Source: Peptococcaceae bacterium (GTDB taxonomy: Bacteria; Bacillota; Desulfitobacteriia; Desulfitobacteriales; Syntrophobotulaceae). Taken from it: a stretch of 64,000 bases of DNA. The notes under the pieces were generated by a model. That model was not told the DNA's origin and ran no database searches. It saw nothing but the letters and a program-made list of their open reading frames with translations. Numbering within the stretch: the stretch's first letter is position 1; each line of letters starts with the position of its first letter. Shown here one piece after another: positions 1-64,000 of this stretch. The DNA lies in contig JAAYOJ010000185.1 of assembly GCA_012520405.1 (NCBI GenBank), forward strand, positions 1 through 64,000. The letters run 5' to 3'. The translations under genes and the position numbers were made by a program.

Positions 1-388
1 AAGCCGCAGGATATTCTTCATTTTTAGTGGTAAGAAGTTTAACAATCTCTAACACGGTATTCAGTTTAAAAGGTTTTTGGATAATACCCTTAAAGTTGCT
101 GGACGATGGTAATTCCAGATCATTAATTTCCGATCCGGTAAGAATTACAACAGGAATATCCTTATACTGGGGTTGAGAGGCAACTTTTTCGATAAATTGA
201 TAGCCGTTAAGCTTGGGCATAGAGTAGTCCGTTAGAATAAGTGCAGGGGCTGGACACTTTTTTAAGTATTCTAAAGCAGTCGATCCGTTAGTAGCGGTAA
301 TTGATTTATAACCGGAGTTTTTCAGTAAAATGGATAAAAGGTTAAGAATCTCTTTGTCATCATCAATTACCATGACTATTGGTCCCAA
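1..388 (-). CDS. Response regulator receiver protein, cut by the window edge
   Basis: The reverse strand encodes 129 codons of a CheY-like receiver domain running off the left edge. The TTG start at 388 is chosen because a GGAGGAG ribosome site (395-401) lies six bases upstream; an ATG at 373 is the alternative. Visible receiver hallmarks are the acidic cluster VIDDD near the N terminus, the phospho-acceptor Asp in LILTDYSMP, the Thr in VVILTG and the Lys in IIQKPF. The C terminus is missing, so an attached output domain cannot be excluded, though the visible length matches a stand-alone receiver. Partner kinase and target are unknown. Confidence 0.85.
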   Translation of the reverse strand, partial: MGPIVMVIDDDKEILNLLSILLKNSGYKSITATNGSTALEYLKKCPAPALILTDYSMPKLNGYQFIEKVASQPQYKDIPVVILTGSEINDLELPSSSNFKGIIQKPFKLNTVLEIVKLLTTKNEEYPAA

Positions 389-700
389 TGAATTCTCCTC
401 CTAAAAAATGTTTCGGTTTTACAACCTTTCTTAGTATACACTATTAAAAGCAAGAAAATTGTTGAGGCCTGTCAAGTAAAAAAATAAATAATATTATTTC
501 AAAGTTTGTTAATAAGCCGGATATAAGCAAAAAAAGAGTTAGGGTCAAAAAAAGCTTTTTCTTGTCAGACTAGAAGTTAGTAGAAATTTAGGACATATTG
601 TATAATGTTATAAGAATTGCCATTATTAAGGGGAAATTTTCTTAAGGCTAAAAGCATTTAGCTGTTTAACAATAATAAATAATAGAATGAGGTAAATATA
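389..700. other. AT-rich divergent intergenic region
   Basis: This 312-base stretch separates two divergent genes. It contains the ribosome site of the leftward response regulator (395-401) and, for the rightward gene, a good -10-like TATAAT at 601-606 without a convincing -35 at the right distance. A TTGACA-like hexamer on the reverse strand (470-475) has no matching -10 at 16-18 bases. No coding sequence or RNA gene is apparent. Confidence 0.4.
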
Positions 701-1417
701 ATGATTAAAAACAATCCTCCAAAACTCGAACCTCTTTACGATAAAAAAGTACAATGTATCTTATGCCGCCACTCTTTTACGACGAAAAAAGTCAGGTCCA
801 GGTTTGTAAAACCCAAACAAACTGACACTGATTTTGGCCCGTTATTTGCTCCGGAAGATGGTAACAATCCTTTGCTTTATTACGTAGTGATTTGTCCTCA
901 GTGCGGCTATTCTTTCACCCAAGATTTTAGAAAATCAATTAGTGGGACCGCTAAACAAATAATAATCGACAAAATATCTTCCAAGAAAGGCGAGGATTTT
1001 GATTATTCTGCGCAGAGGGATTTTGCAATTGCTGAAAGAGCTTATAAACTAGCAATTTATTGTGGGCAGTTAACCAAAGAAAAGAGTATTGCCTTAGCTA
1101 AACTTTGTCTGCGGTTAGGTTGGCTATACAGAAATGTAGGCAATGAAAGCGAAGAGCTGCGCTTCTTGAATTTTGCGGCCGAAGAATTTGAACAGGCTTA
1201 TATTAAGAGTGAGTTCGATCCGCTAAATACTCCGGAGATTTATATCCTGTACATGATTGGGGAGCTAAAACGACGGCTGGGTGCTCACAATGAAGCAGTC
1301 CAGTATTTTTCAGCAGTAACTGAACACCAGGATAGATCCCGCTACACTAAATATGTAAATTTAGCCCGTAAACAGTGGAGATTAACAGCTGAGGAGTATC
1401 GGACTCATGCCGAATAA
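701..1417 (+). CDS. DUF2225 family protein
   Basis: A 238-residue protein of the DUF2225 family, which occurs in many spore-forming Firmicutes and has no established function. The N-terminal ~80 residues hold two Cys pairs (CILCRHSF near residue 19 and CPQCGYSF near residue 65) that together could form a zinc-binding rubredoxin-like or zinc-ribbon fold. The rest is helical and resembles tetratricopeptide-like repeats (residues ~105-230, including alternating Ala/Tyr/Leu helices such as FAIAERAYKLAIY). There is no signal peptide or membrane segment, so it should be cytoplasmic. It lies 52 bases upstream of asnS on the same strand and may share a transcript with it. Confidence 0.75.
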   Translation: MIKNNPPKLEPLYDKKVQCILCRHSFTTKKVRSRFVKPKQTDTDFGPLFAPEDGNNPLLYYVVICPQCGYSFTQDFRKSISGTAKQIIIDKISSKKGEDFDYSAQRDFAIAERAYKLAIYCGQLTKEKSIALAKLCLRLGWLYRNVGNESEELRFLNFAAEEFEQAYIKSEFDPLNTPEIYILYMIGELKRRLGAHNEAVQYFSAVTEHQDRSRYTKYVNLARKQWRLTAEEYRTHAE

Positions 1418-1469
1418 TTAGTATTCCGGCAGTATATATGGCGATATTATCTAAAGGAGTATGAACTTT

Positions 1470-2861
1470 ATGAACACACAAAGCTTGAAAGATATCTTTG
1501 CTTCGGCAGAACAAATGTTGGGCCGGGAGGTTGAGCTTGCGGGCTGGGTGAGAACTGTTCGGGTTTCTAAAGATTTTGGTTTTATAGAGTTCAATGATGG
1601 AAGCCAGTTTAAAAATTTACAGATAGTATTTGATAATAATTTGGAAAACTTCTCTGCTATCGCCAAATTGGGAGTGGGATCTGCTCTGACGGTGCAGGGC
1701 ACAATAGTCCCTTCTCCCGGTAAAAATCAAGCCCTGGAATTAAAAGCAGAAAAGATTATTATTGAAAACGCTTGTCCTAATGACTATCCTTTACAGAAAA
1801 AAAGACACAGTCTGGAATTCTTAAGGACCATTGCTCACCTTCGTCCCAGAACAAATACTTTTTCCGCAGTATTTCGTCTTAGATCGGTCATGGCTTATGC
1901 CATTCATAAGTTTTTTCAAGAGCGGGGTTTTGTTTATGTCCATACCCCTATAATTACCGCGAGTGATGCCGAGGGTGCCGGAGAAATGTTTCGGGTATCT
2001 ACCCTTAGACCGGATAAGCCTCCAACTGATGCTTTGGGAAATATTGATTTTACCCAAGATTTCTTTGGCCGGGAGACCCACCTGACTGTAAGCGGACAGT
2101 TAAATGCTGAGAGTTTTTGTTTGGCTTTCAAAAATGTTTATACTTTTGGGCCAACCTTCAGGGCGGAAAACTCCAACACAGCTAGACATGCAGCCGAGTT
2201 TTGGATGCTGGAGCCGGAGATGGCTTTTGCTGATTTGCAAGATAACCAGCAATTAGCGGAGGAAATGCTGAAATATCTGATTAATTATGCCTTGGAACAT
2301 TGCCCGCAGGAAATGGCCTTCTTCCAGCAATTTATGGAGAAAGGCCTGCTTAATCGTCTGCATAATGTTCTTACTTCCGATTTTGGCCATCTGACCTATA
2401 CTGATGCTATCGAAATTTTACAAAAGGCAGAGCATAATTTTGAATATCCGGTAAAGTGGGGATTGGATCTCCAAACTGAGCATGAACGTTTTTTGACGGA
2501 GAAGGTGTTTGGCAAACCCTTATTCATAACTGATTATCCCAAGGATATTAAAGCTTTTTACATGAAACAAAACAGTGACGGTAAAACAGTTGCTGCTATG
2601 GATCTACTTGTTCCTGGGGTAGGGGAGATTATTGGGGGCAGTCAAAGAGAAGATAACCTTAATTTGCTTTCTGCTAGAATGAAAGGGCTTAACATGAAAG
2701 AAGAAAATTATTGGTGGTACCTGGAACTCAGAAAATACGGCGGTGTTAAGCATTCCGGATTTGGCCTGGGTTTTGAACGTTTAATTATGTATCTGAGCGG
2801 GATTAGCAATATTCGGGATGTTATACCTTTTCCCCGAACCGTAAATTCGGCAGATTTTTAG
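1470..2861 (+). CDS. asnS: Asparaginyl-tRNA synthetase
   Basis: Class II aminoacyl-tRNA synthetase charging tRNA-Asn with asparagine. An N-terminal OB-fold anticodon-binding domain (residues ~15-110, with [10 protein letters not shown]) is followed by the class II catalytic core. Motif 2 is visible as [15 protein letters not shown] and motif 3 as [15 protein letters not shown] near the C terminus, followed by IRDVIPFPR. The 463-residue length is normal for AsnS. The ATG at 1470 is preferred over the in-frame ATG at 1461 because the ribosome site AAAGGAG (1453-1459) is only one base from the first. A rho-independent terminator follows. Asparaginyl identity (rather than aspartyl) rests on overall resemblance to AsnS; confidence is high. 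Confidence 0.93.
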
Positions 2862-2900
2862 TAACTCAAATATTGTTTTCTAAGTATTAATTGAAATTTT

Positions 2901-2927
2901 AACCGGAATTCATATTCCGGTTTTTTT
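2901..2927 (+). terminator. Rho-independent terminator after asnS
   Basis: A perfect 9-bp stem (AACCGGAAT / ATTCCGGTT) with a four-base loop, running into seven consecutive T bases. Confidence 0.85.
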
Positions 2928-2930
2928 GTT

Positions 2931-2960
2931 GGATAAAGGAAGAGTCAAAGAGCCACAATA
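2931..2960 (+). promoter_or_regulatory. Putative sigma-G promoter for sleB-ypeB
   Basis: GGATA (2931-2935) and CACAATA (2954-2960) are separated by 18 bases. This fits the forespore sigma-G pattern known from B. subtilis (GNATR, 17-18 bases, CATNNTA) with one mismatch in the -10. It lies directly after the asnS terminator and about 30 bases before the sleB start. sleB and ypeB are sigma-G-dependent in B. subtilis, so position and target agree. Assigned by eye. Confidence 0.5.
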
Positions 2961-2992
2961 AAATAGAGAAAAATAAAAGGTGAGGTGAAAAT

Positions 2993-3700
2993 ATGAAATT
3001 TAACCTGAAGAATAAGGATCGAAATAAACTTTTGGCTGTCTTAAGCATAAGTTTGTTTCTTTGTCTTGCCCTGACAGTGACCGGGCAAGCCGCTTTAGGA
3101 GACCGTACCTTATCGTCCGGTTCTAAAGGAGCGGAAGTTAAAGAGCTGCAGAAAAAACTCCTCCAAATAGGCTATCAAGTCGGCAAGGTGGATGGAGTGT
3201 ATGGAAAATCGACTACTGAGGCTGTCAAGAGATTTCAGAAAAATAGAGGACTTAAGGTCGACGGCATAGCAGGAAAGAAAACAATTGCGGAGCTAAAGAA
3301 ATTGACAGGAGAAAGTACAACATCATCGGGAAAAAAAGTTGGTTATAAGAATTCTGATGTTCAGCTTTTAGCCCGTTGTATTTATGCTGAAGGGCGGGGT
3401 GAGCCTTATATCGGTCAGGTAGCAATCGGAGCCTGCGTAATGAACAGAATAAAAAGTTCTGAATTCCCCAACAGTATAGCGGCCATAATCTATCAGCCCA
3501 AAGCATTTTCTGCTGTCGATGACGGTCAAATAAATATGTCCCCTGATGAAACGGCGGTTAAAGCGGCAAAGGAAGCAATGAGTGGTTCAGATCCCACAGG
3601 GGGGGCCGTGTTCTACTTTAATCCGGATAAGACCAAAAATAAATTTATCTGGTCTCGTCCCCAGATCAAAAAAATCGGCAAACATATATTCACACGCTAG
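2993..3700 (+). CDS. sleB: Spore cortex-lytic enzyme SleB
   Basis: Peptidoglycan hydrolase that degrades spore cortex during germination; SleB family members are lytic transglycosylases acting at muramic-delta-lactam. A hydrophobic signal segment (residues ~13-32) ends near QAALG, followed by a peptidoglycan-binding domain (residues ~38-100, with GSKGAEVKELQKKL and VDGVYGKSTTEAVKRFQ). The C-terminal hydrolase_2 domain (residues ~120-235) has the expected catalytic Glu region in IYAEGRGEPYIGQVA. The 235-residue length is slightly short of Bacillus SleB. It sits 11 bases upstream of ypeB, the normal pairing, in which each protein stabilises the other in the spore. Confidence 0.93.
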   Translation: MKFNLKNKDRNKLLAVLSISLFLCLALTVTGQAALGDRTLSSGSKGAEVKELQKKLLQIGYQVGKVDGVYGKSTTEAVKRFQKNRGLKVDGIAGKKTIAELKKLTGESTTSSGKKVGYKNSDVQLLARCIYAEGRGEPYIGQVAIGACVMNRIKSSEFPNSIAAIIYQPKAFSAVDDGQINMSPDETAVKAAKEAMSGSDPTGGAVFYFNPDKTKNKFIWSRPQIKKIGKHIFTR

Positions 3701-3711
3701 GCGGGATGAAA

Positions 3712-5145
3712 ATGAAAGAAAATACTAAAAAAAGAATTTTGGCCTGGTTATCTCTTACCTTTTTTGTGGCCTTTGGCTTATCTTTGGCCTGGGGTATTTA
3801 TGAGTACAGGTTGCTTAATGAGCAAAAAACGGCTTTGGATAACCAGTACAAACGGGCGTTAAACGACCTGGTCACGGATATCAATGAAATGGAAACAAGT
3901 ATGGCTAAAGCCAAGGTGGCCAATGGAACTTCTTTAAAAGTACTATATCTTAGCGAAATTTGGAAAAGCAGTGATACCGCGGTCAACAGGTTCAGTCAGA
4001 TACCGTCCGATGAAATAGGCATAAGTTACGTCGAAACTCTAGCCAATCAAATAGCTGATTTTAGTAAATCTATGACTCAGAAAGTGGCGGCTACAGGAAG
4101 CATGAACGCCAATGAGACCAAGATTTTTGATGATATGCATCAAAGAATAATTGAAACTAATAGATCCCTGCAAAATCTTTCTAATCAATATTATGCTGAA
4201 AATTTGGCTTGGATCTATAAGTCCCCCAATATTTGGGAAAAATTAGGTATAGGGAAGTTAATTCAAGCTAGCGCTCAAGGAGGTGAGAAAGGCGGCGATC
4301 CCAAGCAGGACGATCCGGAAGCAGCCAGGAAGGCAGGAGAGCAAACACCTAGCTCTGTTCGAGGCGGGTTAAAACAATTAGATACCAGTCTACAAAAATA
4401 CCCTCCCTTAAGCTATAAAGGTGATTTGGATAAACATTATGTAGAAAAACCTTTAGGATTGCCCGCAGGAGTTATTGATGAAAGTAAAGCAATAACTATT
4501 GCCAAAGATTTTTTGCATAAAGTTGGTTTCCGGGATGCCGAACCTCAAGTTACGGGTCGTTCCGATAGTCCTCTGGGTGGTTTCAACCTTGCTTTTAAAG
4601 AAGCATATCTGGAGATCAGTAAAAAAGGCGGTGTGGTAACTTACTACCGTAATCAACGTGAACTTAATGAGCGCCGGCTAGATGTGCCTAAAGCAATTGA
4701 AAAAGGCTATGAGGCGCTAAAAAAACTGGGTTTTGACCTAGTTGTGACTTCCACGGAAGATCTTGACTCCTATGTAATGGTTGAGGCCGTAGCTCAAGAC
4801 AATGGTGTCAGGATATATCCGGATAAGGTAAGGCTGACTGTTGCCATGGATAACGGGGAGTTAATAGGCTTTGATGCTAATGCCTATTATGCTTATCATC
4901 ATGATCGGCAACTGAACAAAAAACTAAGTTTGGCAGAAGCGAAAAACAAATTGGCTAAAAACTTCAAGATAATTGAAAACAGACTGGCTGTGATTTCTAG
5001 GATTGGTAATCAAGAAGCCTTTTGTTATGAATTTAGGGGTACTGCTTTTGGCGAAGAATATTTGATCTATATTGACGCTGTTGACGGCTCAGAAGTAAAA
5101 ATTAGCAGGATAGTAAATACTCCTAGGGGTAAATTGATTCAATAG
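3712..5145 (+). CDS. ypeB: Germination protein YpeB
   Basis: Partner of the cortex-lytic enzyme SleB in the spore inner membrane. One N-terminal transmembrane helix (residues ~8-27, LAWLSLTFFVAFGLSLAWG) precedes a helical region and C-terminal PepSY-like repeats (roughly residues 250-470, with repeating patterns such as ESKAITIAKDFLHKVGF and SLAEAKNKLAKNF). A Gly/Asp/Lys-rich linker lies near residues 185-215. The start at 3712 is preferred over the ATG at 3706, because GGCGGG (3700-3705) directly abuts the first ATG but is six bases from the second. It is co-oriented with sleB and probably in one sporulation operon. Confidence 0.92.
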   Translation: MKENTKKRILAWLSLTFFVAFGLSLAWGIYEYRLLNEQKTALDNQYKRALNDLVTDINEMETSMAKAKVANGTSLKVLYLSEIWKSSDTAVNRFSQIPSDEIGISYVETLANQIADFSKSMTQKVAATGSMNANETKIFDDMHQRIIETNRSLQNLSNQYYAENLAWIYKSPNIWEKLGIGKLIQASAQGGEKGGDPKQDDPEAARKAGEQTPSSVRGGLKQLDTSLQKYPPLSYKGDLDKHYVEKPLGLPAGVIDESKAITIAKDFLHKVGFRDAEPQVTGRSDSPLGGFNLAFKEAYLEISKKGGVVTYYRNQRELNERRLDVPKAIEKGYEALKKLGFDLVVTSTEDLDSYVMVEAVAQDNGVRIYPDKVRLTVAMDNGELIGFDANAYYAYHHDRQLNKKLSLAEAKNKLAKNFKIIENRLAVISRIGNQEAFCYEFRGTAFGEEYLIYIDAVDGSEVKISRIVNTPRGKLIQ

Positions 5146-5196
5146 ACTTGAATTATTGTTCAAAGAAACGTAAAATAAGAAACAGTATAAAAAGTG

Positions 5197-5224
5197 AGCA
5201 GAGAAAAAATCCTTTTTCTCTGCT
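5197..5224 (+). terminator. Terminator-like hairpin after ypeB
   Basis: A 12-bp perfect stem (AGCAGAGAAAAA / TTTTTCTCTGCT) with a four-base loop; the flanks AAGTG and TAACTT extend it imperfectly. The downstream T run is short and broken, so termination may be inefficient. Confidence 0.6.
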
Positions 5225-5382
5225 TAACTTGTTTTAATTTATGGTTAATAAGGCATTTATTAAACCTTTATCTTCTGGAAAATTTATATTTGCTGGTATT
5301 TTAACCGGATATATATTAAAATTTTAGAAGTTATTTTTTGAAGAGCTTCTGATATAGCTTAAGACATAAAGGAGGATTAGAA

Positions 5383-7068
5383 ATGAGCCTTTATGAACAG
5401 ATAAAGCAGAAAATTTATCAAAGGCTGGAAGAATCATTAATTAAGGCCCAAGAGGCAGGGGAATTGAGCTTTAAGGAAATTCCTGATTTTGTGCTTGAAG
5501 AACCTAGGGAAAGGCAACATGGTGATTTGGCTACTAATTTAGCAATGACTTTAACCAAACAAGCTAAGAAAGCACCAAGGGATATTGCTAACATACTCAT
5601 AGCCAACTTAAATACGAATGGCACCTGGATAACTTCTTGTGAAATTGCAGGCCCCGGTTTTATTAACTTTCGTCTTAACCCCCTTTGGCTGATAGAGGTC
5701 ATACCCGAAGTGATACGGCAAAAAGAAGGTTATGGTGCTGTCAATATCGGGAAGGGAGAAAAAGTACAGGTTGAATTCGTAAGTGCCAATCCCACTGGTC
5801 TTTTACATATGGGTAACGCCAGGGGAGCCGCACTAGGCGATAGCCTGGCTACGTTACTTTCCATGGCGGGTTATGAGGTAAGCCGTGAATTTTATATAAA
5901 TGATGCCGGTAATCAAATATATAATTTCGCTTTATCTTTAGAAGCTCGTTATCTGCAGCAGTTAGGGTTTGATGTACCTTTTCCCGAAGCTGGCTATCAT
6001 GGAGAAGACTTAATTGCCACCGTAAAAAGAATAATAGATAAAGATGGGGACAAGTATGTTTCCATGGAAGAGGATGTTCGGCGGGATTACCTTGTCCGTT
6101 TTGCTTTAGAAGAAAAAATTACCGGAATTAGAGAAACTTTGGAGAAATTTGGTGTTTTTTACGATGTATGGTTTAGTGAACAATCTTTGCATAGTTCCGG
6201 TTACGTGCAAGAAACTATCAATGAATTAGAAAACAAAGGATATATTTATGAAAAAGAAGGTGCCTTATGGTTTAAGTCTACCTTGTTTGGAGATGAAAAA
6301 GATGAGGTTATAGTCCGTAAAAATGGGATTCCAACCTATTTTGCTGCGGATATTGCTTATCATCGCCATAAATTTGCACGAGGTTTTAAGCGGGTAATTA
6401 ATATCTGGGGAGCCGACCATCATGGCCATGTAGCTAGAATGAAAGGCGCTATGCAAGCGCTGGGAAATAATCCCGATAATTTGCAAGTTATTTTAATGCA
6501 ATTGGTAAGGCTAATTCAGGACGGAGAAATTGTCCGTATGTCGAAACGATCCGGCCAGTACATTACGCTTGATGAACTCATAGACGAAGTGGGAAAAGAT
6601 GCAGCCAGATTTTTCTTTATTCAGCGTGACCCCGATTCTACTGTCGAATTTGATTTGGATTTAGCTAAATCGGAATCGGCTGATAATCCGGTTTATTATG
6701 TGCAATATGCCCATGCCAGACTATGCAGTATTATGAGACAGGCTAAGGAAATGGGTTATGAACTGAGCGTTGAGCCCTCTCCAGAGCAGCTTGAACTTTT
6801 AACTTCCCAGGAAGAAAGAGACTTATTAAAAAAGATGGCCGATTTTCCGGGTGAAATAGCTTTAGCGGCAAAAATGGCCGAACCTCATCGTATAGCAAGA
6901 TATGCTCTGGATTTTGCTTCGCTTTTCCATAGCTTTTATAACAGCCATAGAGTTTTGGTAGACAATGCTCAATTGCGTACAGCGCGTCTAGGCTTAATTA
7001 TTTCTATAAGACAGGTTTTAGCGAATGCCATGAGGATTTTAGGTGTCTCAGCCCCCGAGAAAATGTAA
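5383..7068 (+). CDS. argS: Arginyl-tRNA synthetase
   Basis: Class I synthetase charging tRNA-Arg. The N-terminal Add-1-type domain (residues ~1-110) is followed by the HIGH-class signature SANPTGLLHMGNARG (near residue 135) and the KMSKS-class loop RMSKRSGQYITLDE (near residue 390). The C-terminal DALR anticodon-binding domain includes YVQYAHARLCSIMRQ. Its 561 residues are normal length. A clear AAGGAGG ribosome site precedes the ATG. It is followed closely by pyrG and could be cotranscribed. Confidence 0.95.
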   Translation: MSLYEQIKQKIYQRLEESLIKAQEAGELSFKEIPDFVLEEPRERQHGDLATNLAMTLTKQAKKAPRDIANILIANLNTNGTWITSCEIAGPGFINFRLNPLWLIEVIPEVIRQKEGYGAVNIGKGEKVQVEFVSANPTGLLHMGNARGAALGDSLATLLSMAGYEVSREFYINDAGNQIYNFALSLEARYLQQLGFDVPFPEAGYHGEDLIATVKRIIDKDGDKYVSMEEDVRRDYLVRFALEEKITGIRETLEKFGVFYDVWFSEQSLHSSGYVQETINELENKGYIYEKEGALWFKSTLFGDEKDEVIVRKNGIPTYFAADIAYHRHKFARGFKRVINIWGADHHGHVARMKGAMQALGNNPDNLQVILMQLVRLIQDGEIVRMSKRSGQYITLDELIDEVGKDAARFFFIQRDPDSTVEFDLDLAKSESADNPVYYVQYAHARLCSIMRQAKEMGYELSVEPSPEQLELLTSQEERDLLKKMADFPGEIALAAKMAEPHRIARYALDFASLFHSFYNSHRVLVDNAQLRTARLGLIISIRQVLANAMRILGVSAPEKM

Positions 7069-7117
7069 GGTATGTTATATCAAATCCATTAATAGACGAA
7101 GGAAAGGGTAGAAAAGG

Positions 7118-8722
7118 ATGACCAAATTCGTTTTTGTTACCGGAGGAGTGGTTAGTTCTCTGGGAAAAGGAATTACAGCAGCTTCATTAGGTTGCCTTCT
7201 TAAAAAAAGGGGACTGAAGATTGCTATTCAAAAATTTGATCCCTATATAAACGTAGACCCCGGAACAATGAGTCCTTATCAGCATGGAGAGGTTTTTGTC
7301 ACCGATGATGGGGCGGAAACCGATCTTGATTTGGGCCACTATGAAAGGTTTATAGATGTTCCACTATCCAAATACAGCAATGTTACAGCCGGTAAAGTTT
7401 ATTGGTCTGTAATTACCAAAGAGCGCAAAGGCGAATATTTAGGAGGAACTGTCCAAGTTATCCCCCATATCACTAATGAAATAAAAGATAGAATTTATCG
7501 CGTAGCCACAGAAAGTAATCCGGATGTAGTAATTACCGAAATTGGTGGAACTGTTGGTGACATGGAGTCCCTGCCGTTTTTGGAAGCGATACGTCAGATT
7601 AGAGGCGATATTGGTAAGGATAACGTCTGCTATGTACATGTTACTCTATTGCCATATTTAGCAGCTTCGGGGGAGGTTAAAACCAAACCCAGCCAGCATT
7701 CGGTTAAAGAATTGCGGGGAATTGGAATTCAGCCTAATATCTTGGTGTGCCGGGCTGACCAGAAAATAAGCAATGATCTGAAAGATAAGTTGGCTCTTTT
7801 GTGTGATATTGAAAAAGAAGCGATTATTACAGCAGAAACAGCTTCAACCATCTATGAATTGCCCCTTCTTCTTCAGCAAGAAGGAATGGATGATATTGTT
7901 CTCAATTGCCTGGGTATTGATGTTCCACCTGCGGATATGTCCGACTGGGCTAAGATGGTCAAAAAGGCTAAGTCCCCCTCTCAAAGTACAGAGATTGCTA
8001 TTGTCGGGAAGTATGTGGCCCTGCCTGATGCCTATTTGAGTGTTGCTGAAGCATTGCGCCATGCTGGTATTGATCAAAGTGCTGAAGTTAAAATTCGCTG
8101 GGTCAATGCCGAGGATTTAGAGGACCCTGACGTCAATCTAAATGAGATGTTTAAAGGTATTAAGGGTATTCTTGTCCCCGGAGGTTTTGGCCAAAGAGGG
8201 ATTGAAGGTAAAATAAAGGCCATTCAGTATGCCAGGGAAAATCAAATACCCTTTCTAGGAATTTGCCTAGGAATGCAATGTGCTCTTATAGAATTTGCCC
8301 GTAATGTTTGTGGTTTGCCAGGCGCTAACAGCACGGAGTTCGATCCGGAAACCAAGTATGCTATTATAGATCTTTTGCCGGAACAAAAGAATATTGAAGA
8401 TCTGGGCGGAACCATGCGCTTAGGTTCTTCGCCGATAAAACTGAAAACTGAAAGCAAAGCATTTCAAGCTTATGGGACAGAACTAATCTCTGAAAGACAC
8501 CGCCATCGTTACGAAGTTAATAATGACTATCGTGACATAATGGAGAAGAATGGTTTAATATTCTCTGGAACATCTCCTGATGAAATATTAGTGGAACTTA
8601 TAGAACATACTCAGCATCCTTGGTTTGTGGCCTCACAATTCCATCCGGAATTTAAGTCCAGACCCAATAAGCCGCATCCTTTATTTAAGCAATTCGTTAT
8701 AGCGTCCTTACAAAAGAGTTGA
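7118..8722 (+). CDS. pyrG: CTP synthase
   Basis: Converts UTP to CTP using ATP and glutamine in the last step of pyrimidine nucleotide synthesis. The N-terminal synthetase domain begins with the typical [23 protein letters not shown] and continues to residue ~265. The C-terminal class I glutamine amidotransferase has the nucleophile Cys in [15 protein letters not shown] and the catalytic His/Glu in [12 protein letters not shown]. The 534-residue length is normal. In B. subtilis pyrG lies near spo0F, and that proximity is kept here with two peptidoglycan-type genes in between. Confidence 0.97.
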
Positions 8723-8807
8723 AATTTGAAAAAGTAATTACCGGCTTTTTAAGACTGGTATCTATGTGGGATAATATGGCAATAATGTCTTCTGGAGGAA
8801 TGTTGAA

Positions 8808-9881
8808 ATGCAGTATACAGTTAAATGGCTAAACGAGGAAGACAAGCCTAGCTTTAATTCGTTTATTGTTGATCATTCTAAGGGTCATGCTATGCAGCTT
8901 TGGGAATGGGGCGATATCAAAGGACGAACTGGCTGGAGACCGTGGAGGCTTGCCCTGGAGGAAAAGGGTGAGATTGTGGCTACTGCCACAATTTTGGCCA
9001 GACAGTTGCCTTTTTTTAAGTGTCCCATATTTTATTGTCCCAGAGGCCCTGTGGTAGACATGGATGATAAGGAAAGGCTGTCGGCCGTATGGCAAGCTAT
9101 CAGAGAATTAGCGAAGAAAGAGAAAGCCATACTTTTAAAAATAGATCCTGATATTCCGAAATCTAACCAGGAGTTAGCTAACTTTTTAGCAAATTCGGGA
9201 TTTAGGCCAATTGATAAAGGGAAAAATTTTGAGGGAGTACAACCCAAATTTGTATTCAGGCTCGATATTACACCTGACGAAGATACTTTACTGGCCAATA
9301 TGCATCAAAAAACCCGCTACAATATCCGTTTAGCGATGAGAAAAGGTGTTGTGATTAGAGCCGGTACCAAAGAAGACTTACCTGAATTCTACCGGGTTCT
9401 CGAAGAGACCACAGCCAGAGATAATTTTCTGGTTCGTTCTTATGGCTATTTTGAAGATTTATATGACACACTGGTACCTGCAGGTTTTGGGCAGCTTTTT
9501 ATCGCTGAATATCAAGGAAAAATTATTGCCGGAACACTCGCTTTTCTTACCGGCAAAAAAGCCTGGTATATTTATGGGGCTTCCTCTAATTCCTACCGTA
9601 ACGTGATGCCCAATTATCTTATCCAGTGGGAGATGATACGCTGGGCTAAAACCAAGGGATGTACCCTTTATGATTTTCGGGGAGTTTCCGGGGATGTGAG
9701 TGAAGACAATCCTCTCTATGGCTTATATAGATTCAAAAAGGGTTTCAATGGTGAGTTCACGGAATTTATCGGGGAATGGGATTTGGTTTATAGGCCATTT
9801 ATGTATTTTGTCTGGAAAAATATAGAGCGTCTTTATTCTGGTAAACTAAAAGGAATTATAGCCCGCTTAAGGCGCAAGTAA
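8808..9881 (+). CDS. FemX/FemAB-type peptidyltransferase
   Basis: A 357-residue protein of the FemAB family, two tandem GNAT-like folds that add amino acids from aminoacyl-tRNA to the stem peptide of lipid II. Recognisable segments include KTRYNIRLAMRKGVVIR (helical hinge region), LVPAGFGQLFIAEYQGKIIAGTLAFL, and a C-terminal half with YDFRGVSGDVSEDNPLYGLYRFK and GFNGEFTEFIGEWDLVY, all typical of FemX-like proteins. It is soluble and presumably acts at the inner membrane face. The next gene, 30 bases downstream, is an alanine-racemase-family enzyme, which suggests a shared wall-peptide role. Which amino acid is added cannot be told from sequence. Confidence 0.85.
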   Translation: MQYTVKWLNEEDKPSFNSFIVDHSKGHAMQLWEWGDIKGRTGWRPWRLALEEKGEIVATATILARQLPFFKCPIFYCPRGPVVDMDDKERLSAVWQAIRELAKKEKAILLKIDPDIPKSNQELANFLANSGFRPIDKGKNFEGVQPKFVFRLDITPDEDTLLANMHQKTRYNIRLAMRKGVVIRAGTKEDLPEFYRVLEETTARDNFLVRSYGYFEDLYDTLVPAGFGQLFIAEYQGKIIAGTLAFLTGKKAWYIYGASSNSYRNVMPNYLIQWEMIRWAKTKGCTLYDFRGVSGDVSEDNPLYGLYRFKKGFNGEFTEFIGEWDLVYRPFMYFVWKNIERLYSGKLKGIIARLRRK

Positions 9882-9911
9882 AAACAATCTAATTGAACGG
9901 AAAGATTTAGT

Positions 9912-11090
9912 ATGCCTGACCTTTGGATAGAAATTGATCTGGATGCCGTAAAACACAATTACCGGCAAATAAAGTCCAAGCTATGTGCAGAGTCTTCATT
10001 AATGGCTGTTGTTAAAGCGGATGGCTATGGTTTGGGGGCCGTCCCGGTAGCGCAAGCCTTAGAGGAAGAAGGCTGCTGTGCCTTTGCAGTTACCCGAGTG
10101 GAAGAAGCTTTATTACTGCGTGAGCATGGTATTGAAGGTGAAATTCTGGTTCTCGGTCCTTCCGATCCGGAGGAATGGCCACAAGCCCTAGCCAAGAAAA
10201 TTGATCTGACTGTTTCCCGCTTGGAACGGATTGCCGCTTTAAACGATACGGCCCGTGAACTGGAGGTCAAAGCGGGGATACATCTTAAGCTGGAAACCGG
10301 TATGGGGCGGACAGGCTTTACCCGGGAAATGCTGCCCGCCTTAGCCCAGTCCTTGAAAGAATCTTCCTATTTAAATCTTCGCGGAGTTTATACCCATTTA
10401 GCCCGGGGGGCCCAAAGGGATAAAGTTTACACCTATAGACAGCATCAAAGGTTTATAGAATACATAAGCATTCTGGAGGAAAATGGGATAAATATTCCTC
10501 GCAGACATATTTGCAACAGTGCCGGCCTGTTAGACTTTCCGGAATATCATTATGAATTGGTTCGCTCGGGAACACTTTTATGCGGACATTTCCCCTCTCC
10601 GGCTTTTTTCGGGAAACTTGATTTGAAGGACCCCTGGACTGTCAAAGCCAAGATCGTCCATCTGCAAAGAGTTCCTAAAGGCACCTTTGTTGGTTACCAG
10701 AGTGTTTATAAATGCAAAAAAGATACCACCTTGGCGGTTATTGGCGTGGGACATGCTGATGGATTTGGCCTGGAACCAAAATTTGTGCCCCAAGGCTTGC
10801 TGGATTTAATTAAAATTATTATAAAAAATATTGCAGCTTTATTTGGTCTACAGCTAGGACGGGACAAATTACTTTTTAAAGATAAACAGGTGAGAATTGC
10901 AGGAAAAATCGGCATGCAACTCACGGTAATCGACATGGGGGATATAGAGTGCCAATTAGGGGATGAAATTGTAGTTCCTTTGCGCCGAACTCTGGCCAAC
11001 CCTCGTATACCGAGGATATACAAAAAAAATGGAGTAATTTGTACAAAAAGAGTAATAAAAGAAGGAATTCTCTCAATTAACCAAGAATAA
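9912..11090 (+). CDS. Divergent alanine racemase family protein
   Basis: PLP-dependent racemase of the alanine racemase fold. The N-terminal barrel has the cofactor Lys in VVKADGYGLG (K35), GMGRTGF (residues 130-136, the carboxylate-positioning Arg) and YELVRSGTLLCG (phosphate-binding Arg near 218). The Tyr equivalent of the catalytic pair is probably Y262 in VGYQSVY. It differs from canonical Alr in three ways: GYADG is GHADG (His at 281), the GRVCMDQ motif is GKIGMQL (331-337), and a hydrophobic insert of ~30 residues (about 290-322, rich in Ile/Leu) separates the two. It may be an alanine racemase or act on another amino acid. Its neighbour is a FemX-type gene. Confidence 0.8.
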   Translation: MPDLWIEIDLDAVKHNYRQIKSKLCAESSLMAVVKADGYGLGAVPVAQALEEEGCCAFAVTRVEEALLLREHGIEGEILVLGPSDPEEWPQALAKKIDLTVSRLERIAALNDTARELEVKAGIHLKLETGMGRTGFTREMLPALAQSLKESSYLNLRGVYTHLARGAQRDKVYTYRQHQRFIEYISILEENGINIPRRHICNSAGLLDFPEYHYELVRSGTLLCGHFPSPAFFGKLDLKDPWTVKAKIVHLQRVPKGTFVGYQSVYKCKKDTTLAVIGVGHADGFGLEPKFVPQGLLDLIKIIIKNIAALFGLQLGRDKLLFKDKQVRIAGKIGMQLTVIDMGDIECQLGDEIVVPLRRTLANPRIPRIYKKNGVICTKRVIKEGILSINQE

Positions 11091-11135
11091 TTTTTTACGG
11101 AAAACCAGGAACAATTTGCACAAGGGCGGATTTAT

Positions 11136-11498
11136 GTGAAATTACTCATTGTGGACGATCAAAAAGGTATTAGAAGACTTTTAACCGAAGTCTTTTTAGA
11201 ATATAGTAATGAAATAGAAGTATGCGCCAACGGTATTGAAGCCCTGGAATTGATACCCACATTTAACCCTGACCTGGTTATTATGGATGTTAAAATGCCG
11301 GGGATGAGCGGATTTGATGTCTTAAAAGAGTTAAGAGAAAAAGGTAATCCAACCCAGGTTGTTTTAATGACTGCTTATAGTGACCCCAATTACCTGGAGC
11401 AAGCCAAAGTCTTGGGTGTAGAAAGGGTTTTGTTAAAACCCTTTGATCTAAATGAGTTAAAAGCACATATCAGGCAAATAATGAATATTGAACAATGA
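11136..11498 (+). CDS. spo0F: Sporulation phosphorelay response regulator Spo0F
   Basis: A 120-residue single-domain receiver. Phosphorylation site Asp is in LVIMDVKMPGMSGFD, with acidic residues in LIVDDQKGIRRLL, Thr in VVLMTAYSD and Lys in VLLKPFDLNEL. Those motifs, the stand-alone length and the pyrG-spo0F-tal-glpX neighbourhood match Spo0F, which passes phosphate from sensor kinases towards Spo0A. In many Clostridia the kinases phosphorylate Spo0A directly, so the exact wiring is uncertain. Translation starts at GTG (11136), with AAGGGCGGA just upstream. A strong terminator follows. Confidence 0.85.
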   Translation: MKLLIVDDQKGIRRLLTEVFLEYSNEIEVCANGIEALELIPTFNPDLVIMDVKMPGMSGFDVLKELREKGNPTQVVLMTAYSDPNYLEQAKVLGVERVLLKPFDLNELKAHIRQIMNIEQ

Positions 11499-11527
11499 AG
11501 CTTAAAGTGAAGCTTAATTAGATGATT

Positions 11528-11557
11528 AACCAGACTAGCAAAGTAGTCTGGTTTTTT
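11528..11557 (+). terminator. Rho-independent terminator after spo0F
   Basis: A perfect 10-bp stem (AACCAGACTA / TAGTCTGGTT) with a six-base loop, followed by a run of six T bases. Confidence 0.88.
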
Positions 11558-11651
11558 GTCAGATAAACTGAAAATTAAATTGCTAGGTAAATAGTTAAAA
11601 GAGCAGGAAAAGCTTTGAGCTTGGAGAACTATAAAAAAGAGGGGTGGGAAA

Positions 11652-12320
11652 ATGATTGTTCCGACAATAACAACTCTCGGTATTCAATGCTCAAAATGCG
11701 GCGAATTGCAATTCAGGGCATTTTCGCTGTTTACTTTTTCCCATTTTACTAAAGAAAGTTACTATTGTGCCTGCGGAGCTTTATTATTGACTATTTCCTA
11801 TATAGATAAGAGAACCTATAGTATAGAATATCCTTGTATCTATTGTGGAGAATCTCATTTTTTGCTGACCAAAGCCAGTGAGCTCTGGAGTGAGAATATT
11901 CTTCCTCTGCTCTGTTCCAACCAGGAATTACCTATAGGTTATTTCGGTCCCAAACCGCTGGTTGTTAATCACTGCCAAGATATTAAAAAGAAATTTGTGC
12001 AGTTTGTTTGCCAGCTGGTAAATGATGAAGATAAAGAATCCGAATTCGATATTTTTTTCGTGGTTTATGCTGTTATGGAAAAATTGAGCAGAATGGTAGA
12101 TAAGGGGAAGCTGGGCTGCCGGTGCGGCAACAAAAACCTGGCCGTTGAGATATTACCGGATAGAATTGAACTCTCTTGCGAGTGTTGCGATGCCCTAGGA
12201 ATAATTCATATCAATAATAAAAGTATCCTGTATACCCTAGATAATATTGGGTGTATCTATTTGGAGGAGAATATGACTTTATTTATCAACGATACCTTGG
12301 AAAACTGGCATCTGCAATAA
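11652..12320 (+). CDS. Cysteine-rich zinc-ribbon-like protein of unknown function
   Basis: A 222-residue protein I do not recognise. It carries five short Cys clusters: CSKCGE (residues 13-18), CACG (~38), CIYCGE (~59), CRCGNKN (~156) and CECCDA (~175). The first three and the last two could each form zinc knuckles, giving an N-terminal and a C-terminal metal-binding lobe joined by a helical acidic middle (residues ~85-150). There is no signal peptide. It has a good ribosome site (GGGGTGGG) and sits alone between the spo0F terminator and tal, where many relatives carry fructose-bisphosphate aldolase. A regulatory or nucleic-acid-binding role is possible but unproven. Confidence 0.7.
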   Translation: MIVPTITTLGIQCSKCGELQFRAFSLFTFSHFTKESYYCACGALLLTISYIDKRTYSIEYPCIYCGESHFLLTKASELWSENILPLLCSNQELPIGYFGPKPLVVNHCQDIKKKFVQFVCQLVNDEDKESEFDIFFVVYAVMEKLSRMVDKGKLGCRCGNKNLAVEILPDRIELSCECCDALGIIHINNKSILYTLDNIGCIYLEENMTLFINDTLENWHLQ

Positions 12321-12352
12321 AATATGAATTCATAAGAATGCTAATTCATGAG

Positions 12353-12376
12353 TATTCTAAACAAGAGTTTAGAATA
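12353..12376 (+). other. Hairpin immediately upstream of the tal ribosome site
   Basis: TATTCTAAAC and GTTTAGAATA form a perfect 10-bp stem with a four-base loop. It ends one or two bases before the AGGAGG ribosome site of tal and has no T tract, so it is more likely an mRNA-stability or translation element than a terminator. Confidence 0.5.
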
Positions 12377-12390
12377 AGGAGGTAGAGATA

Positions 12391-13035
12391 ATGAAGTTTT
12401 TTCTTGACTCAGCCAATATCAATGATATAAGCAAAGCCTGGGATATGGGAATTATTTCAGGGGTAACCACTAACCCTTCTTTAGTAGCTAAAGAAGGACA
12501 AGACTTTCATAGTCTAATCCACGATATTGCCCAAATTGTAGACGGACCCATTAGTGCCGAGGTAATCGCTCTGAATTATGAGGGCATGCTGACTGAAGCC
12601 AGAGAACTGGCAAATATCCACCCCAATATTGTGGTTAAGATACCTATGACGGCCGAAGGCCTAAAGGCTGTAAAAGCTTTAGCTCAAGAAGGTATCAAAA
12701 CTAATGTCACGCTGATTTTTACGGCTATACAAGCCTTATTAGCTGCCAGGGCCGGAGCTAGCTATGTCAGTCCTTTCCTAGGAAGGCTGGATGATATTGG
12801 AGAAGTGGGACTTAATTTGGTGGCAGATATTTGCGAGGTATTTTCTGTACATGGTCTTAACTGCGGTATTATTGCGGCCAGTATTAGAAACCCTGTTCAT
12901 GTCTTGGAAGCCGCTAAGCTGGGAGCGGATTTTGCAACTGTACCCTATAAAGTCTTAAATCAGTTGCTTGTTCACCCCTTGACTACAGCCGGTATTGACA
13001 AGTTTTTAGCGGATTGGGAAAAAACTAAAAATTAA
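12391..13035 (+). CDS. tal: Transaldolase (short FSA/TalC type)
   Basis: Transfers a three-carbon dihydroxyacetone unit between sugar phosphates in the non-oxidative pentose phosphate pathway. At 214 residues it belongs to the short FSA/TalC subfamily that forms decamers. The Schiff-base Lys lies in [17 protein letters not shown] (near residue 85), and the N terminus [13 protein letters not shown] plus [13 protein letters not shown] are family signatures. A strong ribosome site precedes the ATG. It pairs functionally with the split transketolase at 59.5-61.3 kb and with glpX just downstream. Confidence 0.93.
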
Positions 13036-13113
13036 TTATATAATTTAATTTGGAATTAATTCAGGATAGAAGTTTGCTAAGACAATCAAGCCTAACTTTA
13101 GGGAGGATTAAGA

Positions 13114-14103
13114 ATGGAAAGAGAACTAACAATGGAGTTTGCCCGGGTCACGGAAGCTGCAGCTCTGGCTTCTGCCCGCTTGGTGGGCATGGGAGATAAA
13201 ATTGCTGCCGATGGTGCCGCGGTAGAGGCTATGCGGGCAGTGTTTGATACCGTGCATATGGACGGTACAGTGGTAATAGGCGAGGGGGAAATGGATGAAG
13301 CGCCTATGCTCTATATAGGTGAGAAGCTAGGCACCGGCGAAGAGCCTGTCTTGGATGTTGCGGTAGACCCGCTGGAAGGTACAAATCTGGTAGCTAAAGG
13401 CATGCCGGGAGCTATCGCCGTACTTGCGGTCACGGAAAGGCACGGTCTTCTACATGCCCCTGATATGTATATGAATAAAATTGCCGTTGGGCCTCAGGCT
13501 GCTGGACGCATCCATTTAGATGCACCCGTGGCCGAAAACCTTAATAATATTGCCCAAGGATTACGCAAACGAGTGGAAGATCTTACAGTCGTAATTTTGG
13601 ATAGGCCTCGACACCAGGACTTAATAAAGCAGGTCAGGGCCTGCGGGTCGCGAATTAGGCTTATAACCGATGGGGATGTGGCTCCGGCTGTTGCTTGCGC
13701 TATCGAGGGCAGCGGGGTAGATGTTATGATGGGAATTGGAGGAGCGCCCGAAGGAGTGCTGGCTGCGGCGGCTCTCCGCTGCGTAGGCGGCGAAATGCAA
13801 GGCAGGCTTTGGCCCGAGGACGAAGAAGATTTAGAGAGGGCCCGCAAGCTGGGGGTTACGGATATTAATAAACTTCTTACTCTTAATGATCTGGTTAAAA
13901 CGGACGATATATTTTTCTCCGCTACGGGTATTACAGAGGGACCGTTGCTTAAAGGCGTAACCTTTAACAGCACGGGAGCAGTCACTCATTCTTTGGTTAT
14001 GAGAGGCAGGACAGGTACAGTTAGGTTTATCGAAGCCAGACATTGTTTTGCCAAAAAACCCAAATATGCCATTAAAGGCGCCTGTGAAGAGAGTAGCATT
14101 TAG
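13114..14103 (+). CDS. glpX: Fructose-1,6-bisphosphatase class II
   Basis: Hydrolyses fructose-1,6-bisphosphate to fructose-6-phosphate in gluconeogenesis. The metal-binding inositol-phosphatase-fold motifs of GlpX are visible: VVIGEGEMDEAPMLYIGE (near residue 50) and LDVAVDPLEGTNLVAKG (near residue 85), then GIGGAPEGVLAAAALRC. The 329-residue length is normal. It follows tal by 78 bases with its own AGGAGG site. In B. subtilis rho follows glpX; here rpmE follows directly. Confidence 0.95.
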   Translation: MERELTMEFARVTEAAALASARLVGMGDKIAADGAAVEAMRAVFDTVHMDGTVVIGEGEMDEAPMLYIGEKLGTGEEPVLDVAVDPLEGTNLVAKGMPGAIAVLAVTERHGLLHAPDMYMNKIAVGPQAAGRIHLDAPVAENLNNIAQGLRKRVEDLTVVILDRPRHQDLIKQVRACGSRIRLITDGDVAPAVACAIEGSGVDVMMGIGGAPEGVLAAAALRCVGGEMQGRLWPEDEEDLERARKLGVTDINKLLTLNDLVKTDDIFFSATGITEGPLLKGVTFNSTGAVTHSLVMRGRTGTVRFIEARHCFAKKPKYAIKGACEESSI

Positions 14104-14108
14104 GGCAC

Positions 14109-14138
14109 TTGACCTCTCTACTTTACTTGTGCTAAAAT
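14109..14138 (+). promoter_or_regulatory. Putative sigma-A promoter for rpmE
   Basis: TTGACC (14109-14114), an 18-base spacer, and TAAAAT (14133-14138) preceded by TGC, which makes an extended -10. It starts just after the glpX stop codon and would give a leader of about 55-60 bases before rpmE. Assigned by eye. Confidence 0.6.
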
Positions 14139-14202
14139 ATCAAGGTCGATTGTTTTACGTTATTTTATTTGTGACTCTGACTCAGAAGGTAGGTGACTGA
14201 TA

Positions 14203-14403
14203 ATGAGAGAAAAGATACATCCCCAATACCAGCAGACCACAATTACCTGTGCCTGCGGTAATGTTATTGAAACCGGCAGCACTAAAAAGGACATAAAAGT
14301 CGAAATATGCTCCAAGTGTCACCCTTTCTACACAGGAGTTCAGAGATTTGTTGATGCTGGTGGACGTGTAGATCGCTTTAAAAAGAAATACGGTTTGCAA
14401 TAA
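14203..14403 (+). CDS. rpmE: 50S ribosomal protein L31, zinc-binding form
   Basis: A 66-residue L31 of the Cys-containing (C+) type, which binds zinc in the large ribosomal subunit. The ligands are visible in [12 protein letters not shown] (CxC) and [12 protein letters not shown] (CxxC), and the ending [11 protein letters not shown] is typical. Zinc-free L31 paralogues normally replace it under zinc starvation; none is in this window. A promoter (14109-14138) and terminator (14434-14457) suggest a mainly monocistronic transcript. Confidence 0.96.
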
Positions 14404-14433
14404 ACAACGGCCTCCAGTCGTTGCCGTAAAAAG

Positions 14434-14457
14434 AGCAGAGCGGAAGCTCTGCTTTTT
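14434..14457 (+). terminator. Rho-independent terminator after rpmE
   Basis: A perfect 8-bp GC-rich stem (AGCAGAGC / GCTCTGCT) with a GGAA tetraloop and five T bases. Confidence 0.88.
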
Positions 14458-14508
14458 CGATATTAAAGCTAATTCCTTGTTTAAACTCTAGTGCAGGAGA
14501 GATCACCC

Positions 14509-15576
14509 ATGTTAAAGAAACTTGAAGAACTGGAACAAAAATATAATGAGCTATCGGAACTTCTTTCTGACCCCCAAGTTCTTGTCAACCAGTCCGAATA
14601 TCAGAAACACGCCAAGAGTCAGGCGGCAATCTCTGATTTAGTCAGTGCTTATCGGGAGTATAAGGATATTATCAAACAACTTGAAGATACAAGATCCATG
14701 TTGAATGAAGAGCTTGATCCGGATATGAAGGATTTGGTAGAACTCGAGGAGCAGGAACTGAAAGCAAAAGCTGAAAAACTTGAAAGTGAGTTAAAAATTT
14801 TGCTTTTGCCTAAAGACCCTAATGACGAGAAAAACGTAATTTTAGAAATCCGTGCCGGGGCAGGGGGAGATGAAGCTGCCCTTTTTGCCGGGGATCTATA
14901 CAGAATGTATACCAAATATGATGAGAGTCAGAATTGGAAAACAGAATTGCTTAGTGCCAGTTATACTGATATTGGCGGTTTTAAGGAGATAATATTTATT
15001 ATAGAAGGCAAAGGGGCCTACAGCAAATTAAAATTTGAGAGTGGTGTTCACAGGGTTCAGCGTATACCAACAACGGAGTCCGGAGGTCGAATTCATACCT
15101 CAACGGCTACGGTAGCGGTCTTACCCGAGGCTGAAGAAGTGGATGTTGAAATAAACCCCAATGACCTCAGAATAGATATTTTCTGTTCCAGCGGTCCTGG
15201 GGGACAATCAGTAAATACAACTCAATCCGCTGTTAGAATTACACATCTGCCTACCGGCATCGTTGTTTCCTGCCAAGACGAAAAATCTCAGCACAAGAAT
15301 AAGGATAAAGCGCTGAAAGTGCTAAGGGCGAGGTTGTTAGAAAAAGCCCAGGAAGAGACTATGGGGGAAATAGCCCAAGAGCGCAAGAATCAGGTTGGGA
15401 CAGGAGATAGAAGTGAACGGATTCGTACTTATAATTTCCCCCAGGGTAGAGTTTCGGATCACCGTATAGGTTTAACCGTTCATCGCTTGGAGAGCATTTT
15501 GCTTGGAGATCTTGACGAAATTATTCAAGCTTTGATTGCTACTCACCAGGCAGAGAGACTGAAAGCTTCTGTCTAA
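14509..15576 (+). CDS. prfA: Peptide chain release factor 1
   Basis: Terminates translation at UAA and UAG. The catalytic GGQ is visible in [17 protein letters not shown]. The stop-recognition tripeptide is PTT in [17 protein letters not shown], aligned with the PAT of E. coli RF1 and contrasting with the SPF of RF2 encoded at 58.3 kb. The ATG at 14509 is preferred over the in-frame GTG at 14491 because AGGAGAG (14495-14501) lies seven bases upstream of it; this gives a normal 355 residues. It is directly followed by prmC, which methylates the GGQ glutamine. Confidence 0.96.
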
Positions 15577-15589
15577 GGATTGAGTCCAA

Positions 15590-16471
15590 ATGTTGCAGAG
15601 ACAAATTGATTTGTCAGTAATTCAAATATTACTTAGAGGCGCAGAATATCTCCGAGCCCGCGGTGTTGTCCAGCCCAGGGCTGAAGCAGATATTCTGCTT
15701 GCTCATACCCTGGGAATATCAAGGGATAAGCTATATTTAAGTCGTAACCTTAAAGTCTCCGGTCAGGATCAAGAGCGGTTTGTTAAGCTTTTACAACGAA
15801 GGGGCAAAAGGGAACCTTTGGCTTACGTAGTGAACAAACGGGAGTTTATGGGGCTGGAGTTTTATGTCGATGAGCGTGTGCTTATCCCCCGGCCGGAAAC
15901 AGAAATCCTTGCGGAAAAAGTTCTGACCTTAAGGGAAACAAAAAGTCAAACGGGCTATAATAAGGAATATAAAAACCCTAGGGTATTAGATCTTTGTACC
16001 GGAAGCGGTGCTTTGGCGATCTCAATAGCTTATTATTGGCCGGAGGCTAAGGTAACAGCTGTTGATATTTCTGATGCTGCGCTGGAAGTAGCAAAATATA
16101 ATGCGGCTAAAATGCAAACTCCAATAGACCTTAGGCGGGGAGATTTATTTGAGCCTTTAAACGAGGACAAATTTGATATTATAGTATCTAATCCGCCATA
16201 CGTTTCCCAAAGTGAATATAAAGATTGTTCTCCCGAAGTCAAACAAGAGCCGCCGCTAGCCTTGTTGGCGGGGGAAGACGGTTTGGACTTTTACAGGAAG
16301 ATAGCGGCTCAGGCCAGCCGCTTTCTTTGTAATGAGGGTCTGGTTTTGGTAGAAATAGGTTGTACCCAGGGCGAGCAAGTAATTAGGTTTTTTACGGACC
16401 AGGGTTTCAAGACTGATATTTTCCGCGATTATGCAGGCTTGGATAGAATAGTGCTGGCAGCAAAGGAATAG
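15590..16471 (+). CDS. prmC: Release factor glutamine methyltransferase
   Basis: SAM-dependent enzyme that N5-methylates the GGQ glutamine of release factors. An N-terminal helical domain (to residue ~85) recognises the factor. The Rossmann-like methyltransferase domain contains VLDLCTGSGALAISIAY (SAM binding, near residue 125) and the catalytic NPPY in IIVSNPPYVSQSEY. The 293 residues are normal. It lies 13 bases after prfA, and the next gene starts seven bases after its stop, so prfA-prmC-ywlC look like one operon. spoIIR, which commonly sits here in spore formers, is absent. Confidence 0.95.
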   Translation: MLQRQIDLSVIQILLRGAEYLRARGVVQPRAEADILLAHTLGISRDKLYLSRNLKVSGQDQERFVKLLQRRGKREPLAYVVNKREFMGLEFYVDERVLIPRPETEILAEKVLTLRETKSQTGYNKEYKNPRVLDLCTGSGALAISIAYYWPEAKVTAVDISDAALEVAKYNAAKMQTPIDLRRGDLFEPLNEDKFDIIVSNPPYVSQSEYKDCSPEVKQEPPLALLAGEDGLDFYRKIAAQASRFLCNEGLVLVEIGCTQGEQVIRFFTDQGFKTDIFRDYAGLDRIVLAAKE

Positions 16472-16478
16472 AGATAGA

Positions 16479-17573
16479 ATGGAAACAAAAAGATTGTTAA
16501 TTGATGACCTTGCAAGAAAGGAGCAAGCTTTAAGAGAAGCGGCCGAACTAATTCGACAAGGAGAAGTTGTCGCTTTTCCGACAGAAACAGTGTACGGACT
16601 TGGGGCCAATGCCTTGGACAGCTCAGCCTGTGCAAAAATATTTGAAATCAAGGGGCGGCCTGCAGATAACCCACTGATTGTCCATGTTGCTTCAGTGCCA
16701 GAGGCTAAAAAGCTAGTAAAAGATTGGCCGCCGGAAGCTGAGATCTGTGCCCGGCAGTTTTGGCCGGGTCCTTTAACTATTGTACTGCCCAAAGCGGATT
16801 GTATACCCGATATTATCAGTGGGGGATTGGATACGGTGGCTATAAGAATGCCTTCTCACCCCTTGGCTTTAGAATTAATCGCTAAAGCAGAATGTCCGAT
16901 TGCTGCTCCGAGTGCCAATATTTCCGGTAAGCCCAGTCCTACGGAAGGGGAGCATGTCTGGCAAGACTTTTGCGGTAAAATTCCTCTTTTGATCGATGCC
17001 GGAAAATGTAAAGTCGGTTTGGAATCTACCGTTCTTGATCTATCAGGGAAAACTCCGCTTATTCTTAGGCCTGGAGGTGTAACCTGGGAACAGCTGGCAG
17101 CGGTGTTGGGGAAAGTAGAACTTGATCCTGCGGTAGAAGGCGGTTTTCTGATTTCTGATTCGCTCCAACCCAAAGCGCCGGGTATGAAGTACAGGCATTA
17201 TGCTCCTCAGGGAGAAATCGTGTTAATATCAGGCCACAAGGAGCAAAGAATAGCCCAATTTATTTCGAGACTAAACAACAAAAAAGCAAGCGAGAGAATG
17301 GCTTTGTTGTGTTTTGAGGAAACAGCCGTGGCCTTAAGAGAAGCGGCCGGGGGGGTAAGCCAACCCGCAATAGCAAAAGCGGATTTGGTTTTTCTTCTTG
17401 GCTCTAGAAAGAATATGGCTGAAGCCGCCAGTCGTTTATTTAAGGGTTTGAGACTTTGTGACCAACATAAAATTGGCATTATTCTGGCTGAAGCTATGGA
17501 GGAAAAAGGAATAGGGCGGGCTTTTATGAACCGCTTAAAGAAAGCGGCAGGGTATAAAAAGGATAGATTATAG
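16479..17573 (+). CDS. ywlC: Threonylcarbamoyl-AMP synthase (Sua5/YwlC)
   Basis: Makes threonylcarbamoyl-AMP from threonine, bicarbonate and ATP for t6A37 modification of ANN-decoding tRNAs. The N-terminal YrdC domain (residues ~20-205) shows VAFPTETVYGLGANAL, IKGRPADNPLIVHV and CPIAAPSANISGKPSPT. The C-terminal Sua5 domain (to residue ~355, with APGMKYRHYAP at the junction) makes it the long, 364-residue Sua5 form. It is tightly linked to prmC, as in B. subtilis. The upstream ribosome site is weak, suggesting translational coupling. Confidence 0.93.
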   Translation: METKRLLIDDLARKEQALREAAELIRQGEVVAFPTETVYGLGANALDSSACAKIFEIKGRPADNPLIVHVASVPEAKKLVKDWPPEAEICARQFWPGPLTIVLPKADCIPDIISGGLDTVAIRMPSHPLALELIAKAECPIAAPSANISGKPSPTEGEHVWQDFCGKIPLLIDAGKCKVGLESTVLDLSGKTPLILRPGGVTWEQLAAVLGKVELDPAVEGGFLISDSLQPKAPGMKYRHYAPQGEIVLISGHKEQRIAQFISRLNNKKASERMALLCFEETAVALREAAGGVSQPAIAKADLVFLLGSRKNMAEAASRLFKGLRLCDQHKIGIILAEAMEEKGIGRAFMNRLKKAAGYKKDRL

Positions 17574-17622
17574 CATAAAATGGAAATAAAGTAATTTTTT
17601 AAGTCGATTGGGGGAAAGGATT

Positions 17623-18180
17623 TTGGAGCTGGCTTGGGTGTTGGCGGTTTCAGTAGCTTTAGGAATGGATGCTTTTTCATGTTCGTTGGCATTCGGGCTG
17701 CTGGGAATAAGAAAAAGAAAAGCTGCCCATCTGGTTTTGACAGTCGCTCTATTTCATGTTTTTATGCCGCTCATAGGTTTATGGGCAGGCAAGGAATTAG
17801 GGACAATATTCGGAAACCTTGTCACCGGGATCGGTACGGTTATTTTGCTTTACTTAGGCCTAAAAATGCTTTTAAATGCCCGGGGCAGCAAAGACTGTAA
17901 ACAAGAATCAGTCCTCCCCAATCTTGAGGGTTTTGGTCTTTATCTTATAGCCGGAAGTGTTAGCATAGATGCTCTTAGTGTGGGATTCTCTCTGGGCACC
18001 TTTGTCAGCAGGATTTTTTCTACTACCCTCATCATGGGATTTATGGCCGGCCTTATGACTGCCGCGGGGATTTTTTTAGGGTGTAGAATAGGAACCATTC
18101 TAAGCACTAAGGCCGAAATTATCGGTGGAATTATTCTTATTATCATCGGCATAAAAACTGGACTAAGCATTGTTTCCTAA
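17623..18180 (+). CDS. mntP: Manganese efflux pump MntP family
   Basis: A six-helix membrane protein of the MntP family, which exports Mn2+. Two homologous halves are visible, each with an acidic membrane motif: VALGMDAFSCSLAFGL near the N terminus and GSVSIDALSVGFSLGTF in the second half; the embedded Asp residues are metal-binding candidates. Start assignment is uncertain: TTG at 17623 is preferred because it follows a GGGGGAAAGGA stretch and gives the usual N terminus; an upstream in-frame TTG at 17608 would add five residues. The position after ywlC matches ywlD of B. subtilis. Confidence 0.88.
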   Translation: MELAWVLAVSVALGMDAFSCSLAFGLLGIRKRKAAHLVLTVALFHVFMPLIGLWAGKELGTIFGNLVTGIGTVILLYLGLKMLLNARGSKDCKQESVLPNLEGFGLYLIAGSVSIDALSVGFSLGTFVSRIFSTTLIMGFMAGLMTAAGIFLGCRIGTILSTKAEIIGGIILIIIGIKTGLSIVS

Positions 18181-18284
18181 ATAAGTTAACAAATTGTGTT
18201 ATAAATAATTGTCTTATAAATTAGGAAAAGCATTATTGCTAGAAAGTATTTTACTTGAGCAAATGAAAGAGGTTATAATTAGCT

Positions 18285-18725
18285 ATGAAACTTTTGTTTG
18301 TTTGTACCGGTAATACTTGTCGCAGCCCCATGGCTATGGGGTTGGCTCGTAAACACTTTCCTCCTGAGATCCAAATTTGTTCTGCGGGAATTCATGCTTG
18401 GGATGGGCAGCGGGTAAGTGAGCAAGCTGTTCAGGCCCTCAAAAAACAAGAAATAGATATTAGTTCTCACCGGGCAAATAAGTTGACAAAAGATATGCTG
18501 GCTAGCGCTGATTATGTATTCACCATGACTGTTGCCCAGGCCCAAAGTCTAAAACAAGCCTATCCCGAGTATAAAGAGAAAATTTATACTTTGGGAGTTT
18601 GGGTTGGGTCAGGAAAAGAAGTGCCGGATCCAATAGGCGGATCGTTTGAGATCTATTGTTCGTGTGCTCAGGAACTGGAGCAAATGATCAAAGTAGCTGC
18701 AAAACAATTAACTGGCAGGGGGTAG
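18285..18725 (+). CDS. ywlE: Low-molecular-weight phosphatase, YwlE-like
   Basis: A 146-residue low-molecular-weight protein phosphatase. The phosphate loop CTGNTCRSPMA (CX5R, with the nucleophilic Cys) starts at residue ~7, and the general-acid Asp is in VPDPIGGS. Thr in the loop (CTGNTCR) rather than the Ile of classic tyrosine phosphatases is the signature of protein-arginine phosphatases such as B. subtilis YwlE, whose genomic position it shares. Arginine specificity is therefore inferred. A TATAAT (18274-18279) lies only five bases before the ATG, so any transcript from it would be almost leaderless. Confidence 0.88.
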   Translation: MKLLFVCTGNTCRSPMAMGLARKHFPPEIQICSAGIHAWDGQRVSEQAVQALKKQEIDISSHRANKLTKDMLASADYVFTMTVAQAQSLKQAYPEYKEKIYTLGVWVGSGKEVPDPIGGSFEIYCSCAQELEQMIKVAAKQLTGRG

Positions 18726-18729
18726 TTAG

Positions 18730-19167
18730 ATGATAATCGCTTTAGGGGCTGACCATGGAGGATTTGAACTTAAAGAAATTATTAAAAAGCACCTTTTAGA
18801 AAATAACTATGAAATTAAAGATTACGGGACTGATTCCGCCCAATCAGTAGATTATCCTGTGTATGGATTTTATGTAGGAGAAGCGATTATTAAACAAGAG
18901 GCTGATTTGGGTATTGTGGTATGTGGTACCGGGTTAGGGATTTCTATCGCTGCCAATAAGGTACGCGGGATTCGGGCAGCGGTCTGTACCAATGGCTATA
19001 TGGCCAGAATGGCTAGAGAACATAACAATGCTAACATTCTCGCCCTAGGAGCAAGGGTAGTTGGCGAAGGTTTGGCCTTGGAAATAGTTGATGCCTTTTT
19101 GCAAGCTTCTTTTGGCGGAGAGAGACATGCCCGCAGGATAAATCTTATTTCCGAATATGAAAAATAA
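18730..19167 (+). CDS. rpiB: Ribose-5-phosphate isomerase B
   Basis: Interconverts ribose-5-phosphate and ribulose-5-phosphate. At 145 residues it matches RpiB. The N-terminal LGADHGGFELKEIIKKHL and the catalytic Cys segment VVCGTGLGISIAANKVRGIRAA are family signatures; HNNANILALGARVVG follows. It begins four bases after the ywlE stop, so the two are translationally coupled. It complements transaldolase and transketolase elsewhere in the window, making a full non-oxidative pentose phosphate route plausible. Confidence 0.95.
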   Translation: MIIALGADHGGFELKEIIKKHLLENNYEIKDYGTDSAQSVDYPVYGFYVGEAIIKQEADLGIVVCGTGLGISIAANKVRGIRAAVCTNGYMARMAREHNNANILALGARVVGEGLALEIVDAFLQASFGGERHARRINLISEYEK

Positions 19168-19222
19168 CAGTGAAATAATAAATTAATAAAATACTATGAA
19201 TAATTCTAAAGAGGGGAAAGGA

Positions 19223-19828
19223 ATGATAGAACAGACAAAGCAGACTAAACAAACAAAATTGTCGGAAGAAGAGAAAATTACATTAGCCAAGATTAAAGAT
19301 CAATGGGTTAGCATACTCGACCATTTTGCCCAAGCGGCTGCTCTTCAAATCGGACAAATGGTTGTGATAGGCTGTAGTACCAGTGAAATCGCAGGCCAGA
19401 AAATTGGCAAAGCTGGCAGCGCGGAAATAGCAGGTGTGCTCATTGAACCGCTTCTTACATGGGCAAATGAACTTGGTATTTGTCTTGCCTTTCAGTGCTG
19501 TGAGCATTTAAACAGAGTTTTGATTGTTGAGCAGGAGACTGTCCTGAAATATAATCTGGAGCCTGTAATGGTAATGCCTACCCTTAAAGCCGGCGGAGCT
19601 ATGGCCACAGCGGCCTGGGAAAAATTCACTACCCCAGTAGCAGTCGAAGGTGTACAAGCCCATGCCGGGTTAGATATTGGGGATACATTTATCGGTATGC
19701 ATCTTAGGCCTGTGGTTGTCCCGGTTAGAATAGATGTTAATTACCTTGGATATGCCCATTTGACGCTGGCCAAGACGAGGCCCAAATATGTAGGAGGCCC
19801 AAGGGCAGCATATCCTAGCAGTAAATAA
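19223..19828 (+). CDS. ywlG: YwlG family protein (TIGR01440/DUF436)
   Basis: A 201-residue protein of the YwlG/TIGR01440 family, function unestablished. Conserved blocks are visible: [20 protein letters not shown] near the N terminus, [17 protein letters not shown], and a C-terminal [23 protein letters not shown]. The ATG at 19223 is preferred to the in-frame ATG at 19196 because GGGGAAAGGA lies immediately upstream. The position between rpiB and glyA is exactly that of B. subtilis ywlG. Confidence 0.87.
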
Positions 19829-19850
19829 TACTTTTAAGGGAGTTGTAGTG

Positions 19851-21107
19851 ATGGATACAATAGAAAAATACATAGCTAGCCAAGATCCGGAAGTTGCTAA
19901 AGCGATAAAGCTAGAGGAAAGCAGACAGGAAAATAAAATTGAACTTATTGCTTCTGAAAACTTTGTCAGCAGAGCAGTCATGGCTGCCCAGGGTTCTGTC
20001 TTGACCAATAAATATGCTGAAGGTTACCCCGGCAAAAGGTATTATGGCGGGTGTGAATATGTTGATATCGTTGAAGACATTGCCCGGGATAGAGTTAAGA
20101 AAATTTTTGGGGCCGAACACGCCAATGTCCAACCACACTCCGGTGCCCAGGCTAATACGGCGGTCTATTTTGCCATGCTAAAACCGGGTGACACCGTAAT
20201 GGGGATGAACCTTTCGCATGGCGGCCATTTGACTCACGGCAGTCCCGTAAATATATCCGGTATGTATTATAATTTTGTTGAATATGGTGTGGATAAAGAT
20301 ACAGAATACCTTGATTATGAGCAGTTAAGAAAATCCGCTCACCAACATAAGCCGAAAATGATTGTTGCCGGGGCCAGCGCTTATCCTCGTATTATTGATT
20401 TCCAGTTGATCAGAGAGATTGCCGATGAGGTTGGGGCTTATTTTATGGTTGATATGGCGCATATAGCAGGGCTTGTGGCTGTCGGCCTTCATCCCAATCC
20501 GGTACCCCATGCTCATTTTGTGACCTCTACAACCCATAAAACCTTGAGAGGGCCACGTGGAGGACTTATTCTCTGTAAAGAGGAATTTGCTAAAAAAATA
20601 GATAAGGCAATTTTCCCAGGTATCCAAGGAGGGCCGCTTATGCATGTTATTGCCGCCAAAGCAGTTGCTTTCGGCGAGGCATTAAAGCCCGAATTTAAAG
20701 CTTATCAGCAACAAATACTCGATAACGCTAAAGCTTTAGCTCATGGCTTTTTAGCAAGGGATTTTAGGCTTGTATCCGGAGGAACCGATAATCATTTGCT
20801 GCTCTTAGATATGCGTAGCAAAGGATTGACCGGTAAAGTAGCGGAGAAAACTCTTGATGATATTGGGATTACTGTCAATAAGAATACAATTCCCTTTGAT
20901 CCTGAAAGTCCTTTTGTGACCAGCGGCATTCGTATAGGAACTCCGGCGGTAACCACCCGCGGCATGAAAGAACCGGAGATGGAACAAATAACCGAAGCAA
21001 TTGATTTAGCCCTAACAGCCGGCGAAAACCAGGAGCAGTTGGCCAAGGCAGAAGTAATTGTAGCTGATCTTTGTGCCAGGTTTCCTCTATACGGAAATAA
21101 AATTTAA
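19851..21107 (+). CDS. glyA: Serine hydroxymethyltransferase
   Basis: PLP enzyme converting serine and tetrahydrofolate to glycine and methylene-tetrahydrofolate, the main source of one-carbon units. The PLP Lys is in [18 protein letters not shown] (near residue 227). Substrate and cofactor regions include [25 protein letters not shown] and [16 protein letters not shown]. The 418-residue length is normal. ATG at 19851 is preferred over the GTG at 19848 because of AAGGGAG eight bases upstream. It is followed by upp after 60 bases. Confidence 0.97.
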
Positions 21108-21167
21108 TCACCGCCTGGCAAAATAATTTTGCAAGCTGGAAGTAAATACAGGGAGTTGAAAAAACTT

Positions 21168-21797
21168 ATGGGTAATGTTTGTGTATTGGACCATCCTCTT
21201 ATTCAACATAAACTATCGCTTATCCGCGATGAAAGTACAAAATCTAAAGAATTTCGTGAGTTAGTGGAAGAAGTAGCAATGTTAATGGCCTACGAGGTTA
21301 CGAGGGATTTTCCCCTGGAGGAAGTCGAGGTTCGAACTCCTGTTGGGATATCTAAGGCGAAACGCATAGCCGGACGTAAGGTAGCCCTGGTGCCAATTTT
21401 AAGGGCGGGCCTGGGAATGGTGGATGGCATGCTTAAACTCATCCCCGCTGCTAAAGTAGGACATATTGGGCTTTACAGAGATCCTGAAACCCTTAGACCG
21501 GTGGAGTATTACTGTAAAATGCCTTATGACCTCCAGGAAAGAGACATTATTATTATTGATCCCATGTTGGCTACCGGTGGCTCAGCAGCAGCAGCAATCA
21601 GCTTTATTAAAGACCGTGGCGGTAAAAGAATTAAACTAATGTGCTTAATCGCCGCTCCCGAAGGCATAAAAACGGTTCATGATAAACATCCCGATGTTGA
21701 TATCTTCGTTGCCGCTAAGGATGAGAGATTAAATGAACATGCCTATATAGTTCCGGGCTTGGGAGATGCCGGTGATCGTTTATTTGGAACGAAATAA
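21168..21797 (+). CDS. upp: Uracil phosphoribosyltransferase
   Basis: Salvages uracil with PRPP to give UMP. The PRPP-binding loop is [19 protein letters not shown]; the uracil-binding end is [32 protein letters not shown] is another family block. ATG at 21168 gives the standard 209 residues beginning [19 protein letters not shown] codons at 21129 and 21156 are alternatives, and GGGAG (21151-21155) abuts the second of these, so the start is not fully settled. A strong terminator ends the spo0F-to-upp conserved block. Confidence 0.95.
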
Positions 21798-21884
21798 TGC
21801 ATAGATAATATTATTTGGTTCCCAAAAATCCCATCAAAGAAAAAATAGATTGATAAGGAAATACACATCGAATTTGGCTCACAT

Positions 21885-21924
21885 AAAGCCTGAAAGATAC
21901 CATCTTAATATCTTTCAGGCTTTT
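21885..21924 (+). terminator. Rho-independent terminator after upp
   Basis: A perfect 15-bp stem (AAAGCCTGAAAGATA / TATCTTTCAGGCTTT) with a nine-base loop. The T run after the stem is short. Confidence 0.8.
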
Positions 21925-22168
21925 GTCTATCCGCAGCGCGGCTAAAAACATGTTTATTGTCATTTAATTAAATAAATAGGCTATGTTTTTTAAAATTTTT
22001 ATAATGACTATGGTACAGAAGTATGTTAATTTTTAAATATAAATATAAATTACAATATTCTAACATGTATAGTTGATAGAAGTTTGAAATACTCGTAGGT
22101 CGCTAGTTAATTAAAGAAAATTCAATAGCAAATACACTAAATGAGAGCAAAAAGGGGGTTAGAAAGAC
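21925..22168 (+). other. AT-rich leader region of the transhydroxylase-like operon
   Basis: No gene is visible. The stretch is strongly AT-rich (especially 21950-22080) and must contain the promoter of the downstream molybdoenzyme genes. A TATAAT at 22000-22005 has no good -35, and a TTGAAA at 22084-22089 has only a weak -10 partner. No sigma-54 GG-GC element was found. A strong AAGGGGG ribosome site precedes the ATG at 22169. Confidence 0.4.
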
Positions 22169-24853
22169 ATGGAAAACAAAGGGGTTAATCTTAAGAATGA
22201 ATCCAAAACCTTTAAAGGTACAAGTCTTATTGGCCAGGCAGGGGGACCTATCTCAGTGGTCGACTCCAGCGAAGGCAAAATTACTCGTATCAGACCTTAC
22301 CATTTTGAGGACTGGCCCGGATTCAAAGACATTGAGCCTTGGAAAATTGATGCCAGAGGCAAGACTTTTAGCCCACCGAATCGTTCTGTTTTGTCTTTTG
22401 TCGGGCAGGCTTACAAAAAGCGCGTTTACTCTAAGAACCGCGTTATGTACCCGCTAAAGCGTGTAGACTGGGATCCCAAGGGTGAGCGTAACCCTCAAAA
22501 CCGGGGCAAGTCAGGTTATGTCCGTATCTCTTGGGATGAGGCCGCCCAGATAATAGCTGATGAGTTACTCCGTATCAAAGAAACTTACGGCATGGAGGCT
22601 GTACTTTCAGAAGCGGATATGCACGCTGAAGGAAAACATATTTATCCTGCCCACGGCTGTGCTAATCGACTACTCTCGCTTTTAGGCGGTTATACCATCC
22701 AGATTCGCAATAATGACAGCTGGGAAGGGTGGCACTGGGGAGCCAAGAATGTTTGGGGTTGCGAGCCTGTCGGCCAGATGCAGCCCTCCGCAAACCTTTA
22801 CCCCGACATTTTGAAACATTCCGAGTTACTTTTATTTTGGGGCTGTGATCCTGAATCTACACCCTTACCCATCCAAGGAATGATGTCCAGTAGGCTTTGC
22901 TACTTTATTACTGAGGTAGGGATAAAATCCATATACATTTGCCCGGATTTGAACTACGGTGCTGCTGTTCATGCTGATAAATGGATTCCTATCCTGCCTA
23001 ACACCGATGCGGCTCTGCACTTGGCCATTGCCTATGTATGGCTGACCGAGGGCATTTATGATAAAGAATATGTGGAGACTCATGCTGTTGGTTATGAGCC
23101 CTTCTTTGATTATGTACTCGGTAAGGCCGAGGATGGTATTCCTAAAACACCGGCTTGGGCTTCGGAGAAGTGCGGTATCCCGGAATGGACCATTAAAGCC
23201 TTGGCCCGTGACTGGGCGAACAAAGTTACCAGTATTATTCACGGTAATGGCGGCCCAGGGATCCGCGGACCATATGCTACCGAGCCAGCCAGGCTGGAAG
23301 CCATCCTCTTAGGAATGCAAGGCCTTGGCAAACCGGGTGTTCACCAGGCAAAAATGATCGAGTGGCATATCCATACCCCTCATTACCCGCTGCCCTATCA
23401 AAGCAAACAACGGCCGGATATTGCTGTCTTCGCGGAAGCGGTCCGTCCGCCAAAAACTGATTATGCCGGTTTCTTTGCTCATCCTAAGGAATTATTGGAG
23501 CAAAGCCCGGGGCTTAAGGAACTTTTAAAGCCTATGGAAGTTGCTCCACAGCAATCTATACCGAAATGTTTGGTGCACGATGCCATCTTAAACGGCAGTG
23601 CAACTTGGTACGGTTTAGATAAATTTATTGGTCCACGGGAAGAGCAGTTCCATCTGCACAAGTTCCCTGAGGACGGGTGTTCCACTATTCATATGATTTG
23701 GACGGATTCACCCTGTATGACTACCTGCTGGAACGATGGTTACCGTTATGTAAAAGCTCTGCAGAGCGAGGCTATTGAGTGCGTTGTAGCCCAACATCAA
23801 TGGCTGGAGAATGACTGTATTCTTGCCGATATAATTCTGCCTGTAACCACTAAGTTTGAGCAGGATGATCTGGAGGAAGAGGCGACCGGCGGCACTTATG
23901 AGGCGGTTTATCGCGAACACCCCGCTTGCCCGCCTGTCGGCGAATCTGTAACTGACTTTGAGGCTGTGGCCAGGGTTGCGGCTAAATTGGGCAAGGAATA
24001 TTATGATCGGTATACCGGCAATGTTTCGACAGAAAAGTTGATAGAAATGTTTTATGATGCTTCCGGTTTAAAGGATTACCTGCCATATCATGAATTCAAG
24101 AAAGATAATGTGGTGATCCTACCGCCCGATCCGGATGTCAAGCATGTTAAGCCCGGGCTCAGAGAGTTCTATGAAGATCCCGAAAACAATCCCTTAAAGA
24201 CGCCAACAGGCAAACTGGAGTTTACTTCTACCGCCCTTCAAGAATTCTTTCCGGACGATGAAGAACGCCCGCCCTATCCCAAATGGGTGGAAAAAGGTGC
24301 CTCTCATGATGAGAGCCTTTCCAGCGAACGGGCTAAAAAATACCCACTGCTCTGTGTCTCCAATCACCCTCGCTGGCGGATGCACGCCCAATGTGACGAT
24401 ATTACCTGGACCCGAGAGATTGAGACCATGAAAATTCGCGCCAAGGACGGTTACCAGTATGAGCCTATCTGGCTGCATACCACAGAGGCCGAGGCACGGG
24501 GTATCCAACACGGGGACATTGTGAAAATTTTCAATGAGCGAGGAGTTGTTCTAGGCGCAGCTTATGTCACAGAGCGCCTAATCCCCGGAGTAGCCTATAT
24601 GGATCATGGTGCACGTTTTGATCCTATCGATCCCAATGGGATTGACCGTGGCGGGGCCATCAATCTGATCACTCCTGCCGCGATTACTTCTAAGAACGTT
24701 ACCGGCATGGTTGTTTCCGGTTTTCTGGTGGAAGTACAAAAAGTTACCGATGAGGAAATGGCCGAGTGGAAAGCAAAATTTCCGGAGGCTTTTAACCGCA
24801 AGATAGACGGCGCTACCGGCGTATGTCTGGAAGGTTGGCTAATTGAAAAATAA
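22169..24853 (+). CDS. Transhydroxylase-like molybdopterin oxidoreductase, large subunit
   Basis: An 894-residue member of the DMSO reductase superfamily of bis-MGD molybdenum or tungsten enzymes. It most resembles the large subunit of pyrogallol-phloroglucinol transhydroxylase of Pelobacter acidigallici (about 875 residues). Supporting points: no N-terminal CxxC Fe-S cluster motif, no Tat signal (so cytoplasmic), a NNDSWEGWHWG motif with adjacent Asp183-Ser184 matching the known Asp/Mo-ligand Ser pair, upstream His candidates (152, 157), and Tyr candidates near 406-410. The next gene encodes the matching Fe-S subunit. Transhydroxylases move a hydroxyl between aromatic ring positions without net redox change; the actual substrate is unproven. 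A related catechol-type dehydroxylase or acetylene-hydratase-like activity is possible. Codons look richer in C/G than in the flanking genes. Confidence 0.8.
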   Translation: MENKGVNLKNESKTFKGTSLIGQAGGPISVVDSSEGKITRIRPYHFEDWPGFKDIEPWKIDARGKTFSPPNRSVLSFVGQAYKKRVYSKNRVMYPLKRVDWDPKGERNPQNRGKSGYVRISWDEAAQIIADELLRIKETYGMEAVLSEADMHAEGKHIYPAHGCANRLLSLLGGYTIQIRNNDSWEGWHWGAKNVWGCEPVGQMQPSANLYPDILKHSELLLFWGCDPESTPLPIQGMMSSRLCYFITEVGIKSIYICPDLNYGAAVHADKWIPILPNTDAALHLAIAYVWLTEGIYDKEYVETHAVGYEPFFDYVLGKAEDGIPKTPAWASEKCGIPEWTIKALARDWANKVTSIIHGNGGPGIRGPYATEPARLEAILLGMQGLGKPGVHQAKMIEWHIHTPHYPLPYQSKQRPDIAVFAEAVRPPKTDYAGFFAHPKELLEQSPGLKELLKPMEVAPQQSIPKCLVHDAILNGSATWYGLDKFIGPREEQFHLHKFPEDGCSTIHMIWTDSPCMTTCWNDGYRYVKALQSEAIECVVAQHQWLENDCILADIILPVTTKFEQDDLEEEATGGTYEAVYREHPACPPVGESVTDFEAVARVAAKLGKEYYDRYTGNVSTEKLIEMFYDASGLKDYLPYHEFKKDNVVILPPDPDVKHVKPGLREFYEDPENNPLKTPTGKLEFTSTALQEFFPDDEERPPYPKWVEKGASHDESLSSERAKKYPLLCVSNHPRWRMHAQCDDITWTREIETMKIRAKDGYQYEPIWLHTTEAEARGIQHGDIVKIFNERGVVLGAAYVTERLIPGVAYMDHGARFDPIDPNGIDRGGAINLITPAAITSKNVTGMVVSGFLVEVQKVTDEEMAEWKAKFPEAFNRKIDGATGVCLEGWLIEK

Positions 24854-24909
24854 CTAAACTGCTTAGAAGAGAAGAAGGGTTTGCATTCAAATCGAGGAGG
24901 TAAAGAAGA

Positions 24910-25722
24910 ATGGCGAAAGTATTTGTAATCGATGTTGCCCGGTGCAGTGGCTGTTATAACTGCCAGTTGGCCTGCAAAGACGAGCATGTGGGTAATGATT
25001 GGACACCTTACGCTAAACCGCAGCCCGAGGTCGGGCAATTCTGGCTTAAGCTACAGGAGAATGTCTGCGGAACCATCCCTAAAGTAAAAATTCATTATAT
25101 CCCTATGCTGTGTAATCACTGTGAAAAAGCTTCCTGTCTGGAAAGCTGTCCGCAAGAAGCAATATTTCGCCGGGAAGACGGGTTTATTCAGATTCATCCG
25201 GAAAAGTGCAACGGCTGCCGAGATTGTCTGAAAGCCTGCCCCTATAATGCTATTTATTATAACGAGGAATTATGTATTGCTCAGAAATGTACCGGCTGTG
25301 CTCATCTGCTGGATAATGGATATAAGCTACCCCGCTGTGTGGAAGCTTGTCCGACGGATGCTTTGAAATTCGGCGAGGAGGACGAGATGCAGGATCTCAT
25401 CCCGGGAGCAGTGGTTATGAAACCGGAGACGGGCCTAAAACCCCGGGTTTATTACCGCAATATCCCCGGCAAGTTTATTGCCGGTACGGTCTATGACCCA
25501 ATTGCTAAGGAGGTTATTATAGGCTGTCGCTGCCTTCTTACCTCAGGGGGTAAGGTGCTGGAGACTTATACGGATGCTTACGGAGATTTTTGGTTTAAGG
25601 ATCTGGCTGTCGGCAAGTACGATTTAACCCTTGAAGCCAAAGGCTTTGCCCGCAAATACTTTCAGGATTTAAACTCTGCTGTTGATATTAATCTGGGAGA
25701 TATCCCATTGGACAAAGAATAA
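24910..25722 (+). CDS. Transhydroxylase-like iron-sulfur subunit
   Basis: A 270-residue electron-transfer subunit. Cys motifs suit several [4Fe-4S] clusters: CSGCYNCQLAC (residues 12-22), CNHCEKASCLESCP (~73-86), CNGCRDCLKACP (~101-112) and CTGCAH with CVEACP (~131-152). The C-terminal ~80 residues form a Cna-B/transthyretin-like beta domain (IAGTVYDPIAKEVIIGC and YTDAYGDFWFKDLAVGKYDL). Fe-S subunit plus C-terminal beta domain, at ~270 residues, is the known architecture of the transhydroxylase small subunit (274 residues in P. acidigallici). No membrane anchor subunit is nearby, fitting a soluble cytoplasmic heterodimer. A GAGGAGG ribosome site lies 56 bases after the large-subunit gene. Confidence 0.85.
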   Translation: MAKVFVIDVARCSGCYNCQLACKDEHVGNDWTPYAKPQPEVGQFWLKLQENVCGTIPKVKIHYIPMLCNHCEKASCLESCPQEAIFRREDGFIQIHPEKCNGCRDCLKACPYNAIYYNEELCIAQKCTGCAHLLDNGYKLPRCVEACPTDALKFGEEDEMQDLIPGAVVMKPETGLKPRVYYRNIPGKFIAGTVYDPIAKEVIIGCRCLLTSGGKVLETYTDAYGDFWFKDLAVGKYDLTLEAKGFARKYFQDLNSAVDINLGDIPLDKE

Positions 25723-25743
25723 AAGCATAGTAACCGAATCAAG

Positions 25744-25769
25744 CAAGACTTCAAAACAAGACTTCAAAA
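25744..25769. repeat. Tandem 13-bp duplication
   Basis: Two exact adjacent copies of CAAGACTTCAAAA (25744-25756 and 25757-25769) follow the Fe-S subunit gene; the second overlaps the left base of the terminator stem. Confidence 0.7.
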
Positions 25770-25816
25770 GCTATCCCTGGGCTTATCGTAACTGATAAGC
25801 CGGGGATAGCTTTTTT
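25766..25816. terminator. Strong bidirectional terminator
   Basis: A long, nearly perfect stem: AAAAGCTATCCC and GGGCTTATC pair with GATAAGCC and GGGATAGCTTTT around a six-base loop, with one T/G mismatch position. T runs exist on both strands (TTTTTT at 25811-25816; AAAA at 25766-25769). It separates the rightward transhydroxylase operon from the leftward lipoprotein gene. Confidence 0.85.
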
Positions 25817-25847
25817 AAAGATTAATCAAATTATAAGATAAATTGCA

Positions 25848-26858
25848 TTAGGGAGCATTATTATCATCTTGATAAACTAAATGAGGGGTAGCGCAGGCAA
25901 ATGAAACTCCCAAGCCTGCTCTCCCCAGTGAAAGGTGGACTACAGTTCTTAACCCGTCCTCTCTTAAGCCGTCCTCGGGAGTATAGATTGCCCATGCGGC
26001 AGTAACGTCTTCTGCGCCATCCGGGGATGAAAGCTGTGCACCATCCGGCGCTGTATAGATCTCATGTAAGGGTTCGCCATACAATTCCACCATTTGTTCC
26101 CAGGCCAGTTTATATTTTTCGAATTTTGTCCGCTTTCCTAAATCGGCTTCAGTCAAATCGTAATAGGCAAGTTGTAAAAGGTTCTTTTCTCCCTGGAATA
26201 CGAAATAGGCAGGTACTTCATGCCCTGCAAACTCAGTTGTAACTTGAAGCTGCCATAAGCCTCCGTTTTCGTTAGCATAAACCTGTTCTCTTTTGTCACC
26301 CCAATAGCTGTTCAAAAAATCCGGTGTAGCTTCCTGGCCGCGCACAGACTCCTTGGCCTGAAAATCTACTTGCACATTTCCGTCGTGCACCCATCTCAAA
26401 AATATATCTGTCCTTCTTTCCCCATTGGTCGTTGCCGGCTGCCACTCGGCTTCGGCCCAGCCTCCGGTTTTCTCTACTTCCCTTAATGTTGCCAGTGTTT
26501 TACCAGTGGCATCAAAAAAAGTTTCTTTTAAAGGTTCTCCATAGGACGAAACAAGATAATCTCGAGCCGTGTTATAGGCTGTAAAGTTATCAATGTCGGA
26601 GCTGGCCAAGCCGGTATAGCTTCCTCCACACAGCAGATCTTGTTCATTAAAATTTAAATAGGGTGTAGCACTGAGTCCGGCAAATTCACATTCCGGGGCC
26701 AATAGTCTCCATAGACCGCCTTTTTCGTTCTTATAGACCGTTTCCATGCTATCGCCCCAGCGGCTGTTCCCAAAATCCGGCTCACCCCTCTTTCCCGCAT
26801 CGGAACAGCTCGTTAGCAGAAGGAGCAAGACAAAAATTAAGGTGATAAATTTTTTCAC
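25848..26858 (-). CDS. Lipoprotein with two tandem homologous domains, unknown function
   Basis: Not assigned to a named family. With the GTG start at 26858 (GGGG eight bases upstream; another GTG at 26867 overlaps that site) the 336-residue product begins with a signal peptide and lipobox LLLLTSC, implying membrane anchoring outside the cell. The mature part contains two homologous ~140-residue units. The first begins PDFGNSRWGDSMETVY and ends near YGEPLKETFFDATG; the second begins PDFLNSYWGDKREQVY and ends near YGEPLHEIYTAPDG. Shared landmarks are N-S-x-W-G-D, GGLW-L and YGEPL-E. It is flanked by terminators on both sides, so it appears monocistronic. Confidence 0.75.
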   Translation of the reverse strand: MKKFITLIFVLLLLLTSCSDAGKRGEPDFGNSRWGDSMETVYKNEKGGLWRLLAPECEFAGLSATPYLNFNEQDLLCGGSYTGLASSDIDNFTAYNTARDYLVSSYGEPLKETFFDATGKTLATLREVEKTGGWAEAEWQPATTNGERRTDIFLRWVHDGNVQVDFQAKESVRGQEATPDFLNSYWGDKREQVYANENGGLWQLQVTTEFAGHEVPAYFVFQGEKNLLQLAYYDLTEADLGKRTKFEKYKLAWEQMVELYGEPLHEIYTAPDGAQLSSPDGAEDVTAAWAIYTPEDGLREDGLRTVVHLSLGRAGLGVSFACATPHLVYQDDNNAP

Positions 26859-27044
26859 ATAAAACACCCCACATGTTTACCATTTTAAAACCACTCAAAG
26901 CACACTATTATCCGAAATGGCAAATAATTACAGGAATATTATACCATGGCTATTTAAAATAACAGTAGATGAATCATCTATTTGCAAACTTCTTTATAAC
27001 AACCTTATTAAATGAAGCCAGCTAAGTGACAAGTTAAAGAAAAA

Positions 27045-27096
27045 AATCACCGGTCTTGACATCCACTTAAGCTATGCAAGACCGATGATGTTTTTT
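27045..27096 (-). terminator. Terminator after the flavin-reductase-like gene
   Basis: ATCA(C)CGGTCTTG and CAAGACCG(A)TGAT form a 12-13-bp stem with a single mismatch around an ~18-base loop. The minus-strand transcript would end in a long U run (A-rich 27038-27046 on the plus strand). The six T bases at 27091-27096 make it potentially bidirectional. Confidence 0.75.
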
Positions 27097-27134
27097 GATA
27101 AAGCTTGGGCTCTTCCAGCATATAATTGATGGTA

Positions 27135-27818
27135 TTAGCTGCTGCTCGTGTTCCTGGAAGCGACTACAGATGCGCCCCCTAAACCAAAAAGCTCAGCTTC
27201 ATTTTTGGCCGGCGTCTTCATTTCAAAAGTATGATCTACTGTTGTATAGTCGAAATAACCAAGGCGGGCCAAGGGGCGAAGTTTGACCACATCGATTTTG
27301 CCGTCAGGCAAAATAAATTCGTCTTTGATGTGGACGAGGACAACTTTGCCGATAATAATATCTACCGAGCCTTGAGCGCCGCGCCCTGGGAGCCGAAGAG
27401 TGGAGTGATAGGTACATTCAAATTGGATTGGTGATTCCCCAACTCTGCAGGGCTTTACTTTTACTGACGGGACTTTGGTTAAACCGGCTTCAACAAATTC
27501 GTCCACTTCCGGTGGAAGTTCGACAGCTGATTTAGCCATGGCTTCCCGTAAGTCGTAGGTAACCATGTTATAAACAAATTCACCGGTAGTTTCGATGTTA
27601 ATTACTGTGTCCTTACGGTTTCCCTGGACATTTTGGTTACTGGCAATCATGACATAGGGTGGGTCAAAAGTTAGGTTCTGAAATTGGCTGAAGGGCGCTA
27701 GGTTATGAACTCCGGCTGTACTAAGGGTAGAAATCCAGCCAATGGGGCGCGGTAGTACACAGGATTTAAAAGGGCTACGAGCCAGGCCGTGATCATCTTT
27801 TTCCGGGTCATAGTACAT
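27135..27818 (-). CDS. Flavin reductase-like FMN-binding protein
   Basis: A 227-residue protein of the flavin reductase-like/FMN-binding split-barrel family. Typical features are CVLPRPIGWISTLSTAGVHNLAPFSQFQNLTFDPP near the N terminus (FMN phosphate and ring contacts), KDTVINIETTGEFVYNMV, and IIIGKVVLVHIKDEFI in the second half. Members bind FMN and reduce flavins or serve as electron-transfer flavoproteins; the role here is unknown. Its start overlaps the 3' end of the upstream Cys-rich gene by 11 bases, so the two are translationally coupled. Confidence 0.85.
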   Translation of the reverse strand: MYYDPEKDDHGLARSPFKSCVLPRPIGWISTLSTAGVHNLAPFSQFQNLTFDPPYVMIASNQNVQGNRKDTVINIETTGEFVYNMVTYDLREAMAKSAVELPPEVDEFVEAGLTKVPSVKVKPCRVGESPIQFECTYHSTLRLPGRGAQGSVDIIIGKVVLVHIKDEFILPDGKIDVVKLRPLARLGYFDYTTVDHTFEMKTPAKNEAELFGLGGASVVASRNTSSS

Positions 27819-28122
27819 GTGTTTTTTCCTCCTGTTTCGGATTTGTTTCCAGTTCTTCTGGGGGCGGGGTTCTTAACTTGCAGGGACGCAAAATCCCATC
27901 AGCAGGAGGACGTTCTCCTTTTTTGCAGGGGTTGGCGCACATCATTCCGCATAACTCACACTTAATGACGGGCGGGGGCACTCTTGCCGGGAGTTCAGCT
28001 CCGCACTTACGGCAGGTATTTTTTTCCGGATCGAAGTTAAAGGCTTTGCAGCTGGTACATTGGCGTGGTTTTTCTTTAGGCGGTTTACAGTTGCCGCAAT
28101 AAGCATTGCAAGACCAACACAT
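27808..28122 (-). CDS. Small Cys-rich zinc-ribbon-like protein
   Basis: A 104-residue protein with 13 Cys, mostly in CxxC pairs: CWSCNAYCGNC at the very N terminus, CTSC, CRKCGAELP, then CELCGMMCANPC. Two to three metal-binding knuckles (zinc or possibly Fe-S) are likely. A Pro-rich linker (ARVPPP) joins two lobes and the C-terminal tail is acidic and low-complexity. No known family was recognised with confidence. The 11-base overlap with the flavin reductase-like gene suggests equimolar expression and a possible complex. It follows a good ribosome site (AAGGAGGC on the minus strand). Confidence 0.75.
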   Translation of the reverse strand: MCWSCNAYCGNCKPPKEKPRQCTSCKAFNFDPEKNTCRKCGAELPARVPPPVIKCELCGMMCANPCKKGERPPADGILRPCKLRTPPPEELETNPKQEEKTHVL

Positions 28123-28217
28123 TTCGAGAAGCCTCCTTAAAAGTAAGTTATATTACAACAATAAGATGAATTTTCCTATAAATTTATTATATATTCTTTG
28201 CTTCGGAAAACCAACGG

Positions 28218-30101
28218 TTATAAATCTTCGATTAAGCGGATCTCCTGGACTGTTAGGTTGAAAAAGGAATAGACGGCATGATTAAGCTTTTCCGGGCTGT
28301 CTTTATAAAGATAAAAGTTATCATGTATTTCTTTAAGCAGGGCATGTTGTTTGCTGTTCAGAAAGGGTAGGGGCAAAGATTCTAGGTGATTCCTTAATAC
28401 TTTTTTAGAATAGTACATTTTTCTATAAAGATAAGTATAGAGCTTGGAATTAAATAAGGAGACAATGGTTTCGATGGGATAATCCAGGGTGGGAATAAAC
28501 AAATTGGCACTGTTAAGCAGCAATCTTCCCTGCTTATCCAGGGCACAGACCAGTTTGTCGGCAATAAATCTGTAGACGATTTTCGGCTGGCGATATAATT
28601 CAAGGGGTGCAACCTGCTGGTATTTATCCGGCTTAAATTCCAGATAAAAAGCGGGGTTCAAAAACCTAAAATGGTCTATATCTTTACCCCGGTAGATAGC
28701 TTCCGAATTCGATGTAGGCCTGGGCAATAAATGCTGATTATTGTTGCCGGTGACAATTCCTAAAGCGAATTTAGCGTTATCCTCCAATAACAAATGTTTG
28801 CTACTATAGATTTTATTCATAAGATTAAGGTCAGCATTAGAGGCTGTGGCCGGAATTATAAAGTTTTTAATCCGAAAAGTATTGTTGGAAATAACAGTAG
28901 GCTGCTGTTCGTGGGAGCGAAAAACTTTTATTTCAGCCGGATAAGCCTTTGTATTATTAATCTCCAGGCGGATTGCTTCGGACATAACTCCTTGGAAGGA
29001 ATTACCCAGCAGCATAACCTTCATGGGGAGCCCTTTTTTAGCCAGGTATTTCCTGATATTAGCATGAGAAGAAACATTCAAGAAAGAGTGGGGCAAAAAG
29101 AAAACAAGATACCCGTTGGGTGCCAGCTTGCGCAGGGAATTAAAGAGAACAATACTGTAAGATTCACAAGTGCCTAGCTCCGGGTATTTTTGGAGGAGAA
29201 TCCTTTTTTGCGTAGCACTGTATTTGCTCCCCCAAGGCGGGTTGGTAATAATGTAATCGAATTTTGTTTGTTCCGTTTGTTTAGTAAGAGTTGTTTTATT
29301 CGCAAAAACAGAGTCATATAATTCTATATGGGGGGAGATATTGGGATCATTAAAAAACAGAGTTAGATTTATCCGGCATATTTTTAGCGCTGTGTCATCA
29401 ATATCCCAAGCAAAAATTTGGTCTGAATCATGCTTTGGGTTCAATACCCGGAGAAGTATACTACCGCTTCCGCAGCAGGGGTCTAGTATTTTTTTGTTCA
29501 GGGGTATATGTATATCTTGTAGCAAAGAAGCAGGAGTATAGAAAGAGCCTCTCTGGGATTTGGCGGCTACGCTTTGTACGGACTGGTAAAAGGCCCCAAG
29601 GAAATCGTCATTGAGGTTAGGGATATAAAAATCTTCAAAATATTTAAGTGCTTTGGCAATATTTATTTGCTTTTCCTTAATCCAAGAAATTAAAAAGAAA
29701 TCCAATTTACTTTTTGGTTTATAAAACCATTCTTCAGCTAATAAACCAGCCGATCGTAGGGCAGCAAGAGCCAAAGAAAAGACGCCTTCCTCAAGCTCAA
29801 TGGTCAAATCTTGATAATTCTGGATAGCTTTTTTGAGCAGGTTTCTACGTTCTTTAGTAGTGATGCCCAAGTAACAGGTGCTATTACCGTCCGCTAAAGA
29901 GCGATTGGCCCGGCCCTTTAATTTGGTGGAAGATGATAGATAGTTAATAAGATCTGAGAATTCGTGCTTGGTAAAAGAATTTTTCTTCCATGTATTAGGA
30001 ATCACGCCTGTTCTAAACCAATTGTTAATTGTCGCTTCGGAGATGTTAAGTACAGTCTGCAGATCTTCCTTGGTATAAAATTTTTTGTCTATCTGGTCCA
30101 T
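28218..30101 (-). CDS. N6-adenine DNA methyltransferase with N-terminal HTH
   Basis: A 627-residue protein. Residues ~8-55 look like an excisionase/MerR-type helix-turn-helix (FYTKEDLQTVLNISEATINNWF). The catalytic core has motif I DPCCGSGSILL (207-217) and motif IV NPPW (287-290), the signature of gamma-class adenine-N6 methylases of the Eco57I/HsdM type. The C-terminal part (residues ~440-620) resembles a TaqI-like target-recognition domain, with VTGNNNQHLLPRP and an aromatic-rich segment FLNPAFYLEFKP. No separate restriction nuclease lies next to it, and no nuclease motif was recognised inside. It could be a solitary methylase, a type IIG-like fused enzyme, or a remnant of a larger system. 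Confidence 0.83.
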   Translation of the reverse strand: MDQIDKKFYTKEDLQTVLNISEATINNWFRTGVIPNTWKKNSFTKHEFSDLINYLSSSTKLKGRANRSLADGNSTCYLGITTKERRNLLKKAIQNYQDLTIELEEGVFSLALAALRSAGLLAEEWFYKPKSKLDFFLISWIKEKQINIAKALKYFEDFYIPNLNDDFLGAFYQSVQSVAAKSQRGSFYTPASLLQDIHIPLNKKILDPCCGSGSILLRVLNPKHDSDQIFAWDIDDTALKICRINLTLFFNDPNISPHIELYDSVFANKTTLTKQTEQTKFDYIITNPPWGSKYSATQKRILLQKYPELGTCESYSIVLFNSLRKLAPNGYLVFFLPHSFLNVSSHANIRKYLAKKGLPMKVMLLGNSFQGVMSEAIRLEINNTKAYPAEIKVFRSHEQQPTVISNNTFRIKNFIIPATASNADLNLMNKIYSSKHLLLEDNAKFALGIVTGNNNQHLLPRPTSNSEAIYRGKDIDHFRFLNPAFYLEFKPDKYQQVAPLELYRQPKIVYRFIADKLVCALDKQGRLLLNSANLFIPTLDYPIETIVSLFNSKLYTYLYRKMYYSKKVLRNHLESLPLPFLNSKQHALLKEIHDNFYLYKDSPEKLNHAVYSFFNLTVQEIRLIEDL

Positions 30102-30203
30102 AAACCTTTATATCTCCTCTAAAACAATAAATATATTTTAGCAAAAATGAATCCGGATAACTACTAAGATAGTAGATGAAAATAAGAATTATATATATTA
30201 CCC

Positions 30204-30232
30204 TTGAGGAGAATTTTGGAAAAATGTATACT
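30204..30232 (+). promoter_or_regulatory. Putative sigma-A promoter for the comEB operon
   Basis: TTGAGG (30204-30209), 17-base spacer, TATACT (30227-30232). It lies in the 194-base divergent gap between the methyltransferase and comEB and gives a ~57-base leader. Assigned by eye. Confidence 0.5.
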
Positions 30233-30295
30233 TAAATTAGGTATAAATGTAATAAAACAAAAATACCATTTGTAGGGGCAAGAGGTAAGTAGGAA

Positions 30296-30751
30296 ATGAA
30301 AAACTCAAAGAGACCTTCCTGGGACGAGTACTTTTTGGAAATTGCACATTTAGTAGCTAAACGTTCAACCTGTTTAAGACGACAATATGGCGCTGTAATT
30401 GTCAAAGATAATATTATTGTTAGTACAGGTTATAATGGGGCAGCCCGGGGTGAGCCAAATTGTATTGATACGGGGGAATGCGTAAGGGAAAAATATAAGG
30501 TTCCTAAAGGGGAAAGGTATGAGCTTTGCGTGGCTGTGCATGCGGAGCAAAACGCCATAATTGCCGGTGATCCGGTAAAAATGCGAGGAGCTACAATATA
30601 TATTTCAGGTTATGGGCGTAACGGGGAGCCTGCATCAAGCGAGCCATGTTTGCTCTGCCACAGAATGATCAAAAATGCTATGATCAAAAGAGTTGTCTAC
30701 TTGGATGAAGTAGGAAAGAAGAAGAATATTCGCTTTGGAGGTAGCGAATAA
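30296..30751 (+). CDS. comEB: dCMP deaminase (ComEB-type)
   Basis: A zinc-dependent deaminase converting dCMP to dUMP for thymidylate synthesis. The zinc and proton-shuttle motif is VAVHAEQNAI, and the Cys ligands are in SEPCLLCHRMI. Residues LRRQYGAVIVKDNIIVSTGYNGAARG are the family N-terminal block, including an extra His/Cys-rich loop ahead of the active site. The 151-residue length is normal. It is followed after 14 bases by a radical SAM gene with a strong ribosome site. In related genomes it commonly sits between upp and the atp cluster. Confidence 0.92.
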   Translation: MKNSKRPSWDEYFLEIAHLVAKRSTCLRRQYGAVIVKDNIIVSTGYNGAARGEPNCIDTGECVREKYKVPKGERYELCVAVHAEQNAIIAGDPVKMRGATIYISGYGRNGEPASSEPCLLCHRMIKNAMIKRVVYLDEVGKKKNIRFGGSE

Positions 30752-30765
30752 GGAGGTCTTTCGTT

Positions 30766-32157
30766 ATGAAATCCATAAACCAAACTATGAGTTCCATTGT
30801 CATGAGAAGAGGGATGAATTATATTGAAAAAAATCCGGAAAGAAATATTCCCAGGATGCTGAAATGGGCAGAAAGAATAGCTAGAAAAAAGGAACATAAA
30901 CAAATAATACGTATTTTACGAGATAAAACCCAGGATAAGAACTATGCAGGTTACCAATTGTTTTTGAGAACATTTTTGGAACTTAAACCTAAGGTAAGAT
31001 CCAAATTTTTTATAAATTATTTGTTACAGGAAGTACTTATTGGCAACGCTCATATTCAGTCTATGAGAGAAAAGCACCAATGTAACATTCCTTATCAAAT
31101 ATTATTAGATCCAACATCGGCTTGTAATTTAAAATGTACCGGTTGCTGGGCACAGGAGTATGATAAGTCGGATAATCTCGATTTAGAAACTATAGATAGA
31201 ATAATCTGTGAGGGCAAAGAGCTTGGTATTTATTCCTACCTTTATTCAGGCGGCGAGCCTTTGCTACGGAGAAAAGACATTATTGAACTGGCCAAGAAAC
31301 ATAGCGACTGTATGTTTTTAGCCTTTACCAATGCAACTTTGATCGACGAGGAATTTTGCCGGCAAATGGAAGAGGTAGGAAATTTAATTTTGGCTATCAG
31401 CGTGGAGGGCTTTGAACAAGAAACCGATATGCGGCGTGGCGTCGGGACCTATCAGAAAATCATGCAAGCTATGGACCTCTTAAAACAGCATGGCCTTGGA
31501 TTTGGTTTTTCCACTTGTTATCATCGACGCAACACTGATGTAGTGGGTTCCGATGAGTATATTGATCTTATGATAGAGAAAGGATGTATGTTTGGCTGGT
31601 ATTTTACTTATATGCCGTTAGGGAAAGATGCGGTTTTGGAACTGCTGGCAACCCCGGAACAAAGAGAATATATGTATCATCGAATAAGAGAAATTAGAAG
31701 CACAAAGCCCATCTTCCTCTTAGACTTTTGGAATGACGGTGAGTATATTAATGGTTGTGTAGCCGGGGGAAGATATTACCTGCACATCAATGCTGCAGGG
31801 GATGTGGAACCTTGTGCTTTTATTCATTATTCCAACTATAATATTAAGAACATGAGTTTAATCGAGGCTCTAAAATCCCCGCTTTTTAAGCAATATGCTG
31901 AAAACCAGCCTTTTAATTCCAATCATCTTCGCCCTTGTCCTTTGCTGGATAACCCTGAAAAACTCAGAGCAATGGTTAAAGCCTCCCAAGCCGTTTCTAC
32001 CCAGCCCTTGGATAAAGAAGATATTGATATCTTAACGGCCAAGTGTGAGGAGCCTGCCCGCAATTGGGCACCGGTTGCTGATAAGCTGTGGGAAAAGCAT
32101 CTTGCCGAGAAAGAAAAGCAAGCGGGTATTATTTATGGGAAAATTTGCGGCAAGTAA
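30766..32157 (+). CDS. Radical SAM protein with SPASM-like C terminus
   Basis: A 463-residue radical SAM enzyme. The [4Fe-4S]/SAM site is CNLKCTGC (Cys 120, 124, 127) in DPTSACNLKCTGCWA, followed by the SAM-contacting YSGGEPLLR. An N-terminal ~110-residue helical extension precedes it. Near the C terminus, CVAGGRYYLHINAAGDVEPCAF and RPCPLLDNP suggest a SPASM-type auxiliary cluster. Such proteins modify peptides, sugars or lipids; the substrate cannot be read from sequence. It overlaps no gene but is probably cotranscribed with comEB, and precedes the sugar epimerase gene. Confidence 0.85.
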   Translation: MKSINQTMSSIVMRRGMNYIEKNPERNIPRMLKWAERIARKKEHKQIIRILRDKTQDKNYAGYQLFLRTFLELKPKVRSKFFINYLLQEVLIGNAHIQSMREKHQCNIPYQILLDPTSACNLKCTGCWAQEYDKSDNLDLETIDRIICEGKELGIYSYLYSGGEPLLRRKDIIELAKKHSDCMFLAFTNATLIDEEFCRQMEEVGNLILAISVEGFEQETDMRRGVGTYQKIMQAMDLLKQHGLGFGFSTCYHRRNTDVVGSDEYIDLMIEKGCMFGWYFTYMPLGKDAVLELLATPEQREYMYHRIREIRSTKPIFLLDFWNDGEYINGCVAGGRYYLHINAAGDVEPCAFIHYSNYNIKNMSLIEALKSPLFKQYAENQPFNSNHLRPCPLLDNPEKLRAMVKASQAVSTQPLDKEDIDILTAKCEEPARNWAPVADKLWEKHLAEKEKQAGIIYGKICGK

Positions 32158-32282
32158 TTACATTTTTATAAATAACTATTATAATAGAAATATATAAGGA
32201 GAAAATATTATAAAGAAAAAACGTTTTAATATGCTTTATTGGCGGTCCGTTCGCCTTATCGAAGCGGTTATGGAGGATGCAA

Positions 32283-33434
32283 GTGATAGACAACAGCAAA
32301 GTTAAGGTTATGGCAGCATTTGGGACAAGGCCCGAGGCGATTAAAATGGCACCGGTTGTTAAAGCATTGCAGAGTAATAAAAATGTGGACTGCCGGGTGG
32401 TACTAACTGCTCAACACAGAGAAATGCTCGATCAGGTAATTCAACTTTTTAATATAATACCTAATTATGATTTAAATATTATGAAGCAGGGACAAACCTT
32501 AGCTGGAATCACATCAGAGATAATAGCGGGACTTGATGCCATTATAACCCAAGAAAAGCCGGATATAATGTTGGTGCAAGGTGATACTACCACTACTTTT
32601 GTCTCTGCTCTAGCTGCTTTTTATCATAAAATACCCATAGGCCATATTGAAGCCGGCTTAAGAACCGGAAACAAATATTCACCTTGGCCGGAAGAGAGTA
32701 ACCGTAAGTTGACCGGGGTTCTAGCTGATTTGCATTTTGCTCCTACTGAAGTAGCTAAAAATAACTTATTACGGGAAGGTGTCCAGCCGGCCCATATTTT
32801 TGTGACTGGAAATACTGTAATTGACGCTTTATTGTTAACAGTAAAGCAAAACTATGTCTTTGCAAATCGAGCGCTGGCTAATATATTAGAAAAGAATAAG
32901 GATAAACGCCTAATTTTGATGACTACTCATCGCCGGGAAAACCTAGGGGAACCGATGAGGCAGATCTACCAAGCTTTGGATAACATTTTAAGTCGTTTTC
33001 CCGATACCTATGTTATTTTTCCGATGCATAAAAATCCTTTGGTCAGGAATGTTGTGACTGAAGTTTTGGGCCATAACGACAGGGTACATTTGATTGAACC
33101 TTTGGATTATGAACCCTTTGTTAATTTAATGGCCAAAGCCTACCTTATTCTAACGGATTCAGGCGGGATTCAGGAAGAAGCTCCATCTTTAGGTATACCC
33201 GTTCTGGTAGTCAGAGATACGACAGAACGGCCGGAAGCCGTGGATTCCGGAACTGTTTTATTAGTCGGAACCGACTATGTTCAAGTTGTAGAAAATCTGG
33301 CTAAATTGCTTTCAGATCAGAAGACTTATGAGCAGATGTCCAAGGCAGTAAATCCTTACGGAGATGGTTGCTCCAGCCAGAGGATTGTTGATATAATTAT
33401 CAATGAATTGCAGAATAAGAATAAATTGCTGTAA
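32283..33434 (+). CDS. wecB: UDP-N-acetylglucosamine 2-epimerase (non-hydrolysing)
   Basis: Converts UDP-GlcNAc to UDP-ManNAc, a precursor for teichoic acid linkage units or surface polysaccharide. Family landmarks are AAFGTRPEAIKMAPV at the N terminus, GDTTTTFVSALAAFY, IEAGLRTGNKYSPWPEE, TTHRRENLGEPM and TDSGGIQEEAPSLG. GTG at 32283 is preferred over ATG at 32277 since GGAGG (32272-32276) abuts the ATG but lies six bases from GTG. The 383 residues are normal. UDP-ManNAc is also the donor for the WecG/TagA enzyme at 45.5 kb, so the two probably work in one pathway. Confidence 0.93.
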   Translation: MIDNSKVKVMAAFGTRPEAIKMAPVVKALQSNKNVDCRVVLTAQHREMLDQVIQLFNIIPNYDLNIMKQGQTLAGITSEIIAGLDAIITQEKPDIMLVQGDTTTTFVSALAAFYHKIPIGHIEAGLRTGNKYSPWPEESNRKLTGVLADLHFAPTEVAKNNLLREGVQPAHIFVTGNTVIDALLLTVKQNYVFANRALANILEKNKDKRLILMTTHRRENLGEPMRQIYQALDNILSRFPDTYVIFPMHKNPLVRNVVTEVLGHNDRVHLIEPLDYEPFVNLMAKAYLILTDSGGIQEEAPSLGIPVLVVRDTTERPEAVDSGTVLLVGTDYVQVVENLAKLLSDQKTYEQMSKAVNPYGDGCSSQRIVDIIINELQNKNKLL

Positions 33435-33524
33435 AGTTAAGAAAAATCGCCGTAAAATAAAGCATTCCGACCTAAAATAAAAAAGAATATAATAGATAAG
33501 CAGCATTTACCAAAATATTATCTC

Positions 33525-33553
33525 TTGGCATGGCTTAGGCGTTATAATATAAT
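33525..33553 (+). promoter_or_regulatory. Putative sigma-A promoter for the atp operon
   Basis: TTGGCA (33525-33530), a 17-base spacer and TATAAT (33548-33553). Initiation about seven bases downstream would fall directly at the GAGGGA ribosome site (33561-33566) of atpZ, leaving a very short leader. A second overlapping TATAAT (33543-33548) has a 12-base spacer and is less likely. Confidence 0.5.
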
Positions 33554-33572
33554 CAGAATTGAGGGATACCCG

Positions 33573-33806
33573 ATGGCTGACAAAAGAATTAGCAATTGGG
33601 TCAAATATATGGCTTGGGCCTCAACAGTAGCTACTTCTCTTGCCGGTTTAGTGGCAGGTGGTTTTTTTTTAGGCCGTTATGTTGACTTCCGCTTGGGGAC
33701 GGATCCCTGGTTGACAATTGTCTGTGTTTTGGTGGGTGTTTTCCTCGGCTTGAGTTATATTATTCTATCTATAATAAAACTTGGGAAGTCAGATAATGGA
33801 CAATAG
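33573..33806 (+). CDS. atpZ: AtpZ/AtpI-type small membrane protein
   Basis: A 77-residue protein with two membrane helices (about residues 10-32 and 40-63), with the pattern GLVAGGFFLGRYVDFRLGTDPWLTI typical of AtpZ-like proteins at the head of Firmicute atp operons. AtpZ-type proteins have been linked to Mg2+/Ca2+ handling or assembly of the ATP synthase. ATG at 33573 is chosen because GAGGGA lies six bases upstream; an in-frame ATG at 33525 overlaps the promoter. It overlaps the next gene by 11 bases. Confidence 0.85.
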   Translation: MADKRISNWVKYMAWASTVATSLAGLVAGGFFLGRYVDFRLGTDPWLTIVCVLVGVFLGLSYIILSIIKLGKSDNGQ

Positions 33807-34155
33807 AACTTTAACAATAGTTTTAGGGTTCCCGCTCTCAGTAATTCTCCTGGGAACAGTGTTTAGTGGCAATAATAACTTGCTTGGCTTGCTTCTCGGT
33901 TATGTTACAGGTATTGTTAATATTCAGTGGCTATTCCGAGACATTAAACAAGTTGCAGAGAGAGATATAAAGCAGGCCTTAAAAAAATACTACATAAGTC
34001 TATACTCAAGACTGGGTATGGTCACTTTGGTTGTGGTTACGATAGCCAAGTTTAGATCTGAAAAACTGATCTTTCTGATTATTGGTATTATTGCCGGAAT
34101 ATTCATACCTCTAATAGTGATAGTCTACCAGTATTTAAGGCGTGAAGGGGGGTGA
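33796..34155 (+). CDS. atpI: ATP synthase protein I
   Basis: A 119-residue membrane protein with about four hydrophobic helices, matching ATP synthase subunit I, which assists assembly of the c-ring. ATG at 33796 (after GGGAAG) is preferred to the upstream TTG at 33781. It overlaps the atpZ stop by 11 bases and precedes atpB by six. Sequence conservation in this family is low, so the call depends largely on position and topology. Confidence 0.82.
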   Translation: MDNRTLTIVLGFPLSVILLGTVFSGNNNLLGLLLGYVTGIVNIQWLFRDIKQVAERDIKQALKKYYISLYSRLGMVTLVVVTIAKFRSEKLIFLIIGIIAGIFIPLIVIVYQYLRREGG

Positions 34156-34161
34156 GCAATA

Positions 34162-34905
34162 ATGATGCATGAGACTGTTATTTGGCATCTGGGGGATATT
34201 ACCTTGCATGCCAGAACACTTATCATGACCTGGATCGTTATGGCATTTTTAATTATTATGAGTATTATTGCGTCCAGAAGATTAACGAGCGGTACGCCAG
34301 GGAAGTTGCAAAACTTTCTGGAATGGATTGTGGATTTTATAAAGTCGTTAATCTCTGATAATATGGATTATAAAAAAGGAGCCCCTCTGCTTTCTTACTT
34401 GCTAACACTTATAGTGTTCATCTTTTTCTCGAACATCTTAGGACTTATTCCCAACGTGTTCGCCCCGCTTTTTCATTGGGTAGAGTTTGCTCAGCTTAAT
34501 AAGATTTTAGGCGATGTACTTATAGCCTCGCCAACGGCGGATATTAATACTACCTTGGCCTTAGCAACCTTAACCATTATTCTGGTTCTTGGTTCGGGAA
34601 TTAAGTATAAAGGGGTTCATTATTTCCATCATTTTATTGAGCCTATACCTGTTTTTCTGCCCATTCATCTTATTGACTTTGGAGCAAAGCTTATGACCCT
34701 TGCTTTTCGTCTGTTTGGCAATATCTATGCAGGAGAAGTGCTTATTGCCGCAATGCTGATGATACCGGGTTTAATGGTAGCCGGCACACTAATACCCATG
34801 CCTGTGTGGCTTGGATTTAGTATTTTTATCGGGGCTATTCAGTCCTTTGTCTTTACAGTGCTGACGATTGCTTATATTTCCCAGGCGGTAACCAGTGAAA
34901 GTTGA
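34162..34905 (+). CDS. atpB: ATP synthase Fo subunit a
   Basis: The 247-residue a subunit forms the half-channels for ion entry and exit. The essential Arg is in LAFRLFGNIYAGEVL, within the conserved fourth helix. Five to six hydrophobic helices are visible, and the C terminus has FVFTVLTIAYISQAV, typical of AtpB. Start is ATG 34162, with a tandem ATG three bases later. It lies directly downstream of atpI and 63 bases before atpE. Confidence 0.95.
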   Translation: MMHETVIWHLGDITLHARTLIMTWIVMAFLIIMSIIASRRLTSGTPGKLQNFLEWIVDFIKSLISDNMDYKKGAPLLSYLLTLIVFIFFSNILGLIPNVFAPLFHWVEFAQLNKILGDVLIASPTADINTTLALATLTIILVLGSGIKYKGVHYFHHFIEPIPVFLPIHLIDFGAKLMTLAFRLFGNIYAGEVLIAAMLMIPGLMVAGTLIPMPVWLGFSIFIGAIQSFVFTVLTIAYISQAVTSES

Positions 34906-34968
34906 TTTTGATTATTGCCGCTTGAGGAGTTAATTAAATTATTACTTATTTTAAGGAGGAACAATAAT

Positions 34969-35199
34969 ATGGATATGTCTGCTGCTGCTATGCTAGGTGC
35001 GGGAATTGCTGCCGGGGCAGCTGCTATCGGAGCATCTATTGCTAATGGTAATGTTATTTCCAATGCGATCAATGGTACTGCACGTCAACCGGAATCTAAG
35101 GGCGCCTTACAATCAATGATGTTTATTGGTGTAGGTTTGATTGAAGCGCTTCCTCTTTTGACCTGGGTTATTGCCCTGATTATGGTATTAGGGGTATAG
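34969..35199 (+). CDS. atpE: ATP synthase Fo subunit c
   Basis: The 76-residue ring subunit, a two-helix hairpin. The ion-carrying carboxylate is Glu59 in [11 protein letters not shown] and the polar loop is ARQPESKG. In sodium-type c-rings such as Ilyobacter tartaricus, a Gln sits 13 residues before the loop Arg and a Ser or Thr follows the Glu. Here those positions are Asn26 and Ala60, so a proton-driven enzyme is inferred. ATG at 34969 with AAGGAGG nine bases upstream is the clear start. A terminator-like hairpin follows at 35217-35240. Confidence 0.95.
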
Positions 35200-35216
35200 A
35201 CCAAGTCCTTAAAAGC

Positions 35217-35240
35217 AGGGGAACCTTATGTTCCCCTTTT
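35217..35240 (+). terminator. Terminator-like hairpin between atpE and atpF
   Basis: An 8-bp GC-rich stem (AGGGGAAC / GTTCCCCT) with a five-base loop and a TTTT run. It sits inside the atp operon, 17 bases after the atpE stop. Since c subunits are needed in 10-fold or greater excess over the others, partial termination or 3'-end protection of an atpB-E message here would raise c relative to b. That role is inferred. Confidence 0.6.
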
Positions 35241-35295
35241 GTGTAAGGCAAACCAATGTTAATCCACTTCTGTTGAGAGAGGAGGAAAAGATCTT

Positions 35296-35849
35296 TTGAA
35301 TCCCATTATGAATGGCTTTACGTACACAATAGCTTCAGCCGCGGCTTCAGGGGGCGGCGGAAATCCTGTGTCAATTAATTTGTACACTTATTTTGTCCAA
35401 ATCATGTCCTTTTTGATTCTTGTTTGGATTCTAAAAAAATTCGCCTGGAAACCGCTAATGAATATGATGGAGAAAAGACGTCAACATATTGCGGACAGCC
35501 TTGCCCAGGCAGAACAAGAACGAAATGAAGCAGCAAGAATTAAGCAGGAATATCAGGAGGACATGCATAAAGCTCGCTTGGAAGCTAAAAGTATTATTGA
35601 AAAAGCAACCCAAGAAAGCGAACAGCGTGCTGCTGAAATCCTAGATCAAGCCCGTAGGGAAACTGAAAAATTGAAGCAAGCAGCTCTTGCCGAAATTGAA
35701 AGAGAGCGGGAAAAAGCTGTATCTGAACTCAGATTACAGGTTGTAAACATGTCCGTTGCCGTAGCTGAAAAGGTAATTCGGCATAAGCTTGATATTCAGG
35801 GTCAGGAAGCACTAATTGATCAATTCATCCAAGAAGTAGGGGATAGGCC

Positions 35850-35856
<7 letters not shown>
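35296..35856 (+). CDS. atpF: ATP synthase Fo subunit b
   Basis: A 186-residue b subunit: one N-terminal membrane helix (FVQIMSFLILVWILKKFAW, residues ~28-46) followed by a long charged coiled coil (residues ~50-165) forming the peripheral stalk. TTG at 35296 is taken as the start, with GGAGG ten bases upstream; the ATG at 35308 is an alternative that would drop four residues. It overlaps atpH by seven bases. Confidence 0.92.
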
Positions 35857-37935
<2,079 letters not shown>

Positions 37936-37953
37936 AAAGGGTAGGTGAAGGAA

Positions 37954-38802
37954 GTGGCAGGAGTACGCGATATTCGCAGACGAATCCGTAGTGTTTCCAA
38001 TATGCAGCAAATTACCAGGGCCATGAAAACGATTGCCGCAGCCAAATTGCGTAAGGCCCAGAGAAATGTTATCGCCTCCCGCCCGTACACCAAACAAATC
38101 CAGGATGTTTTATCTCGACTGGTTAAAGCCGAGATAGGGGTTGAACACCCGCTTTTAGCTAAACGCCCGGTTCAAAAAGTTGGCTATATTGTAATTACCT
38201 CCGATCGAGGTCTTTGCGGAGGATTTAACGCCAATTTGATCCGTTTAACCCAGGAGATTATTGAGGAAAAACGGGATGTAGAAGTGGGTTTGGTTGCGGT
38301 GGGACGTAAAGGCAATGAGTATTTCAATAAACGCCAATATCCCGTATTAGCTCAATTTACGGGATTGGGCGATAATCCTGATTATAATCAAGCCAGCAGG
38401 ATTGCAGAGGAGACTATAAAACTATATACAGCGGGGGAACTAGACGAAGTATATCTGATTTATTCTAAGTTTATTACTGTGCTCATGCAGGAACCGACGG
38501 TAGTTAAAGTGCTGCCTATCGAACCTTCTGCTGAAGAGAGCAGCGAAGAGTATATTTTTGAGCCTTCCCCCGAGCAAATGCTAGAGCGGTTGCTCCCTAG
38601 TTATCTGAAAAGCCAGATTTTTAGTGCCTTACTGGAGAGTAAAGCCAGTGAACTGGGGGCTCAAATGACAGCAATGGATTCAGCTACGGAAAATGCCAAG
38701 GAAATGATAGAAAAATTGACCCTGGCAATGAACAGAGCCCGTCAGGCAGCTATCACGACCGAAATTTCAGAAATTGTAGGAGGAGCCGCGGCTCTGGAAT
38801 AG
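37954..38802 (+). CDS. atpG: ATP synthase F1 subunit gamma
   Basis: The 282-residue central stalk. N-terminal helix motif VRDIRRRIRSVSNMQQITRAMKTIA and C-terminal NRARQAAITTEISEIVGGAAAL are the conserved rotor helices; TSDRGLCGGFNANL is in the globular part. GTG at 37954, giving MAGVRDI, is preferred over GTG at 37945 as it matches the normal gamma N terminus. Confidence 0.95.
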   Translation: MAGVRDIRRRIRSVSNMQQITRAMKTIAAAKLRKAQRNVIASRPYTKQIQDVLSRLVKAEIGVEHPLLAKRPVQKVGYIVITSDRGLCGGFNANLIRLTQEIIEEKRDVEVGLVAVGRKGNEYFNKRQYPVLAQFTGLGDNPDYNQASRIAEETIKLYTAGELDEVYLIYSKFITVLMQEPTVVKVLPIEPSAEESSEEYIFEPSPEQMLERLLPSYLKSQIFSALLESKASELGAQMTAMDSATENAKEMIEKLTLAMNRARQAAITTEISEIVGGAAALE

Positions 38803-38835
38803 CTGTAGCTTGATAATACTATCAAGGGAGGTTAG

Positions 38836-40242
<1,407 letters not shown>

Positions 40243-40245
40243 ATA

Positions 40246-40644
40246 ATGACAGGTAAATTTAATTTTAAAGTCGTTGCTCCTGACGGGCTGGTTCTTGATA
40301 AAGATGTTGAATTTGTTCTGGTCCGCAGCGAAGAGGGTGATTTAGGAATTCTAGCCCACCATGCTCCTCTTATTGCCAGCCTGAAAATAGGAGTTGTCAG
40401 TTATCGGGAAAATGGTGTAAGGCACAAAATTGCTGTTAGCGGCGGCTTTATGGAAGTTATTGATAATAAGGTTACCATTTTAGCCAATACCGCCGAAACT
40501 GCTGAGGAAATTGATTTGCAGCGGGCCCAGGCAGCTAAAGAGAGGGCAGAGAAACGTCTTCAGGAACGTAAACCCGGCACAGATATTCAGCGTGCTGAAA
40601 TAGCTTTAAGAAAAGCGCTTTCCAGAATTAACGCTGCTGAATAG
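40246..40644 (+). CDS. atpC: ATP synthase F1 subunit epsilon
   Basis: A 132-residue epsilon subunit: an N-terminal beta sandwich (residues 1-85, with DGLVLDKDVEFVLVRSEEGDLGILAHHAPLI) and two C-terminal helices (residues ~90-132) that can inhibit ATP hydrolysis. It ends the atp operon and is followed by a terminator. Confidence 0.95.
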   Translation: MTGKFNFKVVAPDGLVLDKDVEFVLVRSEEGDLGILAHHAPLIASLKIGVVSYRENGVRHKIAVSGGFMEVIDNKVTILANTAETAEEIDLQRAQAAKERAEKRLQERKPGTDIQRAEIALRKALSRINAAE

Positions 40645-40670
40645 GGTAACCAATCTAAGAATATGTTATG

Positions 40671-40720
40671 AACATTATGGAGTTCTCCTCTTAGACATCT
40701 GAGCTTCATAATGTTTTTTT
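40671..40720 (+). terminator. Rho-independent terminator of the atp operon
   Basis: AACATTATG (40671-40679) pairs with CATAATGTT (40707-40715) across a large loop that may fold further, then seven T bases follow. The large loop makes it less canonical than others in the window. Confidence 0.7.
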
Positions 40721-40866
40721 ATTGTGGGCTTGGATTTATGGTAAAATAAAGATTCTGTAGGGCTGCAATCTTACCTTGGATAATTTTAATAGTTTTGAAG
40801 AGTGACCTAATATGTTTTGGCTTGAAAAAGATTGGTCAAACTATTAGTAAATATCTTAAGGTATGA

Positions 40867-41517
40867 ATGAGGTCTAAAACTATGCCCCAATACACTAAGC
40901 CCATAGGTAAAAAATGTATAATAGGTATAATAATCTTTATTTTTATGCTGATTCCTTCTTTTGTTATGGCGGAAACACTTATTAAGTCTAAACCTCCGGA
41001 ATATAAAAATTTTTGTTTAATTTTGAATTCAGGTCTAACAGACTATTCTCAAGCCCAAATAAAATATATAATATGGACGCAGGAAGAAAGTGAATTAGCA
41101 GCAATTGAGAAAATTATCCAACAAACAAACTTAACCTGGAAAAAAACTATACTAAGAAATTATTTTCAAAATAAGGCGTATGAATATATTGCCCAGATAA
41201 ATATTTCTAAAAATGAAGAAGCAGAAATATTGAACACTTATTTATTTCTGAACCAGAAAATGAAAAAGTTTAAAGCCAAGGTTTATATGGAAGAAATTAT
41301 AGCTGCAAATATTAATATTAATGATTTTCTTCAAAAAAATAATGTGGTAAACTTGGAAAGAATTATAATATCCAATATGACTTCGGTTACGGGTTTTGCC
41401 GAGGGTTTAGATCAAGGCATTAGTCTTAACGGCAGGCCGGTTAATTTTCAAATTATGACGAGAACTAATAATCTAAGCCCAGGGAGAACAATCCTAGCGT
41501 TTCCTGCCTTATATTAA
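40867..41517 (+). CDS. ywmB: YwmB family secreted protein
   Basis: A 216-residue protein with an N-terminal signal peptide (hydrophobic IIGIIIFIFMLIPSFVMA, residues ~18-36, cleavage near AETL). The remaining alpha/beta sequence is poorly conserved, but size, export signal and location directly before murA and spoIID match YwmB of B. subtilis (DUF1779, TATA-box-binding-like fold, function unknown). The 222 bases before it contain the atp terminator and otherwise no evident feature. Confidence 0.7.
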   Translation: MRSKTMPQYTKPIGKKCIIGIIIFIFMLIPSFVMAETLIKSKPPEYKNFCLILNSGLTDYSQAQIKYIIWTQEESELAAIEKIIQQTNLTWKKTILRNYFQNKAYEYIAQINISKNEEAEILNTYLFLNQKMKKFKAKVYMEEIIAANININDFLQKNNVVNLERIIISNMTSVTGFAEGLDQGISLNGRPVNFQIMTRTNNLSPGRTILAFPALY

Positions 41518-41611
41518 AAGATTCTAAATTGTTTGCTAGCAGGAAAAAGAGAAAGCAAAAAAGAACTAAAAGAGCTATCGTAGAAAATATCGTCAGGAGT
41601 GACTATAAAAA

Positions 41612-42862
41612 TTGGCTAAATTATTAGTTACAGGCGGAAAGGAACTTGAGGGAACAGTCAACGTCAGCGGCGCCAAGAATGCGATTTTACCTATTCTAGC
41701 GGCAAGCTTGCTGACCTCAGATAAAATTGTATTAGATGAAGCACCGGATTTACTCGATGTTGATGTAATGAGCCAGGTTATTGAATGCCTTGGCGGCAAG
41801 GTTAAAAGGAATGGCAAGAGGTTACATGTTGTAAATAAGCAAATCAAAAGCATCGAGACTCCCTTTGACTTAATTTCAAAAATGAGAGCCTCAATTTTTA
41901 TTATGGGCCCTATGCTCGCTCGGACAGGCAGGGTAAGAATATCTCACCCCGGTGGATGCGCCATTGGGTCAAGGCCTATAAATTTTCACTTAAAAGGCTT
42001 AGAGTGCTTGGGAGCTCAGGTCAGAATGGACCACGGTTTTTTGGATGTTAGCGCTCCTAAACTCAAAGGTGCCAGAATTTATCTTGATTTTCCGAGCGTG
42101 GGCGCTACGGAAAACATTATGATGGCTGCTTGTTGCGCCGAAGGGACAACTTTAATTGAAAATGCGGCCCAAGAACCGGAAATCGTTGACTTAGCCAATT
42201 TTATCAACGAAATGGGAGGCAAGATCAAGGGGGCCGGTACCAATATTATTCACATTGAGGGAGTCAAAGAACTCCATGGCACCAGCCATACTATTATTCC
42301 GGATCGGATAGAAGCCGGTACATTTATTTTGATGGCCGCAGCCTGCGGGGGGGAAGTCTTAGTTCGCAACGTGATTCCGGCCCACCTTAAACCTTTGCTG
42401 GCCAAATTGAATGAAGCAGGTGTTATTTACAAGGAAGAAGATGAAGGGATTAGAGTGATGGGTAAAGGCTGCTATAATGCTGTCGATATCAAAACCCAAG
42501 TTCATCCCGGCTTCCCTACCGACCTGCAGGCTCCGGCCTTGGCCATGCTAACCAAAGCTAATGGTACGGCGGTAGTTACCGAAACTGTTTTTGAAAACAG
42601 GTTCATGCATGTTGATGAGCTTAAAAGAATGGGAGCCAATATTAAAATAGAAGGTCGAAGCGCCATTGTCCAAGGCATAGACAATATGTATGCGGCGACT
42701 GTTGTGGCCAGTGATTTGCGGGCCGGGGCAGCCTTGATTTTAGCAGCGCTAATTGCCAACGGAACTTCCGAAATCAGAGAAATCCATCATATTGAGAGAG
42801 GCTATGACAATTTAGACGGTAAGCTCAGGGGTTTAGGCGCAGAAATTAATAAAGTTGATTAA
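41612..42862 (+). CDS. murA: UDP-N-acetylglucosamine 1-carboxyvinyltransferase
   Basis: Transfers enolpyruvate from PEP to UDP-GlcNAc, the first committed step of peptidoglycan synthesis. The N terminus shows GTVNVSGAKNAILPILAASLL (Lys contacting PEP). The catalytic, fosfomycin-target Cys is in SHPGGCAIGSRPINFHL (near residue 115); HPGFPTDLQAPALAML is another family block. The start is TTG at 41612, preceded by AGGAGT. Only this one murA copy is in the window; the spo0F-linked copy of some Firmicutes is not present. Confidence 0.96.
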   Translation: MAKLLVTGGKELEGTVNVSGAKNAILPILAASLLTSDKIVLDEAPDLLDVDVMSQVIECLGGKVKRNGKRLHVVNKQIKSIETPFDLISKMRASIFIMGPMLARTGRVRISHPGGCAIGSRPINFHLKGLECLGAQVRMDHGFLDVSAPKLKGARIYLDFPSVGATENIMMAACCAEGTTLIENAAQEPEIVDLANFINEMGGKIKGAGTNIIHIEGVKELHGTSHTIIPDRIEAGTFILMAAACGGEVLVRNVIPAHLKPLLAKLNEAGVIYKEEDEGIRVMGKGCYNAVDIKTQVHPGFPTDLQAPALAMLTKANGTAVVTETVFENRFMHVDELKRMGANIKIEGRSAIVQGIDNMYAATVVASDLRAGAALILAALIANGTSEIREIHHIERGYDNLDGKLRGLGAEINKVD

Positions 42863-42877
42863 TATAACCCACATGAT

Positions 42878-42907
42878 TCATATCCTACTTAGCCCATGCA
42901 TAAGAAT
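42878..42907 (+). promoter_or_regulatory. Possible sigma-E promoter for spoIID
   Basis: TCATATC (42878-42884) and CATAAGAAT (42899-42907) with 14 bases between resemble the mother-cell sigma-E pattern (KMATATT, ~14 bases, CATANNNT). The -10 has two or three mismatches. spoIID is sigma-E-dependent in B. subtilis. Confidence 0.35.
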
Positions 42908-42941
42908 AACTTAAAGCTCGTACGGCATGGGAGGATTGACG

Positions 42942-43880
42942 GTGGAAGGAAATGTGAAAAGAATAATAGCCGCAGGGTTGGCTGTTTTCTTTTTAATTGG
43001 CGTGTTACCATATTTCCTCGACTTTTTGCATAATAGACAAAATCAGGACAATCTACAGATTAAAATGCTGCTGTCTGACGGCAGTATAAAATTTTTGCCA
43101 CTCGAGGAATATTTAATAGGTGTAGTGGCTGCTGAGATGCCTGCTGAATTTGAAATAGAAGCGTTAAAAGCCCAAAGCGTTGCAGCCAGGACTTATGTTT
43201 TAAAAAGGATGGAAAATAACCGAGAAAATAGTAATAGCTATGACGTTGATATAACAGAAAAGACCCAAGTTTGGAATTCTAAGCAACAAATGTTAAGAAA
43301 ATGGGGAATTATAAATTATCATAAGAATCGAGGTAAGATTGCCCGGGCTGTAGAGGCTACCAAAGGAGAATTTTTAACCTATAAAGGCCAAAAAATTGAA
43401 GCTGTATATTCCAGCAGTTGTGGACGTAAAGATACGGAGAGGTCCGGTGATGTTTGGGTAGGAAATATGGATTATTTAATTAGTGTTCCTTCTAATGAGG
43501 TCTCACCGCTTAGATTTGTCAACAACCAAACTTTTGATATAGCCACTTTTTATAGTTTATTAGGATATAACCGAATCCCTTCTCAATTTGAAGCTGATGC
43601 TATAGTTATCCTCGAGAGAACCAATGCCGGGAGGGTTAAAAGTCTGCGCGTTGGTAACGAAGTATTCAAAGCTACCGACTTCAGAGCAAAACTCTCCTTG
43701 CCATCTACTGATTTTGAGTGGAAAGTAGAGGCCCAGAAGATAGAATTTATTACTTATGGCAAAGGTCATGCGGTAGGTATGTCTCAATACGGGGCAAATG
43801 ATATGGCTAAGGCAGGCAATGATTATACTAAAATACTGCAACACTACTACCCCGGAACTAAAATCGAAAAACTTAGATAG
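42942..43880 (+). CDS. spoIID: Stage II sporulation protein D
   Basis: A membrane-anchored lytic transglycosylase of the engulfment machinery (with SpoIIM and SpoIIP). An N-terminal membrane helix (IIAAGLAVFFLIGVLPYF) is followed by the SpoIID domain: LEEYLIGVVAAEMPAEFEIEALKAQSVAARTYVL contains the proposed catalytic Glu, and GKGHAVGMSQYGANDMAK is the C-terminal signature. GTG at 42942 is preferred over ATG at 42927 because GGGAGG lies seven bases before it; this gives 312 residues. Confidence 0.94.
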   Translation: MEGNVKRIIAAGLAVFFLIGVLPYFLDFLHNRQNQDNLQIKMLLSDGSIKFLPLEEYLIGVVAAEMPAEFEIEALKAQSVAARTYVLKRMENNRENSNSYDVDITEKTQVWNSKQQMLRKWGIINYHKNRGKIARAVEATKGEFLTYKGQKIEAVYSSSCGRKDTERSGDVWVGNMDYLISVPSNEVSPLRFVNNQTFDIATFYSLLGYNRIPSQFEADAIVILERTNAGRVKSLRVGNEVFKATDFRAKLSLPSTDFEWKVEAQKIEFITYGKGHAVGMSQYGANDMAKAGNDYTKILQHYYPGTKIEKLR

Positions 43881-43900
43881 GCCAGTAATTACCAGGAAAG

Positions 43901-43926
43901 GACATCCTTATCAGGATGTCTTTTTT
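43901..43926 (+). terminator. Rho-independent terminator after spoIID
   Basis: A perfect 8-bp stem (GACATCCT / AGGATGTC) with a TATC loop and six T bases. Confidence 0.85.
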
Positions 43927-43980
43927 GATAGTACCAGCATATAAATGAACTAACATTGCTGGATAAAGGGGAGAGGGAGC

Positions 43981-44235
43981 GTGCAGGATCATATTAGAAG
44001 AAGAGCATTGGATATCGGGCACTATATTATTGAGTCAAGCAGCACAGTAAGGCAGACTGCGGAAGTATTCGGAGTTTCCAAAAGTACGGTGCACAAGGAT
44101 GTTACCGAGAGACTGCCTCATATTGACAAACAACTTTCATCCCAAGTTAAACATATATTAGAAAGTAATAAGGCTGAAAGGCATATTAGAGGCGGCGAGG
44201 CAACCCGGAGAAAATATAAAAATTTAGGCGGGTAA
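43981..44235 (+). CDS. spoIIID: Sporulation transcription factor SpoIIID
   Basis: An 84-residue DNA-binding regulator of the mother cell. The helix-turn-helix is in SSTVRQTAEVFGVSKSTVHKDVTERL; the rest, including the Arg-rich tail ERHIRGGEATRRKYK, fits the family. It acts with sigma-E to switch on and off many sporulation genes. GTG start at 43981, preceded by GGGGAGAGGGA. Its order with spoIID and mbl equals B. subtilis. Confidence 0.95.
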   Translation: MQDHIRRRALDIGHYIIESSSTVRQTAEVFGVSKSTVHKDVTERLPHIDKQLSSQVKHILESNKAERHIRGGEATRRKYKNLGG

Positions 44236-44329
44236 GTATTTTGCTCAGGCAAATTGCAAAGTTTGACTATGTAATCTCAGAAAATAAAGGAAATATCAAG
44301 CATATCACGAATAATAAAGAAAAATCTCT

Positions 44330-44354
44330 CTATCTCCCGAAGGGAGATAGTGTT
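44330..44354 (+). terminator. Terminator-like hairpin after spoIIID
   Basis: A perfect 9-bp stem (CTATCTCCC / GGGAGATAG) with a three-base loop, then TGTTTT. Confidence 0.7.
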
Positions 44355-44409
44355 TTATGTGTTCTCGGCCTTTAGCTATTCATTATAAGTTTAGAGAGGA
44401 GCATGACCG

Positions 44410-45396
44410 ATGTTTGGTACTCATTTAGGAATTGATTTGGGTACAGCCAGTATACTTGTCTATATGCAGGGGAAAGGAATAGTATTACAAGAACCTTCTG
44501 TGGTGGCTATAGACCGGGATAGCGGTAAACGCATTGCCGTAGGAGAAGAAGCAAGGATGATGCTGGGTAGGACTCCGGGCAATATTACGGCCATCAGACC
44601 TTTACGGGATGGAGTAATTGCCGATTATGAAACCACTGAGTTTATGTTAAAATATTTGCTGAAGAAAGCAGGTATTAGAAATTGGCCTTTTTTTAAGAAT
44701 AAGGTTATAGTGTGTATACCGTCAGGGGTTACGGAAGTTGAAGAACGAGCAGTCAAACAAGCAGCTTATAATGCAGGGGCGGGGAAGGTCAAAGTAGTTG
44801 AAGAACCTTATGTTGCGGCCTTAGGAGCGGGGCTCGATATCAATGGTCCGGAAGGTAATATAGTTATTGATGTCGGCGGAGGGACTACGGACATTGCCGT
44901 TCTCAGTCTTGGAGGAATAGTGGTAAAGAAAAATCTTCGTGTGGGTGGGGACAAGCTCGATGAAGCCATAATCAGGTTTATTAGGAGAGAGTATAACCTG
45001 CTGATAGGGGAGCGGACAGCAGAGGAAATTAAGATAGATATTGGCTGCGCCATACCTGAAGGGAGAGAGGATAATAAGGAACTGGAAGTGAAGGGAAGAG
45101 ATTTGGTAACAGGATTACCTAAAAATCTTAAAATAAACTCTAAAAGTATTTTCCCCGCTATGGAAGAGGTCATTGATTCCATTATTGCCGGAGTAAAAGA
45201 TGTATTAGAAAGAACTCCGCCTGAACTAGCTGCAGATATCATGGAAAAAGGGATAATAATGACCGGAGGTGGTTCCCTGATAAACTCTCTAGACGTAAGA
45301 ATTTCTCGTGAAACGGGTTTGGCGGTGACAATCGCTGAAAATCCTATTAGTTGTGTAGTGTTGGGAACAGGTCGACTTCTAAAAACCCAACCTTAA
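44410..45396 (+). CDS. mbl: MreB-like actin homologue Mbl
   Basis: A 328-residue bacterial actin homologue that guides lateral wall synthesis. Actin-fold nucleotide motifs are visible: LGIDLGTASILVYMQGKG (phosphate 1), VIDVGGGTTDIAVLSLGG (phosphate 2) and MTGGGSLINSL (adenosine). VVEEPYVAALGAGLDI is also conserved. Its position after spoIIID matches mbl; MreB itself normally lies with mreC and mreD, which are not here. The absence of a longer C-terminal extension is normal. Confidence 0.9.
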   Translation: MFGTHLGIDLGTASILVYMQGKGIVLQEPSVVAIDRDSGKRIAVGEEARMMLGRTPGNITAIRPLRDGVIADYETTEFMLKYLLKKAGIRNWPFFKNKVIVCIPSGVTEVEERAVKQAAYNAGAGKVKVVEEPYVAALGAGLDINGPEGNIVIDVGGGTTDIAVLSLGGIVVKKNLRVGGDKLDEAIIRFIRREYNLLIGERTAEEIKIDIGCAIPEGREDNKELEVKGRDLVTGLPKNLKINSKSIFPAMEEVIDSIIAGVKDVLERTPPELAADIMEKGIIMTGGGSLINSLDVRISRETGLAVTIAENPISCVVLGTGRLLKTQP

Positions 45397-45477
45397 GCTT
45401 AAATTGCCTAGAAGGGTTTAACTTTAGTACCTAGGGCAATAATTTAATCAGATTAGAGACTGGAGATACAATATACA

Positions 45478-46188
45478 ATGGATATCCTTGGGACAAGAAT
45501 TGATCTTCTCAATTTACAGGAAAGTATGAGTCGCATATTCCAGGCTTTGGCTGCCGGAAAAAAACTATGGATTGTTACGGCCAACCCTGAATTAATTTAT
45601 CGGGGGGCAAAAGACAAAAAACTTCAAGCTATAATTTCTTCGGCAGATCTTATTTTGCCTGACGGAATCGGGGTAGTTTGGGCGGCCCGTTTATTTGGGG
45701 CTAAAAAGGCAGAAAGGGTTACGGGGATAGACTTAACCCTAAAAATCCTAGAGGAAGGTCAACAGTATGGTTGGCGTATTTTTTTGCTAGGGTCAAAACC
45801 GGGAATTGCAAAGAAAGCAGTATGTAAATTGAGTCAAAAATACCCGGCAATTGATTTTGCATACCACCATGGTTACTTCAGTCCGGAGGAAGAAGCGGCT
45901 GTTTTAGAAAAAATAGAAAGCTTTGCTCCCCATATACTTTTGGTGGGTTTAGGGGCACCTAAACAGGAATACTGGAATGCTGCTTATAAGGGCTTAGCCC
46001 CAATCAGGATAGGTGTCGGAGGGACAATCGATGTTTTGTCCGGAGAAGTGAAAAGAGCCCCGCAATTCTTTAGGGCTCATAATTTGGAATGGTTCTACCG
46101 TTTAATCAGTCAACCGGCAAGAATCCGAAGGCAAATTGTTTTGCCACTCTATGTGCTCCAAGTGCTTAAGCAAAGATATTTTTCCTGA
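45478..46188 (+). CDS. WecG/TagA/CpsF glycosyltransferase
   Basis: A 236-residue family 26 glycosyltransferase. Typical blocks are WIVTANPELIYRGAKD, LILPDGIGVVWAARLFGAKKAERVTGIDL and ILLVGLGAPKQEYW, with VGGTIDVLSG. TagA adds ManNAc from UDP-ManNAc to undecaprenyl-PP-GlcNAc in teichoic acid linkage-unit synthesis; the UDP-ManNAc could be supplied by the epimerase at 32.3 kb. Only a weak ribosome site precedes the ATG. Its stop lies three bases from the end of the convergent next gene. Confidence 0.88.
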   Translation: MDILGTRIDLLNLQESMSRIFQALAAGKKLWIVTANPELIYRGAKDKKLQAIISSADLILPDGIGVVWAARLFGAKKAERVTGIDLTLKILEEGQQYGWRIFLLGSKPGIAKKAVCKLSQKYPAIDFAYHHGYFSPEEEAAVLEKIESFAPHILLVGLGAPKQEYWNAAYKGLAPIRIGVGGTIDVLSGEVKRAPQFFRAHNLEWFYRLISQPARIRRQIVLPLYVLQVLKQRYFS

Positions 46189-46191
46189 TTT

Positions 46192-47319
46192 CTAGCTTTT
46201 GTTGGTCAGAATTTCCAGGTAGAAGTTCGTGGTGTCCTTCACCATTCTGTCAATAGTAAAAAGTTTTGAGATTTGCCAGGCATTTTCGATTAGCATTTTA
46301 GCCAAATCGGGATTATCAAGGATTTCCCTACAGGCCGCGGCTAAAGCCTCTGAATCCGCCGGGCGGCAAAGAAGTGCCTCTCGGCGATGGTTAAACAGTT
46401 CGGGGATGCCACCTGTATTGGAGGCTACGATTGGTACTTTGGCTTGGGCAGCTTCCAGTAAAACCAGGCCCATGCCTTCGCTTACAGAAGGAAGAGCGAA
46501 TATATCCATGGCCGGAAGGGCTCTCCAGGCTGCTGGGTAGTAGCCGGTAATGGTATAAGATATATTGTTAGCCGTAAGGAAACTTTGCAGTTCAGAACGC
46601 AAAGGACCATCGCCAATAATTAATAAATGTAAATCCGCATAAACCTGGCAGAGAGCTTTTATTGCTTCTGCCAGGTATATTTGTCCCTTAACAGGGTGAA
46701 GCCTGCCAATGGTGCCAATTACTTTTTGAGTAGATTTAATCCCCCATTGCTGGCGAAAACAAGAGCGCATTATTTGGTGTTCGGAAAAATCATACCGGGG
46801 GATTCCATTATAGATAGTTTTGGATCGCAAAGGAAGCGAAGGGTTAGTTTTGTCTCTCAGCGTTATTTGCAGGGCATCGGAAACCGTGATTATGCCGGAA
46901 GACCAGGGCAGGGTTTTTTGCTCCAAAAAACGAGCCAGCCGTCCTTTCCAAACAGAAGTATAGTCAAATTCAGGCCAACTATGGATGGTGGACAAGTTCG
47001 CTAAAGACAACAATTTGCCCGTAAGCCGTCCCAGAAGGGCGGCCCGGGCACCATGGCAATGTATCAAGTCAATTTTGTGAGTCCGGCAATAGCGAATTAG
47101 AGGGATTACAGGCCCTATATCCAAGGGGAATCTCATAGTAAATATAGTTGTTTTAATCCCTTGAGAGCGTGCTAAGGTAGCAAATGGGGAATTTTTCACC
47201 AGACAGCCGAGGTGGGGAGTAATTTGCTGCTGATTAAAGTTTTTTAGGAGATTCAGGATATGTTGCTCAGCTCCCCCGATTTCACCGCCGCCAATTAGAT
47301 GTAGGACTTGAAAAGACAT
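46192..47319 (-). CDS. Glycosyltransferase family 4 protein
   Basis: A 375-residue GT-B glycosyltransferase. The N terminus has LIGGGEIGGAEQHILNLL (donor/acceptor loop) and the C-terminal domain has GRLHPVKGQIYLAEAI and SVSEGMGLVLLEAAQAKVPIVASNTGG (the EX7E motif of GT4). ATG at 47319 (product starting MSFQVLHL) is preferred over ATG at 47349 because GAAGGAAGG lies just upstream. It faces the WecG-like gene convergently with only three bases between stops. Substrate unknown; a surface polysaccharide role is likely. Confidence 0.87.
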   Translation of the reverse strand: MSFQVLHLIGGGEIGGAEQHILNLLKNFNQQQITPHLGCLVKNSPFATLARSQGIKTTIFTMRFPLDIGPVIPLIRYCRTHKIDLIHCHGARAALLGRLTGKLLSLANLSTIHSWPEFDYTSVWKGRLARFLEQKTLPWSSGIITVSDALQITLRDKTNPSLPLRSKTIYNGIPRYDFSEHQIMRSCFRQQWGIKSTQKVIGTIGRLHPVKGQIYLAEAIKALCQVYADLHLLIIGDGPLRSELQSFLTANNISYTITGYYPAAWRALPAMDIFALPSVSEGMGLVLLEAAQAKVPIVASNTGGIPELFNHRREALLCRPADSEALAAACREILDNPDLAKMLIENAWQISKLFTIDRMVKDTTNFYLEILTNKS

Positions 47320-47423
47320 TTTAGGACCTTCCTTCAATATTTCCGGCATATTCCGTATTTACAATTTATAAATATGATAGAGAAATATCATGGGACTTGC
47401 AAGTCCTGCCGGAGGGGTAGATT

Positions 47424-48713
47424 TTGACTTCGTGGAAGGAAGAAAATATACTGACAGGCTTTATAATGCTTAGTTTGATATGCCATGGCATGTTTTTTTT
47501 AAGGGAATGGCTAATTTGGGGACTAGCTTTGTTGGCTTTCACTATTCTAAGAGAGGTGAAAAAGCATAGGGCTACGGGTAAAGCCATAGGTCATGAATCT
47601 AAGAATGAGCGTTTAACCTTTAAAGACTTTTTTAAAGGTCTGCGATTTAGCAATCCGGCAACAGTAATAAAGAAAAAGGCATGCAAATTACTGTTTAGCC
47701 CCAGTGCTATCTTTATTTTATTGATTATCTTTTCCCTACTGGGGCTGTTTTGTAATCCAGTAAGGAGGATGCATGGATGGTTTGAAGCTTGGCGCTGGCT
47801 GGTGTTCTTTCTGGTTTATCTTTGGGGGCAAAGCCTGTCTTCTTTTCCTGATATAAAAGAAAAAATTATTGATAGAATTTTGCTTATATCTATAATTATT
47901 ACTCTAATAAGTTTTTTACCTTGCAGTGAGTTGATCTGGGCTTCTTCGAGCCTTCCGGATCAAGGCCGCTTTGCTTTAAGCTTTGGCTATGCTAACGCGG
48001 CAGGAGTATATCTGGGCTGTCAATTATTGCTTTTACAGAGAAAAAGTAAATTTAATTCTGTCTTGGGGCTAATTTTATTAATGGGCCTAGTTTGTTCTGG
48101 GTCCAGGGCAGCTTTGGGCTTACTCTTGATTTTTATTTTGCTAATAAAAATTAAGAGAGAAATTTTAAACTACCAAAGCGACAGGACAGTAAGCTCCTTA
48201 GGGTTTATTGGCTTTAACATGGAAGATATTGAAAAAGAACGAAGCCGGATAATTATTCTGCTGGCGGTTATATTGTGCTGGACTTTGAATCTTCGCTTTG
48301 ACGGTTCCTGGCAACACTTATTGAACTGGGAAATTGTTAGTTGGGAGGAAAGATTATATTACTATGTGGACAGTTGGCGTATAGCCTGGAATAATTATTT
48401 TCTCCCGAGCGCAGGAGGTTGGCTGGCCTTTCCTTTTTTACAGACCGCGCCCTATTGGACCTTAAACCCCCATTCCTCCTTATGCAGCATTTTAATCAAC
48501 CAGGGCTTAGCCGGTTTAGTTTTGTTATTAATCTGGAGCGTCAAAGGTTTTTTCGCCTATATACAAGAACTGCTTCAGGGAAAAGACATGACTGCCATTT
48601 GTTGCCAAACCGTTGTTGTATACCTTGGGCTACACAGCTTGATAGACGTTGACCTGTCCTTTGGAACATTGGGGATTTTGTTTTGGCTATTGGTGGGAAT
48701 GTATAGCAAATGA
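47424..48713 (+). CDS. O-antigen ligase/polymerase-like membrane protein
   Basis: A 429-residue multi-pass membrane protein with about ten hydrophobic segments. The Wzy/WaaL-type central loop includes VCSGSRAALGLLLIF and NPHSSLCSILINQGLAG, the conserved pattern of polysaccharide ligases and polymerases. TTG start at 47424 with GGAGGGG six bases upstream. It is divergent from the GT4 gene; together with WecG-like and GT4 genes it makes a small surface-glycan group. Confidence 0.82.
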   Translation: MTSWKEENILTGFIMLSLICHGMFFLREWLIWGLALLAFTILREVKKHRATGKAIGHESKNERLTFKDFFKGLRFSNPATVIKKKACKLLFSPSAIFILLIIFSLLGLFCNPVRRMHGWFEAWRWLVFFLVYLWGQSLSSFPDIKEKIIDRILLISIIITLISFLPCSELIWASSSLPDQGRFALSFGYANAAGVYLGCQLLLLQRKSKFNSVLGLILLMGLVCSGSRAALGLLLIFILLIKIKREILNYQSDRTVSSLGFIGFNMEDIEKERSRIIILLAVILCWTLNLRFDGSWQHLLNWEIVSWEERLYYYVDSWRIAWNNYFLPSAGGWLAFPFLQTAPYWTLNPHSSLCSILINQGLAGLVLLLIWSVKGFFAYIQELLQGKDMTAICCQTVVVYLGLHSLIDVDLSFGTLGILFWLLVGMYSK

Positions 48714-48799
48714 ACGGCTTGCTAGATTGCCGCATAACATAAGGTAGAGCAAAAACTTAAGAGCGATAAGAATTAGTTCTACCGAGGCGGTGCAAATTA

Positions 48800-49210
48800 G
48801 TGAGTATAGCAGCTTACATATTATTGGCAACAGTTATTGCCCTACTCTGGCTGGCTGTTGGCTATCATGAATGGCGGCCCCCAGCTTCCCTGGAAAAAAA
48901 AATAAAAGATTTCTGTCAGATACAGGTAAGAGACAGTTACCAAAGGCAAGAGGCGGTACAGCTCGTGCTTAATATAGCATGCTGGGAACGCCTTTTACCG
49001 GATTTGGAAAAACTTATCTACCTGTGGCAAAAAAAGCATAAAAAGGGTATGGAAAATTATGTAATTAGACTTTATATTAGAAGTGCTGGGGGAGTGGACC
49101 AGAAGGAACTAAGAAAAGCCAAGTTAAGACTGGAACATCGCTTTAGGGGACTAACGGTCTATTATTGTAAAACGGGAGAAGAACATGTTGTTTTATATCC
49201 TGAGGGATAA
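48800..49210 (+). CDS. Small membrane-anchored protein of unknown function
   Basis: A 136-residue protein, not recognised. One N-terminal hydrophobic helix (AAYILLATVIALLWLAVGY) is followed by a basic, helical cytoplasmic-type part. GTG start at 48800. Its last 26 bases overlap the comFA start region, so it is probably the first gene of the comF operon; a competence-related role is a guess from position only. Confidence 0.65.
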   Translation: MSIAAYILLATVIALLWLAVGYHEWRPPASLEKKIKDFCQIQVRDSYQRQEAVQLVLNIACWERLLPDLEKLIYLWQKKHKKGMENYVIRLYIRSAGGVDQKELRKAKLRLEHRFRGLTVYYCKTGEEHVVLYPEG

Positions 49211-50918
49211 GGATGGGGGTATTTATGCTTCGCCTTTTCCTTCCTTGGACAAGCTTTGTAATGGGGCAGAGGCCTATGTTTACCCGGGACTTCCTTTGCA
49301 GTTATTGAATATTTTCCGAAGTAATGAACAAGGACTGCTGTCAGAAAGCCAGATCATCGAAAAATTAGCAGTGAGCTTAAGAAAAAATGAGTGCCTGCTT
49401 ACTGAAAAGTTAAGATGGCTAAAGCTTAGTGTTTTTTCTCCGCACGATGAAGATTGTTTAAGACTTGCCCGGAAAGAAGAACTCTTAACCAAACTCCTAA
49501 CAATTGTTCAGGGCCGTCAGGTAACGGAAAATGAGTTTTCTTCTTTAGCCAAGGTCTTAGAAATTAGCGTTACCGAGCTGGCTATCCTACTTCACTTAGC
49601 TGTTATCAAGGGCTATGGAGAGTGGGTACCGGGTTTGAGCCGCCGCAACAACAGCTGGCGATGTGAGCGCTGCGGTAATGAAGACTGCTACCAGATATGG
49701 CCGTCATATTATGGTAACACTGCTACCTGTCTAAGCTGTAAAAGCATTGGACCTCTAAATTCCTTGCAGGTAATTTATCGCTCCCACGAAGAAACCCTCA
49801 AAAGAGAAAAAGAAAAAAAGGCCGGTTCTACTACCTTTACTTCATCGGAGCAGGATTGGCAGTTTACTCCGGCCCAATGCTCGGCAGCCGCTGACCTGCA
49901 ATTATTTGCCCGTGATCCGCTTGCCAAAGAAGCTCTAGTCTGGGCTGCCTGCGGAGCGGGCAAAACAGAAATTACTTTTCCGGTGATTGGGCAATACCTT
50001 GAACATAGTCAAAGTGTGCTTTATGCTGCACCCCGCCTGGATGTTGTGCATGATATCCAGCCCCGCCTGCAGAAATTTTTTAACCCCTGTAAAGTCAAGG
50101 TTATGAGCGGTTTGAGTCCACCTGACTGGACTGCATGCCCCCTTACAGTCGCAACTACTCACCAGGTCCTAAAATTTTCAAGAGCTTTTGATCTTATAAT
50201 CCTGGACGAAATGGATGCTTACCCTTATGCGGGTAATCAAGTATTGGAATATGGTCTAAAGCAGGCCTTAAAAAGAACGGGGAAAACTATTTATTTGTCA
50301 GCGACACCTTCCGCTTCTATTTTAGCAAAAGTAGGTCGTCAGGAATGTTTTCTGACCAGGTTACCGGCAAGATTTCATGGTTACCCTCTTCCTGTTCCTG
50401 AATTCCTGAAGATTAAAGCTCCCAAGATATCTGAGGGAAGAATCCCAGGCTCCCGTTCATTATTGGCAATCGGAGATTATTTGAGAGAATTATTGTTTGA
50501 GGGTCAATTGTTTGTTTTTGTACCTACAGTTTCCCTGGTCAATATTTGGGTTCAGGCCCTAAGCTTATTATTCAAGGATAAAAAAATAACAGGAAGCTGG
50601 AGTTCCGATCCTGATAGAAAGAGGAAGGTCGCTAGTTTTACATCCGGTAATAGTGATGTTATAGTGTGCACCTCTATTTTAGAAAGAGGAATTACGGTCC
50701 ATAAGGCCCAAGCCGTAGTACTATATGCTGATCATGCCCTTTATGATGTCCGAGCACTGGTTCAGATGGCGGGAAGAGTAGGCAGAACAGCCGCTTGCCC
50801 GCAGGGAAGAGTATTATTTATCGCCGGCAAGCAAACTAAAGAAATTACGGCGGCCATTAAGTGGATTGAGGAACAAAATGAATTAGCAACCCAAGGAGGA
50901 TTTCTCCGTGGCCAATAA
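49185..50918 (+). CDS. comFA: Competence ATPase ComFA
   Basis: A DEAD-box-like translocase that helps pull single-stranded DNA into the cell during transformation. A long N-terminal region (residues ~1-155) precedes the four-Cys zinc motif CERCGNEDCYQIW...TCLSCKS. The helicase core has Walker A CGAGKTEITF, DEMD (Walker B), YLSATPS and QMAGRVGRTA. The 577 residues exceed the ~460 of B. subtilis ComFA because of the N-terminal extension. ATG at 49185 follows GGGAGAAG and the end overlaps comFC by 11 bases. Confidence 0.88.
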   Translation: MLFYILRDKDGGIYASPFPSLDKLCNGAEAYVYPGLPLQLLNIFRSNEQGLLSESQIIEKLAVSLRKNECLLTEKLRWLKLSVFSPHDEDCLRLARKEELLTKLLTIVQGRQVTENEFSSLAKVLEISVTELAILLHLAVIKGYGEWVPGLSRRNNSWRCERCGNEDCYQIWPSYYGNTATCLSCKSIGPLNSLQVIYRSHEETLKREKEKKAGSTTFTSSEQDWQFTPAQCSAAADLQLFARDPLAKEALVWAACGAGKTEITFPVIGQYLEHSQSVLYAAPRLDVVHDIQPRLQKFFNPCKVKVMSGLSPPDWTACPLTVATTHQVLKFSRAFDLIILDEMDAYPYAGNQVLEYGLKQALKRTGKTIYLSATPSASILAKVGRQECFLTRLPARFHGYPLPVPEFLKIKAPKISEGRIPGSRSLLAIGDYLRELLFEGQLFVFVPTVSLVNIWVQALSLLFKDKKITGSWSSDPDRKRKVASFTSGNSDVIVCTSILERGITVHKAQAVVLYADHALYDVRALVQMAGRVGRTAACPQGRVLFIAGKQTKEITAAIKWIEEQNELATQGGFLRGQ

Positions 50919-51663
50919 ATTTTTTTTACAAGCTAAGAGCATAGCGGAGCTGCTCTGGTATGAGGAAAGAAAGACTTGCCTTCTCTGCGGTAAGCAAGCA
51001 TCCACAAGCCTATGCCAGGACTGTAGACAGCTTTACTTTAGACCGGAACAGCGACGTTGTCTTAGCTGTGGTAAACTCATAGAGGGGGAAGCAGACCGGT
51101 GTCAAGATTGTCGAGATGGGAATGGCCCTAAATTTTTAAGCAAGGTTACTGCCCTGGGTCATTATGAAGGTGCTTGGAAACAATGTATTCATAATATTAA
51201 GTATAAGGGACAGCCCTATTTGTTAATCGGCTTGGCCGAATATCTTACCTCCTGGGCTGTGAAACAATTGCCTCCCCCTGATTCTATTGTTCCTGTGCCT
51301 CTTCACCCTAACCGTTTAGCCCAAAGGGGTTTTAACCAGGCGGAAGTACTGGCTTCAGTCTTAGCCGGCTGTTTAGGAATTAAACTCAAAGATATACTTT
51401 GCCGAGTTAAGGACACTACACCCCAGTCAGCCCTTGGTAGACAGGAGCGTCTGGTCAACCTTCGCTGTGCTTTTAGTCTCAAACCCGGAATTCAGATCAA
51501 AGAAGAGGTGATTTGGCTGGTTGATGATGTTGTCACCACCGCGGCCACAATTGGGGAGTGTGCGGCTGTTCTAAAAGAATCCGGGGCCCAAGAAGTCTTT
51601 GCCTTTTGCTTGGGCGCAGGGCGTGAAAGCCCAAATAATCCTGATACAGCGAGTATTTTGTAG
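50908..51663 (+). CDS. comFC: ComFC/GntX family phosphoribosyltransferase-like protein
   Basis: A 251-residue protein with an N-terminal double zinc ribbon (CLLCGKQASTSLCQDC and CLSCGKLIEGEADRCQDC) and a type I phosphoribosyltransferase domain whose PRPP loop is VIWLVDDVVTTAATIGEC. NQAEVLASVLAG and TTPQSALGRQERLVNL are ComFC signatures. It works with ComFA in DNA uptake. GTG start overlaps comFA by 11 bases. In many relatives flagellar genes (yvyF, flgM) follow; here a noncoding region does. Confidence 0.92.
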   Translation: MANKFFLQAKSIAELLWYEERKTCLLCGKQASTSLCQDCRQLYFRPEQRRCLSCGKLIEGEADRCQDCRDGNGPKFLSKVTALGHYEGAWKQCIHNIKYKGQPYLLIGLAEYLTSWAVKQLPPPDSIVPVPLHPNRLAQRGFNQAEVLASVLAGCLGIKLKDILCRVKDTTPQSALGRQERLVNLRCAFSLKPGIQIKEEVIWLVDDVVTTAATIGECAAVLKESGAQEVFAFCLGAGRESPNNPDTASIL

Positions 51664-51775
51664 TATCCGAAACAAATTTGTTAGCCGTAATTTACATACA
51701 TCTGTCGCTAGGGCGAGAAAAATGTCTAAAGTAATAGGACCGTGGAACCAAATGTAAAAAAAACAAAACGAAGCC

Positions 51776-51871
51776 CACAAAATTATCCACAACCCAAGCC
51801 AAATAGGAATGGCAAAAAGTCGAGTTACCCACAATATCCACAATCTATTGTGCATAACTTTTTAGTCCTAT
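51776..51871 (+). promoter_or_regulatory. DnaA-box cluster, copy A
   Basis: A 96-base noncoding unit with four DnaA-box-like 9-mers: TTATCCACA (51783-51791, perfect), TTACCCACA (51825-51833, one mismatch to TTATNCACA), ATATCCACA (51834-51842, one mismatch) and an inverted TTATGCACA (51849-51857). It ends with CATAACTTTTTAGTCCTAT. The same arrangement recurs 390 bases downstream with conserved flanking sequence. See copy B. Confidence 0.82.
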
Positions 51872-52165
51872 TAACAGTTAAGCATATTATTTTTTTTGGT
51901 AAGTACCCGATTAAGAGAGCATGGAGATGAAAAAAGATTTCTAACTATAGAAATTTCGGTTTTTAAAAAATCAAATGTTTCTTTGGAAAGAATATATAAA
52001 TATTCAAGTAAATTTTTTCAGGTAAAAGTTAGGGGGCTTTTTCTAATAAATAATTGCCGAACTGAATCCCCGTATCTACAGCAAGCACACATAAGTAAGA
52101 AAATGGAAATAAATGGGACCATTGTACTAATGACAAAACACTTCATAAAACAAAAATACTATGTT
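51872..52165. other. Spacer between the two DnaA-box clusters
   Basis: AT-rich, no recognised gene. A reading frame from 51896 to 52237 exists but overlaps copy B, lacks a ribosome site, and has no family resemblance. There is a T-rich run at 51888-51899 that recurs after copy B (52273-52280) and could be an unwinding-prone stretch. Confidence 0.4.
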
Positions 52166-52260
52166 CACAAAATTATCCACAAAAAAAATGGAAAGATAGG
52201 GCTAAAAAACAAAGTTATTCACATTATCCACAATTGAATGTGCATAACTTTTAGTCCTAT
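52166..52260 (+). promoter_or_regulatory. DnaA-box cluster, copy B
   Basis: Second copy with four 9-mers: TTATCCACA (52173-52181), TTATTCACA (52215-52223), TTATCCACA (52224-52232) and an inverted TTATGCACA (52239-52247); all four fit TTATNCACA. Positions are exactly 390 bases after those of copy A (offsets 0, +42, +51, +66 in each). Flanks CACAAAATTATCCACAA and CATAACTTTTAGTCCTAT are shared, while the 30 bases between the first and second box differ. That conservation of spacing with divergence elsewhere suggests selection on a protein-binding layout. Confidence 0.85.
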
Positions 52261-52328
52261 AATAAAAAACAATTTGTTTTTTTGGGGGGGAATGGTATAT
52301 TTATTAGTATTGAAAGTATAAATATTAG

Positions 52329-52357
52329 TTGACAAAAAATATTAGTTGCTATAACTT
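52329..52357 (+). promoter_or_regulatory. Putative promoter of the amino-acid ABC transporter
   Basis: TTGACA (52329-52334) with a weak -10 TAACTT (52352-52357) at 17 bases, or TATAAC (52350-52355) at 15. An 8-9-base direct repeat ATTAGTTG occurs at 52324 and 52340, about 16 bases apart and overlapping the -35, which could be an operator. Confidence 0.45.
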
Positions 52358-52415
52358 ATTATTATAAATAAGCAATATGCTGTTTTTAAATTTCAATTTT
52401 TGAGGAGATGCTGAT

Positions 52416-53288
52416 ATGAGAAAAAGTCTTGCGTTACTTTTAGTTATTGCCTTATCAGTGTTTGCACTTGTAGGTTGTGCTTCAAATAACAATACGGGCG
52501 ATAATACAGGCGACTCAGGTGATAAGGTTAAGGTTATCGACATTCAGTTGACCCAAGAGGAATATGCTTTTGGGGTGGATAAAAACCAACCGGAACTTCT
52601 GGCCGAGGTAAACTCCTTTATTGCCAAGATTCAAGCAGATGGAACATTTGAACAAATACTTAAAAACTATTTCGGGGACGGCGAACCTCAGGCGGTTGTA
52701 TCTGCCCAATTGGATAATTCCAAAGACCAATTAGTGGTAGCTACTAATGCTGCCTTTGAACCCTTTGAATATACCGTAGGGGATAAGTATTGTGGTATAG
52801 ATATGGAGATTGCTGCCCTTCTGGCCGAGCACTTAGGCAAAGAGCTTGTAATTAGCAATATGGATTTTGATGCAGTTTGTCTATCCGTGGGGCAGGGCAA
52901 AGCAGATATCGCTATGGCCGGGCTTACTATTAAAGAAGATAGAAAAGAATATGTAACTTTTTCGGATAAATACTATGATGCAGCTCAAAAGATTATTGTC
53001 AGAGGGAATGATTCAACCTTTGATCAGTGTCAAACAGCAGCCGATGTGGAAGCAATTTTAGCAGAAATGGACAGTAAAACCAGAATTGGAGTCCAGACGG
53101 GAACAACCGGACAATTTTACGTTGAAGGCGATGAGGATTGGGGTTTTAGTGGCTATAATGTTGAGTGCGTAGGATACCGGTCAGGCTCTTTGGCGGTTCA
53201 GGATATGATCAACGGCAATATAGACTTGGTTATTATCGACGAAGCCCCTGCTCAGAGTATTTCTAAGGCAATAAATGAACTTAACTAA
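52416..53288 (+). CDS. Amino-acid-binding lipoprotein, circularly permuted
   Basis: A 290-residue extracellular solute-binding protein (SBP_bac_3 type) with lipobox LVGC (Cys21). The segment usually found at the C terminus of these proteins, IDIQLTQEEYAFGVDKNQPELLAEVN...FEQILKNYFG, lies at residues 41-87, directly after the signal and linker. The normal N-terminal strand DQLVVATNAAFEPFEYTVG starts at ~104 and the protein ends at AINELN, just before where that segment would normally occur. The fold should be preserved if the ends are close in space. It is followed by the permease and ATPase. Amino acid specificity (probably polar) is unknown. Confidence 0.85.
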   Translation: MRKSLALLLVIALSVFALVGCASNNNTGDNTGDSGDKVKVIDIQLTQEEYAFGVDKNQPELLAEVNSFIAKIQADGTFEQILKNYFGDGEPQAVVSAQLDNSKDQLVVATNAAFEPFEYTVGDKYCGIDMEIAALLAEHLGKELVISNMDFDAVCLSVGQGKADIAMAGLTIKEDRKEYVTFSDKYYDAAQKIIVRGNDSTFDQCQTAADVEAILAEMDSKTRIGVQTGTTGQFYVEGDEDWGFSGYNVECVGYRSGSLAVQDMINGNIDLVIIDEAPAQSISKAINELN

Positions 53289-53316
53289 TTATTTAATGTA
53301 GAAATTTAAATTTGGC

Positions 53317-53347
53317 CAATACTCCGCTTATAATTTGCGGAGTATTG
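53317..53347 (+). other. Intercistronic hairpin between binding protein and permease genes
   Basis: A perfect 11-bp stem (CAATACTCCGC / GCGGAGTATTG) with a nine-base AT loop and no T tract. It lies between the binding-protein and permease genes, where stable hairpins commonly protect or over-represent the binding-protein message. Confidence 0.6.
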
Positions 53348-53365
53348 TAGCTTAAAGGGAATAAT

Positions 53366-54076
53366 ATGGGAAATTTTAGTAAGAAAATAGAAAAGTTTTG
53401 GGAAATTTTTTATGAACACAATGGCTATACCAAAGTGCTAACCGGCTTGGAAAACACTTTATATATAGCTATTGTCGGGCTGGCTATAGGTATAATAATC
53501 GGAACCTTAATAGCTATAGTTAAAGTTCTACCTAAATATAAGAGAATTGCTAGAATTCTGGATGGTATTTGTACTTTTTACGTTGGCTTGTTTAGGGGAA
53601 CACCGGTAGTGGTGCAGCTTTTAGTTGCCTATTATGTGGCTTTGCCTCTGCTGGGTATTAATATGCCGGCGCTTAATGTTTGCGTTCTGGTATTTGGCTT
53701 GAACAGTGGAGCCTATGTTTCGGAAATAATGCGCAGCGGCATACTGTCCGTGGATCCGGGACAGATGGAAGCTGGCCGGGCAGTAGGTTTAAGCTATAGA
53801 GTTACCATGATGAAGATTGTTGTGCCCCAGGCTATTAAAAATATACTTCCTACCCTGGGCAATGAGTTCATAGCTCTAATCAAGGAAACATCGGTTGTAA
53901 GCTTTGTCGGTGCTGCTGATTTATATGTAGCCTTTAACTATATCGGTTCGAACAGTTATGAGTTTATGGTTCCCTATCTGGTTATGGCGATAATTTATAT
54001 TGTTTTAGTGATGATAGCGGCCTTGCTCATTAGACTAATGGAAAGGAGCCTAAGAAAAAGTGATCGACGTAATTGA
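53366..54076 (+). CDS. Amino-acid ABC transporter permease
   Basis: A 236-residue HisM/GlnP-type permease with about five membrane helices. The EAA loop that docks with the ATPase is [49 protein letters not shown] is typical of amino-acid permeases. A single permease gene suggests a homodimer. It overlaps the ATPase gene by 17 bases. Confidence 0.92.
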
Positions 54077-54884
54077 TTTAAAGAAAAATTACGGCAATCT
54101 TGAAGTCTTAAAGGGTATTACCACTACCATTAAAAAAGGCGAAAAGATTGTTGTCATAGGCCCTTCCGGAAGTGGGAAAAGCACATTCTTACGCTGCCTT
54201 AATTGTATGGAAGACCCCACTAGCGGTGCTGTTATCTTTGAAGGTGTTAACATAGCCGATATGAAAGTGGATATTAATATTCATCGCCGTCGTATGGGCA
54301 TGGTATTTCAACAGTTTAATTTATTTAACAATAAAACTGTTATTGAAAATATTATGCTGGCACCGGTCAGTGTAGGTCTTCAAGAGCTGCGGACGGCTAA
54401 AATAAAGAACTTTTTTACCAGGGTAAAGAATGTGTTTACCCCCAATAAAAAAGCACTAATTCCGGTTAACGCTTCCAAAGCTAAGATTAAAGCAGAGGCT
54501 AAAGAGAATGCCTTGCGTTTGTTGAAAAGAATTGGCCTTGAAGAAAAAGCTAACGTTTATCCTTCTACTCTTTCCGGAGGGCAAAAACAAAGAATAGCAA
54601 TAATAAGGGCCCTGGCCATGAACCCCAAGGTTATACTCTTTGATGAGCCCACTTCGGCCCTTGATCCGGAAATGGTAGGGGAGGTTCTGGATTTAATCAG
54701 ACAACTGGCAGACGAAGGTATGACCATGGTTATCGTAACCCACGAAATGGGTTTTGCTAAAGAAGTTGCTACAAGAGTGTTATTTATGGATGAAGGAAGG
54801 ATTCTCGAGGAAAACACGCCGGCCGAGATTTTCTCTAATCCACAAAACCCCAGGACCAAAGAGTTTCTGTCGAAAGTCTTATAA
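54060..54884 (+). CDS. Amino-acid ABC transporter ATPase
   Basis: A 274-residue ATPase (GlnQ-like, ~240 normally). Walker [11 protein letters not shown]-loop VFQQFNLF, signature LSGGQKQR and Walker [13 protein letters not shown] are intact. An extra basic ~35-residue segment (about 107-142, with [14 protein letters not shown]) is inserted in the helical subdomain after ENIMLAPV, which accounts for the greater length. It should lie near the permease-contact face. GTG start. Confidence 0.92.
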
Positions 54885-55026
54885 CAAACCCAGATGTAAA
54901 GTGGCCTTATGAGGATGTTTTATTTTTTTTAGGCAATAATAATATATTAGTATTTGAATAATAGCAGGAATTTTAACTATTAAGCTGAATAATTAATATA
55001 ATATTAGGTCGAAAGGGGTTGGGACA

Positions 55027-55557
55027 ATGAATATTAACGTTCGGGGAAAACAGTTCAAAGTTACGGAAGCCCTCAGGGAATATGCTGAGAAAAGAGTAGG
55101 TAAGCTTGCCAAGTACTCCGATGATTTTACTGAAGTCTTAGTAACCTTGTCTGTGGAAAAAGAACGGCAGAGAGTTGAAGTTACCGCCCCCCTTAATGGT
55201 TTTATCCTCAGGGGTGAGGAAGAGACCGAAGATATGTATTCTTCTATTGACCTGGTGGTAGATAAACTGGAAAGACAAATGGAAAAATATCGGAAGCGGA
55301 TCGGCAAGAAACGAGTCAAAACTGTCAAGGATGGGCCCACTTTTATGCCGGAAGTAGAGGAGGAAGTTGACGACGGGGACGATATCGTCAAAATCAAACG
55401 CTTTCATGCTAAACTTATGTCACCCGACGAAGCGGTAATGCAGATGAACCTAATTGGTCACAGTTTCTTTGTATTTATTAATTCTGAAACAGAGCAAATG
55501 AATGTTATTTATAAGCGCAAGCATGGGGGATACGGTTTGCTAGAACCTGAGTTCTAA
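55027..55557 (+). CDS. hpf: Long-form ribosome hibernation promoting factor
   Basis: A 176-residue long HPF/YfiA that pairs ribosomes into inactive 100S dimers in stationary phase. The N-terminal domain (residues 1-~100) binds the 30S decoding region; the C-terminal domain (~118-176, with KRFHAKLMSPDEAVMQMNLIGHSFFVFINSE) drives dimerisation. ATG with GAAAGGGG upstream. A strong terminator follows. The neighbour secA is the same in B. subtilis (yvyD-secA). Confidence 0.94.
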   Translation: MNINVRGKQFKVTEALREYAEKRVGKLAKYSDDFTEVLVTLSVEKERQRVEVTAPLNGFILRGEEETEDMYSSIDLVVDKLERQMEKYRKRIGKKRVKTVKDGPTFMPEVEEEVDDGDDIVKIKRFHAKLMSPDEAVMQMNLIGHSFFVFINSETEQMNVIYKRKHGGYGLLEPEF

Positions 55558-55584
55558 AACTGCAATTTATCTAAAGACATCGAG

Positions 55585-55610
55585 GGCGTAACAGCAATGT
55601 TACGCCTTTT
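55585..55610 (+). terminator. Rho-independent terminator after hpf
   Basis: A perfect 9-bp stem (GGCGTAACA / TGTTACGCC) with a GCAA loop and TTTT. Confidence 0.85.
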
Positions 55611-55646
55611 ATAATTGTTACCAAAGCTTTATTTATTTTCGCTTAG

Positions 55647-55675
55647 TTGAAGGTTATCTTTCCTAGTGTTACAAT
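55647..55675 (+). promoter_or_regulatory. Putative sigma-A promoter for secA-prfB
   Basis: TTGAAG (55647-55652), 17-base spacer, TACAAT (55670-55675) with an upstream TGT forming an extended -10. It gives a leader of about 90 bases before secA. Confidence 0.6.
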
Positions 55676-55773
55676 GTTTTAACAGGGTAAAATGAGAGAT
55701 AGGATTTAACAGTTAAACTATCATAGATACTTAAGTATAGCGTTAAGTTCGTAGTTTAAGAAAGGTGGACTTT

Positions 55774-58281
55774 ATGGATTTTCTTAAAAATCTATTTGAT
55801 GATAATGCTAGGGATATTAAAAAATATCAAAAAAAAGTTGATAAGATTAATGGGTTAGAAGCCGAATTTCAAGCTTTGTCCGATGAGAGGCTGGCTGCCA
55901 AGACCCAAGAATTCAAGCAGAGACTTGATCAGGGGGAAACATTGGATGATATTCTGCCCGAGGTTTTTGCGGTGGTCAGGGAAGCATCCAAAAGAGTTCT
56001 AGGACAGAGACATTATGATGTGCAGTTAATAGGCGGTATGGTCCTTCATGATGGCAGGATTGCAGAAATGAAAACCGGTGAGGGTAAAACCTTGGTTGCA
56101 ACCCTGCCTGCTTACCTTAATGCCTTGAGCGGCCATGGGGTTCACGTTATTACGGTTAACGATTATTTAGCTACCCGTGACGCCAATTGGATGGGGCAAA
56201 TATATAAATTTTTAGGTTTGTCCGTCGGTCTGATTGTTCATGGACTAAATCATGAGCAGCGCCGGGAAAGCTATCAAGCGGATATTACTTACGGTACCAA
56301 TAATGAATTCGGTTTTGATTATTTAAGGGACAACATGGCTGTGAATCCCGCAGCCTTAGTGCAAAGAGAGCTTAATTACGCCATAGTGGACGAAGTTGAC
56401 TCCATTCTTATTGATGAAGCCAGAACGCCGCTCATTATCTCCGGGGAAGCGGATAAGCCCACTGAACTTTATTACAGGGTAGCCAAGATGATTCCTCGTT
56501 TGAGGAATGAAGAGGATTACAATGTTAATGAGAAGGACAGGCTGGTTACTCTCACGGAAAAGGGCATTTCTCGGGTGGAAACTATGCTCGGGGTGGATAA
56601 TCTTTATGATGATTTGCATAACGAGATAGCTCATCATGTTAACCAGGCCCTTAAAGCCCATACTCTCTTTAAAAGGGACCGTGATTATGTAGTAAAAGAC
56701 GGTCAGGTAATTATAGTTGATGAATTCACCGGACGTTTAATGTTTGGTCGGAGATACAGCGAGGGATTGCACCAGGCTATAGAGGCTAAGGAAAACGTAA
56801 AAATTGAAAAAGAATCCCAAACCCTGGCCACCATTACTTTTCAAAACTATTTCAGGATGTATAAAAAACTAGCCGGTATGACCGGTACCGCTAAAACGGA
56901 GGAACAGGAGTTTATTAATATTTATCGTCTTGATGTGGTGGAAGTGCCGACTAATTTACCCATGATCAGGCAGGATTATCCCGATATTATATATCGTACT
57001 GAGCAAGGCAAGTTTAATGCTGTGATAGAGGATATAATTACCCGTCACAATAAAAACCAACCTGTTCTGGTCGGAACGATTTCCATTGAAAAGTCCGAGA
57101 AATTAAGTGAAATGCTTAAAAAACTAGGAATTCCGCACCAGGTCTTAAATGCCAAATTTCATGAAATGGAGGCCCAGATTGTGGCCCAAGCCGGCCAGCC
57201 GGGCATGGTAACCATTGCTACCAATATGGCAGGAAGAGGAACCGATATTGTGTTGGGAGAAGGGGTCAAAGAGCTCGGAGGCTTGCATATAATTGGCACG
57301 GAAAGACATGAGTCCCGCAGAATTGATAACCAGCTGCGAGGAAGAGCCGGACGCCAGGGGGATCCTGGTTCTTCTCAATTCTATATTTCATTGGAAGATG
57401 ATCTTATGAGATTGTTCGGCGGCGATAATATCGCCGGCTTTATGGATAAGCTGGGTATGGATGACAGTGTGCCCGTGGAATCGTCCATGGTTAGCAGAAG
57501 TATAGAAAATGCTCAGAAGAGGGTAGAAAACCGGAACTTTGATATTCGTAAACATGTCTTAAACTATGATGATGTTATGAATCAACAGCGTGAGATTATT
57601 TATTCTCAACGGCGGGCCGTTCTCACGGGAGAGGATCTTAAAGAACAAATTATGGGCATGGCAGAAAGGGTTATCTCCGATACCCTGGCTCGATATAGTG
57701 CTACTAGCCCTTATCCGGAGGAATGGGACCTGCAGAGTTTTTTAGAATATGTCGATAATGTTTTAATTCCCAATCATGGTTTTACCCAAGAGCAAATAGC
57801 CAATTTGGCTAAAGAGGAGATAGAAGAACTTCTTTACAATACCGTTGAGCAATTATATGAAAAACGGGAGGCTGAATTTGGCTCCGAGCTTATGCGGGAG
57901 ATTGAACGGGCTGTGGTGCTTCAGGTAGTTGATACCCGCTGGAAAGATCATCTAGACGCTATGGATAGCCTGCGTGAAGGCATTGGCTTACGGGCCTATG
58001 GGCAAAGAGATCCGTTAATTGAATATAGAAATGAAGCCTTTGATATGTTCCAAGGCATGATAGAAGCTATTCAGGAAGACGTAGTTACCTATATTATGCG
58101 CGTAACACCGCAAATAACGGCCCGGGTGCCGGAACAGCCCAAAAATGTTTCTGAGAACCGCTATGAGGATCAACAGTCGGCCAAAACCCCTCGAAGGACG
58201 GGGGAACAGGTCGGACGCAATGATCCCTGTCCCTGCGGCAGTGGCAAAAAATATAAAAGGTGCTGCGGAGCTAATAGGTAA
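55774..58281 (+). CDS. secA: Preprotein translocase ATPase SecA
   Basis: The 835-residue motor that drives proteins through SecYEG. Walker A is in [18 protein letters not shown] and the DEAD-equivalent is in [37 protein letters not shown] and [16 protein letters not shown] are in the second motor domain. The C terminus ends with the SEC-C zinc motif [17 protein letters not shown] at 55774 is preferred to the in-frame GTG at 55765 because AAAGGTGG lies five bases upstream of the ATG. prfB follows after 64 bases. Confidence 0.97.
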
Positions 58282-58345
58282 ATAATAATAACAAATAAAA
58301 GAGGGCAAACTGTTGCTGATCTAAATCAATTTTAGGGGTGGTAAA

Positions 58346-59453
58346 ATGCTGTCGGATTGGAAAAAAGACATTGAAAGCTTAAAAATGCGTTTAGCAGATT
58401 TGAGGGTTTCTCTTTGACGTCGCAGCCAGAGAAGTTAAAATAAAACAGATCGAAGAGGAAATTAAGAAGGATGGTTTTTGGGACGATCCTTCTCAAGCCC
58501 AGAAAGTGATGCAGGAATTGACTCGCCAAAAAGATAAAGTTGAATTATATGAGGAATTAAAGCAAAAAGTCGAGGATACTGCTACTCTCTGGGAACTGGC
58601 TGTGGAAGAGGATGATCAATCTCTGGAAGAAGAGATTGAGCAAGGGGTTAAGGAATTAAAAGATCGTTTCTCTCAGGCAGAGCTGGAAATCCTTTTAAGC
58701 GGTACTTATGATCGTAACAATGCCATTTTAACCTTACACTCGGGAGCAGGCGGCACTGAATCCCAGGACTGGGTCCAAATGCTGTACCGTATGTATGTAA
58801 GATGGGCTGAGCGCAACAAATATAAGGTAGAGACTTTAGATCTGCTGCCGGGAGAAGAAGCGGGTATAAAAAGTGTTACTTTTTCTGTAATTGGGGACAA
58901 GGCCTATGGTTATGCTAAATGCGAAAAAGGTGTACACCGTTTGGTGAGAATTTCCCCCTTTGATGCTTCGGGACGGAGACATACGTCCTTTGCCTCGGTG
59001 GATGTTATCCCGGAAGTTAATGACGATATGGAAATAACTATAGATCCTGAAGATCTCAAAATAGATACTTACCGATCAGGAGGAGCTGGGGGACAGCATG
59101 TAAACAAAACAGACTCGGCGGTGAGAATTACCCATCTTCCTACAGGTATTATAGTCCAGTGTCAGAGTGAAAGGTCTCAGATACAAAACAGAGCCTACTG
59201 TATGCGAATTCTTCAAGCTAAGCTTTTGGAATTAAAAAGAAAGCAGCAAGAAAACGAGCTGTCCGAACTTCGCGGCGAACTGAATGATATTGCTTGGGGA
59301 AGCCAGATCAGGTCTTACGTTTTTCATCCTTACAGCATGGTTAAAGACCATCGTACCAATGTTGAAACCGGTAATATTAATGCTGTTATGGACGGGGAGA
59401 TTGACCAGTTTATTTCGGCTTGGTTGCAGCATAATGCTGGCCAGGCAGAGTAA
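58346..59453 (+). CDS. prfB: Peptide chain release factor 2, with programmed +1 frameshift
   Basis: Recognises UGA and UAA. The reading frame opens at ATG 58346, meets an in-frame TGA at 58415-58417 after 23 codons, and continues in the +1 frame to 59453 (join 58346-58414 and 58416-59453), giving 368 residues, a normal RF2 length. The stop-recognition SPF is in RISPFDASGRRHT and GGQ in SGGAGGQHVNKTDSAVR. Premature UGA permits autoregulation: abundant RF2 terminates early, scarce RF2 lets ribosomes shift. The downstream part alone would start mid-protein, so the gene is not broken. Confidence 0.96.
58403..58418 (+). promoter_or_regulatory. prfB +1 frameshift site
   Basis: CTT TGA C (58412-58418) is the classic RF2 slippery signal; AGGG (58403-58406) is an upstream Shine-Dalgarno-like stimulator, five bases before CTT, compared with three in E. 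coli. Shifting from CTT past one T gives Leu followed by GAC (Asp). Confidence 0.92.
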
Positions 59454-59553
59454 ATCATAACCTGATGGTTATGAATCGAGGTAAACTAACCGGGCAATTA
59501 AAAGTTAGCTGAAAAGGAAGCAGGATATTATATAAATTTAAGGAGGAAATATT

Positions 59554-60375
59554 ATGCCCAATGTTCAAGAAATGGCTCGCCTTATTCGTCAAGATATAAT
59601 AACAATGCTTGCTGCTGCTAAGTCGGGGCATCCCGGCGGAAGTTTATCGGCGGCAGATATTATAGCAGTGCTTTATTTTTCAGAAATGAAAATTGATCCC
59701 CAAGATCCTAACTGGCCAGAAAGAGATCGCTTTGTTTTGAGCAAAGGACACGCTGCCCCTGTTCTCTACGCAGCCTTAGCCGAGAGGGGATACTTTCCCA
59801 AAGAAGAGTTGCTCAAACTAAGAAAGACAGGGCATTTTCTGCAGGGGCATCCTGATATGAAAAAAGTTCCGGGGGTAGATATGTCGACCGGTTCTTTAGG
59901 ACAGGGTTTTTCTGCAGCAGCAGGTATGGCTTTGGCCGGCAAAATCGATAACAAGGCTTATCGTGTCTATTGCTTGCTGGGGGATGGAGAAGTGGGAGAG
60001 GGAATAGTATGGGAAGCGGCGATGGCAGCTGCTCATTATAAACTTGATAACCTTTTGGTAATTCTCGATTATAACGGTTTGCAAATTGACGGTCCGGTTC
60101 AGGAGGTTATGAATTCGGAACCCCTGGCCGATAAGTGGCGGGCCTTCGGTTGGAATGTAATGGAAGTGGACGGGCATGATATTGACGAATTGACAGCCTC
60201 CCTGCAAGCAGCCAGAAATACTACGGGAAAACCCACCATTATTATTGCCAAAACAGTTAAGGGCAAAGGAGTATCTTTTATGGAAAACCAAGTTGGCTGG
60301 CATGGTAATGCCCCAAGTAAGGAGCAAGCTGAGGCAGCCCTAGCGGAATTGAAAGGTGGGAACAACAATGTCTGA
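59554..60375 (+). CDS. Transketolase, N-terminal subunit
   Basis: A 273-residue thiamine-diphosphate-binding subunit of a split transketolase. SGHPGGSLSAADIIAVLYF and the ThDP motif CLLGDGEVGEGIVWEAAMAAAHYKLDN (GDG...N) are present. Split N- and C-terminal transketolases are common in Clostridia and archaea. It transfers a two-carbon unit among sugar phosphates in the pentose phosphate pathway with transaldolase and RpiB here. Its stop overlaps the C-terminal gene by eight bases. Confidence 0.93.
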   Translation: MPNVQEMARLIRQDIITMLAAAKSGHPGGSLSAADIIAVLYFSEMKIDPQDPNWPERDRFVLSKGHAAPVLYAALAERGYFPKEELLKLRKTGHFLQGHPDMKKVPGVDMSTGSLGQGFSAAAGMALAGKIDNKAYRVYCLLGDGEVGEGIVWEAAMAAAHYKLDNLLVILDYNGLQIDGPVQEVMNSEPLADKWRAFGWNVMEVDGHDIDELTASLQAARNTTGKPTIIIAKTVKGKGVSFMENQVGWHGNAPSKEQAEAALAELKGGNNNV

Positions 60376-61333
60376 ACAACAAATTGATTGGAAAAATATA
60401 AAAAAGATAGCAACAAGAGAAGCATACGGACAAGCCTTAGTTCAATTGGGCGAAGATAATCCTGATATAGTTGTACTAGACGCTGATCTGGCTAAATCCA
60501 CTAAAACTTCGGATTTTGCTCAAGCTTTTCCTAACAGATTTTTTGATATGGGTATTGCGGAACAGAACATGATTGGCTTTGCGGCCGGTTTGGCAGCTGC
60601 GGGTAAAATTCCTTTTGCCAGTTCATTTGCAGTCTTTGCCGCCGGACGAGCTTTTGAACAAATTCGCAACTCAGTGGCCTATGCTCAGCTTAACGTTAAA
60701 ATAGCAGCCACCCATGCCGGTATTAGCGTGGGCGAAGACGGCGGTTCCCATCAGGCTATCGAAGATCTGGCTCTCATGAGGTCTTTACCTCAGATGACGG
60801 TTCTTGTCCCGGCGGATGCTACCGAAACCAAACAGGTTATTAAAGCGGCTGCCGCTTATCAGGGACCTGTGTATATCAGAATGGGAAGACTGGCTGTCCC
60901 GGTATTGTTTGCTGAGAATTACCAATTCTCTATCGGCAAAGCTAATATTATCCGTGAGGGTCAAGATGCGGCTATTATCGCTAATGGTTTGATGGTAGCT
61001 GAAGCTTTGAAAGCCGCCGAAGTGCTATTCGCCAAAGGAATTAATACCACAGTTGTCAACTGTGCTTCTCTTAAACCTTTAGATAAAGACACCATTTTGA
61101 AAGTTGCCAGGCAAACCGGGGCTGTCGTTACGGCTGAAGAACATAATATTATTGGCGGCCTTGGAAGTGCGGTCGCTGAAGTTTTAAGCGAAAACTACCC
61201 CGTTCCCCTTTATCGGGTAGGAATAAAAGATACTTTCGGCGAATCAGGCAGCCCAGAAGAGTTATTGCAAAAATATGGGCTGACATCGACCGCTATAATT
61301 CAAGCTGTCGAAACAGTTCTTAAAAGAAAATAG
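60368..61333 (+). CDS. Transketolase, C-terminal subunit
   Basis: A 321-residue pyrimidine-binding subunit. Catalytic Glu is in DMGIAEQNMIGFAAGLAA; THAGISVGEDGGSHQAIEDLALMRS and GGLGSAVAEVL are further landmarks. ATG at 60368 is preferred over GTG at 60356 because AAAGGTGGG lies seven bases before it. It overlaps the N-terminal subunit gene, so translation is coupled, giving equal amounts for the alpha2-beta2-like complex. Confidence 0.93.
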   Translation: MSEQQIDWKNIKKIATREAYGQALVQLGEDNPDIVVLDADLAKSTKTSDFAQAFPNRFFDMGIAEQNMIGFAAGLAAAGKIPFASSFAVFAAGRAFEQIRNSVAYAQLNVKIAATHAGISVGEDGGSHQAIEDLALMRSLPQMTVLVPADATETKQVIKAAAAYQGPVYIRMGRLAVPVLFAENYQFSIGKANIIREGQDAAIIANGLMVAEALKAAEVLFAKGINTTVVNCASLKPLDKDTILKVARQTGAVVTAEEHNIIGGLGSAVAEVLSENYPVPLYRVGIKDTFGESGSPEELLQKYGLTSTAIIQAVETVLKRK

Positions 61334-61367
61334 CAATAAATAAATTTAAAAAGTTAAATACTCAACG

Positions 61368-61398
61368 TCTAATAAACCCGGTTTCCGGGTTTATTAGA
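61368..61398 (+). terminator. Terminator-like hairpin after the transketolase genes
   Basis: A perfect 14-bp stem (TCTAATAAACCCGG / CCGGGTTTATTAGA) with a three-base loop. The following T run is only TTT, then AACAAGC. Confidence 0.75.
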
Positions 61399-61643
61399 TT
61401 TAACAAGCTAATTATTATTAAGTCAGCTTATTAATATTGAGTTAAGCAATATTTGTCGCTTATTTGCTTATTCAATAATTGTTTAATTTTTCTAATGAGT
61501 TTTAACAGGAAAACACGGTACTTTGTCGAAGATTAAGAAACAGCAAATATTATCTTTTATTAAATTAGTAATCTAGGAACTTTATTTCTATTACAATAAA
61601 ATGTTATTAGCTTAGCTAATTATAATCTTCAGGGGAGGGCAGA
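61399..61643 (+). other. AT-rich leader region of ftsE
   Basis: No gene is visible. A TATAAT at 61621-61626 lies 17 bases before the ftsE ATG but lacks a good -35. GGGGAGGG just before the ATG is the ribosome site. Confidence 0.4.
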
Positions 61644-62330
61644 ATGATAAAGTTAAGGAATGTGTCGAAAATCTACCCCAATGGGGCGAGAGCTCTTATC
61701 GGTGTTAATTTAAAAATTGCCAAAGGTGAATTTGTTTTTTTGGTCGGGCCCAGCGGAGCAGGTAAATCAACCTTGATCAAACTTCTTTACCGTGAAGAAA
61801 TTGCTACTCGTGGTCAGGTTCTTATAAATAACGTTAATTTAGTAAGACTAAAAAACTCTCAAATACCGGCATTGAGAAGAAATATGGGGGTTATCTTTCA
61901 AGACTTTAAACTGTTGCCTAATAAAACAGTATTTGAAAATGTCGCCTTTGCCTTACAGGTTATAGGTAAGAACAAAAAAGAGGTTAAAGAAAGTACCTTA
62001 ACCGTGTTGGATTTGGTGGGGCTAAGTAGTAAAGTCAATGCTTTTCCTGCGGAACTTTCAGGCGGAGAACAGCAAAGAGTATGTGTTGCCAGGGCCTTGG
62101 TCAACCGTCCAGGGATTTTAATTGCTGATGAACCTACCGGTAATCTGGACGTCGATACCGCTTGGGGTATAGTAGATCTTTTAGACAAGATCAACAAGTA
62201 TGGAACCACTGTGGTGATGGCAACCCATGCTCTTCAGATTGTGGAGCAAATGAATAAGAGGGTTGTAAGAGTTGAGGGAGGGAAGATTATCGAAGACAAA
62301 GCAGAGGAGGAAGTCCGTCTTGGCATTTAA
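61644..62330 (+). CDS. ftsE: Cell division ATP-binding protein FtsE
   Basis: A 228-residue ATPase of the FtsEX complex, which controls peptidoglycan hydrolases during growth or division. Walker A GPSGAGKSTLIKLLY, signature SGGEQQRVCVARAL and Walker B GILIADEPTGNLD are visible. Its stop overlaps ftsX by 11 bases. In spore formers FtsEX activates the lateral-wall hydrolase CwlO. Confidence 0.95.
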   Translation: MIKLRNVSKIYPNGARALIGVNLKIAKGEFVFLVGPSGAGKSTLIKLLYREEIATRGQVLINNVNLVRLKNSQIPALRRNMGVIFQDFKLLPNKTVFENVAFALQVIGKNKKEVKESTLTVLDLVGLSSKVNAFPAELSGGEQQRVCVARALVNRPGILIADEPTGNLDVDTAWGIVDLLDKINKYGTTVVMATHALQIVEQMNKRVVRVEGGKIIEDKAEEEVRLGI

Positions 62331-63204
62331 TTCAGTAAGATATATTTTAGTACAAGGCTTGGTTTCCCTAAAAAGAAACGTTTGGCTTAGTCTAGCCTCC
62401 ATTCTAACCGTGGCGGTTTCTTTGATTCTTTTGGGAAGCTCGATTATTTTTTTAGCAAATACTTCAACTATTGCCAAAACATTTGAATCTCAGGTACAGA
62501 TTGCTGTTTTCCTTGACGATAAGTTAAATGATGGGCAGGTCACTGCTATCCAAAATAGAATTAAGAATCTCCCGGGCATAGAAAGTGTAACCCTAACAAC
62601 CAAAGAACAGGCCCTGTGGGATTTCCAAGAGTCAATGAGTACAACCTCTTTATTGGAGGACTTAGGAGGTATAAACCCCTTTCCTGATAAAATTACCATA
62701 GTTGCTACTGATCCCAAACTGGTACAGGGTATTGCCTCTCAAGTTGAGAAAATATCAGGGGTAGAAAGTGTCCGCTATGGACAAGGCATTCTGGAAAAGC
62801 TTTTAGCCTTTACCAATTGGCTGCGTTGGATTGGGGTTGCTGTGGTGGCCGCCTTTGCCTTTGCTGCTTTGTTATTAATTTCTCTTAGCATTAAAACCAA
62901 TGTTAACTCCCGGGAAAAAGAAATACAAATCATGCGTTTAGTTGGAGCCAGCAATTCTTTTGTCCGGTGGCCCTTTATTATCGAAGGCCTGGTTGTGGGC
63001 CTTATAGGCGCATTGATTGCTGTAGCGGCTGTCGGTTTTGCCTATACTTGGCTTCTGCAATATATAATTTCCAGCTTAGCCTTTATCCCCGTTGTTGCCA
63101 GTCAGCAATTTCTGCTTATGGTTTTTATAATCATGATACTGGGAGGTATGCTGATGGGTACTTTGGCCAGTGTTATCTCTGTAAGAAAATTCTTGCGTTT
63201 TTAA
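62320..63204 (+). CDS. ftsX: Cell division protein FtsX
   Basis: A 294-residue membrane partner of FtsE. Four membrane helices are visible: residues ~20-45, then three after a ~100-residue extracellular loop (with VQIAVFLDDKLNDGQVTAI) that contacts the hydrolase activator. TTG at 62320 is preferred (GAGGAGG nine bases upstream); an upstream in-frame ATG at 62272 lies inside ftsE. It precedes a CwlO/PcsB-type gene. Confidence 0.93.
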   Translation: MAFNSVRYILVQGLVSLKRNVWLSLASILTVAVSLILLGSSIIFLANTSTIAKTFESQVQIAVFLDDKLNDGQVTAIQNRIKNLPGIESVTLTTKEQALWDFQESMSTTSLLEDLGGINPFPDKITIVATDPKLVQGIASQVEKISGVESVRYGQGILEKLLAFTNWLRWIGVAVVAAFAFAALLLISLSIKTNVNSREKEIQIMRLVGASNSFVRWPFIIEGLVVGLIGALIAVAAVGFAYTWLLQYIISSLAFIPVVASQQFLLMVFIIMILGGMLMGTLASVISVRKFLRF

Positions 63205-63253
63205 ATTTACTTTTTTCTGATTCTAGCTAAATTTAAGCCAAAGGAGGAAAGAA

Positions 63254-64000
63254 ATGTCCAGGTTTTCTAAGCTAAAAATAATAGTTTTGACCTCAATTTT
63301 CGTGGTTGCTTTTGTTTTTCCGGTAGCTGCCGGCGAATTAGATGAAGCTCTTCGGAAGCAGCAGGAACTGATTGAACAGCAGAATAGAGCCGCCAGCAAA
63401 CTTAATAATCTTACCAGCAGTGCGGATACTATGAAAAAACAAATTCAACAGCTTACCAGCCAAATTTCAATTGCTGAAGTGGATTTAAGAAAAAAAGAAC
63501 AAGCATATGCTGAAGCCCAACAGGCGGTAGCCACCATACGAAAAGAGGTAAATGCTAAACAAGCGGAATTAAACAACAGGCAGGATGTTCTGCGTCAGAG
63601 GGTACGCACGATATATGAGGAAGGACAAATGAGCTATCTGGAGGTTATTTTCCAGGCTAGCGACTTGTCGGATTTTATATCCAGAGTAGAATATATGAGC
63701 TGTCTGGTTGAGAATGATAGGAATATTCTCGACGACATTCGAATTCAAAAGCAGGAATTAGATACAAAGAAAGAAGAATTGATCCTTAAAATGGACCAAG
63801 CTGCAAAACTTAAACAACAAGCTGAAGAAGCCAAAGTCTATTTGGATAGCACCAAGGCTAAAAAGGAAATAGCCTTGGCTCAGAATGAACAGAATCAAGC
63901 GGCACTTCTTGAACAAATAGAAAAGTTGGAAAAGGACTCTAAAGCCTTAGAATCAAAGATTAGGGACTTGCAGAAAAAGAATGCCGGAACTAATATTAAT
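63254..64000 (+). CDS. CwlO/PcsB-type coiled-coil wall hydrolase or activator, partial
   Basis: Open to the window end (249 codons). ATG at 63254 follows AAGGAGG. A signal peptide (IIVLTSIFVVAFVFPVAAG) is followed by a long coiled coil (about residues 30-110 and 145-245) with the CwlO/PcsB block RQRVRTIYEEGQMSYLEVIFQASDLSDFISRVEYM between. This is the N-terminal domain of FtsX-controlled hydrolases; the catalytic domain (NlpC/P60 or M23) is beyond the edge. Position after ftsEX fits. An inactive, activator-only form cannot be ruled out. Confidence 0.83.
   Translation, partial: MSRFSKLKIIVLTSIFVVAFVFPVAAGELDEALRKQQELIEQQNRAASKLNNLTSSADTMKKQIQQLTSQISIAEVDLRKKEQAYAEAQQAVATIRKEVNAKQAELNNRQDVLRQRVRTIYEEGQMSYLEVIFQASDLSDFISRVEYMSCLVENDRNILDDIRIQKQELDTKKEELILKMDQAAKLKQQAEEAKVYLDSTKAKKEIALAQNEQNQAALLEQIEKLEKDSKALESKIRDLQKKNAGTNIN

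Follow-up and report, generated by a model that had tools for sequence, protein, structure and literature searches.

Among described systems, the closest to the locus analysed here are the DnaA-box clusters (DBCs) of B. subtilis, in particular the one after gcp/ydiF (gcp being tsaD). This region contains 10 sites and ranks, in vitro, among those that bind DnaA most strongly, with a Kd of 0.15 µM for ATP-DnaA and 0.33 µM for ADP-DnaA, and a 16-fold preference for the ATP form at 55 nM (PMC4447404). B. subtilis without its six DBCs initiates early (PMC5295017; PMC13220808). The strong phenotype requires the loss of all six clusters (PMC5295017), and single elements may therefore matter little. 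In E. coli, the cores of DARS1 and DARS2, read directly, both have the layout (+) N5 (-) N3 (-), i.e. boxes I and II are convergent and 5 bp apart, while box III is in tandem and 3 bp from box II. Boxes I and II work head-to-head, a contact to which ADP release has been linked, and the box spacing is shared by the two loci. DARS1 is located between bioD and uvrB, and the uvrB-moaA interval is devoid of boxes. In E. coli datA, an IHF site parts a tandem pair of boxes from an inverted box (933, 945 and 993 of L275).

The window (the whole stretch of DNA that was analysed, 64,000 nucleotides from the draft genome of a Peptococcaceae bacterium) carries two four-box elements downstream of comFC. 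As argued below, these copies are probably DBCs of the B. subtilis type, ori-proximal and duplicated, which would titrate DnaA.

Two four-box elements downstream of comFC

The preliminary description of this DNA had reported two copies of a DnaA-box group with offsets of 0, 42, 51 and 66, the last box being inverted, at a distance of 390 bp from each other, and this arrangement is borne out (Table 1). Six of the eight boxes are exact TTATNCACA, both one-mismatch boxes being in copy 1. A degenerate half-box (..CCCACA or ..TTCACA), 12 bp before box 1, is found in both copies and is also conserved. In the draft genome (2.54 Mb), exact TTATNCACA occurs 82 times (57 for the reversed control), which corresponds to about one per 31 kb, and 6 of these sites fall inside the 465 bp spanning both copies. 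The cluster is thus far above background, which dispels the concern that the 9-mer might be equally frequent elsewhere. As for the four-box pattern, it occurs twice in the 2.54 Mb draft, both occurrences being these comFC copies. Since boxes with at most one mismatch show no excess across the whole window (64 found, 64.0 expected), the signal lies in clustering and geometry.

Table 1. Boxes of the two elements and flanking genes (positions in the window).
Feature	Position	Strand	Remarks
Copy 1 degenerate half-box AAGCCCACA	51771..51779	+	12 bp before box 1; CACA conserved
Copy 1 box 1 TTATCCACA	51783..51791	+	conserved in relatives
Copy 1 box 2 TTACCCACA	51825..51833	+	one mismatch
Copy 1 box 3 ATATCCACA	51834..51842	+	one mismatch; abuts box 2
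Copy 1 box 4 TTATGCACA	51849..51857	-	inverted; 6 bp from box 3
Copy 2 degenerate half-box ATGTTCACA	52161..52169	+	
Copy 2 box 1 TTATCCACA	52173..52181	+	
Copy 2 box 2 TTATTCACA	52215..52223	+	
Copy 2 box 3 TTATCCACA	52224..52232	+	
Copy 2 box 4 TTATGCACA	52239..52247	-	inverted
comFC	50908..51663	+	upstream neighbour, positional anchor; Pfam DZR_2 and sub-threshold Pribosyltran match
Amino-acid ABC transporter binding protein (SBP_bac_3)	52416..53288	+	downstream neighbour; varies within family

The four-box element is found just 3' of comFC in 18 of the 23 family genomes with a comFC match, so that the conservation in relatives on which the initial proposal had been made to depend is indeed seen. 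The remaining five consist of G012, in which the element is degenerate, three genomes from one genus without the element and one genome whose contig ends too early. Within the window's genus, each of the three members has two copies, so that the duplication predates them. Conservation is concentrated in the boxes, whose columns average 1.7-1.9 bits at comFC versus 0.6-0.8 bits for linker and gap (overall about 1.8 bits, versus 0.4-0.8 bits for linkers). The CACA columns of the half-box reach 1.7-2.0 bits across 21 comFC elements, and nearly every invariant column in an alignment of ten sequences sits in the boxes or in the CACA half-box.

The gene following the element is hpf in some family genomes and a gene for a solute-binding protein (SBP) in others, with unchanged geometry, which indicates that the element is independent of its downstream gene. 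Flagellar genes, which had been expected at this site in relatives, are not what follows comFC in the family, where either hpf-secA or an ABC-transporter binding protein comes next. This has a bearing on another of the early suggestions, namely that the locus is a DnaA-controlled transcriptional region of the downstream ABC transporter operon. Both copies do lie upstream of the SBP gene and DnaA is known to act in transcription as a regulator (PMC4447404), but the same geometry is kept where hpf comes next, the element is also present after tsaD, a site followed by 5-FCL, and promoter-like matches in the region (5, versus a shuffle mean of 3.4, sd 2.0) are not clearly above expectation. Because the element persists while the next gene changes, such a regulatory role appears improbable.

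The draft genome encodes a full DnaA, including its HTH domain. Its dnaA locus (G000:C1, L226 2073-3809) is poorer in exact boxes than the comFC element, with only two. A DnaA-like protein of about 200-400 aa, with an AAA+ domain and a C-terminal end devoid of the usual DnaA signature, is also found across the family and the sister family (G000:C200:4401-4778, i.e. L012 1435-2322; also L035, L036, L037, L038, L040, L042 and L044). Its gene adjoins pfkA, with glnA mostly on the other side.

The tsaD locus and box spacing in other genomes

A third element is found in the window's own genome after tsaD (G000:C49, L225 2407-2482), and in the complete genome G008, from the same family, a second element lies between tsaD (gcp) and 5-FCL. 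All 14 family genomes whose tsaD locus was read have the element there, as do most of the order and most of the sister family (25 of 30 counted within 700 bp; it is further out in G034). Since tsaD/gcp is the gene beside the proven B. subtilis cluster, this conserved copy supports the kinship with B. subtilis DBCs that the preliminary description had listed among several options. Among distant Bacillota, box triples with the 9 + 42-45 bp spacing follow tsaD in 9 of the 30 genomes, with none expected in shuffles; the convergent box 4 was not found in the tsaD clusters of the 30 distant Bacillota read. In the sister family, a further box group lies about 100 bp from the four-box tsaD element (L230 3203-3377 in G027; also in G025, G033, G040 and G053) and has a fixed spacing of its own (17, 9 and 12 bp in several). 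Elsewhere in the window's genome, a small cluster of two direct DnaA boxes and one inverted box with a different spacing (G000:C117 6735-6766, i.e. L224 1735-1766) sits about 70 bp past an ORF ending at 1668 of L224.

The orientation of the tsaD copy is opposite to that of tsaD, which is difficult to reconcile with an RNA hairpin or a transcription terminator after comFC. That idea stems from boxes 3 and 4, an inverted repeat with a short run of T after it. However, no terminator-like site was found in the region, no Rfam family was recognized (the one match was far below the gathering score) and position 5 of boxes 3 and 4 is unpaired (C against C or T) in all 21 comFC elements. A role at the RNA level is thus scarcely credible.

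A scan of a collection of about 85,000 species genomes, in which a distance of 29-59 bp between boxes 1 and 2 was permitted, yielded 49 loci, all in Bacillota. Distances were only 41-45 bp (33 cases) or 52-58 bp (20 cases), counts that are uncorrected for the phylogenetic non-independence of the loci, and part of the 52-58 bp group has an additional box 12 bp before box 2. The offset between the two groups is roughly one helical turn, which would fit boxes sharing one face of the DNA. Outside the family, the geometry is found in the neighbourhoods of recX, uvrA, trxB and trmB (named by eye from sequence), and in Erysipelotrichaceae the same box arrangement adjoins dnaA.

Position relative to oriC

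In the draft genome, dnaA is on a contig other than the window's. In the complete genomes G004, G008, G014 and G021, the comFC element lies to the left of dnaA at a distance of 108-125 kb, or 2.4-4.1% of the chromosome. In complete genomes other than G014, 11-33% of the chromosome separates the tsaD element from dnaA; in G014 this element sits close to the terminus, and ori-proximity is therefore not universal. The terminus-proximal placement in G014 (G014:C1:1627402), versus 20% from dnaA in its close relative G004, is attributed to an inversion or an assembly error.

DnaA boxes that cluster within AT-rich DNA and are closer to consensus than those at the draft genome's dnaA locus could also suit an origin, whether main or second, or a relic mobile replicon, and the arrangement kept beside dnaA in Erysipelotrichaceae goes in the same direction. 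However, sampled GC skew in G008 is negative left of dnaA and mostly positive right of it (values being mixed over the first 120 kb), while the orthologous element is 107.6 kb left of dnaA, within constant negative skew and inside one replichore. GC skew in the window likewise has a single sign across the site. That skew switches at dnaA and not at the element confirms the earlier view that this is not the main origin. With neither adjoining dnaA/dnaN nor a skew switch, the copies are not classed as oriC. The Bacillota origin (rpmH-dnaA-dnaN) has the same 9-mer, but its convergent boxes are 2 bp apart in Desulfosporosinus-like relatives. Neither an initiator nor a transposase or other mobility gene adjoins the element, whose position is orthologous in 18 family genomes, and a mobile replicon, which had also been considered, finds no support. 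Taken together, an origin or a replicon relic is very unlikely.

Titration and nucleotide exchange as possible roles

The rival that deserves most attention is a DARS-like locus, where boxes 4 and 3 would bind ADP-DnaA head-to-head, box 2 would be the third site and ADP release followed by recharging with ATP would promote initiation. When reverse-complemented, boxes 4-3-2 read (+) N5-6 (-) N0 (-), which resembles the core of DARS1 and DARS2 in having a convergent pair and, in tandem with one of its members, a third box. The convergent gap is 5 bp, as in DARS, in nearly all tsaD copies and 6 bp in the comFC copies, including those of the window, and differs from the 2 bp seen at oriC of Desulfosporosinus-like relatives. 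However, DARS loci are said to be absent from B. subtilis (PMC13220808), and four features explain why the element is not classed as a DARS. Boxes 2 and 3 abut (0 bp), whereas DARS boxes II and III are 3 bp apart; box 1, 42-45 bp away, has no counterpart in DARS; the tsaD cluster of the distant Bacillota read has no convergent box; and ATP-DnaA is the form favoured by the B. subtilis gcp cluster (PMC4447404), whereas DARS prefers ADP-DnaA. Although a DARS-like role is unlikely, nucleotide exchange by DnaA remains a live, if less likely, prospect because boxes 3 and 4 converge at nearly the spacing of the DARS core. In its broadest form, the four-box element would be the Bacillota counterpart of DARS, or would combine sequestration with nucleotide exchange, as a fixed and helically phased DnaA scaffold that has been at tsaD since early Bacillota, was copied to comFC in Peptococcaceae and alters the nucleotide state of DnaA in bacteria regarded as devoid of such loci; we give this only a small chance. 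As for datA, a linker of similar size splits its DnaA boxes as well, but order and spacing differ, and identity with datA was rejected because the boxes of the element do not follow its order (tandem boxes, IHF site, inverted box).

Titration of DnaA near the origin appears to be the best choice, since it fits where the copies lie, their duplication and what is known from B. subtilis. The comFC copies are non-coding box clusters outside oriC, like the gcp/ydiF DBC, and the third copy in the same genome is at the same end of the same gene, where the 9 + 42-45 bp spacing recurs in several distant Bacillota. Unlike B. subtilis DBCs, the comFC copies are at a new locus, which is not among the clusters named in the cited literature, are in tandem in the window's genus and have a fixed four-box layout whose convergent box 4 is absent from the 30 distant tsaD regions. 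We infer that DnaA binds these boxes, that binding is cooperative and that titration is the outcome. In this model, a cooperative DnaA complex would nucleate on boxes 2 and 3, adjacent and head-to-tail, with box 1 lying four helical turns upstream and with box 4 pointing towards them. Because of its ori-proximal location, the locus would double in copy number soon after initiation, the tandem duplication in the genus would double the sites again, and the new copies would take up free DnaA and thereby restrain re-initiation. The precise spacing and the convergent fourth box are not obviously needed for titration alone, which counts against this model.

DnaA-box clusters outside oriC in Bacillota have so far been regarded as sinks for DnaA, and a 2026 review calls the control of DnaA nucleotide state in B. 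subtilis unknown (PMC13220808). The genomes read here show a defined architecture, in which boxes are kept and linkers are free, at two unlinked loci across the family and, in part, in Bacillota at large. This architecture provides a concrete motif for locating such loci and links them to a B. subtilis site whose DnaA binding has been measured. Whether any of them also governs the nucleotide state of DnaA thereby becomes testable.
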